Source: Candidatus Aenigmatarchaeota archaeon (GTDB lineage Archaea; Aenigmatarchaeota; Aenigmatarchaeia; CG10238-14; SCSR01). From it: a stretch of DNA of 47,108 nucleotides. The notes beneath the pieces were generated by a model that saw only the letters and a list, made by a program, of their open reading frames with translations, did no database searches and was not told the DNA's origin. This document shows positions 1-47,108 of the stretch, piece by piece; positions within the stretch are counted from its first letter, which is position 1, and each line of letters starts with the position of its first letter. The position numbers were made by a program, and so were the translations under genes. The DNA lies in NCBI GenBank assembly GCA_016198705.1, contig JACQIA010000017.1, positions 1 through 47,108 on the forward strand, given 5' to 3'.

Positions 1-29
1 GGTAAAAATCGAAATTCAAGGTAGAGATA

Positions 30-224
30 ATGAACACGAATTACGAATATTACCTAAAAGCGGATGTTGGCAAGTTTATTGGTGAATGGATAGCTATAGT
101 AGACGGTAAAATAGTTGCCCATAGCTCAAATGTAAAAAAAACATACGAAGAGGCCAAAAAAAAATATCCTTCAAAAAGACCTTTAATAACGAGAGTTCCA
201 GACAAAGAAACAATGATTTTCTGA
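30..224 (+). CDS. Small DUF5678-like archaeal protein
   Basis: 64-aa ORF; pattern GEWIAIVDGKIVAHS..KKTYEEAKKKYPSKRPLITRVPDKETMIF resembles the DUF5678 family. Confidence 0.65.
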   Translation: MNTNYEYYLKADVGKFIGEWIAIVDGKIVAHSSNVKKTYEEAKKKYPSKRPLITRVPDKETMIF

Positions 225-358
225 GTGGCTGAAAATGTCTATTGTTTTTAAGTACAAAAGGGTAGATAGACCTGAACATGGTTCTTAAAAAGATTTCTTG
301 AAACTTTGCCATCATAAAATGGACGGCTTAATTCTTCATAACTTCCGCGCATAAACTC

Positions 359-706
359 TCACTTTACCAATTTTAATTTAAACTTAGGCTCTACCAGTTT
401 GATATTCCTGTAATCCTTGTCCTTTGTTATGAACTTCAGATCTCTGTTCAAACACATACTTGCATTAAGTATGTCCACTGCACCAATTGGTTTGCCTATT
501 TTTCTAAGCATCCAAGCGATGTCTAAAGCTTTCTTAAAATCTTGCCTAGTTGGAAACAAAACTTTGCAAGATTTGCTTGCAGGTGGGAATTCTACAGTAT
601 TAATTAATGTAGTGATCCCTATTAGTCCATCAATCAAGAGTGACGTGTCAATAACTTCAATCGTCTCTTTTCGCTCTCTTTTATTCCTTTGTACCATTTC
701 TTCCAC
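359..706 (-). CDS. PIN-domain (VapC-like) toxin
   Basis: EVIDTSLLIDGL start and CLNRDLKFITKDKDYRNI end typical of PIN domains; overlaps 3' end of upstream RHH-like antitoxin. Confidence 0.75.
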   Translation of the reverse strand: MEEMVQRNKRERKETIEVIDTSLLIDGLIGITTLINTVEFPPASKSCKVLFPTRQDFKKALDIAWMLRKIGKPIGAVDILNASMCLNRDLKFITKDKDYRNIKLVEPKFKLKLVK

Positions 707-924
707 TCGGATTTTGGTCTCTTTGATATTTCCTCTATCCCTTCTCTAGTCTCTTTAGGAAGTTCCTTCCACAAATTTTCGGCTTCTACAATTCCTTCTC
801 TACTCACTCTCATCCTTATAGACTCCTTAGCCAATTCCTGGAGGTTTTTGTATCCATGACGTTTTGCATACTTTTCAGCCATTTTTTTAAGGTCATGCGG
901 TAGCCTTAAATTCAACTGTGTCAT
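634..924 (-). CDS. RHH/CopG-like antitoxin (VapB-like)
   Basis: N-terminal TQLNLRLPHDLKKMAEKYAKRHGYKNLQELAKESIR; directly upstream of PIN gene. Confidence 0.7.
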   Translation of the reverse strand: MTQLNLRLPHDLKKMAEKYAKRHGYKNLQELAKESIRMRVSREGIVEAENLWKELPKETREGIEEISKRPKSEWKKWYKGIKESEKRRLKLLTRHS

Positions 925-946
925 ATGATATCATTTGGTATCATTT
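925..946. promoter_or_regulatory. Candidate operator abutting antitoxin start
   Basis: Palindrome ATGATATCAT (925-934) and 10-bp direct repeats GATATCATTT/GGTATCATTT (927-946). Confidence 0.45.
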
Positions 947-1119
947 ATATTTAAATATTGTGTTCTCCCTTTATTAAAAAGGGACATACTCAGAACATCA
1001 TTTCGATACTGGCTTAGAAATTCATACTGCAATATAAAAACTGAGATAAAAAGACTAAAGAGTGCAATGTAAAGTAGTGAACTAGATACCTTAATTATGT
1101 TCAAATCCAAAATTTAATA

Positions 1120-1335
1120 ATGGTAAAGGCAAATTTTAAAATTGTCATCATAGTTATAATTCTAGCTGCAGTTTTTCTTGCGTGGGTTTTCTTGGCACCA
1201 AAATCTGAAGATAGTACATTCTTTGGCGGCTTATCTGGAAATTTCATATCCAATCCGTTGGAAAAAGTTCCTGAACTCAACCCTTTAGACAAAGTAAACC
1301 CCTTCAAGGATATTTTCAAAAATCCTTTTGAGTGA
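1120..1335 (+). CDS. Small membrane-anchored protein
   Basis: N-terminal TM helix; overlaps or abuts next gene. Confidence 0.5.
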   Translation: MVKANFKIVIIVIILAAVFLAWVFLAPKSEDSTFFGGLSGNFISNPLEKVPELNPLDKVNPFKDIFKNPFE

Positions 1336-1339
1336 TTCA

Positions 1340-2620
1340 ATGAAAAATATGGATTCAATTTTATCAATATCCTTTTCAACTGTCATATTTGTCAGCTTAC
1401 TTTCTATTGCACTGGCTGTGTCGGAAGATGATATTGTTTTTCCTGTAGCTGAGCTGGGAAACTGTGAGACTGAAGATGCGTGCAAAGTGTTTTGCGATCT
1501 GCCCGAGAATCTTAAAGCGTGTTTTAGTTTTGCTGAGAAACACAACCTAATTCCGGAAGAAGAGGCCCAGGAAATAAGGAAATTTATAGAACTGGGAGAA
1601 GGCCCTGGCGGTTGTAAAACACCATCTGAATGCGAGGAATATTGTAATGACATCAATCATATGGTTGAATGTATTTCTTTTGCAGAAGAAAATGGGTTCA
1701 TTTCAGCAGAAGAATTGGAGGAAGCTAAAAAGATACAGGCTGCATTAGCTAAAGGTGCAAAACTTCCAGGCAATTGCAGAAATGAAGAGGAATGTGATAG
1801 TTATTGTAATAATCCAAGTAATATGGAGGAATGTATAACTTTTGCAGAGATCGCAGGATTTATCCCACCAGATGAACTTGAAGAAGCAAAGAAAGTACTT
1901 GAAGCAACTAAAAAAGGATTTAAGCCTCCAGCTTGTAGAGGGAAGTTGGAATGTGATATTTATTGCATTCAACCAGAACATTTTGAAGAATGTATCACGT
2001 TTGCTGAGGCTGCAGGCTTGATTCCGGCAGAAGAATTAGAGGACGCAAAAAAGTCTTTGCAGGCAATTAAAAAGGGAGTAAAGCCTCCAGCTTGTAGAGG
2101 GGAAACAGAATGTCAAATTTATTGTGCAGAGCCTGCACATATCGAGGAATGTATAACATTTGCAGAGGCTGCTGGATTTATATCAAAGGAAGAGGCTGAA
2201 ATTATTAAAAAAACTGGGGGTAAAGGTCCGGGTGATTGTAGGGGTAAAGAAGAATGCGACAGATTTTGTAAAGATCCTGCTAACCAGGAGATATGTTTTA
2301 ACTTTGGTAGAGAACATGGTTTAATTTCAGAAGCTGACCTCCAAAGAAGTGAAGAAGGTAAAAGACAACTTCAAGATGTATTGAACCAAGCGCCTCAACC
2401 AGTGTTGGAGTGCTTAACTCAGCAATTGGGACAAGAGACTATTGATAAAATCAGAGCTGGTACGATAACACCTTCCCAAAATATGGGAGATAAGATACGA
2501 ATATGTTATGAAACGTTAAGATCTCAAACACCTCAAGCACCACCTGAAGAGAGTCAAATGCCACCTGAGAGTCAGATACACCCCGAAGAGAACATTCCTC
2601 ATGAAATAATTCAAGAATAG
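1340..2620 (+). CDS. Secreted Cys-rich repeat protein, six ~50-aa repeats
   Basis: Signal-like N-terminus; six units of C-x(4-5)-EC-x2-[YF]C-x(7)-EC-x2-FAE-x(4)-G-[FL]-I. ATG at 1340 preferred over TTG at 1328. Confidence 0.8.
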   Translation: MKNMDSILSISFSTVIFVSLLSIALAVSEDDIVFPVAELGNCETEDACKVFCDLPENLKACFSFAEKHNLIPEEEAQEIRKFIELGEGPGGCKTPSECEEYCNDINHMVECISFAEENGFISAEELEEAKKIQAALAKGAKLPGNCRNEEECDSYCNNPSNMEECITFAEIAGFIPPDELEEAKKVLEATKKGFKPPACRGKLECDIYCIQPEHFEECITFAEAAGLIPAEELEDAKKSLQAIKKGVKPPACRGETECQIYCAEPAHIEECITFAEAAGFISKEEAEIIKKTGGKGPGDCRGKEECDRFCKDPANQEICFNFGREHGLISEADLQRSEEGKRQLQDVLNQAPQPVLECLTQQLGQETIDKIRAGTITPSQNMGDKIRICYETLRSQTPQAPPEESQMPPESQIHPEENIPHEIIQE

Positions 2621-2682
2621 ATAATGTTATATGGAAAAACTTAGAGAAGATTTTTGAAGTAATCCACCTTACTTTATTCATC

Positions 2683-2710
2683 TACCATCAGAAATTTATA
2701 AAGTCTCATT
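2683..2710. repeat. Dispersed 3'-junction repeat copy (diverged)
   Basis: CTACCATCAGAAATTTATAAAGTCTCATT, related to 3439-3468 and 4985-5015. Confidence 0.5.
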
Positions 2711-3014
2711 ATATCAAGAATTTCTTCTGTTTTCTGGCAAACTCTGTCACTATCTCAATAATTTCATCCGCTTTTCTTGGATTCAACGAAACTTGCAGAC
2801 CATAACTCGTAGGCTTCGACAAGATATAGCCTTCCCTTATGAGCTCTTTAGTTATATCGTGATATATTCCTTTCAGATGTGCAGGTATCCCCTTGCCTAC
2901 ATTTTCGATTGCTGTATGCTTCCCACCATAAATGCGTCTTATATGCAACTTCCAGAGAATATGAGATTTTATATCCTGCTTTGGTAAAACAGCCATATTG
3001 AATAAAATAAACAC
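2709..3014 (-). CDS. Winged-helix-like DNA-binding protein
   Basis: HLKGIYHDITKELIREGYILSKPTSYGLQVSLNPRKADEI. Confidence 0.45.
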   Translation of the reverse strand: MFILFNMAVLPKQDIKSHILWKLHIRRIYGGKHTAIENVGKGIPAHLKGIYHDITKELIREGYILSKPTSYGLQVSLNPRKADEIIEIVTEFARKQKKFLI

Positions 3015-3039
3015 GGAATTATATAAAGTTAATCCTTAT

Positions 3040-3067
3040 ATACTTTGAAAGTATACTAATTTAGTAT
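3040..3067. promoter_or_regulatory. Two overlapping palindromes, candidate operator
   Basis: ATACTTT-G-AAAGTAT (3040-3054) and ATACTA-ATT-TAGTAT (3053-3067), upstream of HTH gene at 3098. Confidence 0.6.
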
Positions 3068-3097
3068 GATGAATATGAATATGGTTGGTGGATAGAA

Positions 3098-3427
3098 ATG
3101 GCAACAACAGTGTTAACAGAATACTTTGGTGGGCATCCGATGCTGAAAATACTAGAGTTTTTGATAGAAAACAAAATTTTTGACTATTCTAAGAAGCAAA
3201 TTGCGGAAGAAATAGATTTATCGAAAGTAACATTCTTAAAACATTTCAAAAAATTAGAAGAGCTTGGATTAGTAAAAGTTACTAGAAAATTTGGGAAGGC
3301 AAAGTTGTATACATTAAACGAATCGAACACTTTCTCGAAGAGGTTTATAGAATTAACATTGTCATTGGCTAATTACCATGCTCAAACACTAATGGAAAAG
3401 CGTACTTTCGTTGGGGCACGTCATTAA
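3098..3427 (+). CDS. Winged-helix transcriptional regulator
   Basis: SKKQIAEEIDLSKVTFLKHFKKLEELGLVKVTRKFGKAKLYTLN. Confidence 0.75.
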   Translation: MATTVLTEYFGGHPMLKILEFLIENKIFDYSKKQIAEEIDLSKVTFLKHFKKLEELGLVKVTRKFGKAKLYTLNESNTFSKRFIELTLSLANYHAQTLMEKRTFVGARH

Positions 3428-3438
3428 AATTTATTCTT

Positions 3439-3468
3439 CTGCCCTCAGAAACTTATAAATCTCACTTT
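3439..3468. repeat. Dispersed 3'-junction repeat copy
   Basis: CTGCCCTCAGAAACTTATAAATCTCACTTT, same as 4985-5015 apart from one 1-nt indel. Confidence 0.65.
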
Positions 3469-3935
3469 TTCTTTTTAATTTGACAAATTGTACTTGCCCA
3501 ATTTTCAGTTGCAAATTCACTCTTCTTGCAGAAACTGCTAAGACCTTTAGCTAAACCAGCATCGAGTAAAGCTGCATTAACATTAGTCTCGCCACAGTAT
3601 ACAACACCGACAATTCTTTTGTAACTTCCTTTCCTTTGTTTATCGTCCTCGTCAAATATTGCTACAGAATTTAAGCACAACTTAGTGGTAAAATCAGTTG
3701 CCTTCTTCCAGCCAACTTTGTCTCTCTTTTCAGGTGCATCAACTAAACTAAGTCTTATGTTAATAGTCTTATTTAGGACAACTGTGTCACCGTCAATAAC
3801 TTTTGTAATTATGCCAGTTAAACAGCGTGCCTTACCCTTGCATTTGAAATGAATTGCTTCAGAAACTGTGGAAAGCAATAATACTGAAATGAAAAAGGTT
3901 GCCAAAATTATTACATAAATGGTATTAGATTTCAC
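3462..3935 (-). CDS. Secreted thermonuclease/SNase-like protein
   Basis: Signal/TM N-terminus; GIITKVIDGDTVVLNKTINIRLSLVDAPEK SNase motif. Confidence 0.8.
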   Translation of the reverse strand: MKSNTIYVIILATFFISVLLLSTVSEAIHFKCKGKARCLTGIITKVIDGDTVVLNKTINIRLSLVDAPEKRDKVGWKKATDFTTKLCLNSVAIFDEDDKQRKGSYKRIVGVVYCGETNVNAALLDAGLAKGLSSFCKKSEFATENWASTICQIKKKK

Positions 3936-3977
3936 ACTTCTGACTTATTTTCAAAACTTATAAAGTCTAGATGTCTA

Positions 3978-4443
3978 TCAGAATTCTAACTTGTTAACCC
4001 AGTCCGGTATTCTTTCATCTTCAACCCTATCATACTGCGGCCAATATGGTTTGATGTCAATTATTGGGGTCCCATCCAAAATATCCAAACCTTTTACTTT
4101 GATTTTGTTCCCGTTTCTCCCTACGAGTTTTACTGTTGTAATTGCGATTGGATTCGGCCTCTCCGGACATCTGCAACTAAAGATTCCGACAACTGGTACA
4201 TCAGGATTTCCTTGCGGCCTGTGAGTCATGACATGTTTTTTCACTCTATCCATCCAATAGACAATAATCACGTGGGAATACTCCTCGATTCCAGTCAATG
4301 CATCAGTAAATTCTTCATCCAGTAAATTCTTCATCCAGTATTATCTCTGAAATTTCATCTGCAAAATTTCCAAATCTCGGCTCTTTAACATTATTTTTTA
4401 CAAATCCGATCGGTTTCAGATTGATTTCGTCCATGATATTCAT
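3978..4443 (-). pseudogene. TrmO/TsaA (UPF0066) tRNA methyltransferase, frameshifted by a 16-bp tandem duplication
   Basis: Upstream frame MNIMDEINLKPIGFVKNNVKEPRFGNFADEISEIILDEEFTG* and downstream frame LDEEFTDALTGIEEYSHVIIVYWMDR...FSCRCPERPNPIAITTVKL join if one copy of TAAATTCTTCATCCAG (4307-4322 / 4323-4338, + strand) is removed. Confidence 0.85.
4307..4338. repeat. 16-bp perfect tandem duplication
   Basis: TAAATTCTTCATCCAG x2. Confidence 0.98.
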
Positions 4444-4499
4444 AAGTAGGTTCAGAACTTATAAACTCTTTTAATTTGCCAGAAAACAAAGTCCAAGTA

Positions 4500-4982
4500 A
4501 TGGTTAAACTGAAAATCGGCAGGCTGATGGCTGCAATAATCATCTGCCAACTTGCTGGAATTATAGGCTCTGTCTTCACATTACAATCAATCCCATCTTG
4601 GTATGCAACATTAGTAAAACCTAGTTTCGCTCCGCCTAACTGGCTGTTCGGCCCTGTATGGATTACTCTTTATACGTTGATGGGAATTTCCCTGTATCTC
4701 GTCTGGGATAAAGGTTTCAAGAAAAAGGAAAATAAAATTGCCCTGTACATTTTTGCAGCACAGCTTGCATTGAATGCTATGTGGTCGGTTGTCTTCTTTG
4801 GATTGAAATCAACTTTCTACGGGCTGATGACAATAGTTGTCCTGTGGATTGCCATAGCTGCAACAATAATTTCATTTTACAAAATTTCCAAAAAGGCTGC
4901 CTGGCTGCTGGTGCCATATATTACATGGGTGAGCATTGCAACAGTGTTGAACTTTTATATATGGCAACTTAACTTTGGATGA
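4500..4982 (+). CDS. tspO: TspO/MBR family protein
   Basis: SWYATLVKPSFAPPNWLFGPVWITLYTLMGISLYLVW, ALNAMWSVVFF. Confidence 0.92.
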   Translation: MVKLKIGRLMAAIIICQLAGIIGSVFTLQSIPSWYATLVKPSFAPPNWLFGPVWITLYTLMGISLYLVWDKGFKKKENKIALYIFAAQLALNAMWSVVFFGLKSTFYGLMTIVVLWIAIAATIISFYKISKKAAWLLVPYITWVSIATVLNFYIWQLNFG

Positions 4983-4984
4983 AA

Positions 4985-5015
4985 CTGCCCTCAGAAACTT
5001 ATAAAGTCTCACTTT
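4985..5015. repeat. Dispersed 3'-junction repeat copy
   Basis: CTGCCCTCAGAAACTTATAAAGTCTCACTTT. Confidence 0.65.
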
Positions 5016-5045
5016 CTATAAACCATAAAAGAAAAAAGTTACTTT

Positions 5046-5486
5046 TCAAATATGCCTTTCTGGTCCGCCTATTCTGAAAAATTTTACGTTATTCTTGGCT
5101 TTGCGCTTGATTTCCTCGTCAAATGTCAGAAATTTTGAATCCGCCTCCTTCGCCAAAGAAACAAAAATTGCATCAGATCCCCTTACACCAAGCCTTACAG
5201 CCGTCTCGACAGCAGAAAATATGCGGTCATTTTCAAGCTCCTCGAAAGTTATCAGCCCTTCCGCCCATGATTTGAGCGTCTCTTCGACCATATGAGCCAT
5301 ATTAATGCTGCCAGTTCTTCGCCTTATCGCGCCCACCACTTCAGGCAGTGCCAGATAAGACGTGGTTTTGGCATAGTCTTTCAGGGCAATCTCTCGGAAA
5401 ATTTCAACAGCCTTTTTATGGTTTTCATCTCTCTCCAGAAAGAGGCTTACAAAAAATGAAGAATCGATTGTTATTCTCACTGTCAT
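5046..5486 (-). CDS. PIN-domain (VapC-like) toxin
   Basis: MTVRITIDSSFFVSLFLERDENHKKA...LGVRGSDAIFVSLAKEADSKFLTFDEEI. Confidence 0.85.
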   Translation of the reverse strand: MTVRITIDSSFFVSLFLERDENHKKAVEIFREIALKDYAKTTSYLALPEVVGAIRRRTGSINMAHMVEETLKSWAEGLITFEELENDRIFSAVETAVRLGVRGSDAIFVSLAKEADSKFLTFDEEIKRKAKNNVKFFRIGGPERHI

Positions 5487-5749
5487 CTGCGTTCTTCTCG
5501 AATAGCCTGCACGGCAGACAAGCCCTTGGGCCATTTCTTGCTTACCATACTTGCTATTTTTTCTACTTTTGCCAATTCCCTTTCCACGTCAAGTTTTTCA
5601 ATTACTATCCTGTTTCCTTCAAGCCTTTCTTTGACAACAGTGCCAGGCATTATTCCGGTTGCTTTCCTGAACTCCTTTTTCAATACTATCTGCCCTTTCG
5701 GACCAAGCCTTGATATGCTCTCCATGACCTCTTTTTTCATACCTTCCAT
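5483..5749 (-). CDS. AbrB/SpoVT-type antitoxin
   Basis: SRLGPKGQIVLKKEFRKATGIMPGTVVKERLEGNRIVIEKL; overlaps toxin start by ATGA. Confidence 0.85.
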   Translation of the reverse strand: MEGMKKEVMESISRLGPKGQIVLKKEFRKATGIMPGTVVKERLEGNRIVIEKLDVERELAKVEKIASMVSKKWPKGLSAVQAIREERR

Positions 5750-5825
5750 TTAGTTTTACGTTTATTTAAGTATTACTTATTAAAAAGTTCCACATTCTCT
5801 CACTCAAGCAACCTAACTCAATCGA

Positions 5826-5910
5826 CTATCTCACGCAGATTTCGTAAGTTTCTGGGAATGCTGAGGGGCATGGATCTGTGCCGGTGGCAAGCACCAGTTC
5901 TTCGCTTGAA
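5826..5910 (-). pseudogene. 3'-end relic of a paralog of the 6009-7145 gene
   Basis: Minus-strand translation FSSEELVLATGTDPCPSAFPETYEICVR* resembles the 6009-7145 C-terminus LLSDNELAASAGQGQCPGELPIGYEIWNR*. Confidence 0.7.
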
Positions 5911-6008
5911 AATTCTCACAAGATATTTTTCCATAAACTATTCATCTGTCACGGGAACTCATAAAGTTTCATTTTAATGATTTCAATTTTCTTGCCTACA
6001 AATAAATC

Positions 6009-7145
6009 TTATCTATTCCAGATTTCATAACCGATAGGAAGCTCTCCAGGACATTGCCCTTGACCGGCAGATGCCGCTAGTTCATTATCACTCAACAACT
6101 TCATGTATGCGTAAGTATTCCTATCAGTGTCAAAATAACAAACCGTATCTCCAGCTTTTACATCCTCGGGATTCTTCCCCTTGTAATCGCGAACTGAAAA
6201 TCTTGGTTGGCTTTCTCTGTCAATCACGAGATCAACAAAATCCCCAAAATCTGACCCGACAAGAAGTCTTGAACCTTGCATATCAGTTGAGCTACCCAAG
6301 AACCATCCGCCAGAAAGCGCCCCCGCAACATCCCTGGATGCACTTCTGCAAGTAGGATTATCTTGCTTCGTTCCTCCTGCAGATGCAAAATAAGAATAGT
6401 ATAATGTTTTGAGCTCATTTGGAAAGTAATCGTACGGACAATCTGCATGTGTGTTGTGATCAGAAGTCCATCTGACCGGATTTATGTGTGTTACTAATTT
6501 TGCATAATTGAAAAGATAGAAATCAAATCCTGAGACGAATGCTGAATCTGTATATCCAATAAATTCGCCTGCACTTACAGGAATGGAAACGAAAGCGCCT
6601 GTGCGTGTGTGGTTTGCCGGTGTGGTTGGACCTGCATTTTTAATTTTGTCAATGACATAAGGTATGTGATCGAATGAATAGGTTACCTCGCAGCTTACCC
6701 GAAAATCAAGTCTGTATTCTGGTCTGCCTTTTGGGCTACTTCCACGCATTGCATATGTAATCCCTTCGAGAGTTGAATCTATTGGAGCGTAAATAGGAAC
6801 ATCAGGATACGAACCATTTTCAAAAGCTTTCGCAGATACATAGCTCCTTGATTGTGAACCAACGGCAATTCCACCAGGCGGAGCAATGCTGCGAATTTTC
6901 GTTATGTCTGTAAAAGGTTCTGTAAAAATTGGACTTGCATTGCTAACACATTTTGAAGATTTGTCTTCTATTTGCGGCTGAGGAGAGGTATTTTTTATTT
7001 CTTTGTTCGGCTCTTCCTGAACATTGGTTTTGCTCGCGACATCTATTTTCAAGCTATCTAAGTTGGTAACAATGCCGCCAAAAATAACAACAGCAGCCAC
7101 TGCAACAGCAAGAACAATCATTGATGCTGATATGCCCTTTCCCAT
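6009..7145 (-). CDS. Exported degenerate M23/LytM-like protein
   Basis: MGKGIS + TM N-terminus, Pro/Glu linker, beta-hairpin region with FVSIPVSAGEFIGYTDSAFVSGFDFYLFN; paralog of 13083-14366. Confidence 0.6.
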   Translation of the reverse strand: MGKGISASMIVLAVAVAAVVIFGGIVTNLDSLKIDVASKTNVQEEPNKEIKNTSPQPQIEDKSSKCVSNASPIFTEPFTDITKIRSIAPPGGIAVGSQSRSYVSAKAFENGSYPDVPIYAPIDSTLEGITYAMRGSSPKGRPEYRLDFRVSCEVTYSFDHIPYVIDKIKNAGPTTPANHTRTGAFVSIPVSAGEFIGYTDSAFVSGFDFYLFNYAKLVTHINPVRWTSDHNTHADCPYDYFPNELKTLYYSYFASAGGTKQDNPTCRSASRDVAGALSGGWFLGSSTDMQGSRLLVGSDFGDFVDLVIDRESQPRFSVRDYKGKNPEDVKAGDTVCYFDTDRNTYAYMKLLSDNELAASAGQGQCPGELPIGYEIWNR

Positions 7146-7178
7146 TAAATCAATTTAGTTTTGACGGTAAAAAGAATT

Positions 7179-8609
7179 TTATTTTGGTAATTTATCAAGA
7201 GTAAGAATGTTCTTCCAGGTCTTGCCTCCGTCGGTAGATTGCCATACATTCCCATAGTCTCCGCTCATGTATACTGTGTTGGGGTCTTTTGGATCCCAGA
7301 CGAAATTGCCTATTTTGACTTTATAGCTAGAGACTTCCGGTGGGCTGCTTATCGACTGCCATGTCTTCCCCGCGTCTTTGCTCTCTACAACCCAGCCCTG
7401 CCATGGAGAATAACCGAACAAGTGATTTCCATCATTATCATGAGGATCATAACGTCCGATCCAAATGTAAATGGGAGTTTGTTCGAATGTCTTGCCACCG
7501 TCGGTCGAGTAGAAACTTTTCTGTTCAGTTTTTTCTGGCGGGAATTCGGGGCCGAACAAAAATGGCCTTGCAATCATGTGATTGAAATTGTTCTGTGAAA
7601 CATCGCCGTCAAACAACGCCCTGTACGGATCAGGCAGGGTGTCGCCCAGCTTACTCCACGTCTTGCCACCGTCGAAGGATTCCAAGATTGCGTGCTGTTT
7701 GTGCAGGAAAACTTCTGTGATGTAGTTCTCTCCGTAGATGTGGTCGTGGGATTGTGTGAAAAATATTATATGATTGGAATCTTTAGGATCTATTGCGATT
7801 ACCATAGCTTGCAGTGAAGGAAGCATCGGCATGTCCATCTCTTCCCACGTATCTCCTCCATCTGTAGTTTTATACACACTGCCTTTTTTGTTCAGACTTT
7901 CTTTTATCGGCGCTTCCTTGAAAGTTGGCGTGTCTGGGTTGACAGGATAATACATTATTTTTGGGTTTTTTTGATCGACTGCAAAAGAACCACTACCAGC
8001 AACATTTATTTTGCCTTTAATCGTCTGCATCCATGATTCCCCTCCGTCAAGGCTCTCCCAAATGCCGCCCGTCTCTCCATACGGCCAATCCACGTAGGCG
8101 GTTGTGATGTCTGAAGTTATCAACAGCAGCCTTTGCGTGTTAGCAGGATCTATGTATATCTCGGAAATGTCCGGGAAGCACAATTGACTTTTATCGTTCA
8201 TGTCAGGGTATGCGACCAGGCCTTTGGTGATTTTTTTCCATGTCAAGCCTTTGTCTACTGACTTGTATACACCTCTTCCTTCAATCCCAATATAAAATGT
8301 ATTTGAATTTTTTGAATCGATAGAAAAGCTGCTTCGTGTGCCATATGTGTTTTCATGGGTGCAATCAATTCCATACTCATGCAGCCTTTTAGACTGTTCC
8401 TCGAATTTTGGATCCCGGCTTGCTTTTTGCTGCTCTGGTTCTTTTTTTTCTTCAATATTAGATTGCTCGTGAGGTTGTGTGGACGGGATTTCTGGTTCTT
8501 TTGCTAGAGGCTTTTGCTCAATTTTAACTGACTGCAAAGATAATGCAACAGTCCCGACTATTACAACTATGATTACAGCAATTATTGCCGTGTATATGCC
8601 TTTTGACAT
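7179..8609 (-). CDS. Exported Asp-box (BNR) beta-propeller protein
   Basis: Seven Asp boxes (SVDKGLTW, SLDGGESW, TTDGGDTW, SFDGGKTW, STDGGKTF, SKDAGKTW, STDGGKTW); start reassigned to MSKGIYTAIIAV at 8609. Confidence 0.85.
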   Translation of the reverse strand: MSKGIYTAIIAVIIVVIVGTVALSLQSVKIEQKPLAKEPEIPSTQPHEQSNIEEKKEPEQQKASRDPKFEEQSKRLHEYGIDCTHENTYGTRSSFSIDSKNSNTFYIGIEGRGVYKSVDKGLTWKKITKGLVAYPDMNDKSQLCFPDISEIYIDPANTQRLLLITSDITTAYVDWPYGETGGIWESLDGGESWMQTIKGKINVAGSGSFAVDQKNPKIMYYPVNPDTPTFKEAPIKESLNKKGSVYKTTDGGDTWEEMDMPMLPSLQAMVIAIDPKDSNHIIFFTQSHDHIYGENYITEVFLHKQHAILESFDGGKTWSKLGDTLPDPYRALFDGDVSQNNFNHMIARPFLFGPEFPPEKTEQKSFYSTDGGKTFEQTPIYIWIGRYDPHDNDGNHLFGYSPWQGWVVESKDAGKTWQSISSPPEVSSYKVKIGNFVWDPKDPNTVYMSGDYGNVWQSTDGGKTWKNILTLDKLPK

Positions 8610-8693
8610 TAAATAGAAATCAAGATTTTGGAAGGCATAAATGAAGTACTCATTAAAAATACTTATAAAAAAGAACTTATTATTGTGTATTAA

Positions 8694-9518
8694 ATGGTTT
8701 CTCCGATTTTGGCAGTAATTACTGTTGTATTCGTTGGTATTGCTTTGTTTGTCTCTCAACAGTCATTAGAAATTATTGTTGAAACGCCTGCGAGCGTCGA
8801 AACTGTAAAAACTGAAGTTCCAAAAGAAGAACCTAAAGCTGTAGAAGCGCCAAAGGAACCTAAGACGACCACGCCTACAATTGAAACCAAACCAGCACCA
8901 CCTCCGCCACTACCATCACCAGAATATCCAGATGGTTTTGAAGGCACACTTACCAACATAACAAAATACTCAACAAAGATAACAGGATCCGGTACTATAA
9001 CACAAAACAATGAAATAATACAAACAGGTAATGCTAACAATGAGGTGATTTGGAACATCTTATACACCACTCAGAAGATAGATTTTACTAAAGACTTCAC
9101 AATCGAGGTTGACGTTGATTTGACTGGATCTGTATCACATGGTGATGCGATGGCGATCATCGGAGTAGAGGATGTGGAGTTAGTCATGGCTGGTAAAAAG
9201 CCGAATGCTGGGTATTGCGAACTTAGCACAGGTGGCCATGGAAATATCATAAGGATGGAAAGTTCTGGCATGCAACAAACCACTGTATCAACAACCAAGG
9301 GGAAGATTAAGCTTGCCTTCGAAGCGGCAAATTCAAAACTTAGTTGTAGCTTTGACGGGCAAACGGTAAGTGAAACGCAAGTGCCTAAGAGTGGGCAATT
9401 TACTGCTGCTTTAAGATCCGGACTTCATGAAATAATACCTGCTTATGGGCATGAAACTGAAAATCCTACTAGCGGGAGTCTTACTGTAAAATACGATAAC
9501 TTGAATATTGCAAAATAA
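8694..9518 (+). CDS. Exported lectin-like (ConA/jelly-roll-like) protein
   Basis: MVSPILAVITVVFVGIALFV N-terminus, Pro/Glu-rich linker, beta-rich domain with FTIEVDVDLTG...IKLAFEAANSKLSCSFDGQTV. Confidence 0.5.
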   Translation: MVSPILAVITVVFVGIALFVSQQSLEIIVETPASVETVKTEVPKEEPKAVEAPKEPKTTTPTIETKPAPPPPLPSPEYPDGFEGTLTNITKYSTKITGSGTITQNNEIIQTGNANNEVIWNILYTTQKIDFTKDFTIEVDVDLTGSVSHGDAMAIIGVEDVELVMAGKKPNAGYCELSTGGHGNIIRMESSGMQQTTVSTTKGKIKLAFEAANSKLSCSFDGQTVSETQVPKSGQFTAALRSGLHEIIPAYGHETENPTSGSLTVKYDNLNIAK

Positions 9519-9545
9519 CGATTATGAAAATTTCGCTTATCGCAA

Positions 9546-9657
9546 ATATACACCAACTTCTCGGTAAATGATGACACCTGATCAGCTGTCTTTCCTGCTA
9601 TAAAAAATTATCTTCCATATGAGCTGTTAAGTTAGCGCCACCTAAATTGGTGTAAAT
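9546..9657. repeat. Inverted repeat bounding an intergenic segment between convergent genes
   Basis: ATATACACCAACTT (9546-9559) and AAATTGGTGTAAAT (9644-9657), 12 of 14 complementary. Confidence 0.5.
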
Positions 9658-9684
9658 TTCTTTCAGAGTAGAAATTCTTGACAT

Positions 9685-10830
9685 TTATTCATAGCACAAT
9701 TTCCAAGTCGGATGATCCTTATGGATAAGGCGTAAGATGGAAGTTTTGGCATCCTCGGTAAAATACGGCTCAGGGCAAGAACGTTCTTTGCCAAGGTGAA
9801 TAACGCCCAAGTCAACATGGGCACCATTGCCACCATAGACCAGTTGTCCAATAATGTCGCCTTGTTTAACGTGCCTGCCATTTTCGACCCAGATACTGGC
9901 CTTTTGCCTATCGCCATCAGCTTGGTCTGAAGAAAAAGTTTCGAAATTATAGCAAATAAGATACGGGCTGTGATCAATGCATAATCCTGTGTGCCAGCCT
10001 TGTTGTTCGTTTTCTTTGGAAGTTTTTAAGTTTGTAATTGTGCCGTCAGTTACAGCTTGAAAATACACTAAATCTGATGATGTCATAAAATCAATTCCCA
10101 AATGTTTAAAGCCCCATGGACTGTTTTCCGTGTTGCTAAAAGCTTCGTTGATGGAGCTGATGTCTGTCTCGTTGAGGTACGGCGTGATGATGCTCAAGTT
10201 TGAATAGGTTTCTGGACTTACTGGCAAATTTTGACCGTATGAAGACTCATTACGAATCAAGCTTCCGCGGGAAGTATATCCGTGGTAGGAATTATTAAGC
10301 CCATAAATTTGGTACGCAAAAAACCCTAGGAACAAAATATTTATGGCTGTTAATATCAAAATCGCATTCCGTCTGCCTTTTGTGCCCCACTTGCGATCTA
10401 CGGTTCGATAAATGAAATACGGGATTACTATAAAAAAGCCGACGCCGATAAATGTCCCAATGATATTTTGTGTATCACCCGGGTCGGGCAGAAACCATTT
10501 GAAAACTAGCCAAATGGTTGATGCACCGATCCAGACGATTGGCCAGCTTAATGAACGGAACATAATCCAGCTTATAAAACCAAACAGCAGATAGAATAGC
10601 GGGCGGTGGAGAGCATCGCTCAAGCTCATGTCTAATATCGAGACTTTGTCGGGACCGTCTCCGCCAGTGCCAGGACCAATCAAATAGAGTGGTAGAGCTA
10701 GAAGCTGTTCACCTAGAAGGAAGAACGTTAAGACGAAAAACAAGATAAAACTCGCGGGAAGCTTGCGATCCCCTCTCCAGTCTCCATATTTTTTGGAAAA
10801 ATCCACCTTTAACAACCTCAATTCTCGCAA
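9685..10830 (-). CDS. Multi-TM protein with C-terminal M23-like domain
   Basis: Hydrophobic N-terminal half; GFKHLGIDFMTSSDLVYFQAVTDGTITNL...VENGRHVKQGDIIGQLVYGGNGAHVDLGVIHLG. TTG start, true start uncertain. Confidence 0.7.
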   Translation of the reverse strand: MRELRLLKVDFSKKYGDWRGDRKLPASFILFFVLTFFLLGEQLLALPLYLIGPGTGGDGPDKVSILDMSLSDALHRPLFYLLFGFISWIMFRSLSWPIVWIGASTIWLVFKWFLPDPGDTQNIIGTFIGVGFFIVIPYFIYRTVDRKWGTKGRRNAILILTAINILFLGFFAYQIYGLNNSYHGYTSRGSLIRNESSYGQNLPVSPETYSNLSIITPYLNETDISSINEAFSNTENSPWGFKHLGIDFMTSSDLVYFQAVTDGTITNLKTSKENEQQGWHTGLCIDHSPYLICYNFETFSSDQADGDRQKASIWVENGRHVKQGDIIGQLVYGGNGAHVDLGVIHLGKERSCPEPYFTEDAKTSILRLIHKDHPTWKLCYE

Positions 10831-11753
10831 GAACCCGTTATATAAAATGTCACATGCTCATTAATACATGCGAAACACGAATTGGAATAAGTTTTCCCGT
10901 CACTACCGCAAACTGGCTGATAAAGCTGTATGCAGGCGGCTGCATTCCTGGATTCCAATGTACAAAAATGTTTAGTTTCACCCTTTCCTTCTGATTCAGT
11001 TTTTTCTCTAATTTTTATTTTTAATTCTTCTTTAGCCTTCTTGTTAGATTCTATGGCCGCGTTTAAAACACGCTCGATTTCTTCTTTGAGTTTTGGATGC
11101 TTATCCCCCAAGTTTTCCAAAATAGAAATATGTTTAGAGGTATCTTCAGTGACCTCTTCTAGTAAAGTTGTTATTTCTTTTCCTTTATTTCTTGCTTTGT
11201 TAATTTCCCTATCAGCATTTTCCAGCTCTTTGCTATATTCTTTTATAATTTCTTTTGCAGTTTCGCTATCGTTTCTGTCTGCAACTATCTTTGCCTCTTT
11301 TAGTCTTTCTTCTGCAATTTGCAAATGCAAACTTGCTTTCTCTGGTTCGCTACTTAAAGTTAATCTTGCAGTCTCAGCAAATCTTTTCAATTCATATAGT
11401 GGATTGCCAGGAACTGCATTAGAGGAAGCAACAAAACTTCCAATAAACACCAAAAATGACAATGAAAGAACGATTGCCCATTTGTAATAGGAACTTGGGT
11501 GCAAAATTCTATCAGCATTCTTTGACAACCTGTAATAAACCCACTTATGCCCCGGTCTTTCCAATCTCTCAACTAAACCTGAATCTGACAATACGTCTAA
11601 ATGTTCAGAAACTGTGGTAACATGTTTACTTAGAGCTCTAGATAATTCTGACGCTGTCATTTGCCTTTGTTCCAACAATTTTAGGATCTCGGCCCTAGTA
11701 TCTACAGCCATCGTTTTTAGCAAATTTCTTGATATTTTCATTTCGTCGTCCAT
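10818..11753 (-). CDS. Membrane-tethered ArsR-type regulator with DUF5667-like region and C-terminal Kazal domain
   Basis: HTH TRAEILKLLEQRQMTASELSRALSKHVTTVSEHLDVLSDSGLVERL; one TM; VPGNPLYELKRFAETARLTL; ACIQLYQPVCGSDGKTYSNSCFACINEHVTFYITGSC. Confidence 0.85.
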   Translation of the reverse strand: MDDEMKISRNLLKTMAVDTRAEILKLLEQRQMTASELSRALSKHVTTVSEHLDVLSDSGLVERLERPGHKWVYYRLSKNADRILHPSSYYKWAIVLSLSFLVFIGSFVASSNAVPGNPLYELKRFAETARLTLSSEPEKASLHLQIAEERLKEAKIVADRNDSETAKEIIKEYSKELENADREINKARNKGKEITTLLEEVTEDTSKHISILENLGDKHPKLKEEIERVLNAAIESNKKAKEELKIKIREKTESEGKGETKHFCTLESRNAAACIQLYQPVCGSDGKTYSNSCFACINEHVTFYITGSCEN

Positions 11754-11797
11754 AATACATCCATAACTTATATATAAAAATTACTTTTCCATTATTT

Positions 11798-11811
11798 AGG
11801 GTCTGTACCCT
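11798..11811. promoter_or_regulatory. Inverted repeat in divergent promoter region
   Basis: AGGGT-CTGT-ACCCT. Confidence 0.35.
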
Positions 11812-11836
11812 GCATCTTCTACATGTAATAAAAGCC

Positions 11837-12874
11837 GTGTTTGATAATAGAATTCTGGTGATAAAAACGCAATTTAACATAATAGCTGCGATACTAGTAG
11901 CTGTAGTTTCCAGCATGGCCTTTACGCCGGCAGGCTTAGCTAAAAGTGAAGTTGGTGTAATTGGATTTGTGGAAAATAAAATAGTCGCAAGTGGTAAAGT
12001 AATTACCGCAGGTGTTACGCCAGACTCTATACTCTGGCTTTTGGATGTAGCGATAGATAGGCTTGATCTCTTACTCACATCAGATGCAACCGCGAAGGCT
12101 CACAAGTCTTTGGACATTGCACGTGAAAGGCTTCTGGAGGTAAGAGAGATGGCCATACAAAATAAGTTAGATGCTTCGGCAAAAGCGGAAGCTGAGCACA
12201 GAATAATGCTAAGAGTAGCTGAAGAATCCTCAGCTAAAATGCATACAAATAATGACAAGACTAAAGCACTCTCGGAAATAGAGAGTGAGTTAGAGAAACA
12301 CGAAGGGGAAATAACGGGTGTGAAGAATAATATGCACGTGAAAGTCAAAACTGAAGGGAATTTTACAGAAGAACATCAATGGGCTGTTGAAAACTTCATG
12401 CAAAAAATGCTGAACTCTACCGGAGAAGTGAAGCTGAAAATATACATTCAGATCAAGGGAGAGCTTACTTCAGAACAGAAGGCAGTTATAGATAATCTAG
12501 CGAAACAATTCAAAGGGGACGAGGAAGTTAAATTCAGGATAAAGGTAAATGTCATAGCAGACAAAATTGCAGTGGATGCTGAAGATGAACTAGAGTCATT
12601 GCTAGGAGTGCGAATAGGCAAGAAGGAAGCAGCATCCGATAGACTAGAAGAGGCGAAAGAAGCATTCAACGAACTTAAGGCAAGAATTACTGCATTGAAT
12701 GAAAGTAATATTACCATAAAAGCCTCTGATAAAGTCCTATTTGAAGAAAGCCGAAAACATTTGCTGAAAGCTGAAACTGCATTCACAGAAAGGAACTATG
12801 GAGAAGCCTATGGCCAAGCAACTGCGGCCCTAAAACTTGCAGGAAATGCAAAAGCTGAAATTGAGGAGGATTAG
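11837..12874 (+). CDS. Secreted DUF5667-like coiled protein
   Basis: Signal peptide; VTPDSILWLLDVAIDRLDLLLTSDATAKAHKSLDIARERLLEVREMA; divergent from regulator. Confidence 0.6.
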   Translation: MFDNRILVIKTQFNIIAAILVAVVSSMAFTPAGLAKSEVGVIGFVENKIVASGKVITAGVTPDSILWLLDVAIDRLDLLLTSDATAKAHKSLDIARERLLEVREMAIQNKLDASAKAEAEHRIMLRVAEESSAKMHTNNDKTKALSEIESELEKHEGEITGVKNNMHVKVKTEGNFTEEHQWAVENFMQKMLNSTGEVKLKIYIQIKGELTSEQKAVIDNLAKQFKGDEEVKFRIKVNVIADKIAVDAEDELESLLGVRIGKKEAASDRLEEAKEAFNELKARITALNESNITIKASDKVLFEESRKHLLKAETAFTERNYGEAYGQATAALKLAGNAKAEIEED

Positions 12875-13082
12875 ACATCCTCCATATTCTTTGTCTGATA
12901 ATTGATAAAATTCATCTTGTTAGAATCTGTGCCTATTATGGGAATCGTGTTTCCTTGTATAGCAGTTCTTGTACCTGAATTTCCTTTTGAACGGAGGCCT
13001 ATTGCTGAAGTGATGTGACTGAAAGTGCTGTGCTTCTGACAAATCTTCGCGATGTCCGCCATGCTCGGTCTTAATTCCCACT

Positions 13083-14366
13083 TCATCTGTTATAGATGGT
13101 TGGTTTAACAAATGCGAAACTGCCGGAACAACTGCCATCCTGATGCTCGATCTTCAATTCAGTTGCGCTTGTGAGTTGGATTATTATTCTCCCTGACATG
13201 GAACTGCCCTCATAACAATAGATATTGCCATCAAGAATTACTTGAGTAAACTCGCGATTAACCAATCCTAATGATTGTGGTGTGAACTCCAGCTTCCCTG
13301 CACTTGTAAAAACTCCTCCGACTGATATTACCAATTTTGCCGGATCTTTGTTGTCCTGGACTAATGCCAGATATTTGTCCCAGTCAGTACCCATGTCAGC
13401 GCGTGAGGTGCCGTAAAACCAATTTCCCTTCAAAGTGCCCGAAACATCCTGTGCTGTTGTTCCGCATTTGCCGTCTTTTCTTGAAAGCAGATTGTAGAAT
13501 TTTCCCCTGTTCGCATCATCATAATAATCGTAAGCGCAATGTATGAAAAATGATCTTGCACCGTAGCGGTCTGGGTTTGCGAATTTGAGAGGCTTGCTTA
13601 AATCAATAAGGCCGAAGTCGAAATTTCCCTGCAATCTTCCGACACGCCCTATGTTGTCTCCAGCTTTTATTGGAGTGAATGTTTGTATATTGCACCTTTT
13701 TGATTTGTCCTCGCCTTGGAACATGCAATTTGTATCTGACACTATTTTTTCCAGCTCTGGAGAGATTTCCTTCACATGATTGTAATATCCTATCACATCT
13801 TTGCACAATGCAAAATACAATGTGTAATCCACAGGATCTTGCGTAATGCCGTGGTCAAATGATATGAGCAGTAGTTGAACGTCCGCGGGTGCATACAGTG
13901 AAATAGTGTCAGTTGTAGTGCCGCCTGGTGTTATATGGAGATATGTGTGTTCGGTGGGGAATGTGTGGCCAGGAGGGGCGAGGTTGCCTAAAGGTGTTAT
14001 TTCCGTGATTTTTCCTAAATCCACTGGGTCGACTGAAAATACTTTGCCCGTACATTCAGAAAGTTGCAACTTTTCTTTGTCTGACGGAAGTTCTGGATTT
14101 TGTCTGAAAGAACTGACAGGCTGCACTTGCCCGCCATGACCGAATTCCTCTGGTTGTTCTGTTGGATTCTGCTCTTGAGACGGTGCCTGTTTATCTTCGC
14201 CAGATTTAGGAACTTCTTTTGGCGTAATCACTGTAGTGGTTGTCTCAGTTTTTTGTTCGCTCTCAGGTTGGATGCCAGATTTAAATTGTGGCGATAAAGA
14301 CAAGGCTACAACTGCCAGTGCAACTATAACAATAGCAATTAGAGATGTTGATATGCCCTTCTCCAT
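13083..14366 (-). CDS. Exported degenerate M23/LytM-like protein
   Basis: MEKGIS + TM, linker, IQTFTPIKAGDNIGRVGRLQGNFDFGLIDL; CxYDYx and DVxGxLxGxWFxGxSxxDM motifs shared with 6009-7145. Confidence 0.6.
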   Translation of the reverse strand: MEKGISTSLIAIVIVALAVVALSLSPQFKSGIQPESEQKTETTTTVITPKEVPKSGEDKQAPSQEQNPTEQPEEFGHGGQVQPVSSFRQNPELPSDKEKLQLSECTGKVFSVDPVDLGKITEITPLGNLAPPGHTFPTEHTYLHITPGGTTTDTISLYAPADVQLLLISFDHGITQDPVDYTLYFALCKDVIGYYNHVKEISPELEKIVSDTNCMFQGEDKSKRCNIQTFTPIKAGDNIGRVGRLQGNFDFGLIDLSKPLKFANPDRYGARSFFIHCAYDYYDDANRGKFYNLLSRKDGKCGTTAQDVSGTLKGNWFYGTSRADMGTDWDKYLALVQDNKDPAKLVISVGGVFTSAGKLEFTPQSLGLVNREFTQVILDGNIYCYEGSSMSGRIIIQLTSATELKIEHQDGSCSGSFAFVKPTIYNR

Positions 14367-14426
14367 TAAATTAGTTTAAACTTCTGACAAAATAACTAAG
14401 GAACTTATAAACTCTCAGCCTTCAGT

Positions 14427-14705
14427 TCATCTTTTGGTAAGCAAATCCTCTTTCATCTTTGCGATAAGGGACTTGTCCAAGCTGGAATTTTCCGCAATGC
14501 CTATTATGTATATCAGCATCTCCCTGGTAGGATTGAAGAACTTGTGCCTATTTTCCAAATATCTTATAGTTCGTTCGGTTTTATTTAAAAAAGGCTTTCC
14601 AGACACCCTGTCTATCTGCTTAGCAGGCTGTTTTGATTTTGATGGAGCTTTGGATTTTAGCATATCTATCAGCATATCCACTTCTTCAGGTGTGTAGTTT
14701 GACAT
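14427..14705 (-). CDS. Conserved hypothetical protein
   Basis: MSNYTPEEVDMLIDML...; start at 14705 preferred. Confidence 0.5.
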   Translation of the reverse strand: MSNYTPEEVDMLIDMLKSKAPSKSKQPAKQIDRVSGKPFLNKTERTIRYLENRHKFFNPTREMLIYIIGIAENSSLDKSLIAKMKEDLLTKR

Positions 14706-14724
14706 GATATCACATAATAAATAT

Positions 14725-14820
14725 CTATTTTGTAGATACAAATGTTTTACAATGTCTCATATGTCTTCTATACATTGCTTTTGATTTTTTAGTATGGCAA
14801 ACTGGGCAGACATGCTTCAT
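14725..14820 (-). CDS. 31-aa zinc-finger-like microprotein
   Basis: MKHVCPVCHTKKSKAMYRRHMRHCKTFVSTK*, CxxC...HxxHC; 20 nt upstream of the 14705 start, same strand. Confidence 0.5.
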   Translation of the reverse strand: MKHVCPVCHTKKSKAMYRRHMRHCKTFVSTK

Positions 14821-14957
14821 TGAATTTCACCTTAAGATCCGAATAAGAAGTAGCAGAGATTGTTTCTTATCAAAACCTTGTAATTAATTTATAACGATAG
14901 CTTAAATTCATGATTCGACCGCTGGAATTTCGCCTGTTTTTAGAGGCTTAAAAAACC

Positions 14958-15218
14958 TCATTTTTCAGCTTCTTTCAGCTTCTTCTTCATTTTTTCCACA
15001 ATACCTATGAAATCATCCATCCTGTCCATCGTCAGTTGAAATCCCTGTCTGGTCGGGCCTTTGTATTTTGACGAATTCAGCCAGACCCTAAAATCTATCC
15101 TGTCCTGGCCTTTGTAATTGGTTTTTTTGATGACAAGAACCGCGCTTTCGTTTAACTTGATTTCTCCAAGCTTGATGTCCTTTGGCTGGGGCTCTTCTTG
15201 ATCGTCCTCTTCGAACAT
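14958..15218 (-). CDS. PC4/p15-like ssDNA-binding coactivator family protein
   Basis: LVIKKTNYKGQDRIDFRVWLNSSKYKGPTRQGFQLTMDRMDDFIGIVEKMKK. Confidence 0.5.
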   Translation of the reverse strand: MFEEDDQEEPQPKDIKLGEIKLNESAVLVIKKTNYKGQDRIDFRVWLNSSKYKGPTRQGFQLTMDRMDDFIGIVEKMKKKLKEAEK

Positions 15219-15284
15219 GTTACCACTTGATTTAATTTTACCCTTAGAAACTTATAAAATCCTATTAAAAATATATTCCCTCTT

Positions 15285-15386
15285 TTATTTAGAGGCCGTA
15301 CGCTTCTTCTTTTTCTCCCTGTAGCAACCAACAAGCCAATGGTCAGAGCCCCCGCAAATCGGGCACCTTATTTTCAGCTTACCCAT
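15285..15386 (-). CDS. 33-aa zinc-knuckle microprotein
   Basis: MGKLKIRCPICGGSDHWLVGCYREKKKKRTASK*. Confidence 0.5.
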   Translation of the reverse strand: MGKLKIRCPICGGSDHWLVGCYREKKKKRTASK

Positions 15387-15430
15387 AATTAGAATTGACA
15401 ATTGCTTAATTAATTAAAATTATTAAACTA

Positions 15431-16696
15431 TCATCGTCTGTGGGAATCAAATTTTCTTCCAGACCGCCTGTTAGGCCTGGATCCTCTTCTGAACTCTCGC
15501 CTGCCACCAAAATTATGCCCCCTAGGACGGAAGTCTCTTCTCTCATGCGATTCCCTTCTATAGCCATCAACATGCTCGACTTTTATTCCCATCTTCTCGT
15601 TCAACTGCTCGATAAAGACCTCAGTGTGCTTGAGTATGTTTTGGAAGTCGTCGTATTGGTGTTGTGAGACAAGCGTCAAAGCCTTGCCTGCTTCGCCTGC
15701 ACGCGCAGTCCTTCCAATCCTGTGGAAATACATCAACGGGTTCATTGGCACATCAAAATTAATGACCTGTTCAACTCTCGGAACATCTATGCCTCTAGCA
15801 ACAACGTCTGTGGCAACGAGTATATTAATTCTCCCTTCTTTGAACTTCCGAATTGCGTCCTCCCTCTGGTTCTGCGAAAGATCGCCGTGTATAGCGACAG
15901 CACGAGATCCTCTGGCATACAAATCATTCGCAAGCCTTCTTGTCCTGTATTTTGTGGAGCAGAAAATCAAAACCTTTCCTTTGATAGTTGATAAAATTTC
16001 TGACAAATGCTTAAGCTTCTCCCTTTCTTCAACCACCAAATAAGTCTGGGTTATCAAATCCGCGCTCAACTCATCCGAGTCCAGCAAGATTTTCACAGGG
16101 TGTTTCATATATCTTTCAGTAAGTCTCATAATATCGTCCGGCATCGTTGCCGAGAACAGGAGCGTCTGCCTCTCTTTCGGGATGGTTTTTATGATGAATT
16201 GTATGTCCTCGATGAATCCCATGTCGAACATCCTGTCCGCTTCATCCAAGACAAGATATTTGACGTTTCTTAGACTTATTGCATTTCTGTTCATCATATC
16301 AATCAACCTTCCAGGTGTTGCGATGACTATCTGTTGCCCCCATTTCAACATATCGAACTGCATCTTCAGACTTACACCGCCATAGATTGCAATTGACCTG
16401 ATACCCGCATATTTAGAGACTTTTTTAATTTCATCTGCCACCTGCAGTGCCAACTCGCGAGTGGGGACAAGAATTAATGCAGTAGTTTCTTTGCTGGAAG
16501 GATTAATTTTTTGTACAAGCGGTATGGAAAATGCGAACGTCTTGCCGGTTCCTGTGTGGGCCTGCCCGATTACGTCATCCCCTTTGAGTATGTGCGGCAT
16601 TGCAGCTTCCTGTATTGGAAAGGCTTCGACTAGCCCTATGCCATTGAGGGCATCAACAATTTCCTTCCTCAATTCCATTTCCGAAAATTTTACCAT
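15431..16696 (-). CDS. DEAD-box RNA helicase
   Basis: AHTGTGKT, PTRELA, VLDEADRMFD, SATMP, HRIGRTARAG; RG-rich tail. Confidence 0.95.
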   Translation of the reverse strand: MVKFSEMELRKEIVDALNGIGLVEAFPIQEAAMPHILKGDDVIGQAHTGTGKTFAFSIPLVQKINPSSKETTALILVPTRELALQVADEIKKVSKYAGIRSIAIYGGVSLKMQFDMLKWGQQIVIATPGRLIDMMNRNAISLRNVKYLVLDEADRMFDMGFIEDIQFIIKTIPKERQTLLFSATMPDDIMRLTERYMKHPVKILLDSDELSADLITQTYLVVEEREKLKHLSEILSTIKGKVLIFCSTKYRTRRLANDLYARGSRAVAIHGDLSQNQREDAIRKFKEGRINILVATDVVARGIDVPRVEQVINFDVPMNPLMYFHRIGRTARAGEAGKALTLVSQHQYDDFQNILKHTEVFIEQLNEKMGIKVEHVDGYRRESHERRDFRPRGHNFGGRREFRRGSRPNRRSGRKFDSHRR

Positions 16697-16762
16697 AACT
16701 TCGCCTTTCTTTAGAAGGTGAATTTAACTTTATCTGCTTAAATTCCTTGCTTTTCACACGTA

Positions 16763-16864
16763 TCAGTTCGCGCTCTTCATGCACTCCTCAGAGCAATAAA
16801 ATTTGCTTTTGACTTTCAGCTTTGAAAATGGTGTATCCTTCCCGCACCAGTTGCACTTCTTCAT
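16763..16864 (-). CDS. 33-aa zinc-finger microprotein
   Basis: MKKCNWCGKDTPFSKLKVKSKFYCSEECMKSAN*, CxxC-x(17)-CxxxC. Confidence 0.6.
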   Translation of the reverse strand: MKKCNWCGKDTPFSKLKVKSKFYCSEECMKSAN

Positions 16865-16920
16865 AATATAAATCCTCCAAAATAAACTAATATCTGCTTG
16901 GAAATAAACAAGATGATTTT

Positions 16921-18219
16921 ATGAAATGGTTTTCAATGCTATTCGGGACTGAAAACAAAGCTCAGTCAAAACCAAATGTATCGATGGGTCTTGACGAATT
17001 ATCGGCAGTCATTGACGGAAAAATAAATCATAATGTCCAAAATTTTGCTCCTGAATTGGGAAGGTTTTATTCGCAAATCCACTCTGCAACGGATAAGATG
17101 CAGGATAAAATAAATCTGCTTGGCAAAGCTGTACCCAAGGAACAAGTGGATTTCGGGTTGTTGAAAGTGGCTGCGTCCCATCGTGATGAAGCTGTAAGAA
17201 AATTAAATGCGATGCTCAAAGAGTTCAAAAGAGAGGTGCCAATTGACCTGGATGCTTTTGTTGAGTTCCATAATTCCTGCGTGTCTGCCTTGAATAATGC
17301 GAACGTGAAACTGACAAGGAGCTTCAACGTTTTTGAGCAAGTTTTCAGGCAGGAAAGCGCCTCGCTCATGTCTGACTATAAAAACATGTATAAATTGCTG
17401 GAGGATATTGGAATGGATTTGAAAGAAAAGAAGATGGTTTTAGACCCGTTCAATGAAATGCGAAATTCTGTTGAGTCTGTTAAAAACTTTTTAGGTGAAA
17501 TAGGCAGTACCAACCTCAGGATAAAAAATCTTAACTCGGAATTGGCTTCTTTGAATAATAAAGCAGGCTCTTTAAAAATGGAAATTGAAAATCTTGTTTC
17601 AAGCGAAGGATGGAAATCATTCAAAGATACATTAAAGGATAGGGAATTTTTAGTCGGAGACATGAAAAATGCTAAAGGGGAAATAGTGGAAACCATCTCC
17701 TCAGTTGAGAGGGCACTCAAGAAATATAAAAACCTTCCGGATGTATATGGGAAAGCTGTCATAGAACTTTATTTGCAAGATCCTGTTACAGCTGCCATTT
17801 CAGACAAAAATCAGACTGAAATAAAAAAGATAATGGATTTCGTAGCCACATCTATAGCCGAGGGGAAGCTTGCGATTGATGAAAAAAAGAGGGGCAGGTT
17901 ACTTGAGCGTATTCAAGAAATAAAAGACGGTTCATTAGAGTTTTCCATAAAACGATATGAAACCCTGCAGAAGAGAAAGCATGAACTGGATGGCAAGCTT
18001 GAAGAGACGGATATGGAAAAGGTTAAGGGTTCGTTGGAGATTGACTTGGTTAGAATAAATGGTGCCATAAGCGAAATTGGATCCCAAATCGGGAAACTGA
18101 CAAATGCAAATGAGCATGCATATCATGAAATTGATGGCGTTAAGGTTTCGCTGGAAAACTCTGCTCAGACTGCATTAAACCAGAAAATTATGCTAGTCAT
18201 TCCTGATATAGATAAATAG
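16921..18219 (+). CDS. Coiled-coil protein
   Basis: Long helical, charged 432-aa ORF. Confidence 0.6.
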   Translation: MKWFSMLFGTENKAQSKPNVSMGLDELSAVIDGKINHNVQNFAPELGRFYSQIHSATDKMQDKINLLGKAVPKEQVDFGLLKVAASHRDEAVRKLNAMLKEFKREVPIDLDAFVEFHNSCVSALNNANVKLTRSFNVFEQVFRQESASLMSDYKNMYKLLEDIGMDLKEKKMVLDPFNEMRNSVESVKNFLGEIGSTNLRIKNLNSELASLNNKAGSLKMEIENLVSSEGWKSFKDTLKDREFLVGDMKNAKGEIVETISSVERALKKYKNLPDVYGKAVIELYLQDPVTAAISDKNQTEIKKIMDFVATSIAEGKLAIDEKKRGRLLERIQEIKDGSLEFSIKRYETLQKRKHELDGKLEETDMEKVKGSLEIDLVRINGAISEIGSQIGKLTNANEHAYHEIDGVKVSLENSAQTALNQKIMLVIPDIDK

Positions 18220-18251
18220 GTATAAGTCATTCAAAAACCAATATAATTTAT

Positions 18252-18497
18252 ATGCGAGGAAGAACTGCCGATTACCTTTACGTGGAACCTGAAATCCTGA
18301 AGATACTGAGAGAGTCAGATGTTCCTATGACTGCATTAGGGATCAATTTCAGGGTAAACAACAAGTTTGACAAGATAATCGAGCTCAACACAGTCAAACG
18401 TCAGCTGAGTACTCTTGTAAAGAATAGGAAAGTCTTGGAAAAGGTTAAAGATGATACTACCTTTTACAAGATTAATTCCAGAAACAAGTCAAATTAA
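18252..18497 (+). CDS. Small wHTH-like hypothetical protein
   Basis: 81-aa ORF, VKRQLSTLVKNRKVLEKVKDDTTFYKIN. Confidence 0.45.
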   Translation: MRGRTADYLYVEPEILKILRESDVPMTALGINFRVNNKFDKIIELNTVKRQLSTLVKNRKVLEKVKDDTTFYKINSRNKSN

Positions 18498-18511
18498 GCT
18501 AATTTTTTAAT

Positions 18512-18658
18512 CTAATATTTTCTATGTTTTGGATAGCAGTCTCTGCAATATACCGGTCTTCCCTCAATTGGTTTGAACGGAACTGTAGTCTCATTGCCGC
18601 AGTCAGCACAAGTCGCCTTATGCATTTCTCTAGATCCAAAACCTCTTCCGAATGCCAT
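18512..18658 (-). CDS. 48-aa zinc-ribbon protein
   Basis: MAFGRGFGSREMHKATCADCGNETTVPFKPIEGRPVYCRDCYPKHRKY*. Confidence 0.75.
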   Translation of the reverse strand: MAFGRGFGSREMHKATCADCGNETTVPFKPIEGRPVYCRDCYPKHRKY

Positions 18659-18782
18659 TTATTTTTCACCATTTTTATTTGAATAGAGGCCTTACAGTAG
18701 TAAGGCTCACGTAACTATTCAGTTTGTAATATAAGGTTATAAATCTATCTAATCTCTTGATAAAGGGTTGTTTAAGACTATT

Positions 18783-19658
18783 TTACTGCAAATAGTATTG
18801 GTCCTTGTCAATCTTGTTTTTAGGAATCCCAAACTCAAGCAGATGATCTTCTATACCATCACCCAGTTTAGCAAACTTACTGTTATCATCCCTACCAATG
18901 CCATTAATGAAACTAGAACTCCCGCATATTGTGTTAAAGAAACTCCTCCAATTACCGCCAGCATGCTTAGCTAAAGTATTCTCGCCGTCAGTCCATAATC
19001 TTCCTGAATAATGTGTTACCCTTGGGTGATTTGAATTAGGAAGCCTGCCACCACGCGTAACAGTAAAAACTGAAATGAAATTTTCTGACTGGTTTATAAA
19101 TTCCTTTATCCGCTCATGATAAATTATATCTTCTATTGTTTTGTTGCTGTCAAAGACAATGACCTTAAGATCCAGTTCTTTGTCGATTGCGTATTTCATC
19201 AGACTTACTGTAGATGGTATTCCGCTCCCTGCAGACCAGCATGCAACAAATTTTTCGCCATTTTGAAATATGTTTGCCATGAATCTCCCTTGCGGACCTT
19301 GCAGGGTGCAAAAATCGCCTACGTCATATTGCTCAAGGAAATATGGTGCAAAAACTCCTTTCTCGCTTTTTACAAGAAGTTCTATATAGCCCTCTTCTGT
19401 AGGAGATGATACTGCAGAGAATGCTTTCCTCTCTGTAACATTCACTATTTCGCCGCTTCCCACCATCATCTCCTTGCTTCTGTCATAAGCCATAACTTTT
19501 GGCCGCATTATCTCAGCTTCCACGGTAAAGAACTGGCCAGGCATATAGTCAAACAGCCCATCATCTGACTCTGCAGGAACTAAAATGATTGATTTGGAAT
19601 CCTCTGTTTCTTGAGTTATTTTCTCTATCTGCATCTTGTATTTCGCTGGCATAACCAA
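18783..19658 (-). CDS. FNR-like FAD/NAD-binding oxidoreductase
   Basis: YMPGQFFTVE, AFSAVSSP, LQGPQGRF, CWSAGSGIPSTVSLMKYA, TICGSSSFINGI. Confidence 0.75.
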   Translation of the reverse strand: MVMPAKYKMQIEKITQETEDSKSIILVPAESDDGLFDYMPGQFFTVEAEIMRPKVMAYDRSKEMMVGSGEIVNVTERKAFSAVSSPTEEGYIELLVKSEKGVFAPYFLEQYDVGDFCTLQGPQGRFMANIFQNGEKFVACWSAGSGIPSTVSLMKYAIDKELDLKVIVFDSNKTIEDIIYHERIKEFINQSENFISVFTVTRGGRLPNSNHPRVTHYSGRLWTDGENTLAKHAGGNWRSFFNTICGSSSFINGIGRDDNSKFAKLGDGIEDHLLEFGIPKNKIDKDQYYLQ

Positions 19659-19746
19659 CCATATTGAGTTTAAATGAAAAGATTATATTTGTGGAATTTA
19701 AATCAATTCTCGTTCATTTTTAAATAGTAACTTGCAATATTTTCTA

Positions 19747-20067
19747 ATGAAATTTTGCAAAACTTGTGGCAATATACTTGTTGTAAAAGACACCTTGGAC
19801 GGGAAGAAGTTGTTCTGCAGGAAATGCAATGAAGCGAGCAACTTAGACGGGATAATGACGATAAATTTCCCGCAAAGCCAACAGAAAGAAGTGGCGATTT
19901 TTGACGAAACATCACTGGAATTTCCTACTACCAAGGTGCTTTGCCCAAAATGTGACAAAGAGGTTGAAGCCTATTGGGCGCTGCAACAAACGCGGGCGGC
20001 TGACGAACCACCTACAAGATTCTACAGATGCAAAGAGTGCAACAATGTATGGAGAGAATACAGCTAG
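19747..20067 (+). CDS. tfs: Transcription factor S (TFIIS/RPB9-like)
   Basis: MKFCKTCGNILV...CRKC and CPKCDKEVEAYWALQQTRAADEPPTRFYRCKECNNVWREY. Confidence 0.93.
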   Translation: MKFCKTCGNILVVKDTLDGKKLFCRKCNEASNLDGIMTINFPQSQQKEVAIFDETSLEFPTTKVLCPKCDKEVEAYWALQQTRAADEPPTRFYRCKECNNVWREYS

Positions 20068-21170
20068 CCTTTGATCCTTCTTTTGGCCTTCCCCAAATGT
20101 TTTTCGTGATTTTTAGTCAATTGCTTCTCCAAATTGTCAGCAAGTATGTGAGAAGCCTCTTTCAAATCCCAGCCATGGGATTTTGCTATATAGATTTTCT
20201 TGTCGGTAATCAATTTCGCCCTCAATGAAAATTTTTTGTGCCCTTCGCCTTTTTTCTTGTGCACATCTGCATATACGAAAAGCTTCTGGATGTTGAACAT
20301 TTTCCCGAATTTATCCATAAATCTCGACAATAAATCCTGGAACTTTGATACTTCGAACGCATCGGCATCTTTTAGATGGGATACATATACAGGATATTGC
20401 TGGCCCAACTGAGCAAGTTCAATAACATCTTTAGGGACTACGATACCAATAGGTTGCAGATTCTTAGTAACTATGACTTCTTCATTATTCTTTAAAATAT
20501 CGATGGCTTTTTTCAAAGAAAATTCGTCTACACTTAAGGGAAATGTTTTGCGCATGCACTGCTTGACTTGAAAATCCTTGAGTGATCCCTTTTCCACAGA
20601 TGTCAATTCTGAATACCTTGGTGATTCTTTGGAGGCGAGTAAAAACTTTATTAGACTCAAACTGTCCAAACAACCAACTAATTCCTCCTTTAGATTTACA
20701 ACTGGTATAGTTGATACGTTGCTCTCGTGCATTAGCGTCATTGCCTTTTCAAGGTTATCTTGTTCTGAAATTATAATTGGTGGGCTCATCAACTTCTCAG
20801 GCTGTATATCCTTTACAAATTCAATGTGCTTGATCAAGTCTGTTTCGCTCAATATTCCAACTAGCCTATTGTTTTCAATAACAGGCAAAGCCCTGACGCC
20901 TGCCCCTATTATTTGAATCATAGCATCGTCCAAATTTGTATCTGGGTTCAGATAAGGCACATTAATCGCAAAACCCTTTGCCGAAGTTTTTGACGGATTA
21001 TATTCTCTTCCCAAGAGATGTTTAAGCAAAATAATCCCAGTCATAGAATTTTCTTTGACAACAGGCAATTGATGTACCCTGTATTCATACATCTTTGCTA
21101 GAACCTTGGATATAGTGTCATCTTCTTCTGCAACAATGACTTTTTTAATGGCGATGTCAGAAACTTTCAT
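20064..21170 (-). CDS. CBS-domain protein with C-terminal HPF-like domain
   Basis: About four CBS units, then VYADVHKKKGEGHKKFSLRAKLITDKKIYIAKSHGWDLKEASHILADNLEKQL. Confidence 0.7.
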   Translation of the reverse strand: MKVSDIAIKKVIVAEEDDTISKVLAKMYEYRVHQLPVVKENSMTGIILLKHLLGREYNPSKTSAKGFAINVPYLNPDTNLDDAMIQIIGAGVRALPVIENNRLVGILSETDLIKHIEFVKDIQPEKLMSPPIIISEQDNLEKAMTLMHESNVSTIPVVNLKEELVGCLDSLSLIKFLLASKESPRYSELTSVEKGSLKDFQVKQCMRKTFPLSVDEFSLKKAIDILKNNEEVIVTKNLQPIGIVVPKDVIELAQLGQQYPVYVSHLKDADAFEVSKFQDLLSRFMDKFGKMFNIQKLFVYADVHKKKGEGHKKFSLRAKLITDKKIYIAKSHGWDLKEASHILADNLEKQLTKNHEKHLGKAKRRIKG

Positions 21171-21185
21171 GTTTATCGGTTGTTT

Positions 21186-21305
21186 CTATTCTAACACAAA
21201 TGCATTCCCTTCATGGATTACTTTAATGTCGCACGAGTCACAAATAAAATTCCTAGAGCCGTTGATATTCGACAAATTCCCTTCCTCGCAACTTGGACAT
21301 TCCAT
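21186..21305 (-). CDS. 39-aa zinc-ribbon microprotein
   Basis: MECPSCEEGNLSNINGSRNFICDSCDIKVIHEGNAFVLE*. Confidence 0.6.
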   Translation of the reverse strand: MECPSCEEGNLSNINGSRNFICDSCDIKVIHEGNAFVLE

Positions 21306-21385
21306 ATTAACCCCTCTACTCTAATTTTGATTTACTAGATATTATATTCGAAAGCATTAATTTTTAAAAGTTAAATGTTATTTGT

Positions 21386-21733
21386 ATGAAAACGATCAAT
21401 CACCTTCTATACGGAACGCACCCTAAGACAAACAAGATTAAAGACAGGACTATGCGAATAGTCAAGTTTCTAAAGGAAAACGGCGGAAAACTGGACGCAA
21501 ATGAATTGGAAGAGAAAATTGGCGTGTCTAGGATAGAAAGGCCCTCTATGTTCTACAAACCACTAGCTGCATTGAAAGAATGGGATTTGGTGCAGTCTCA
21601 TAAAAAAGTTGAATTCGATGCGAATGGGAAAAGACGCTTCAAGACAACATACGAACTAACTACTGAGATGTTCTTCCACCATATCCAAAAAACTTTATTA
21701 GAAAAATGTAAGACTGAATTGGAAATGATCTAA
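21386..21733 (+). CDS. wHTH-like protein
   Basis: 115-aa ORF: IVKFLKENGGKLDANELEEKIGVSRIERPSMFYKPLAALKEWDLV. Confidence 0.55.
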   Translation: MKTINHLLYGTHPKTNKIKDRTMRIVKFLKENGGKLDANELEEKIGVSRIERPSMFYKPLAALKEWDLVQSHKKVEFDANGKRRFKTTYELTTEMFFHHIQKTLLEKCKTELEMI

Positions 21734-21735
21734 AA

Positions 21736-22035
21736 TCAGGTCTTTTCCTTTAAACGCGAAAGTTTGACCAGAACAGAATCTATACCTCTAGCCATATCCT
21801 CGCCGACATCAGTTAGTTTTATAATTTTTATTCGTCCTTTCTTTTCAAAATCGACAAGACCGAAATCATTAAATAATTCCAACAGCTTCACGGTGTGGGA
21901 ATAGGTGCAATCCACTGATTTTGATATGACAGTTGCGTATTTTGGGCCGTCTCTCAGACTCACAAGCATTCTTGCAGGCTTTGTCCTTAGGAATAATTTA
22001 GCTAGAAACTTTTCAGATTTTTCTTTTTGAACCAA
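21736..22035 (-). CDS. wHTH transcriptional regulator
   Basis: ARMLVSLRDGPKYATVISKSVDCTYSHTVKLLELFNDFGLVDFEKKGRIKIIKLTDVGEDMA. Confidence 0.65.
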   Translation of the reverse strand: MVQKEKSEKFLAKLFLRTKPARMLVSLRDGPKYATVISKSVDCTYSHTVKLLELFNDFGLVDFEKKGRIKIIKLTDVGEDMARGIDSVLVKLSRLKEKT

Positions 22036-22139
22036 GTGCCTGTCACCTTATAAATTATATCGCCTGTGAGGGTATTTATACTTAAAATATAACTTTTGTT
22101 AAATATATTTGCTTAAAAATGTATTGTATGATAAATATT

Positions 22140-22157
22140 GGACAATAGTAATTGTCC
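22140..22157. promoter_or_regulatory. Inverted repeat in divergent intergenic region
   Basis: GGACAAT-AGTA-ATTGTCC, perfect 7-bp arms. Confidence 0.45.
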
Positions 22158-22220
22158 TGTATGTGGGTCTTATATAAAGTTATTTGAAAATTAAAATAGT
22201 AATAGTTACTTGAATGTGTT

Positions 22221-23039
22221 ATGTTTAAGATTAGAGAAGCTTTCGCCAGTGGCGTACTATATGAAAACGAAGCAAGTTTGCTAAAATCACAGCTAGAAAG
22301 ATGTTTTAGCCACCAGTTGGGACCTAGAGGCATTAAACCACAAGCAGTTAGGTCATGTATAGTGCCCCATAATTCTCTTGAGTCGTCGGGTCCGGTAGCT
22401 GCATGGATGTATTCAAAACTGGAAAAATCGAATTTCATAATTTTGGGGGCTGCACATAAACCATTGCAATCGCAGTTTTCCATGATGAAGGAAGGCTTGT
22501 GGAAAACCCCGCTAGGTGAATTGCTGATAGATGCGAATATTGCAAAAAAATTATCTGACTCATGTGATTTAATAAAATATGATTCCTCATCCCACCAGAC
22601 AGAACACTCTATAGAAATGCAGCTTCCTTTTTTGCAGTACAGGTTTGGAAATGATATCAAATTTGTACCAATTTTAATTTTCAACAATTTCGCCGACGAA
22701 AATTTTTTGAATAATTGCAGGATTGTCGGTGAGGCTATAGCAGATGTTATAAAAAGCAGCAAAGATAAGTGGACTGTAATTGCAAGTTCTGACTTATCTC
22801 AGAATAAAAAATTTGACAATACAATAATAAAACCTTTGTTGAAATTTAATGGTGAAAAATTGTTTTCTAAAATTAAAAATAACGAAACCAAGATATGCGG
22901 ATTTGGATGCATTGCAACGGCAATTGCGGCTGCAAAAAAGTTGGGTGCTGGTAATGCTAAATTGCTGAAATATGCAACAGCTTCTCAGATAATTTCAAAT
23001 TCGTCGTCAACTGGCTATGCTTCCATTATATTTTATTAG
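22221..23039 (+). CDS. Memo-like (AmmeMemoRadiSam system protein B family)
   Basis: N-terminal IREAFASGVLY, IVPHNSLESSG, TEHSIEMQLPFLQY, ASSDLSQ. Confidence 0.8.
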   Translation: MFKIREAFASGVLYENEASLLKSQLERCFSHQLGPRGIKPQAVRSCIVPHNSLESSGPVAAWMYSKLEKSNFIILGAAHKPLQSQFSMMKEGLWKTPLGELLIDANIAKKLSDSCDLIKYDSSSHQTEHSIEMQLPFLQYRFGNDIKFVPILIFNNFADENFLNNCRIVGEAIADVIKSSKDKWTVIASSDLSQNKKFDNTIIKPLLKFNGEKLFSKIKNNETKICGFGCIATAIAAAKKLGAGNAKLLKYATASQIISNSSSTGYASIIFY

Positions 23040-23055
23040 ATTAGAAATTCTCTAA

Positions 23056-24720
23056 TTGAATATGAAAGAACTGATTTTAAAGCATGTTTTAATCAATGCA
23101 TTAGAACATGACGGCAAGGCGGATTTACAAGCTGTTATTGGAAAAGTACTATCGGAAGACGAATCGCTGAAATATAAAATAAAAGAAGCCATCCCGGAAA
23201 TCAAAAGAACCGTGCAAGAAGTAAATTCGTTAAGTATAGAAAAGCAGAGGGAAAGGTTACATGAACTTGGCGCTACTATAAAGAAACCTGAAGCTAAGCA
23301 AGAAGGTCTGCCTGAATTATCTAATGCTGAGGTTGGCAAAGTTGTATTGAGATTGGCTCCGTTTCCTTCAGGGCCGCTTCATATTGGAAATTCTAGAATG
23401 GTGGTATTGAATGATGAGTATGCAAAAAAATACAAAGGGAAATTGTTGCTAGTCATTGACGACACAATTGGCAGCGAGGAAAAACACATCCTTCCAGAAT
23501 CATACAAGCTGATTGAAGATGGGCTGAAATGGTTGGGGGTTAAATATCATAAAAAAATTTACAAATCTGACAGGTTGAAAATTTTCTACGCTGCTGCTGA
23601 GCAAATAATAAAAAAAGACGCGGCGTATGTTTGCGAGTGTGATGCGGAGACTTTAAGAAAAAATAGGAGTGAAGGAATTGCTTGCAAACATAGAAGTGCG
23701 AGTATTGATGAGACTTTAAAGAAATGGAGGCTGATGCTAAAGGGCAAATATAAGGAAGGGAAGGCGGTTTTAAGGTTGAAAACTGACATGCGATATCCTA
23801 ACCCAGCCTTTAGAGATAGGGTTTTGCTCAGGGTTTCTGAAAGGAAACATCCGAGAGTAGGAAAGAAATATAAGGTATGGCCGATGCTCGAGTTTTCTTG
23901 GGCTGTTGACGATTACATGCTTGGTGTAACTCATATAATTCGCGGCAAAGATCTTGTTATCGAAGACATGATGGAGGAATTTATTTGGAACTTGATGGGA
24001 TGGAATAAACCTGAAATAATTCACTATGGATCTTTGAGAATTGGCGATGCCAAGTTAAGCAAAACAGAAGCTAGGAAGGCTATTGAAAAAGGCGTTTACT
24101 CGGACTGGGACGATCCAAGAACATGGAGCATACAATCTCTAGCCAAAAGAGGCATACAGCCTGAAGCAATAAGGAATTTTGTGATAAAAATGGGATTAAG
24201 CATGGCTGATGTTGCTGTACCGGAAGAAATATTGTATGCTGAGAATAGAAAACTTGTCGATGCTAAAGCCAACAGATATTTTGCAGTTTTCGATCCATTG
24301 GAAATATCTGTTGCTGGTGATGAAGTAAAAAACGCAAGAATCAATTTGCATCCAGACTTTCCTAAAAGGGGAAAGAGGAAAATAGCTATTAACTTGAAGA
24401 AAATTTATGTTGAAAGGGGGGATTTTGATAAATTTTTTGAACAGGAAGTTGGGCTGATAAATTTATTATCTATAAAGTTGAAGAGAAATTCGAAAGTTAC
24501 ATCTAATGATGTGAAGTATGAAATACCGAAAATACATTGGGTGTCGGAACCTAACGCAAAAATCAAAGTTTTAATGCCGAATGGGGAGGCAATTAAGGTC
24601 TTAGCTGAACCGAGCGTTAAGAAATTGAAGGTTGGCGAACTTGTGCAGTTCTATAGGGTTGGTTTTTGCAGAGTTGATAAAACAGGAAAGCAAACGGTTT
24701 TATACTTTACCCATAAATAG
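23056..24720 (+). CDS. gltX: Glutamyl-tRNA synthetase (archaeal type)
   Basis: LRLAPFPSGPLHIGNSRMVVLNDEYAKKYKGKLLLVIDDT, YVCECDAETL, GDAKLSKTEARKAI. Confidence 0.95.
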   Translation: MNMKELILKHVLINALEHDGKADLQAVIGKVLSEDESLKYKIKEAIPEIKRTVQEVNSLSIEKQRERLHELGATIKKPEAKQEGLPELSNAEVGKVVLRLAPFPSGPLHIGNSRMVVLNDEYAKKYKGKLLLVIDDTIGSEEKHILPESYKLIEDGLKWLGVKYHKKIYKSDRLKIFYAAAEQIIKKDAAYVCECDAETLRKNRSEGIACKHRSASIDETLKKWRLMLKGKYKEGKAVLRLKTDMRYPNPAFRDRVLLRVSERKHPRVGKKYKVWPMLEFSWAVDDYMLGVTHIIRGKDLVIEDMMEEFIWNLMGWNKPEIIHYGSLRIGDAKLSKTEARKAIEKGVYSDWDDPRTWSIQSLAKRGIQPEAIRNFVIKMGLSMADVAVPEEILYAENRKLVDAKANRYFAVFDPLEISVAGDEVKNARINLHPDFPKRGKRKIAINLKKIYVERGDFDKFFEQEVGLINLLSIKLKRNSKVTSNDVKYEIPKIHWVSEPNAKIKVLMPNGEAIKVLAEPSVKKLKVGELVQFYRVGFCRVDKTGKQTVLYFTHK

Positions 24721-24751
24721 TGTTATACGTAATTTGAAATGATGAGGTGAT

Positions 24752-25129
24752 ATGATGCCGAAAGCGTATGTGAAGTTTGATATACCAAAAGAATTGAGTG
24801 GCAAGGTATTGCAGGCTGTAGAAACTGCAAGAAATACTGGGAAGTTAAGAATAGGAGTCAATGAAACGACTAAGGCGACCGATAAGGGGATTGCACAATT
24901 AGTTGTTATAGCCGGAGATGTGGAACCGGAAGAAATCGTAATGCATTTGCCGGTTCTCTGTGAAGAAAAGAAAATACCATATGTGTATGTCCCTAGCAAA
25001 TTGGAATTGGGCAGGTCTAGCGGGATTGATGTTGGCGCGGCTGCTATTGCAATAGCGGATGCTGGTGAAGGGAAGAATTTAATTAAAGATGTAGTAAACT
25101 CATTAGAGCAGCTGAAAAAGGCGGGCTAA
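24752..25129 (+). CDS. rpl7ae: Ribosomal protein L7Ae
   Basis: RIGVNETTKATDKGIAQLVVIAGDVEPEEIVMHLPVLCEEKKIPYVYVPSK. Confidence 0.97.
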   Translation: MMPKAYVKFDIPKELSGKVLQAVETARNTGKLRIGVNETTKATDKGIAQLVVIAGDVEPEEIVMHLPVLCEEKKIPYVYVPSKLELGRSSGIDVGAAAIAIADAGEGKNLIKDVVNSLEQLKKAG

Positions 25130-25339
25130 ATGGCTGACGAGTCTTATCCTGCCGAAGTGTTGCAGATCCTTGGAAGAACTGGTGTTAGAGGGGTTTTGCA
25201 GGTTAGATGCAAAGTTCTGGAAGGCAGAGATAAGGGGAAGATTCTTACTAGAAATATTACAGGACCTGTTAGAATCAACGATATCCTTATGCTTAGAGAG
25301 ACAGAAATGGAAACTGCAATGAGAATGGAACAAAGGTAA
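25130..25339 (+). CDS. rps28e: Ribosomal protein S28e
   Basis: [45 protein letters not shown]. Confidence 0.97.
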
Positions 25340-25344
25340 TTAAA

Positions 25345-25503
25345 GTGAAATGTTCTTTTTGCAGTGACGCTTTAAAAGCTGGGACTGGCAAGATGTTTGT
25401 CAGAAATACTGGCGGAATTACTTATTTTTGTTCTTCTAAATGCGAGAAAAGTTTTTTAATGGGTAGGGATAGAAAAAAATTGAAGTGGTCTAGGAAGAAT
25501 TAG
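25345..25503 (+). CDS. rpl24e: Ribosomal protein L24e (52 aa, GTG start)
   Basis: VKCSFCSDALKAGTGKMFVRNTGGITYFCSSKCEKSFLMGRDRKKLKWSRKN*. Confidence 0.95.
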   Translation: MKCSFCSDALKAGTGKMFVRNTGGITYFCSSKCEKSFLMGRDRKKLKWSRKN

Positions 25504-25511
25504 GCTTTGAG

Positions 25512-25596
25512 GGGCCGGTAGATCAACGGTAGATCGCTTGCATGGCATAGTGCGCGTCGAGGCAAGAGGCTTCGGGTTCAAATCCCGACCGGTCCA
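25512..25596 (+). tRNA. tRNA-Ala(GGC) with ~13-nt intron (25548-25560)
   Basis: Acceptor GGGCCGG/CCGGTCC, D stem GATC/GATC, anticodon stem CTTGC/GCAAG with 20-nt loop ATGGCA[TAGTGCGCGTCGA]G, T arm TCGGG/CCCGA; CCA not encoded. Confidence 0.9.
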
Positions 25597-25639
25597 TGCT
25601 AAACATTTAAAAATTCCTTAATTGTATTATAGATAGCTG

Positions 25640-26248
25640 ATGTTTATGGCAAGAGATAAAGTAAGAGGCATTGACAAAAATAAGGGGAAGGAACAGGAGA
25701 AGGATAAGCCTAAGAAAGAACCTCCGAAAAGGGTGGAGAAAGTAGCCAGACAACTAGTTAGAGTTTTGAATACTGATTTAGACGGAGATAAGAGTTTGCT
25801 AAGAGCTTTAAGAGGGATTAAAGGAATTGGCTTTGCCATGGGTAAAGCTATCTGCAATGTTTCTGGGTTAGATCCTAAACTAAAATTGAGCTCGTTTGGT
25901 GAAGGCGATATTCAGAAATTGGAGCAAATTATTCGTGACCCTATCAAATCTGGCGTTCCTGTTTTTGTTGTTAATAGAAGGTTTGATTTGGAAACTGGAA
26001 AGGATGTGCATCTAACTGGGCAAGATTTTGATGTGGCGATGAAATTTGATGTCCAAAGAGAGATTGATGCAAAATCATACAGAGGATGGAGGCACATGCT
26101 AGGACAGCCTGTCAGGGGACAGGAGACGAGAAGCCACTTTAGACAGAAAGGAAGGGTTGTTGGTGTTATGAGGAAGGCTATTAAATTGCAAATGCAGAAG
26201 CCTGGAGAGGAAAAGAAGGAAGAGCCTAAAAAAGAAGAAAAGAAATAA
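25640..26248 (+). CDS. rps13: Ribosomal protein S13
   Basis: LLRALRGIKGIGFAMGKAICNVSGLD, RGWRHMLGQPVRGQETRSHFR. Confidence 0.96.
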   Translation: MFMARDKVRGIDKNKGKEQEKDKPKKEPPKRVEKVARQLVRVLNTDLDGDKSLLRALRGIKGIGFAMGKAICNVSGLDPKLKLSSFGEGDIQKLEQIIRDPIKSGVPVFVVNRRFDLETGKDVHLTGQDFDVAMKFDVQREIDAKSYRGWRHMLGQPVRGQETRSHFRQKGRVVGVMRKAIKLQMQKPGEEKKEEPKKEEKK

Positions 26249-26269
26249 CTATCGTAAAATAGTGATTGA

Positions 26270-26767
26270 ATGAAAAGACAAAGGAAAAAATATGCTTCAC
26301 CTACAAGGCCATTTGACAAACAAAGGCTAGAAAGGGAACTCGAAAGTCTAAAGAATTTTGGATTGAAAAGAAAGACAGAGTTATGGAAAATGGAAGCCGT
26401 ATTGAGGACTTATAGAAGGTTGGCTCGAGAACTGGCTGCAAGCAGAAATGCAGGAAGGGAGAAAATACTTGTAGATAAATTAATAAAAATGGGTGTGCTT
26501 GGTGAGGGGGCGACGTTGGACGATGTTTTGGGTCTTACTATCGAAAAATTACTAGAAAGGAGACTGCCGAATTTAATTTTTAAAAAAGGGTTGACCAATT
26601 CTTTAAAACAGGCTCGCCAACTTGTTACGCACGGTCATGTAATTATTGGTGGGAGAAAGATTTCACACCCGAATTATTTGGTTCCCAAGAATGAGGAAGA
26701 TAAAATTGAAGTGGATTTTGCATTACAGCCAAAGAAGACTGAGAGTCCTGTAAATACGGTGATCTAA
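26270..26767 (+). CDS. rps4: Ribosomal protein S4
   Basis: [47 protein letters not shown]. Confidence 0.96.
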
Positions 26768-26768
26768 G

Positions 26769-27164
26769 TTGCAAGAGAGGGAAGAAAAATGGGGAATAGT
26801 AAATATATTGGCTACAGAAAACAATACAATAGTTCACATTACTGATATCACCGGGAGTGAAACAATTGCCAGGTATTCCTCGGGAATGATGACAGATAAG
26901 GATAGGGAAGGCGGCATGCCATTTCCTGCCATGTTAGCTGCAAGGAAGGCGGCTGAAGAGGCTATCGGTAAAGGTATAACAGGTGTGCATATCAGAATTA
27001 GGGCCAGGGGATCACAATACTCAAAAGCTCCAGGAATGGGTGCACAGCCAAGCATTCGTAGTTTGGCTAGGGCTGGGTTGAGAATTGGAATGATTGAGGA
27101 TGTTACGCCTATTACGCATGGCACTTTGAGACCGAAAGGCGGGCGCAGGGGACGTCGTGTGTAA
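26769..27164 (+). CDS. rps11: Ribosomal protein S11 (TTG start)
   Basis: [75 protein letters not shown]. Confidence 0.97.
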
Positions 27165-27226
27165 TTACAAACTATAGTTAACCTTAAATTGATGCAAAAC
27201 CCAAATCTACAGTTATCCGTGATAAA

Positions 27227-27985
27227 GTGGAAGTTCAAATTTTAAACAAATCTGAATTGGAGATGCAATTTTTGGTTGAAGGAATCAAACCTTCATACGC
27301 GTCTGCATTAAGGCGTGTGATGATGAGTGAAATTCCTACTATGGCGACAGAATACGTAGATTTCAAAAAAAATGATTCAGCCCTGAATGACGAAATTATT
27401 GCGAACCGTTTGGGACTGATGCCGCTGACATTTGAGAGGGATGCTTACAACATAACCCAGGAATGCGATAATTGCAAGGGCAAAGGCTGCAGCAGATGCC
27501 AGGTAAAGCTTGTATTGAAGAAGAAAGGGCCGGGAATGGTTTATTCTGGGGATTTAAAATCCGATTCAAAAGATGTTAAACCAATTTTTGATGACATTCC
27601 TATAGTTGAATTGTTCAATGACCAGGAATTGCAATTTGAAGCTACAGCACAGTTAGGTTTTGGTAAAGTACATACGAAGTGGCAAGGTGCGGTAGTTGGC
27701 TATCAGGAAAATCCTACCGTTATTAAAAAGGAGGTTAAACCGTGTCCTGTTCATAAGCTGGTTCCTTTCAGGAATGGTTATTTGGTGAAAAAGGGTGATT
27801 GTGAAATGTGTATGGACTGTGTTGAAGAAGCAAGCAAGAAGGGTGGTGTTGAAAAGATAGGCGGTTTTATTTTTAATGTTGAAAGTGTGTGCGGATTGCA
27901 TGCTCAGGATGTTGTTTTGAGTGCTGCAGATATTTTAGATAAGAAATTTAGTGAATTCAGTAAAGATTTAAAGAAATTAAAATAA
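27227..27985 (+). CDS. rpoD: RNA polymerase subunit D (Rpo3), GTG start
   Basis: YASALRRVMMSEIPTMATEYVDF; CDNCKGKGCSRC and CEMCMDC motifs. Confidence 0.95.
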   Translation: MEVQILNKSELEMQFLVEGIKPSYASALRRVMMSEIPTMATEYVDFKKNDSALNDEIIANRLGLMPLTFERDAYNITQECDNCKGKGCSRCQVKLVLKKKGPGMVYSGDLKSDSKDVKPIFDDIPIVELFNDQELQFEATAQLGFGKVHTKWQGAVVGYQENPTVIKKEVKPCPVHKLVPFRNGYLVKKGDCEMCMDCVEEASKKGGVEKIGGFIFNVESVCGLHAQDVVLSAADILDKKFSEFSKDLKKLK

Positions 27986-27999
27986 TCTATTTCTATCAT

Positions 28000-28120
28000 G
28001 CAGGGGTCGCCTAGTCTGGCCAATGGCGGCAGGCTTAAGATTTTCTTAAGCATTGATAAAAGATGATATAAGACACCTGCTGGGTTAGTCCCTTCGAGAG
28101 TTCGAATCTCTCCCCCTGCA
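28000..28120 (+). tRNA. tRNA-Leu(TAA) with 35-nt intron (28040-28074)
   Basis: Acceptor GCAGGGG/CCCCTGC, class II variable arm GGG-TTAGT-CCC, T arm GAGAG/CTCTC, anticodon stem GCAGG/CCTGC; canonical BHB with CTTA/TAAG helix and AGA/ACA bulges. Confidence 0.93.
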
Positions 28121-28156
28121 TTAATTAAATTATTTTCCTAAAGACAATAATTAATT

Positions 28157-28303
28157 ATGGTGATTTTAGGCCAATGCCAATCATGTGGTAGAACTGTACC
28201 TGCTCTAGTCTCATGTCCAGCTTGTGGTTCCAGAGTCTGCCATCAATGCATCAACGTTCAAGGCGGATTTTGTAGAATATGTGGAGGCATTAAAAAAGTT
28301 TAG
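28157..28303 (+). CDS. 48-aa zinc-finger protein with four CxxC knuckles
   Basis: MVILGQCQSCGRTVPALVSCPACGSRVCHQCINVQGGFCRICGGIKKV*. Confidence 0.75.
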   Translation: MVILGQCQSCGRTVPALVSCPACGSRVCHQCINVQGGFCRICGGIKKV

Positions 28304-28659
28304 AACTTCATCAAACTATCTACAAGCTTTTTAGTTGCTTCTTTTGTATCCTCGTCTACAGGCTTGATTAATTCTTCAACCAATTTTTCAACAGTCTTCC
28401 TCTTTTCGACATCTCCAAGTTCAACAATAGCTCTCCAAGGATCTTCTAATTTTCCTAAAGTCTGCTTGACTCCATCCAATTCATTTTTAATCTCAATCAA
28501 AGCTGACCATAATTGAGCAATTTTTACGTCGTCTGCATGTGAATATGCTCCCCTATGTCTCTTAACGCTATCAATAAGGTTCGATAAAGTCTGCTTAGCC
28601 TCAGGAATTAAAAATTCTTTCCAGTCTTCCCTTTTGTCTCCTTCCAAACCAAAAACCAT
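28300..28659 (-). CDS. Hypothetical helical protein
   Basis: 119-aa ORF; stop codon overlaps convergent 28157-28303. Confidence 0.55.
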   Translation of the reverse strand: MVFGLEGDKREDWKEFLIPEAKQTLSNLIDSVKRHRGAYSHADDVKIAQLWSALIEIKNELDGVKQTLGKLEDPWRAIVELGDVEKRKTVEKLVEELIKPVDEDTKEATKKLVDSLMKF

Positions 28660-28728
28660 GAATATCTACTAATTGTTAAATTTAAATGCTTAATTGCATA
28701 ATTAAACTAGAATTTAAAAGTTGATTGA

Positions 28729-29391
28729 ATGAAAGATGGAGATTTCATATACATAGATTACATTGGCAGGGTTAAAGGCACAGGAGAAGTTTTTGACTTA
28801 ACCATAGAAGAAACGGCTAAAAAGGAAAACATTTACAATTCAAGCGTAAAGTACAAACCTGTTCCTATAGTCGTCGGCGGCAATTTTGTTTTGAAAGGAT
28901 TGGATGAGGCATTATTGGGAATGAATGTCGGAGATAAGAAAACTGTTGAAATTCCAGTTGAGAAAGCATTTGGTGAGAGACGGCCTGAATTCCTCAGACT
29001 AATTCCAATGTCTGTATTCAAAGAACAAAACATAGACCCAAATCCAGGCAGTTACGTGACAATAAACAATCTGAATGGAAGGGTGGTTAGCTCTGACGGT
29101 GGGAGGATTAGGGTTGATTTCAACCATCCGTTAGCAGGGAAGAAATTGGAGTATGAGGTTGAAATCAAAGGGGAGATTAAAGAAGATTCTGAAAAGGTCA
29201 TGGCAATCGTAAGCTATTATACGAATCTGGATAAAGAAGACGTTGAGGTTAAAGTTGCAGAGAAAACTGCTGAAATTAATATAAAAAATGGAAAGGAAAT
29301 GCCTAGTAAAGCGAAAGAGACTATTTTCAACACAATTACCAAGTGGATAGGAATTGAGAAAATAAGGTTTGTTTACGAATATGGGAAGTAA
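28729..29391 (+). CDS. FKBP-type peptidyl-prolyl isomerase
   Basis: DGDFIYIDYIGRVKGTGEVFDLT, VVGGNFVLKGLDEALLGMNVGDKKTVEIPVEKAFGER. Confidence 0.93.
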   Translation: MKDGDFIYIDYIGRVKGTGEVFDLTIEETAKKENIYNSSVKYKPVPIVVGGNFVLKGLDEALLGMNVGDKKTVEIPVEKAFGERRPEFLRLIPMSVFKEQNIDPNPGSYVTINNLNGRVVSSDGGRIRVDFNHPLAGKKLEYEVEIKGEIKEDSEKVMAIVSYYTNLDKEDVEVKVAEKTAEINIKNGKEMPSKAKETIFNTITKWIGIEKIRFVYEYGK

Positions 29392-29441
29392 TTAAAAACA
29401 TATATTGTTGTTTCTGCGAATTATATTTCAGAGGTTTGTAG

Positions 29442-30530
29442 ATGGGAATCAAGCAGCTATCCGACAAGGGTCTTGAAAAACATTCAGACGATGATGAAGC
29501 GTTAAGGGAGATACTGGAAAACAGAAAAACCCAAATAAAAGTTGTAGGCTGCGGTGGTGCAGGAAACAATACACTAACTAGATTGATGCAACTCGGTATT
29601 TTTGGTGCTGAGACTATTGCGATTAATACAGACGCACAAGATTTGTTGTACACGGATTCTAACAGAAAAATTTTGATTGGAAAGGAGTTGACTGCTGGTT
29701 TGGGCGCTGGTGCTGATCCTAGGATAGGCATGGAAGCTGCAAAAGAAAGCAAGGATGAGGTAAAAAGAGCCCTACAGGGAGCGGATATGGTGTTTTTGAC
29801 CTGCGGTTTGGGTGGAGGGACTGGGACTGGATCGATATCTGTTGTTGCTGACATAGCAAAAAAATTGGGGGCTTTAACAGTTGCTGTTGTGACATTGCCA
29901 TTTTCAATGGAAGGAAAACAAAGGATGAAAAATGCGAGGGAAGGATTGGATAATTTGGTTAATATTGCTGATACATTGATTGTAGTGCCTAACGACAAGT
30001 TATTGGAGATAGTGCCTGATGTTTCACTTTCTACAGCTTTTAAAATTGCTGATGAGATTTTGGTAAATGCGGTCAAGGGCATAACTGAATTGGTGACGAA
30101 ACCGGGATTGGTCAATCTGGATTTTGCTGATGTAAGAACTGTTATGAATGAAGGCGGGTTGGCTATTATTGGCATGGGGGAGAGCGATACGGAAAATAGG
30201 GCGTTTGAATCTGTTGAAAAGGCGTTGAACAATCCCTTGATTTCTGTGGATATTGATGGCGCGCATGGCGCTTTGATAAATGTTATAGGAGGACAGGACA
30301 TAACTGTTCGAGAAGCGCAGCAGATAGTCGAGATGGTATCGACAAAGATATCGCCTGATGCCAAAATAATTTGGGGCGCACAGATTGATAAAAGTCTTGG
30401 TGAGGCGGTTAGAACTGTTTTAGTTTTGACTGGGGTTAAATCCAGCCAAATTTTCGGTCCGGAAAAGACCTATAGTAGACAGGAAAAGAAGGATATAGAA
30501 AAGTTCTTAGGTGTAGAATTCGTAGAATAA
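29442..30530 (+). CDS. ftsZ: Cell division protein FtsZ
   Basis: [53 protein letters not shown]. Confidence 0.97.
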
Positions 30531-30536
30531 AGTCTT

Positions 30537-30719
30537 GTGATTGGTATGCAATTCAGAATTAGAGAAACTTTAGAGAACTATAGGCGTGTGTTGCAGATAG
30601 CCAGAAAGCCTGATAGAAATGAATTTATTTCTACTGCTAAGATATGCGGGATGGGGATGATGGTTGTTGGATTAGTTGGGTTTGCTTTATATTTGGTCTC
30701 AACTGTTTTCATAGGTTGA
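30537..30719 (+). CDS. secE: SecE/Sec61-gamma
   Basis: Single-TM 60-aa protein RRVLQIARKPDRNEFISTAKICGMGMMVVGLVGFALYLV upstream of spt5. Confidence 0.88.
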   Translation: MIGMQFRIRETLENYRRVLQIARKPDRNEFISTAKICGMGMMVVGLVGFALYLVSTVFIG

Positions 30720-30723
30720 TTTC

Positions 30724-31164
30724 ATGATTTATACAGTAAAAACTGTGGTTGGAAGAGAAAATTTGGTTGCTGATGCGATAGTAGCTAAGGCTAAAGCCGA
30801 AGGCATTATTTTACAGACTATCATACATCCGGAAGAAATTAAGGGATATTTGTTCGTTGAAGGAGATGTCAAAGAGGTGGAGAGGGCTATACAACAGCTA
30901 CCGCATGTAAGGGGATTGATAAAAAAACCTATCGAATTGAACCAGATTCAAAAATATTTGCAGCCTAAAGAAGTTGTAGTTGAATTGGATATAGGTGATT
31001 TGGTTGAAGTGATAGGTGGGCCGTTTAAAAATGAAAAAGGTAAGGTTACCAGGCATGATAAAACTAAACGTGAATGCACGATTGAATTGCTGGAAGTTGC
31101 GGTTCCTATTCCTGTTACTGTATCTGTTGAATTCATCAGAGTTTTGGAAAAGGCTAAGAAATAA
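30724..31164 (+). CDS. spt5: Spt5/NusG-like elongation factor
   Basis: IYTVKTVVGRENLVADAI, KGYLFVEGD, IGGPFKNEKGKVTRHDKTKRECTIELLEVAVPIPVTVS (KOW). Confidence 0.94.
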   Translation: MIYTVKTVVGRENLVADAIVAKAKAEGIILQTIIHPEEIKGYLFVEGDVKEVERAIQQLPHVRGLIKKPIELNQIQKYLQPKEVVVELDIGDLVEVIGGPFKNEKGKVTRHDKTKRECTIELLEVAVPIPVTVSVEFIRVLEKAKK

Positions 31165-31172
31165 GTGATTCC

Positions 31173-31673
31173 ATGGGAAGACAAGAGACACTAGATTTGC
31201 TTGTAGATGGAGGCAAGGCTGCACCTGGCCCGACAACGGCTCCGAAATTATCAATGTACAAGCTAAACATCGGACAGATATTCAAGGAAATAAACGACAA
31301 GACAAAAGACTATGCTGGCATGTCTGTTCCTGTTAAACTTAAGATAGATACAGAAACTAAATCTTATGAAATCTCTGTAGGTACGCCACCAGTGTCCAGC
31401 GTTATTAAAAAGGAGCTGGGTATAGAATTGGCGAAGATTACTGACGAGGAAAAGGCTAAAGGAAAAACTTCTGTCGGCGATTTGAAATTCGAACAAATCG
31501 TAAAGATAGCTAAAATTAAGAAAGACTCCATGCTCGCGAAAGATTTGAAAACCGCGGTAAAACAAGTTGTAGGAACTGCTAACAGCATGACTGGTGTCAT
31601 GATAGAAGGGAAGAGACCTAAGGAATTAATAAAAGATATAGACGAAGGTAAGTTTGACACTCTATTTAAATAA
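31173..31673 (+). CDS. rpl11: Ribosomal protein L11
   Basis: LDLLVDGGKAAPGPTTAPKLSMYKLNIGQIFKEINDKTKDYAGMSVPVKL. Confidence 0.97.
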   Translation: MGRQETLDLLVDGGKAAPGPTTAPKLSMYKLNIGQIFKEINDKTKDYAGMSVPVKLKIDTETKSYEISVGTPPVSSVIKKELGIELAKITDEEKAKGKTSVGDLKFEQIVKIAKIKKDSMLAKDLKTAVKQVVGTANSMTGVMIEGKRPKELIKDIDEGKFDTLFK

Positions 31674-31674
31674 T

Positions 31675-32082
31675 TTAGCCAATGTAGCTTTCCTGTGGCC
31701 TTGGTACTAAAGTTTGTGGTTTTTGCCTTTGCTGTTCAAAAAATTTCTTATACTCCTTCCAAACAGCTTCTGCTCTCTTACCTTTGATGACCTTCGCTAT
31801 AACTTGCTTGGCGATTATTGGTGTGTTTGCACTACTCGGAACTGTGATTGGTCTGTAGTCAACAAAAACCTTATCCCCCACGCGAACATCATTTGTAATT
31901 TTTGGATCGACAACCAAAGTCAAAATGTTTTCATCCCACATTCGCAGAGTTGCTAATGTGTCTTCATCAGCTGATTTTGTGTCTGAGTCGTTTGGCTTAA
32001 ATATTTCCAAAACTTCTCCTGGATGGTGGATCATAAAATCAGTATTATAGAATGGATTTAAATACTTTAAACGAGTAATCAA
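31675..32082 (-). CDS. Hypothetical archaeal protein
   Basis: 135-aa ORF, SH3-like region VRVGDKVFVDYRPI. Confidence 0.6.
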   Translation of the reverse strand: MITRLKYLNPFYNTDFMIHHPGEVLEIFKPNDSDTKSADEDTLATLRMWDENILTLVVDPKITNDVRVGDKVFVDYRPITVPSSANTPIIAKQVIAKVIKGKRAEAVWKEYKKFFEQQRQKPQTLVPRPQESYIG

Positions 32083-32088
32083 TTTTTA

Positions 32089-32106
32089 CTGCCTTGGCAG
32101 GAGGTC
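32089..32106 (+). promoter_or_regulatory. Hairpin CTGCC-TT-GGCAG overlapping the Shine-Dalgarno of the L1 gene
   Basis: CTGCCTTGGCAGGAGGTC immediately upstream of ATG 32111. Confidence 0.4.
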
Positions 32107-32110
32107 TTTT

Positions 32111-32725
32111 ATGGCCGAAAAGATTTTAGATGCAATTAAGAAATTGAAAACGCAGGAAAAAAGGAATTTCCCCCAAACATTCGATCTTATAGTTAAGCTT
32201 ACTGGCATAGATTTGAAGAAGCCAGAAAGTAAAATCAATGACGAATTCAAGCTTCCTCATGGGTATGGTGTGGATTCGAAAATCGGAATTTTTTCCGATA
32301 CAATAAAAAATTCAGATGCTATGATAATGAATTCTGCTGAACTTGAAAGATTTACTAAAGACAAAAGGGCTGCAAAAAAGCTTGTGAAGGATATAGATTT
32401 CTTTTTGGCTGAATCTAAGTTAATGCCTTTGGTCGGTAAATCGCTGGGTCAGTTTCTAGCGCCGCGTGGAAGAATGCCTAAACTGCTGTCGTCTGACGTG
32501 AATAGCACTATAGATAACTTGAAGAAAAGCATCAGAATTCGTGTCAAAGATTCTCCTGTTATCCAATGCAAGATTGGGAAGGAAACTATGGATGATGAGA
32601 AGGTAATAGAGAATGCAAAGGCGGTTTTTAAACATTTGGAGACAAGATTGCCAAAGGGCAGAGCAAACATAGGCAAACTATATTTAAAACTAACAATGAG
32701 TGAGCCTATTGAGATAGAGGTGTGA
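32111..32725 (+). CDS. rpl1: Ribosomal protein L1
   Basis: NFPQTFDLIVKLTGIDLKKPESKINDEFKLPHG, LGQFLAPRGRMPKLL. Confidence 0.96.
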   Translation: MAEKILDAIKKLKTQEKRNFPQTFDLIVKLTGIDLKKPESKINDEFKLPHGYGVDSKIGIFSDTIKNSDAMIMNSAELERFTKDKRAAKKLVKDIDFFLAESKLMPLVGKSLGQFLAPRGRMPKLLSSDVNSTIDNLKKSIRIRVKDSPVIQCKIGKETMDDEKVIENAKAVFKHLETRLPKGRANIGKLYLKLTMSEPIEIEV

Positions 32726-32728
32726 AAA

Positions 32729-33484
32729 TTGGTTAAGGAAGAAAAGATTAAAAAAGTTGGTGAAATGGAAAAGCTGTTGACCACATACAAAACAATAGGC
32801 ATAATTGATTTGCACAAACTTCCTAACAAACAGATGCAGGAGATCAAGAAAAGCGTCAGGGGTACAGCTGATTTGAAGGTTGTTAAAAAATCTACTTTAT
32901 TGCACGCACTTAAGAAAGTTAGTTGGAAGATAGGTGAATTGGAAAAATCAATTCCGTTGCAACCTGGTTTAGTTTTAACAAATGCCGATGCCTTCAAATT
33001 TTACATTAAAATAGACAAGCTCAAATCACTGACGTTTGCCAAGGAAGGGGATGTTGTTGGTGAGGAGATATTGATTACTGCTGGACCTACTAGTTTGCTG
33101 CCAGGTCCTGTTATAAGTGAATTTGCAAAGGTTGGGTTGGTTGCTGGTGTTGAGGATGGGAAGGTTGCAATTAAAAGAGACAAAGTTGTAGCTAAGAAAG
33201 GCGATGTTGTGTCTAAAGAACTGGCTCCAATACTCAGGAAATTAAAGATACAGACGATAAAGGTTGGGTTGAATATTGTTGCTATGTATGATGATGGGTT
33301 TATTTATAAAAAGGATTCTTTGAGTTTAGTCGGTGACAGCTATCTGGACAAGATAAAGGATGCGTTCCACCAAGCTTTAAATCTTTCAGTAAATATTATT
33401 TATCCTACCAAAGAGAATATTGGATATATATTTGCCAAAGCTTATCAACAGGCTAAAGCAATTCAGAATAAGATTGGTGTTTGA
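32729..33484 (+). CDS. rpl10: Ribosomal protein L10/P0, short C-terminus
   Basis: TYKTIGIIDLHKLPNKQMQEIKKSVRG, TAGPTSLLPGPVISEFAKVGLVAGVEDGKVAI; ends ...AYQQAKAIQNKIGV. Confidence 0.94.
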   Translation: MVKEEKIKKVGEMEKLLTTYKTIGIIDLHKLPNKQMQEIKKSVRGTADLKVVKKSTLLHALKKVSWKIGELEKSIPLQPGLVLTNADAFKFYIKIDKLKSLTFAKEGDVVGEEILITAGPTSLLPGPVISEFAKVGLVAGVEDGKVAIKRDKVVAKKGDVVSKELAPILRKLKIQTIKVGLNIVAMYDDGFIYKKDSLSLVGDSYLDKIKDAFHQALNLSVNIIYPTKENIGYIFAKAYQQAKAIQNKIGV

Positions 33485-33772
33485 ATGCAGGAAGTATACG
33501 CGGCATTAATATTGCACGATGCGAAGCAACCTATAACAGAGGATAATCTAAAGAAAGTATTGCAGAGTATAGGCAGTTCAGTTGACGAAGCAAAATTAAA
33601 AGCGTTAGTCGCAAGCCTTGAAGGCCAAAATGTAGATGAATTGATAAAACAGGCTGCTACTGTCAGCGCTGCGCCGTCACAGGCAGAAGTTAAGAAGGAA
33701 GAGAAGAAGGTAGATGAAGAGAAAGTTAAGACTGAAGAGGCGGCTGCTGGGCTAAGTGCTTTGTTTGGATAA
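33485..33772 (+). CDS. rpl12: Ribosomal protein L12/P1
   Basis: [42 protein letters not shown]...[10 protein letters not shown]. Confidence 0.96.
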
Positions 33773-33786
33773 ACTGAAGTGGTATA

Positions 33787-34188
33787 TTGGAGAAGTGTAT
33801 ATTTTGCAAGATAGTAGAAGGTAAAGTGCCTTCTTACAAGATTTATGAGGATAGAAACTACATAGCATTTTTGGACAAATTTCCTAGGACTCCCGGACAT
33901 ACGCAGGTAATACCCAAAAGACATTACAGATGGGTATATGATGTTCCGGATTTTGGTGAATATTTTGATGTTGTGAAGAAAATTGCTGAAGGAATCAAAA
34001 AAGCGTTAAACCCCAGGCTGGTGCATTTGATTACTATTGGTGATGAGGTGCCTCATGCGCATGTTTGGATTGTTCCCAGATTTGAAAATGACGGCCATGG
34101 CCCTTTGATAGATTTACATAAAACTGTCAGCCTCTCTGATGAGGAGATGTCTGATATTTCCAAAAGGGTGGCAAGCAAAGTATCTTAA
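33787..34188 (+). CDS. HIT-family protein
   Basis: CIFCKIVEGKVPSYKIYEDRNYIAFLDKFPRTPGHTQVIPKRHY, HAHVWIVPR. Confidence 0.92.
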   Translation: MEKCIFCKIVEGKVPSYKIYEDRNYIAFLDKFPRTPGHTQVIPKRHYRWVYDVPDFGEYFDVVKKIAEGIKKALNPRLVHLITIGDEVPHAHVWIVPRFENDGHGPLIDLHKTVSLSDEEMSDISKRVASKVS

Positions 34189-34193
34189 GCTTA

Positions 34194-34844
34194 ATGGGGT
34201 TATTTGATACCATGGAACGACTAATAGAATTGGCTAATGAAATTAAGGATGCAGACTTAAGGAAAAGGGTAATTGATTTTCTAAAAAACCCAACGCCATC
34301 GCATAAGGAGTTTAAGAAATATCCGAAGGGTGATATGAAAATGACTAAGACGCCGTTTTCTGTTGGTGGGGCTGGGGCTGTAAAGAGAGATGTGCTGAAT
34401 CATACTTTAGCAGTTACTGAATTGTGCATTAAAACTGCGGAGGTTGCTGAAAAGAATTTTGATGTCAAAGTAAACAAAGACCATTTGATTGCTGGGGCGC
34501 TTTTGCATGACATAATGAAACTTTTTGAATGGAAGTTGGATAAGGACGGCGACCCTGAGCATACAGGTATTTTACTAGACCATTCATTTCTAGGTGTTTC
34601 AGAACTTTATTACAGAGGTTTTCCTGAACGTGTGATACACATGGTTGCTAGCCATTTTGGTGAACATGGTCCCACGCCGCCGAGAAATTTCGAGGCATTA
34701 ATCCTCCACCACGTGGACAATATGATGGCTTTAACCGAATTTTACAATACTGCTGGTGGTGCACAAAGATCGCATGACCATGATATGCCAATACTGGTTT
34801 TGGATGAAGAGACTATTAAGAAATTAAGAGAAAGTAAAGAATAA
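34194..34844 (+). CDS. HD-domain phosphohydrolase
   Basis: NHTLAVTELCIKTAE...LIAGALLHDIMKLFEW, HHVDNMMALTEF. Confidence 0.85.
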   Translation: MGLFDTMERLIELANEIKDADLRKRVIDFLKNPTPSHKEFKKYPKGDMKMTKTPFSVGGAGAVKRDVLNHTLAVTELCIKTAEVAEKNFDVKVNKDHLIAGALLHDIMKLFEWKLDKDGDPEHTGILLDHSFLGVSELYYRGFPERVIHMVASHFGEHGPTPPRNFEALILHHVDNMMALTEFYNTAGGAQRSHDHDMPILVLDEETIKKLRESKE

Positions 34845-34869
34845 GATTCTATACTAACTACACAAATGT

Positions 34870-35910
34870 ATGAACCCACATGAGGCATTTTGGAAAGGCA
34901 AAGATTTTGTTTCTAACTTAAAACCTTCAGATAAAGTAATTCTAGTCCACCATAAAGACTGCGATGGCACTTATTCTGCCGCCATTGTTTCGATTGCTTT
35001 AAAGAGGTTGGACAAAAAAATAGACAAAATAATTGCCGGGTCTACGGAAAAAAGTGACGATATTGTTAAAGCTATCAAACCATACAACAAGGTGATCATC
35101 GTTGATATTGGCATAGACCTTCTATTCAAAGAATTAAACCAAATGGATAAAGAAATTTTGTACCTAGACCACCACATGCCTGTTGATAAGGAATTGAGCA
35201 AAGATATCGTTTATATAAATCCTAGACTAGAAAATGATAAAATTTATCAGCCTGCCACATATGTCGTTTTCAAGTTCTTTTCTCATATTGCTGACATTAG
35301 TGATAAGGAATGGCTGGCTGTTATTGGCACCATCGGAGATTATGGCTATGAAGATTGCAGAGACTTGCTTGACAGGTATATCGAGGTTGAGGAAAAAAGC
35401 GGCATATGGAAGACCCAGTACGGCAAGGCTGCGATAGAAACAGTTGGTGCTGCTGCTGAGATTGGATTCGGTAAATTGCTGAAAATCTTAATAAAGTCGG
35501 AAAATTTTGAAGAGCTGACGAGGAATAAGGAAATTAAAACCGCCTATAGAAAATACGAGACCATGTATGAAACTGCTAAGAAACAATTCTGGAAGAATGC
35601 GGAAATGTTTGATGATGTTAATTTGATATTTTCTGTTTTAGATAGTAAAGTTGAAAGGGTTGGTTCTGCGATTTCAACTGAGACTTCTACTAAATATCCA
35701 GACAAAATAATTTTCTTGCTCGAAAAGGTTGATAATTTCTACAAGATACATGCGAGAAACCAGAAAGGTAAGGTGAACTTGGGTAAGATGCTTAGGGATA
35801 TGGGAGTTGGGGGAGGGCACATTGCTGCGGCTGGTGGGAAGATAAATATGAAAGATTTGGGTGGTTTTAAGCGAAATTTGTTGATTAAAATAAGAAATAA
35901 GGCAAAATAA
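34870..35910 (+). CDS. DHH-family phosphoesterase
   Basis: VILVHHKDCDGTYSAAIVSIAL, KVIIVDIGID, LDHHMP, GVGGGHIAAAGG. Confidence 0.88.
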   Translation: MNPHEAFWKGKDFVSNLKPSDKVILVHHKDCDGTYSAAIVSIALKRLDKKIDKIIAGSTEKSDDIVKAIKPYNKVIIVDIGIDLLFKELNQMDKEILYLDHHMPVDKELSKDIVYINPRLENDKIYQPATYVVFKFFSHIADISDKEWLAVIGTIGDYGYEDCRDLLDRYIEVEEKSGIWKTQYGKAAIETVGAAAEIGFGKLLKILIKSENFEELTRNKEIKTAYRKYETMYETAKKQFWKNAEMFDDVNLIFSVLDSKVERVGSAISTETSTKYPDKIIFLLEKVDNFYKIHARNQKGKVNLGKMLRDMGVGGGHIAAAGGKINMKDLGGFKRNLLIKIRNKAK

Positions 35911-36022
35911 GTCACCTATAACGATTAACAGCCATGATTTACTCACTCTGTCATAACCATCGGAAGTCTACTGTCCCGAAAAGTAGGTATATCCTCTTGT
36001 TCAAATTAATTTTAGTGATTAA

Positions 36023-36220
36023 ATGAAGTGCTTAAGATGCAAATCAGTAAGAATTGTCAGTTTTATAGACGGCTTTGGTGAGAAGAGAATTTTCTGTAGA
36101 ACATGCTGGGGTAGTTTCCCAACTGAGTCGGTAATTAAATTTAGTGACCAGAAGAGTCTACAGGAATTCAACCATGAAACATATAATAAACTAAAATTCC
36201 ACGATATGCATTTGAGGTGA
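36023..36220 (+). CDS. Small zinc-ribbon protein
   Basis: MKCLRCKSVRIVSFIDGFGEKRIFCRTCW. Confidence 0.65.
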   Translation: MKCLRCKSVRIVSFIDGFGEKRIFCRTCWGSFPTESVIKFSDQKSLQEFNHETYNKLKFHDMHLR

Positions 36221-36224
36221 TTTG

Positions 36225-36380
36225 ATGGAAGAAATAGCTACAGCACAATTAAGTTTGATAAATGATAGGGGTGTCAAAAAATTGAGAGTAAATCTTATTA
36301 GGAAAGGCAAAATTTCTGGGTATCTTAGACCGATTAATCCTTTTAGGGAGAGGCGCCAACCACCTGGAGGTATTCCATAA
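36225..36380 (+). CDS. 51-aa hypothetical protein
   Basis: MEEIATAQLSLINDRGVKKLRVNLIRKGKISGYLRPINPFRERRQPPGGIP*; 4 nt after preceding gene. Confidence 0.5.
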   Translation: MEEIATAQLSLINDRGVKKLRVNLIRKGKISGYLRPINPFRERRQPPGGIP

Positions 36381-36415
36381 AATTTCGAATTTTAAAAAGT
36401 CCTCTCCTTGAAAGG

Positions 36416-37087
36416 CTATTTCTTCAATTTCATTACTACAAACATATGCGCCTTTTCTAAAGGATCTAATTCAACTTTATCTAAAATTTCAAAATATTTT
36501 TCTAATTCCTGCAAACATTCTTTGTATACCTGCTTTGGCGGTTTAACTACGTCTATAGATTGTGATTTTATAGCAAGCATAACCCAACCTTTGTTCTTGA
36601 GGAATTGTTGTGCATTTCTTATAGTAATGGCTGCTTGATCTGGCGATGCCACATCTATATACAAGCAGTCAACTTTGTCTAATATACTATCTTCGTACAA
36701 TTCAGTTCTTCTCGCATCTGCAAGAATTGGAATCATATTCCCTCTGCGTTCACATACACGAACAGCTTCCCTTAAACTTCTTTCCGACAACTCAACCCCA
36801 TAAATAATCCCATTATTTCCTACAATATCGCTAAAGAACGACGCAGTCTTGGCTTCCGCCAAACCTAAATATAAAACTTTATTCCCATTTCCCAACGGAA
36901 AAATCTTCAAGCCTTTCTTAAAGGCCGCTGCAGGTTTTGATGTGAAATAATCCCAAATCCTATATTCTACACCATCTACTTTTACCAATTCTTCGTTAGA
37001 ACTTTTAAAACCTGGAACCAGATTTACTGTAGCGAATTTACCGTTTATTTCAAAAACTCCTTCGAATTTTGTTTTTTTAGCCTTCAT
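36416..37087 (-). CDS. flpA: Fibrillarin (rRNA 2'-O-methyltransferase)
   Basis: YRIWDYFTSKPAAAFKKG, KVLYLGLAEAKTASFFSDIVGNNGIIYGVELS, SQSIDVVKPPKQVYKE. Confidence 0.96.
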   Translation of the reverse strand: MKAKKTKFEGVFEINGKFATVNLVPGFKSSNEELVKVDGVEYRIWDYFTSKPAAAFKKGLKIFPLGNGNKVLYLGLAEAKTASFFSDIVGNNGIIYGVELSERSLREAVRVCERRGNMIPILADARRTELYEDSILDKVDCLYIDVASPDQAAITIRNAQQFLKNKGWVMLAIKSQSIDVVKPPKQVYKECLQELEKYFEILDKVELDPLEKAHMFVVMKLKK

Positions 37088-37091
37088 GACA

Positions 37092-38138
37092 TCATTTAGA
37101 ACTTAAAATTCCTTTAACCTTTTGTTGCAAGTCCTGCTTCAGTTTATCTGCCTTGTATTCTTTTGAGTAGTAGTCTATTTTGGCGGCGAGGGATAATTTT
37201 GCAGCTAAAACCCTTGCAATTTTACCTTTGTGGCTTTCTGGAGCATTCATAACCAATGGATGATTATATAGCAATCCAAATCGCGGTGAACTTGATTTTC
37301 CTTTTGATTGTAGAAATCTGAATAATGCCTTTTCAGCGCCAAGCAATTGAATTGTTGAAGAAGCCATTTTAGATAACCTCTCCAAACCGCCGGCTTTTGA
37401 AATCAATTTCGCAGATAGCATCGGTGTTGCCAATTCTGTAAAATTTGGCGCAATTTCTTTAAGCACTTTCTCTAAGTAGACTGCTGCATCTTGGCGCAAT
37501 TTGTATAGCCTGTTTATTTCTGCGGCAAATGTTTGTGACATTTGTATATCTTCATCTTTGAAATCTGCTCCCATGCTTTTACTAGCTAATAATTTTAATT
37601 CAACCTCATCGATATTTTCCCTTCTCCCAAATTTTTCTACAAGTTTGGCAAATTTTTCATTGCTTTCTACAGCTTTATCCATCTCTGGGAAATGCATTGA
37701 ATAGAATTCTCTCAAACGCTCAACGAAAATATTAATAGCCTTATCTAACTCTTCAACAGCTCCATTGGCGTGAATTATCAAACTGCCTCTTCCTATAGCC
37801 TTCTTTATTTGAACTTTAGCCAACTGTATGTTGACTTTTGTCAGAAGTTGATTGAATTCTGATTGGTCGCGAACGAATTTCTTTTCTAAAGCTAGCTTCC
37901 TTAGGTTTGATTTTACGAATTCGCTTATAATCGCATCGCCTTTTCTTACTTCATCATAACCACTTTTATTTAATTCGCCTCTTACGAATCTTTCTTCTTC
38001 AATAAACTCTATTTCACTTAATTTCAGTTTTTCAGCTATTTTTTCTGGATCCCTAGGAAAGGGTTTATACAAAAGTATTTTTTTATTCTCATTTAGCCCA
38101 AAAACACCAATTATAGTCGTCGCTATAAACGCTCGCAT
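37092..38138 (-). CDS. nop5: Nop5/Nop56-58 C/D RNP protein
   Basis: REFYSMHFPEMDKAVESNEKFAKLVEKFG, APNFTELATPMLSAKLISKAGGLERLSKMASSTIQLLGAEKALFRFL. Confidence 0.96.
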   Translation of the reverse strand: MRAFIATTIIGVFGLNENKKILLYKPFPRDPEKIAEKLKLSEIEFIEEERFVRGELNKSGYDEVRKGDAIISEFVKSNLRKLALEKKFVRDQSEFNQLLTKVNIQLAKVQIKKAIGRGSLIIHANGAVEELDKAINIFVERLREFYSMHFPEMDKAVESNEKFAKLVEKFGRRENIDEVELKLLASKSMGADFKDEDIQMSQTFAAEINRLYKLRQDAAVYLEKVLKEIAPNFTELATPMLSAKLISKAGGLERLSKMASSTIQLLGAEKALFRFLQSKGKSSSPRFGLLYNHPLVMNAPESHKGKIARVLAAKLSLAAKIDYYSKEYKADKLKQDLQQKVKGILSSK

Positions 38139-38176
38139 AGTCTTTAATTTATTTAAACAAACTTTATAAAGAGACC

Positions 38177-39043
38177 ATGAAATTTGTTACGAAAGCAATT
38201 TTAAAGCAGGTCTATCCTAAAAAACCCGATTGGTCGCATAAAGGGCAGTATGGGAAATTGCTAATAGTATCTGGAAGCGAAAGGATAACAGGCGCTGGAA
38301 TTTTGGTTGGCATGGCTGCCTTTAGAGCTGGTGTAGATACAGTATATCATGCTGGTCCAAGAAGAGCTATGGATGTAATTGCAAATTATTATCCGTCGTT
38401 TTTGACTCTGCCGTTGGATGGAAAACAATTGGAGAGCAAACATGTATCGGAAATTTTAGATTTCATGAAAGAAATGGGAATTACTGCAGTATCTATTGGT
38501 AATGGGTTATGGAGAACGAAGGAAACAAGGAAAGCCGCAATTGAATTAATCAAACATATTGATTTGCCTATGGTGATTGACGCAGATGCCATAAGAGCAA
38601 TGAAAGATGCCAGAGAAGTTTTGAGGGAAAAAAATGCAATAATACTGCCTCATGCAGATGAATTCAGAGAAATAACTGGTGTTCGAATAGTTGATGTAAC
38701 TTCAATAGATAAACGTGGTAAAATTGTCAAAGAGGAAGCGGCGAAACTGGGTACAATAATTTTATTAAAGGGCCATGTGGATATAATTTCCGATGGTGAA
38801 AAAATTATCCTGAATAATGTGCATTCGAATTTAATGTCTAAAGGTGGATTTGGAGATACTTTGGCTGGTATTTGTGCAGCATTAATTTCAAGGAAGATCA
38901 ATAAAATAGATTTATTTACAGCAGCTTGTGCGGCTGCATACATTAATGGCAAAGCAGGCCTTTTTGCTATCGAAAAACATGGCATAGGTGTTTTACCAAC
39001 CGACGCTATAGAAGAGATACAAAACGTGATTAAACTTGGTTGA
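38177..39043 (+). CDS. NAD(P)H-hydrate dehydratase
   Basis: KGQYGKLLIVSGSERITGAGILVGMAAFRAGVDTVYHAGP, NVHSNLMSKGGFGDTLAGICAAL. Confidence 0.9.
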   Translation: MKFVTKAILKQVYPKKPDWSHKGQYGKLLIVSGSERITGAGILVGMAAFRAGVDTVYHAGPRRAMDVIANYYPSFLTLPLDGKQLESKHVSEILDFMKEMGITAVSIGNGLWRTKETRKAAIELIKHIDLPMVIDADAIRAMKDAREVLREKNAIILPHADEFREITGVRIVDVTSIDKRGKIVKEEAAKLGTIILLKGHVDIISDGEKIILNNVHSNLMSKGGFGDTLAGICAALISRKINKIDLFTAACAAAYINGKAGLFAIEKHGIGVLPTDAIEEIQNVIKLG

Positions 39044-39275
39044 AACAGATTTAATTACATTAGGTGTATTAGTAATAATTGTTGGTTTTGTCTTAGCATT
39101 TATAGGAACTTTATCCCAAACTAAAGGTAAAGCGAAAGTTGAAGGCGGTGGGATCATTTTCATAGGGCCGTTTCCAATCATCGGCGGGGCTACAAGTGAA
39201 CGTGCATTTTATGTCCTATTAGCTGTGTCATTAGTTTTTATGATTTTATTCATTATACTAAACTATCCAAGGTGA
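39036..39275 (+). CDS. DUF131-like two-TM protein
   Basis: ILVIIVGFVLAFIGTL...KVEGGGIIFIGPFPIIGGATSERAFYVLL. Confidence 0.75.
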   Translation: MVETDLITLGVLVIIVGFVLAFIGTLSQTKGKAKVEGGGIIFIGPFPIIGGATSERAFYVLLAVSLVFMILFIILNYPR

Positions 39276-39279
39276 AGTT

Positions 39280-40026
39280 ATGTCGAGAAAAAGGGATTTT
39301 GTTTTATTATTGTCTGAAGATGAATCTTACTTAGTAGAATTGGATGGTAAAGATTCCAACACCAAAAATGGGATGATAAAGTATTCTGAACTTAGGAGGG
39401 GTATAGGAAGTAAAGTTAAGACACATCTTGGCAAAGAATTTACTGTTGTGAAGCCTACAATCATGGATATACTTAGAAAAGGAATTAAGAGAACTGCACA
39501 AATAATGTCTCCAAAGGACATTTCGTTAATTTTAGCATATACGGGTATATCCAATGATAGTTTAGTAGTCGATGCTGGAACAGGGACTGGCTATACGGCA
39601 ATTTTTCTAGCTAATTATTTGAAGGGTGGGAAGATTGTAAGTTATGAGAAGGATAGTATGTTCATTAAAAATGCAAAAAGGAACATAGAAGTTTCTGGAC
39701 TTGGAAACATACAGCTGAAGGCTGGGGATGTTACCAAAAGGATTGATGAAAAAAATGTAGATTTGGTTGTTCTTGATTTACAGGATGCTAACAAGACAGT
39801 AGAGAATGCATATGCTTCGCTCGCATTTGGTGGGTATCTGGTAGTTTATTCACCAACTGTCGACCATTTAATGAGATCTGTAAATGCAGTAAAGAAGGCT
39901 GGATTTGTCAAAATAGTAGTTGTTGAAAATATAGTAAGGGAATGGCAGTCTGAATTAACTTTAAGACCTAAAACAATAGGCTTGATGCACACTGGATTTT
40001 TGACTTTTGCGAGAAAAGTGATTTAA
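39280..40026 (+). CDS. trmI: tRNA (adenine-N1)-methyltransferase TrmI
   Basis: RTAQIMSPKDISLILAYTGISNDSLVVDAGTGTGYTAIFLAN, VVLDLQD. Confidence 0.92.
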   Translation: MSRKRDFVLLLSEDESYLVELDGKDSNTKNGMIKYSELRRGIGSKVKTHLGKEFTVVKPTIMDILRKGIKRTAQIMSPKDISLILAYTGISNDSLVVDAGTGTGYTAIFLANYLKGGKIVSYEKDSMFIKNAKRNIEVSGLGNIQLKAGDVTKRIDEKNVDLVVLDLQDANKTVENAYASLAFGGYLVVYSPTVDHLMRSVNAVKKAGFVKIVVVENIVREWQSELTLRPKTIGLMHTGFLTFARKVI

Positions 40027-40613
40027 TGAAGAAAACCTATCAGGAACCTCCACAGGAACCAACCAAACCTACGCCATCTATAACACCCGAAATGCTAGAA
40101 AGGGCTTTTGAAGCTTTGGAAAGAAAGGGTATGATATATTATTCTGAAGGTGGTGTGTACATACCAACAGCTAAAGGTTGGCAATTGCTTATGACGGCTG
40201 ATGTAATTAGTGTAGAAATTATAGCTCATGGTAATCCAAAAATTACCGCCACTAATGCATCTATGATAAAGTTGACAAGGGGGAATGATGTTGATGATGC
40301 GACGATTGGCGTCAGAGCGAACAAAGCGTGTGCTGATTTCCCAGAAGATTTCAAAAGGGCTATTAAAACCCCTGATAAAAATTTAGAGATAGTAATTGAA
40401 GCTGATGATGAGATGATTGCATTTTCTGCTTATTGTTCTCCGGCTTTGAAATTAATTGACAGTAATCATATATCCATAAACAAGACAGATCTCATCGATG
40501 ATAAGACAGTTGCTATAGTATCTGATAAGGCGGCTACTGATTTGGACAGGGATTTTGTTGAAAAACTAAAGGATCCTAATTCTAAGATTAAAGTTGTACT
40601 GGGAGTTAAGTAG
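40026..40613 (+). CDS. DUF371-domain protein
   Basis: ISVEIIAHGNPKITATNASMIKLTRGNDVDDATIGVRANKACADFPEDFKRAI. Confidence 0.8.
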   Translation: MKKTYQEPPQEPTKPTPSITPEMLERAFEALERKGMIYYSEGGVYIPTAKGWQLLMTADVISVEIIAHGNPKITATNASMIKLTRGNDVDDATIGVRANKACADFPEDFKRAIKTPDKNLEIVIEADDEMIAFSAYCSPALKLIDSNHISINKTDLIDDKTVAIVSDKAATDLDRDFVEKLKDPNSKIKVVLGVK

Positions 40614-40703
40614 GGGTTGTCATCTAGCTTGGTCTAGGATTCAGCCTTCGGGAGGCTGCAAGCTTAATGCCAGCAAACTTGGGTTCAAATCCCAACAACC
40701 CCA
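40613..40703 (+). tRNA. tRNA-Pro(CGG) with probable 16-nt intron in the variable region (40661-40676)
   Basis: Acceptor GGGGTTG/CAACCCC, anticodon arm CAGCC-TTCGGGA-GGCTG, T arm TTGGG/CCCAA; 20-nt spacer in place of the variable loop folds as BHB: GCTG/CAGC helix, CAA and AAA bulges, GC/GC inner helix. Confidence 0.88.
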
Positions 40704-42902
40704 CTAGAATTTACTTAATGTGGCTTGATACTCTGGTTCTTTTTTAGTATCTGTTTTACCTTCCAATTGGTCTTTTATTGATTTAGCTACCTTAGCTCCA
40801 ATAACTAAACTCAAACTGTCATGTGATATTTCTCTTAACTTAGACAACGATGTTAGATTATTTTTGTACAAAATACGCGACCTAACTCTTCCCACATCTC
40901 TCAGCTTAACTAAAGGAATTAGTTCTTCTTTAATTCCATACTGCAGCCTTAGTCTAAATTTTCTGATTTCTTTGATAATGTCCTTATACCCTAACAGCAC
41001 AGTTAATTCGTGCAATGCGTAAGTTAACCAGTCCGCAATTTCCAATCTGTTCCTTAATTCTCCTGGTGCAACTCTGAATTTTGTCAGAATCTGGTCTTCG
41101 GTTAATTCGTCAATCCAACTTTCAAATAAAAAAGCTGTCTTTACTGAGTTGAAAAATCCTTCGAATTCTAGCTCATACTGTTCTGGTATATCGCGCAGAA
41201 TAAATTGTTCGTTTCCTATCAGAAACTTCTCAAGCTCTGAAAATTCATTTGCCCTCACAGAAAGCAGCGGTTGCATCTCACGCGTGTTTGAAATTAATTG
41301 TGAAAAACTTATTGTCTTTGTTGATTTCTGCTTGTTTGCATTTTCCAAAGCCTCTACAAAGTTGTAGGCAGTCAACGGGTCTAAATACAATTCCGATACT
41401 CTTTTCCCTATTATTGTTGCAATTAACCGATCTCCCTTTTTAATTATGAATTTCCACGTAACCAGCAAATCAAGTATATCCTGCAACTTTTCTTCAACTA
41501 AATGTATGTTGCCGTAGTGGTGGGCATAAAATGTTTTGGAGAAAAATTCCATCAAAGAATCTTCCGATTTACAAAATTCGCTTGCGATCAATGCCAATGT
41601 GTGCATTCTCAGTATTGGTTCTATAGCAAGTTTTGATGTAATCTGCTCTGGTTCACCATAAATAAATCTTTCAGTTAAATCGTGTGCATCATCTTCATTT
41701 TTGGCAATTAAAATAGATTCACCGTACTCGTCGTATTGTGGCCTCCCGCATCTACCTATCATCTGGTAATAATCAAGAACTGGAATGTAAGCTGCGCCTA
41801 AATTTGGATAATATCGCTTGGCGTCCCTTATTATAGCTCGAAACGCTGGAATATTCACCCCCATAGCAAGTGTTGGAGTAGCACAGATGACTTTTATCAG
41901 GCCCCTTTTGAAATTCTCCTCTATCAATCTCCTCTGCTTTCTCAATAAGCCCGCATGATGAAAGGCTATTCCATTACTTATACATTTCGCTAATTTTTTG
42001 CATTGCTTGGTTGGGTTTTCTAAAATACTTTCTACATCATTGGAAAGAGTTTCCAACTGGAAGTGCTCTCCGTGTTTCAGTTTAAGCTTAACTGTACTGC
42101 ACATTTTTTCTGCCACGCTCTCGGCAGAGCGCCTTGTAGAAACGAAGAATAGACATTGTTTCTGCATATCCAAAGTGTTTTCTACTATACTATTTTCCGC
42201 TTCTTCTCCAGTCAATTGGTAGTTTCGGTTTGTTCCGGGAAAGGCAATCTTTGAATTGTAAGAAATTCCCTGATATAATTTAACAGGCCTAAAATCACTG
42301 AGCACTAAAGTTGCATTCAACCATTCGGCCAGTTCTTTTGCGTTCTTTATAGTTGCAGATAAGGCTAAGATGTTTGCCCTAGGACATAATTCTCGCAATT
42401 TTGTAATGAGAATTTCTAAAGTCGGCCCTCTCGAGGAATCGTTGAGCAGATGAATCTCATCAGCAATGATTAGACTTATGTCTTTAGTCCACTGAACATT
42501 GTGCCTTAATAAACTATCCATCTTTTCGCTTGTAACAACAATTATATCGTAGTTCATTAGAAACGAGTCGGATGAATCGTAATCTCCAACGGAAAGTGTC
42601 ACTTTATATTTGCTTCCAAATAATGACTTGAAATAATTAAATTTCTCATCGGCTAAGGCAACTAAAGGAACTAAGTATACAGCTTTTTTCTTGTGACTTG
42701 CTAGTTTTTCTAAAATAGCTAGAGTTGCTATTAGAGTTTTACCACCGGCTGTAGGCATTGAAACTACTAAATTTCTTTCTTTAAACAGACCCTTCTTTAC
42801 AATCTCAGCCTGCGGTGGGTATAGCTCGGATATGCCTTCTCCCTTTAATCTATGGATATACTCCTCGGATATACCATATTTCACTAATTCTTCAACTTTC
42901 AT
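40704..42902 (-). CDS. Hel308/Ski2-like DNA helicase
   Basis: YPPQAEIVKKGLFKERNLVVSMPTAGGKTLIA, ADEIHLL, LSATIKNAKELAEWL, YYQMIGRCGRPQYDEYG. Confidence 0.93.
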   Translation of the reverse strand: MKVEELVKYGISEEYIHRLKGEGISELYPPQAEIVKKGLFKERNLVVSMPTAGGKTLIATLAILEKLASHKKKAVYLVPLVALADEKFNYFKSLFGSKYKVTLSVGDYDSSDSFLMNYDIIVVTSEKMDSLLRHNVQWTKDISLIIADEIHLLNDSSRGPTLEILITKLRELCPRANILALSATIKNAKELAEWLNATLVLSDFRPVKLYQGISYNSKIAFPGTNRNYQLTGEEAENSIVENTLDMQKQCLFFVSTRRSAESVAEKMCSTVKLKLKHGEHFQLETLSNDVESILENPTKQCKKLAKCISNGIAFHHAGLLRKQRRLIEENFKRGLIKVICATPTLAMGVNIPAFRAIIRDAKRYYPNLGAAYIPVLDYYQMIGRCGRPQYDEYGESILIAKNEDDAHDLTERFIYGEPEQITSKLAIEPILRMHTLALIASEFCKSEDSLMEFFSKTFYAHHYGNIHLVEEKLQDILDLLVTWKFIIKKGDRLIATIIGKRVSELYLDPLTAYNFVEALENANKQKSTKTISFSQLISNTREMQPLLSVRANEFSELEKFLIGNEQFILRDIPEQYELEFEGFFNSVKTAFLFESWIDELTEDQILTKFRVAPGELRNRLEIADWLTYALHELTVLLGYKDIIKEIRKFRLRLQYGIKEELIPLVKLRDVGRVRSRILYKNNLTSLSKLREISHDSLSLVIGAKVAKSIKDQLEGKTDTKKEPEYQATLSKF

Positions 42903-42943
42903 GATTAGAATATTTGTTTATAGTATTTAGGTATAGTGATATT

Positions 42944-43924
42944 ATGCTCGTGTTGGGAATAGAATCGACAGCGCATACGTTTGGCATAGGTATTGTTACT
43001 GGTAGTGGAAAGATATTAGCAAATGAGAGAAGTGTTTACAAACCAACGTTGGGTAAAGGGATTATACCTAAAGACGCGGCGGAACATCATGAAAATGATA
43101 AAGAAATGATTTTGGATAAGGCGCTTTCCAAAGCCGACATACCATTAGAAGATATTGATATTATCGCTTACTCTTGTGGAGCTGGGTTACCACCTTGTCT
43201 TTTGGTTGGTGCCAACTTTGCTCTTGATTTATCTAAAAAATTAAATAAACCAATTATCCCAGTTTGTCATCAAATTGGGCATATAGAAATAGGAAGGCTG
43301 ACAACAAACGCTGAAGATCCAGTTATAGTATATCTGAGTGGTGGGAATTCTCAGGTAATTGCGTATGCAGAAGGCAGATACAGAATATTCGGCGAAACTG
43401 AGGATATCCCCTTGGGCAATGCATTAGATGTTTTTGCTCGTGGCATTAGCTTGCCTATGCCTGGCGGTCCTGAAATAGAAAAGTTGGCTAAAAGTGGTAA
43501 ATACATTCAGCTGCCTTATGTGGTTAAGGGTATGGACCTGAGTTTCTCTGGGATTTTAACGGCTGCACTAAATAAATTTAAAGAAAATGTTAATAAAGAA
43601 GATTTGTCGTTCAGTATGCAAGAAACTTGCTTTGCAATGCTTACAGAAGTAACTGAAAGGGCATTAGCACATACTGGCAAAAGCGAAATCCTGCTTGTCG
43701 GTGGTGTGGCTGCAAATAAAAGACTACAGGAAATGTTAGATAGAATGTGTGAGGAGAGAGGTGCAAAATTCTATGTCGTCCCGTATGAATATAGCATGGA
43801 CAATGGAGTTATGATTGCGTGGGTTGGAGCTTTGGCCCATAATTCTGGCTGGAAGCAGGATCTTGAAGATAAAATAAAACCCGCTTGGAGAACCGACCAA
43901 GTAGAAATTACTTGGTTCAAATAA
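42944..43924 (+). CDS. kae1: Kae1/TsaD, t6A biosynthesis
   Basis: MLVLGIESTAHTFGIGIVT, PCLLVGANFALDLSKKLNKPIIPVCHQIGHIEIGR, VIVYLSGGNSQVI; no Bud32 fusion. Confidence 0.95.
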   Translation: MLVLGIESTAHTFGIGIVTGSGKILANERSVYKPTLGKGIIPKDAAEHHENDKEMILDKALSKADIPLEDIDIIAYSCGAGLPPCLLVGANFALDLSKKLNKPIIPVCHQIGHIEIGRLTTNAEDPVIVYLSGGNSQVIAYAEGRYRIFGETEDIPLGNALDVFARGISLPMPGGPEIEKLAKSGKYIQLPYVVKGMDLSFSGILTAALNKFKENVNKEDLSFSMQETCFAMLTEVTERALAHTGKSEILLVGGVAANKRLQEMLDRMCEERGAKFYVVPYEYSMDNGVMIAWVGALAHNSGWKQDLEDKIKPAWRTDQVEITWFK

Positions 43925-44180
43925 GCTCGTTTTCACTAACGATTACGAAATCGCCTATACTCTTTACAGAAGAGAAAGGAATGAGCAATCTTCCGCTCTC
44001 ATCAGCTTTTAGATTAAGATCGGATAGGTGCTTTGACGGCTGTTCAACCACAATATTCAAAAGTTCCCCGCTTTCAGTCACAAAATCGACATTACTAACA
44101 ACACCAAACTTCCTGCCGGTCTCTTCGCTTATTATTGTTTTGCCGACAATTTCTCCTGCTCTTACTCTGCTATCAGCCAC
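43917..44180 (-). CDS. PRC-barrel domain protein
   Basis: VGKTIISEETGRKFGVVSNVDFVTESGELLNIVVEQP. Confidence 0.85.
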   Translation of the reverse strand: MADSRVRAGEIVGKTIISEETGRKFGVVSNVDFVTESGELLNIVVEQPSKHLSDLNLKADESGRLLIPFSSVKSIGDFVIVSENELI

Positions 44181-44239
44181 AAAATCACTATTAATAATAT
44201 CTGTATTTATATTTTAAAGCTTTTAACACATAGCTTTTT

Positions 44240-44773
44240 ATGGTTAGATGCTTTATTGGGGTGTTCTTGCCAGAAATACTAAAGCCGAAAGTATTGGAAG
44301 TGCAAAATTTTATAAAATCTCTTGATATAGACTGCAAATTCGTCGAGCCTGCCAATATTCACATCACCTTTTCGTTTCTTGGAGATGTTGCTGATGAGGA
44401 ACTACCAAGCCTAAAAGACCGCTTAGATAGTGTTTGCAATAAATTGAGAAAGACTGCTGTGACGGTTGCAGGAGTGAAATTAATCCCTAGTGAAAAATTC
44501 GTTAGGGTTATTGCATTGGATGTAAATGACGATACTGGTATGCTCTCTCAGATATCAAATGAAATTAAATCAAGTGTTGGTGGTGATACCAAACCTCCGC
44601 ATCTTACTTTGTGTAGAGTAAGGGACGCTAAAGGGAAGAACATTGCCAGCCAATTGTTGAACATTGATTCTTATTGTGGGCAATTTCAAATGTATTCAAT
44701 GCAGTTGATTCAAAGTCAATTGGGCAGAAGCGGTCCTGTTTATACTATATTGCACGAAAGCAAACTGGATTAG
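44240..44773 (+). CDS. thpR: RNA 2',3'-cyclic phosphodiesterase
   Basis: Two HxT motifs HITFSFLGDV and HLTLCRVRDAKGK. Confidence 0.92.
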   Translation: MVRCFIGVFLPEILKPKVLEVQNFIKSLDIDCKFVEPANIHITFSFLGDVADEELPSLKDRLDSVCNKLRKTAVTVAGVKLIPSEKFVRVIALDVNDDTGMLSQISNEIKSSVGGDTKPPHLTLCRVRDAKGKNIASQLLNIDSYCGQFQMYSMQLIQSQLGRSGPVYTILHESKLD

Positions 44774-45318
44774 CTTTCGCTTCCCAAATCTTCTCTACAG
44801 TCTTCACAAATCCATTTGTCATTAACAAACTTCACATCTTCAACATAATCTCCGCAATTATCGCAAATTCCAGATGTGTGCACTCCTGTTGCTTCTGGTG
44901 GTGTTTCTTTCATTTTCAATCTATATTCAAGTAAATCCAACATTTCTGGAGAAGTCCTCGCAACATCTGTTAAGGATAGCACACCAACTATTTTGCCGTT
45001 ATCGATAACTGGCAATCTATGCACGTTTCCTCGCTTCATTTTTCGAACAGCGGACAGTATGTCATCATCAGAATTTATAGAGACAAAATATTTTGTCATG
45101 ACATCTTTTACTTTAACCTTGCTTGGCTTTTTATCCCCTGCAACAATTCGACCTATGATATCACTGTCGGATAATACACCAACGGGTTTTTTCCCTTTAA
45201 CAACAACCAAAAATCCTCGACGGCTTTCCTTAATCTTCCTAGCTGCATCTTGTACAGTCTTATTATCTTCTATTTTGTAGACGGGTTTTGACATTATGTC
45301 TTTGACCAATATCGGCAA
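44770..45318 (-). CDS. CBS-pair protein with C-terminal zinc ribbon
   Basis: VKDIMSKPVYKIEDNKTVQDAARKI, VKDVMTKYFVSINSDDDILSAVRKMKRGNVHRLPVID, CDNCGDYVEDVKFVNDKWICEDC. Confidence 0.9.
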   Translation of the reverse strand: MPILVKDIMSKPVYKIEDNKTVQDAARKIKESRRGFLVVVKGKKPVGVLSDSDIIGRIVAGDKKPSKVKVKDVMTKYFVSINSDDDILSAVRKMKRGNVHRLPVIDNGKIVGVLSLTDVARTSPEMLDLLEYRLKMKETPPEATGVHTSGICDNCGDYVEDVKFVNDKWICEDCREDLGSES

Positions 45319-45360
45319 ATAAACACCTGCAATGTAATTATTGCGTTTCTTTATATTTAT

Positions 45361-45684
45361 CTATTTAATGAAATCTACTAGCATTTCCCCTTCAAAATTT
45401 TTGAGCTTTGATTTGGGTTGTACTATCCTTATATTCCCATATCCAAAATCTACCACCAAATAGAATGGCAATCCTTCAAATTTCTTATCCATATAACCAT
45501 AGTAATAAAGTGTTTCTTTTTTTGTCGATTTTATTTGCATCAAAATACATTTGCCGTTTTTAAGACACACTAAATCTGCTTCACCTAAACTCCCGCCCGC
45601 TCTAACGACTTTCCAGCCGTGGTTCTCTAAAAGAAGCCGTATGCTTCTCTCTACTCTATATCCTTTCCTTCTTTGGTTTACCAT
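45361..45684 (-). CDS. hjc: Holliday junction resolvase Hjc-like
   Basis: RKGYRVERSIRLLLENHGWKVVRAGGSLGEADLVCLKNGKCILMQIKSTKK. Confidence 0.8.
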   Translation of the reverse strand: MVNQRRKGYRVERSIRLLLENHGWKVVRAGGSLGEADLVCLKNGKCILMQIKSTKKETLYYYGYMDKKFEGLPFYLVVDFGYGNIRIVQPKSKLKNFEGEMLVDFIK

Positions 45685-45731
45685 CTAAAATAATTCTTAT
45701 TTATAAAACAATAAAGTAGTTTAGTGATTGT

Positions 45732-46409
45732 TTGAATATAGTTGCGGTTGGTTGCATACATAATGATCTTGAAACTCTGCTGGCATTTATAGACAAATTA
45801 TCCGCGTTGACATTTGATATTGTAGTTTGTCCAGGTGATTTCACAGATAATTTTTTACCTAGAGGGTTCAGCCGTGGCGATGTCGGCGCCCTTATTATAG
45901 AGGAGTTGCGTTCGTTGGGGAAGCCTGTGTTTGTTGTGCCAGGTAGTTGGGACAAGGAACTAATGTTGTTTTTTGAACAAGAGGGTATTAGCGTTCATGG
46001 TGTTGGAAAAGCTCATGGGAATTTGGGGCTTTACGGGTTTGGAGGCGCTAAAACCCCCTTTTCTCTCCCCTTCGAACCTTCTGAAGATGAGATCCATAAG
46101 GGGTTGGTGTCTGGATATAAAATGGTTGAAAGTTCTGAAACCAAAGTGCAGGTGACCCATGCGCCGCCATTCAATACAAAATTAGATTTAATTCCCAGTG
46201 GTGCGCATGTGGGCTCAGAGGCTATAAGGAAATTTATCGAGAAGAACCAGCCAGAAGTCGCCATCTGTTCCCATATACACGAAGCCAGAGGCCATGATGT
46301 GATTGGAAATACACAAATTATTAACTGCGGTAGGTTTCCAGAAGGTTATTGTGGACTCATTACGATTGACAAACACAAAGTAACGACAAAAATAGTTAAT
46401 TTAATATGA
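45732..46409 (+). CDS. Metallophosphoesterase (TTG start)
   Basis: IVAVGCIHNDLETLLAFID, VVCPGDFTDNF, VTHAPPFNTKLD, CSHIHEARG. Confidence 0.88.
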   Translation: MNIVAVGCIHNDLETLLAFIDKLSALTFDIVVCPGDFTDNFLPRGFSRGDVGALIIEELRSLGKPVFVVPGSWDKELMLFFEQEGISVHGVGKAHGNLGLYGFGGAKTPFSLPFEPSEDEIHKGLVSGYKMVESSETKVQVTHAPPFNTKLDLIPSGAHVGSEAIRKFIEKNQPEVAICSHIHEARGHDVIGNTQIINCGRFPEGYCGLITIDKHKVTTKIVNLI

Positions 46410-46503
46410 GTAATGTTGTATACATATCTATTTTTATTCCTCTTATGCAAATTAAAGGTTACCCACGACTAAATTTGCTTAGTGTTTCGGCGAACTTTAA
46501 TGA

Positions 46504-46902
46504 TTGATGATAATGAACGAGATTGATTTGCTTAGCGAGGCTTCTGTTTCAATCGAAGCTGGGAATGAAGAGATTGGTAAGATTAATTTCTTTGCCGAAA
46601 AATTAGATTTTTTGGATGTCCAGCTGTTAAGAAAGTTTTATTCTACTGGGAGGGAGTTTCCAAACGATTGCCAGCCGTATTGTTTTCCTGTTCTATATAC
46701 TGAATTGAAGGTTAACCACCAGATTAAGATGGGGTTGGAGGCTCTCCGCAAGCGACTGGATAATTTGGTGATGTTGGAGCTTCTGGTTAAGGTAAAGAAT
46801 TCAAACCCAACAAATTATTACCCGCTACGCGGTAAAGAGAGGTTTCTAAGGGCTGTAATTATGAAATTCTTTCTCATTAATGGGTTATCTAAATTTTTAT
46901 GA
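46504..46902 (+). CDS. Hypothetical wHTH-like protein
   Basis: 132-aa ORF; ALRKRLDNLVMLELLVKVKNSNPTNYYPL. Confidence 0.5.
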   Translation: MMIMNEIDLLSEASVSIEAGNEEIGKINFFAEKLDFLDVQLLRKFYSTGREFPNDCQPYCFPVLYTELKVNHQIKMGLEALRKRLDNLVMLELLVKVKNSNPTNYYPLRGKERFLRAVIMKFFLINGLSKFL

Positions 46903-47108
46903 ACGTTCTTAATCTTTTTTATTATCATTCTTAGACATTTTTAGAACCATTCTAGCATAATTATATGAACTTTCTATGACATTTCTGTGATCTTTCTGTG
47001 TATTTCCTATGGTTTTTTAAATTTTGGTTGTTTTAGACTGGTGTGATTTGACTTTTGTTTTGTTTGTTTTGTATATATTTATTTTTTAATAATATAACTG
47101 TGTTATAA

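Follow-up and report, generated by a model that had tools for sequence, protein, structure and literature searches.

A candidate membrane-tethered ArsR-type regulator carrying a Kazal domain, with a predicted palindromic operator, in an Aenigmatarchaeota genome

The window, the whole stretch of DNA analysed here, comprises 47,108 nucleotides from an Aenigmatarchaeota genome of 1.08 Mb available as a draft assembly in 102 contigs. The gene of interest occupies positions 10818 to 11753 on the minus strand and is complete, encoding a protein of 311 amino acids from an ATG start with no internal stop. Four elements, HTH_5, a transmembrane (TM) segment, DUF5667 and Kazal, are confirmed to lie within this single ORF. 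The ArsR-type winged helix (11568 to 11699, minus strand; residues 19–62, with the recognition helix KHVTTVSEHLD) matched Pfam HTH_5 with an E-value of 4.4e-13 and 49.3 bits against a cut-off of 22. Comparison with PDB chains using phmmer yielded the archaeal ArsR homologue PH1932 (E = 1e-7), and a Foldseek search with the AlphaFold model placed the predicted fold near PH1932, CzrA, SmtB and HlyU; with its HTH_5 match and ArsR-type fold the protein falls within the ArsR/SmtB winged helix-turn-helix superfamily. Hydropathy analysis gave one strong hydrophobic segment at about residues 91–112 (11418 to 11483, minus strand), and the TM segment is likewise placed in relatives. The positive-inside bias of the charges around it is weak. 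The helical DUF5667 domain follows at residues 113–220 (11094 to 11417, minus strand), matched by Pfam with an E-value of 2.3e-18 and 66.9 bits against a cut-off of 27. In the AlphaFold model the HTH is good and DUF5667 is helical, with a pLDDT of about 84–93.

The Kazal domain forms the C-terminus (residues 264–309; 10827 to 10964, minus strand). Pfam Kazal_1 matched residues 267–298 with an E-value of 3.6e-9 and 36.9 bits (cut-off 21) and Kazal_2 scored 25.5 bits (cut-off 22.8), while phmmer searches of PDB chains returned ovomucoid (E = 7e-10) and leech tryptase inhibitor (E = 2e-6), with agrin Kazals also among the matches. The protein has exactly six cysteines, at positions 264, 274, 282, 293, 296 and 309 (spacings 9-7-10-2-12), all of them within this domain. 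Alignment of the reactive loop, C274-I-Q-L-Y-Q-P-V-C282, with an ovomucoid sequence, the core of which agrees with the ovomucoid PDB chain matched, makes Gln276 the P1 residue. Both P1 Gln and P2 Ile are non-classical; the loop framework (P2' Tyr, Pro-Val-Cys and the Asn of TYSN) is as in inhibitory ovomucoid. For the Kazal domain the pLDDT stayed below 50 when the full protein was modelled and was 60 when the domain was modelled by itself, with alignments that contained no Kazal relatives. AlphaFold thus gives no confident Kazal fold and the identity of the domain rests on sequence. It is 64% identical to the Kazal domain of a secreted protein from another family of the same class. The frame is continuous across the DUF5667-Kazal junction, for which no ortholog is present. 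A second Kazal-like match, at C7:15770-15877 of the source genome, is interrupted by stops and coincides in part with an open frame in another register of the same strand; it was taken as chance.

The earlier note on this DNA had described one uninterrupted ORF with an ArsR-like HTH, a single TM segment, a DUF5667-like region and a C-terminal Kazal motif. That layout is borne out, each Pfam domain lying above its cut-off and the hydrophobic segment being the only strong one; the Kazal assignment also stands on its Pfam match and six cysteines, though the loop quoted there as C-x5-PVC was misread and its register is C-x7-C.

On the opposite strand a divergent gene (11858 to 12874, plus strand) encodes a second DUF5667 protein, which is predicted to be secreted as it begins with a hydrophobic, signal-like segment. 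The ORF listing starts this gene at GTG 11837; GTG 11858 is proposed here as it better suits a symmetric spacing around the operator described below. These were the only two DUF5667 genes found in the genome. A recent duplication of the pair is unsupported, since BLASTP detected no similarity between the two proteins (E = 0.6). Downstream of the regulator gene, and probably co-transcribed with it, lies a gene (9685 to 10830, minus strand; 13-bp overlap) whose multi-TM product ends in a weakly M23-like domain. By eye, the products of both this gene and that at 13083 to 14366 (minus strand) look like degenerate M23-type domains, with a weak Pfam match for the first only (E = 0.03, below cut-off). 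The region from 7179 to 9518 encodes two exported-looking proteins, one with BNR/sortilin-type repeats (minus strand) and one that weakly matches L-type lectin (plus strand), and resembles a surface-protein gene cluster. No protease gene is adjacent to the regulator.

The distribution of the protein was assessed among 156 Aenigmatarchaeota genomes, all of one class. The whole-protein query matched in 92 of these at E ≤ 1e-10, with most matches covering about residues 1–110, that is the HTH and first TM segment. The protein is a member of a family of membrane-tethered ArsR-type regulators spread across the phylum. In most relatives a second TM segment lies near the C-terminus, and the relative in G008 consists of the HTH and TM with a short tail. 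The arrangement HTH-TM-DUF5667 recurs in three relatives (G003, G004 and G025) at 38–47% identity, all of which lack the Kazal domain; being conserved, it is not an artificial join. No further HTH-Kazal fusion was found in the 156 genomes. Kazal domains occur in 27 of them, within secreted or membrane proteins, and no HTH was seen in any other Kazal frame read, so that within this set the Kazal tip is specific to the source lineage. When the protein alone served as query, a search of named genomes gave no close relative; an alignment query gave eight, seven of them in Candidatus Aenigmatarchaeota. Plasmids and phages gave no match.

Neighbouring genes at the family loci commonly encode predicted exported or membrane proteins. 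With partner genes called by a simple ORF picker, 28 of the 42 immediate neighbours, either divergent or downstream, had an N-terminal hydrophobic segment; in six sampled regions the background among ORFs was 20% (p = 7e-11). Exported or membrane partners were found at 28 of 32 loci. Three near relatives, G003, G004 and G008, likewise have a divergent gene 113–114 bp away whose product looks secreted.

An 18-bp palindrome, TTAGGGT-N4-ACCCTAA, emerged when the intergenic sequences of the closest relatives were compared. The predicted operator in the window, TTAGGGTCTGTACCCTGC (11796 to 11813), has two mismatches to this consensus, both in one arm, and sits midway between the regulator gene and the divergent secreted-DUF5667 gene, its centre lying 51 bp upstream of the regulator ATG; the distance to the start proposed for the divergent gene is 53 bp. 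Just downstream of the operator, inspection by eye suggests a TATA box for the regulator gene (11768 to 11779, minus strand). Of 44 loci compared across the family, 11 have a palindrome with at least 5 of 7 paired arm positions whose centre lies at -51 relative to the start codon (mean 0.8 and maximum 4 after shuffling). This position was chosen after the data had been seen, from a position-by-position look at palindrome pairing. Half-sites near -45 were present at 20 of the 44 (shuffled 0.8, maximum 4). Searching the family loci for palindromes with no fixed position gave a weak signal. In G025 a degenerate operator is kept and the divergent gene, 367 bp away, encodes a tRNA synthetase. Elsewhere (L098:4001-4340), a family HTH gene is broken after the HTH, and an operator-like sequence, TTAGGGCAAATACCCTAT, lies between it and the next gene.

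The type of half-site follows the recognition helix. All 13 proteins with an HVTT helix and a recognisable site have the half-site CCCTAA, and all 11 with other helices and a recognisable site have CC[GTA]AA. This covariation is perfect (13/0 against 0/11, p = 4e-7), although this and the other operator p-values are optimistic because related loci are non-independent and the data themselves guided the choice of position. Such covariation is the signature expected if the HTH binds the palindrome directly. The motif was not enriched across the source genome, with 30 matches at up to three mismatches compared with 61 for a control, and any regulon is therefore only local; the sole other site with two mismatches (C48:1729) falls within an open frame. 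As the operator evidence implies contact with DNA, the HTH would be cytoplasmic and DUF5667-Kazal outside, the topology that the earlier note had proposed and with which the confinement of every cysteine to the outer domain agrees.

Taken together, these data indicate that the regulator is probably a membrane-tethered protein that uses the operator at 11796 to 11813 to control its own gene and its divergent neighbour. It would act as a single-pass, one-component transcription regulator, reaching promoters from the membrane, as the conserved operator predicts. The cytoplasmic ArsR-type winged helix would bind the palindrome as a dimer, and the bound protein would control transcription of both its own gene and the secreted-DUF5667 gene; we infer both the dimerisation and the control in two directions. 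Points that weigh against this reading are the two mismatches in one arm of the operator, the lack of motif enrichment across the genome, the weak positive-inside bias and the tRNA synthetase gene at the G025 locus. The outer DUF5667 domain may serve as a signal-receiving stalk that reads the state of the outside. This core function of the family is independent of the Kazal domain, since the closest orthologs lack it.

The Kazal domain itself would be a late-added ligand-binding tip, occupancy of which may change dimerisation or stability and hence DNA binding. The most likely ligand would be a subtilisin-like serine protease, of the own cell or another; taken on its own, this step is speculative, if plausible, and the low-confidence fold, the non-classical P1 and P2 residues and the lack of an adjacent protease gene tell against it. 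The link to proteases is based on three subtilases in the source genome, each beginning with a hydrophobic segment, on a subtilase of G054 (L030:112-2478) in which the propeptide-bearing protease is fused to two DUF5667 domains, and on DUF5667-Kazal genes near membrane HTH genes. The last arrangement is conserved in G023 and G027 (L116:1258-2906 and L117:2117-3762), where a gene for a signal peptide-DUF5667-Kazal-cytochrome b5 protein is followed by a gene for a small membrane protein and then by a TM-HTH gene, whose product has two apparent TM segments and a DUF7343/MarR-type HTH. G032 has an HTH-TM gene that shares 4 bp with the gene of a membrane protein carrying a Kazal insert and a weak DUF2330 match. 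A frameshift splits this Kazal-insert gene (L067:1093-2540) into two ORFs in the assembly, and a homologue of the protein at L098 has no such insert. The source genome also encodes two DsbA-like thioredoxins and, by eye, a DsbD/CcdA-like membrane protein whose gene is convergent with a subtilase gene (C17, L114:1246-2109). Neither Trypsin_2 nor VKOR gave a match in this genome at E ≤ 0.001. The literature searched yielded no mention of DUF5667. The complete proposal, that the Kazal inhibitor domain acts as bait by which the regulator senses outside subtilisin-type serine proteases and adjusts its own expression and that of the secreted DUF5667 protein, is put forward as a tentative possibility. 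The earlier note had suggested proteases of a host or neighbour cell as the signal; the three subtilases of the cell itself are candidate partners.

Two other roles for the Kazal domain are to be weighed against sensing of proteases. It may instead be a shield that protects the exposed DUF5667 stalk, and with it the regulator, from own or foreign subtilases, the signal being read by DUF5667 or the TM segment. The orthologs of the regulator that lack the domain, the three subtilases of the cell itself and the many other secreted Aenigmatarchaeota proteins that carry Kazal domains with no HTH would all be compatible with such a role, and a study of TcpH and TcpP offers a precedent in which the stability of a membrane regulator can be set from outside (PMC11323476). 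A shield leaves unexplained, however, the DUF5667-Kazal genes near membrane HTH genes in G023 and G027, and it is considered rather unlikely. Alternatively, the domain may be a disulfide-knotted adhesive or structural module for a non-protease ligand, either a surface protein or a glycan, as in agrin. The non-classical P2-P1 pair Ile-Gln, the agrin Kazals among the sequence matches and the presence of archaeal Kazal domains in large cysteine-rich secreted proteins and in the DUF2330-like membrane protein point in this direction, but the loop framework is kept as in inhibitory ovomucoid, and adhesion is regarded as rather unlikely.

A neutral or recent accidental fusion, giving a tail with no regulatory role, would fit an occurrence in 1 of 156 genomes and the lack of an HTH in every other Kazal frame read. 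It is improbable given that the six cysteines and core motif are all intact and that the domain so resembles the Kazal of a secreted protein from another family of the class. That an assembly or sequencing error at the DUF5667-Kazal joint has fused two genes is very improbable, for although the sequence comes from a single draft assembly and the fusion from no second genome, the frame is continuous, the HTH-TM-DUF5667 block is conserved as a whole and the overlap of 13 bp with the following gene is normal.

If, as in the protease-sensing proposal, the Kazal domain is the input, protease activity would be read without the regulator being cut, and the system would bear on the contacts of these ultra-small archaea with host or neighbour cells. 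Independently, the operator and its covariation with the recognition helix give a membrane-tethered family from an uncultivated phylum a DNA target that can be tested directly, for which purified HTH domains and short DNA suffice.

CadC and ToxR have a cytoplasmic winged helix-turn-helix, a single TM segment and a C-terminal outer sensor domain. The regulator shares this layout, with an ArsR-type winged helix in place of their OmpR-type and an unrelated outer domain. With the ArsR/SmtB metalloregulators CzrA and SmtB it has in common the HTH fold and a dimer-type palindrome but differs in being anchored in the membrane; it scores 53.9 bits against the 55 of NCBIfam HTH_metalloreg, by which cut-off it is no metalloregulator, and has no cysteine outside residues 264–309. 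Its Kazal domain has the six-cysteine framework and PVCGSDGKTY-N-C motif of ovomucoid and leech tryptase inhibitor and is a putative serine protease inhibitor, with P1 Gln276 assigned by alignment; in contrast to those inhibitors, it is joined to a membrane regulator and has Gln at P1. Transmembrane transcription regulators (TTRs), in which DNA-binding and TM regions share one polypeptide, are a described class, with the single-pass form the commonest (PMC10269533). With a predicted DNA-binding domain and at least one TM segment in one protein, the regulator is a TTR by definition; the passages of that source consulted mention no Kazal outer part, and the present analysis contributes an operator shared across the family and exported neighbours. 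ArnR and ArnR1 of Sulfolobus acidocaldarius are membrane-bound one-component HTH regulators of surface-structure genes (PMC6396743). Compared by architecture, ArnR consists of an HTH, a HAMP/sensor region and two C-terminal TM segments (PMC6396743), whereas the regulator runs from HTH through TM to an outer DUF5667-Kazal; it has one TM segment, and HAMP is not among the Pfam families listed for it. The earlier note knew of no described system with this architecture, which was too broad as regards membrane-tethered one-component regulators, already described as a class (PMC10269533) and for ArnR/ArnR1 (PMC6396743), and is upheld for the Kazal tip, no Kazal domain inside a transcription regulator having been found in the literature searched. 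By analogy, the logic of the regulator may best be read as ArnR/CadC-like. The novelty lies in the Kazal tip; the operator shared across the family is likewise new, as a computational finding.
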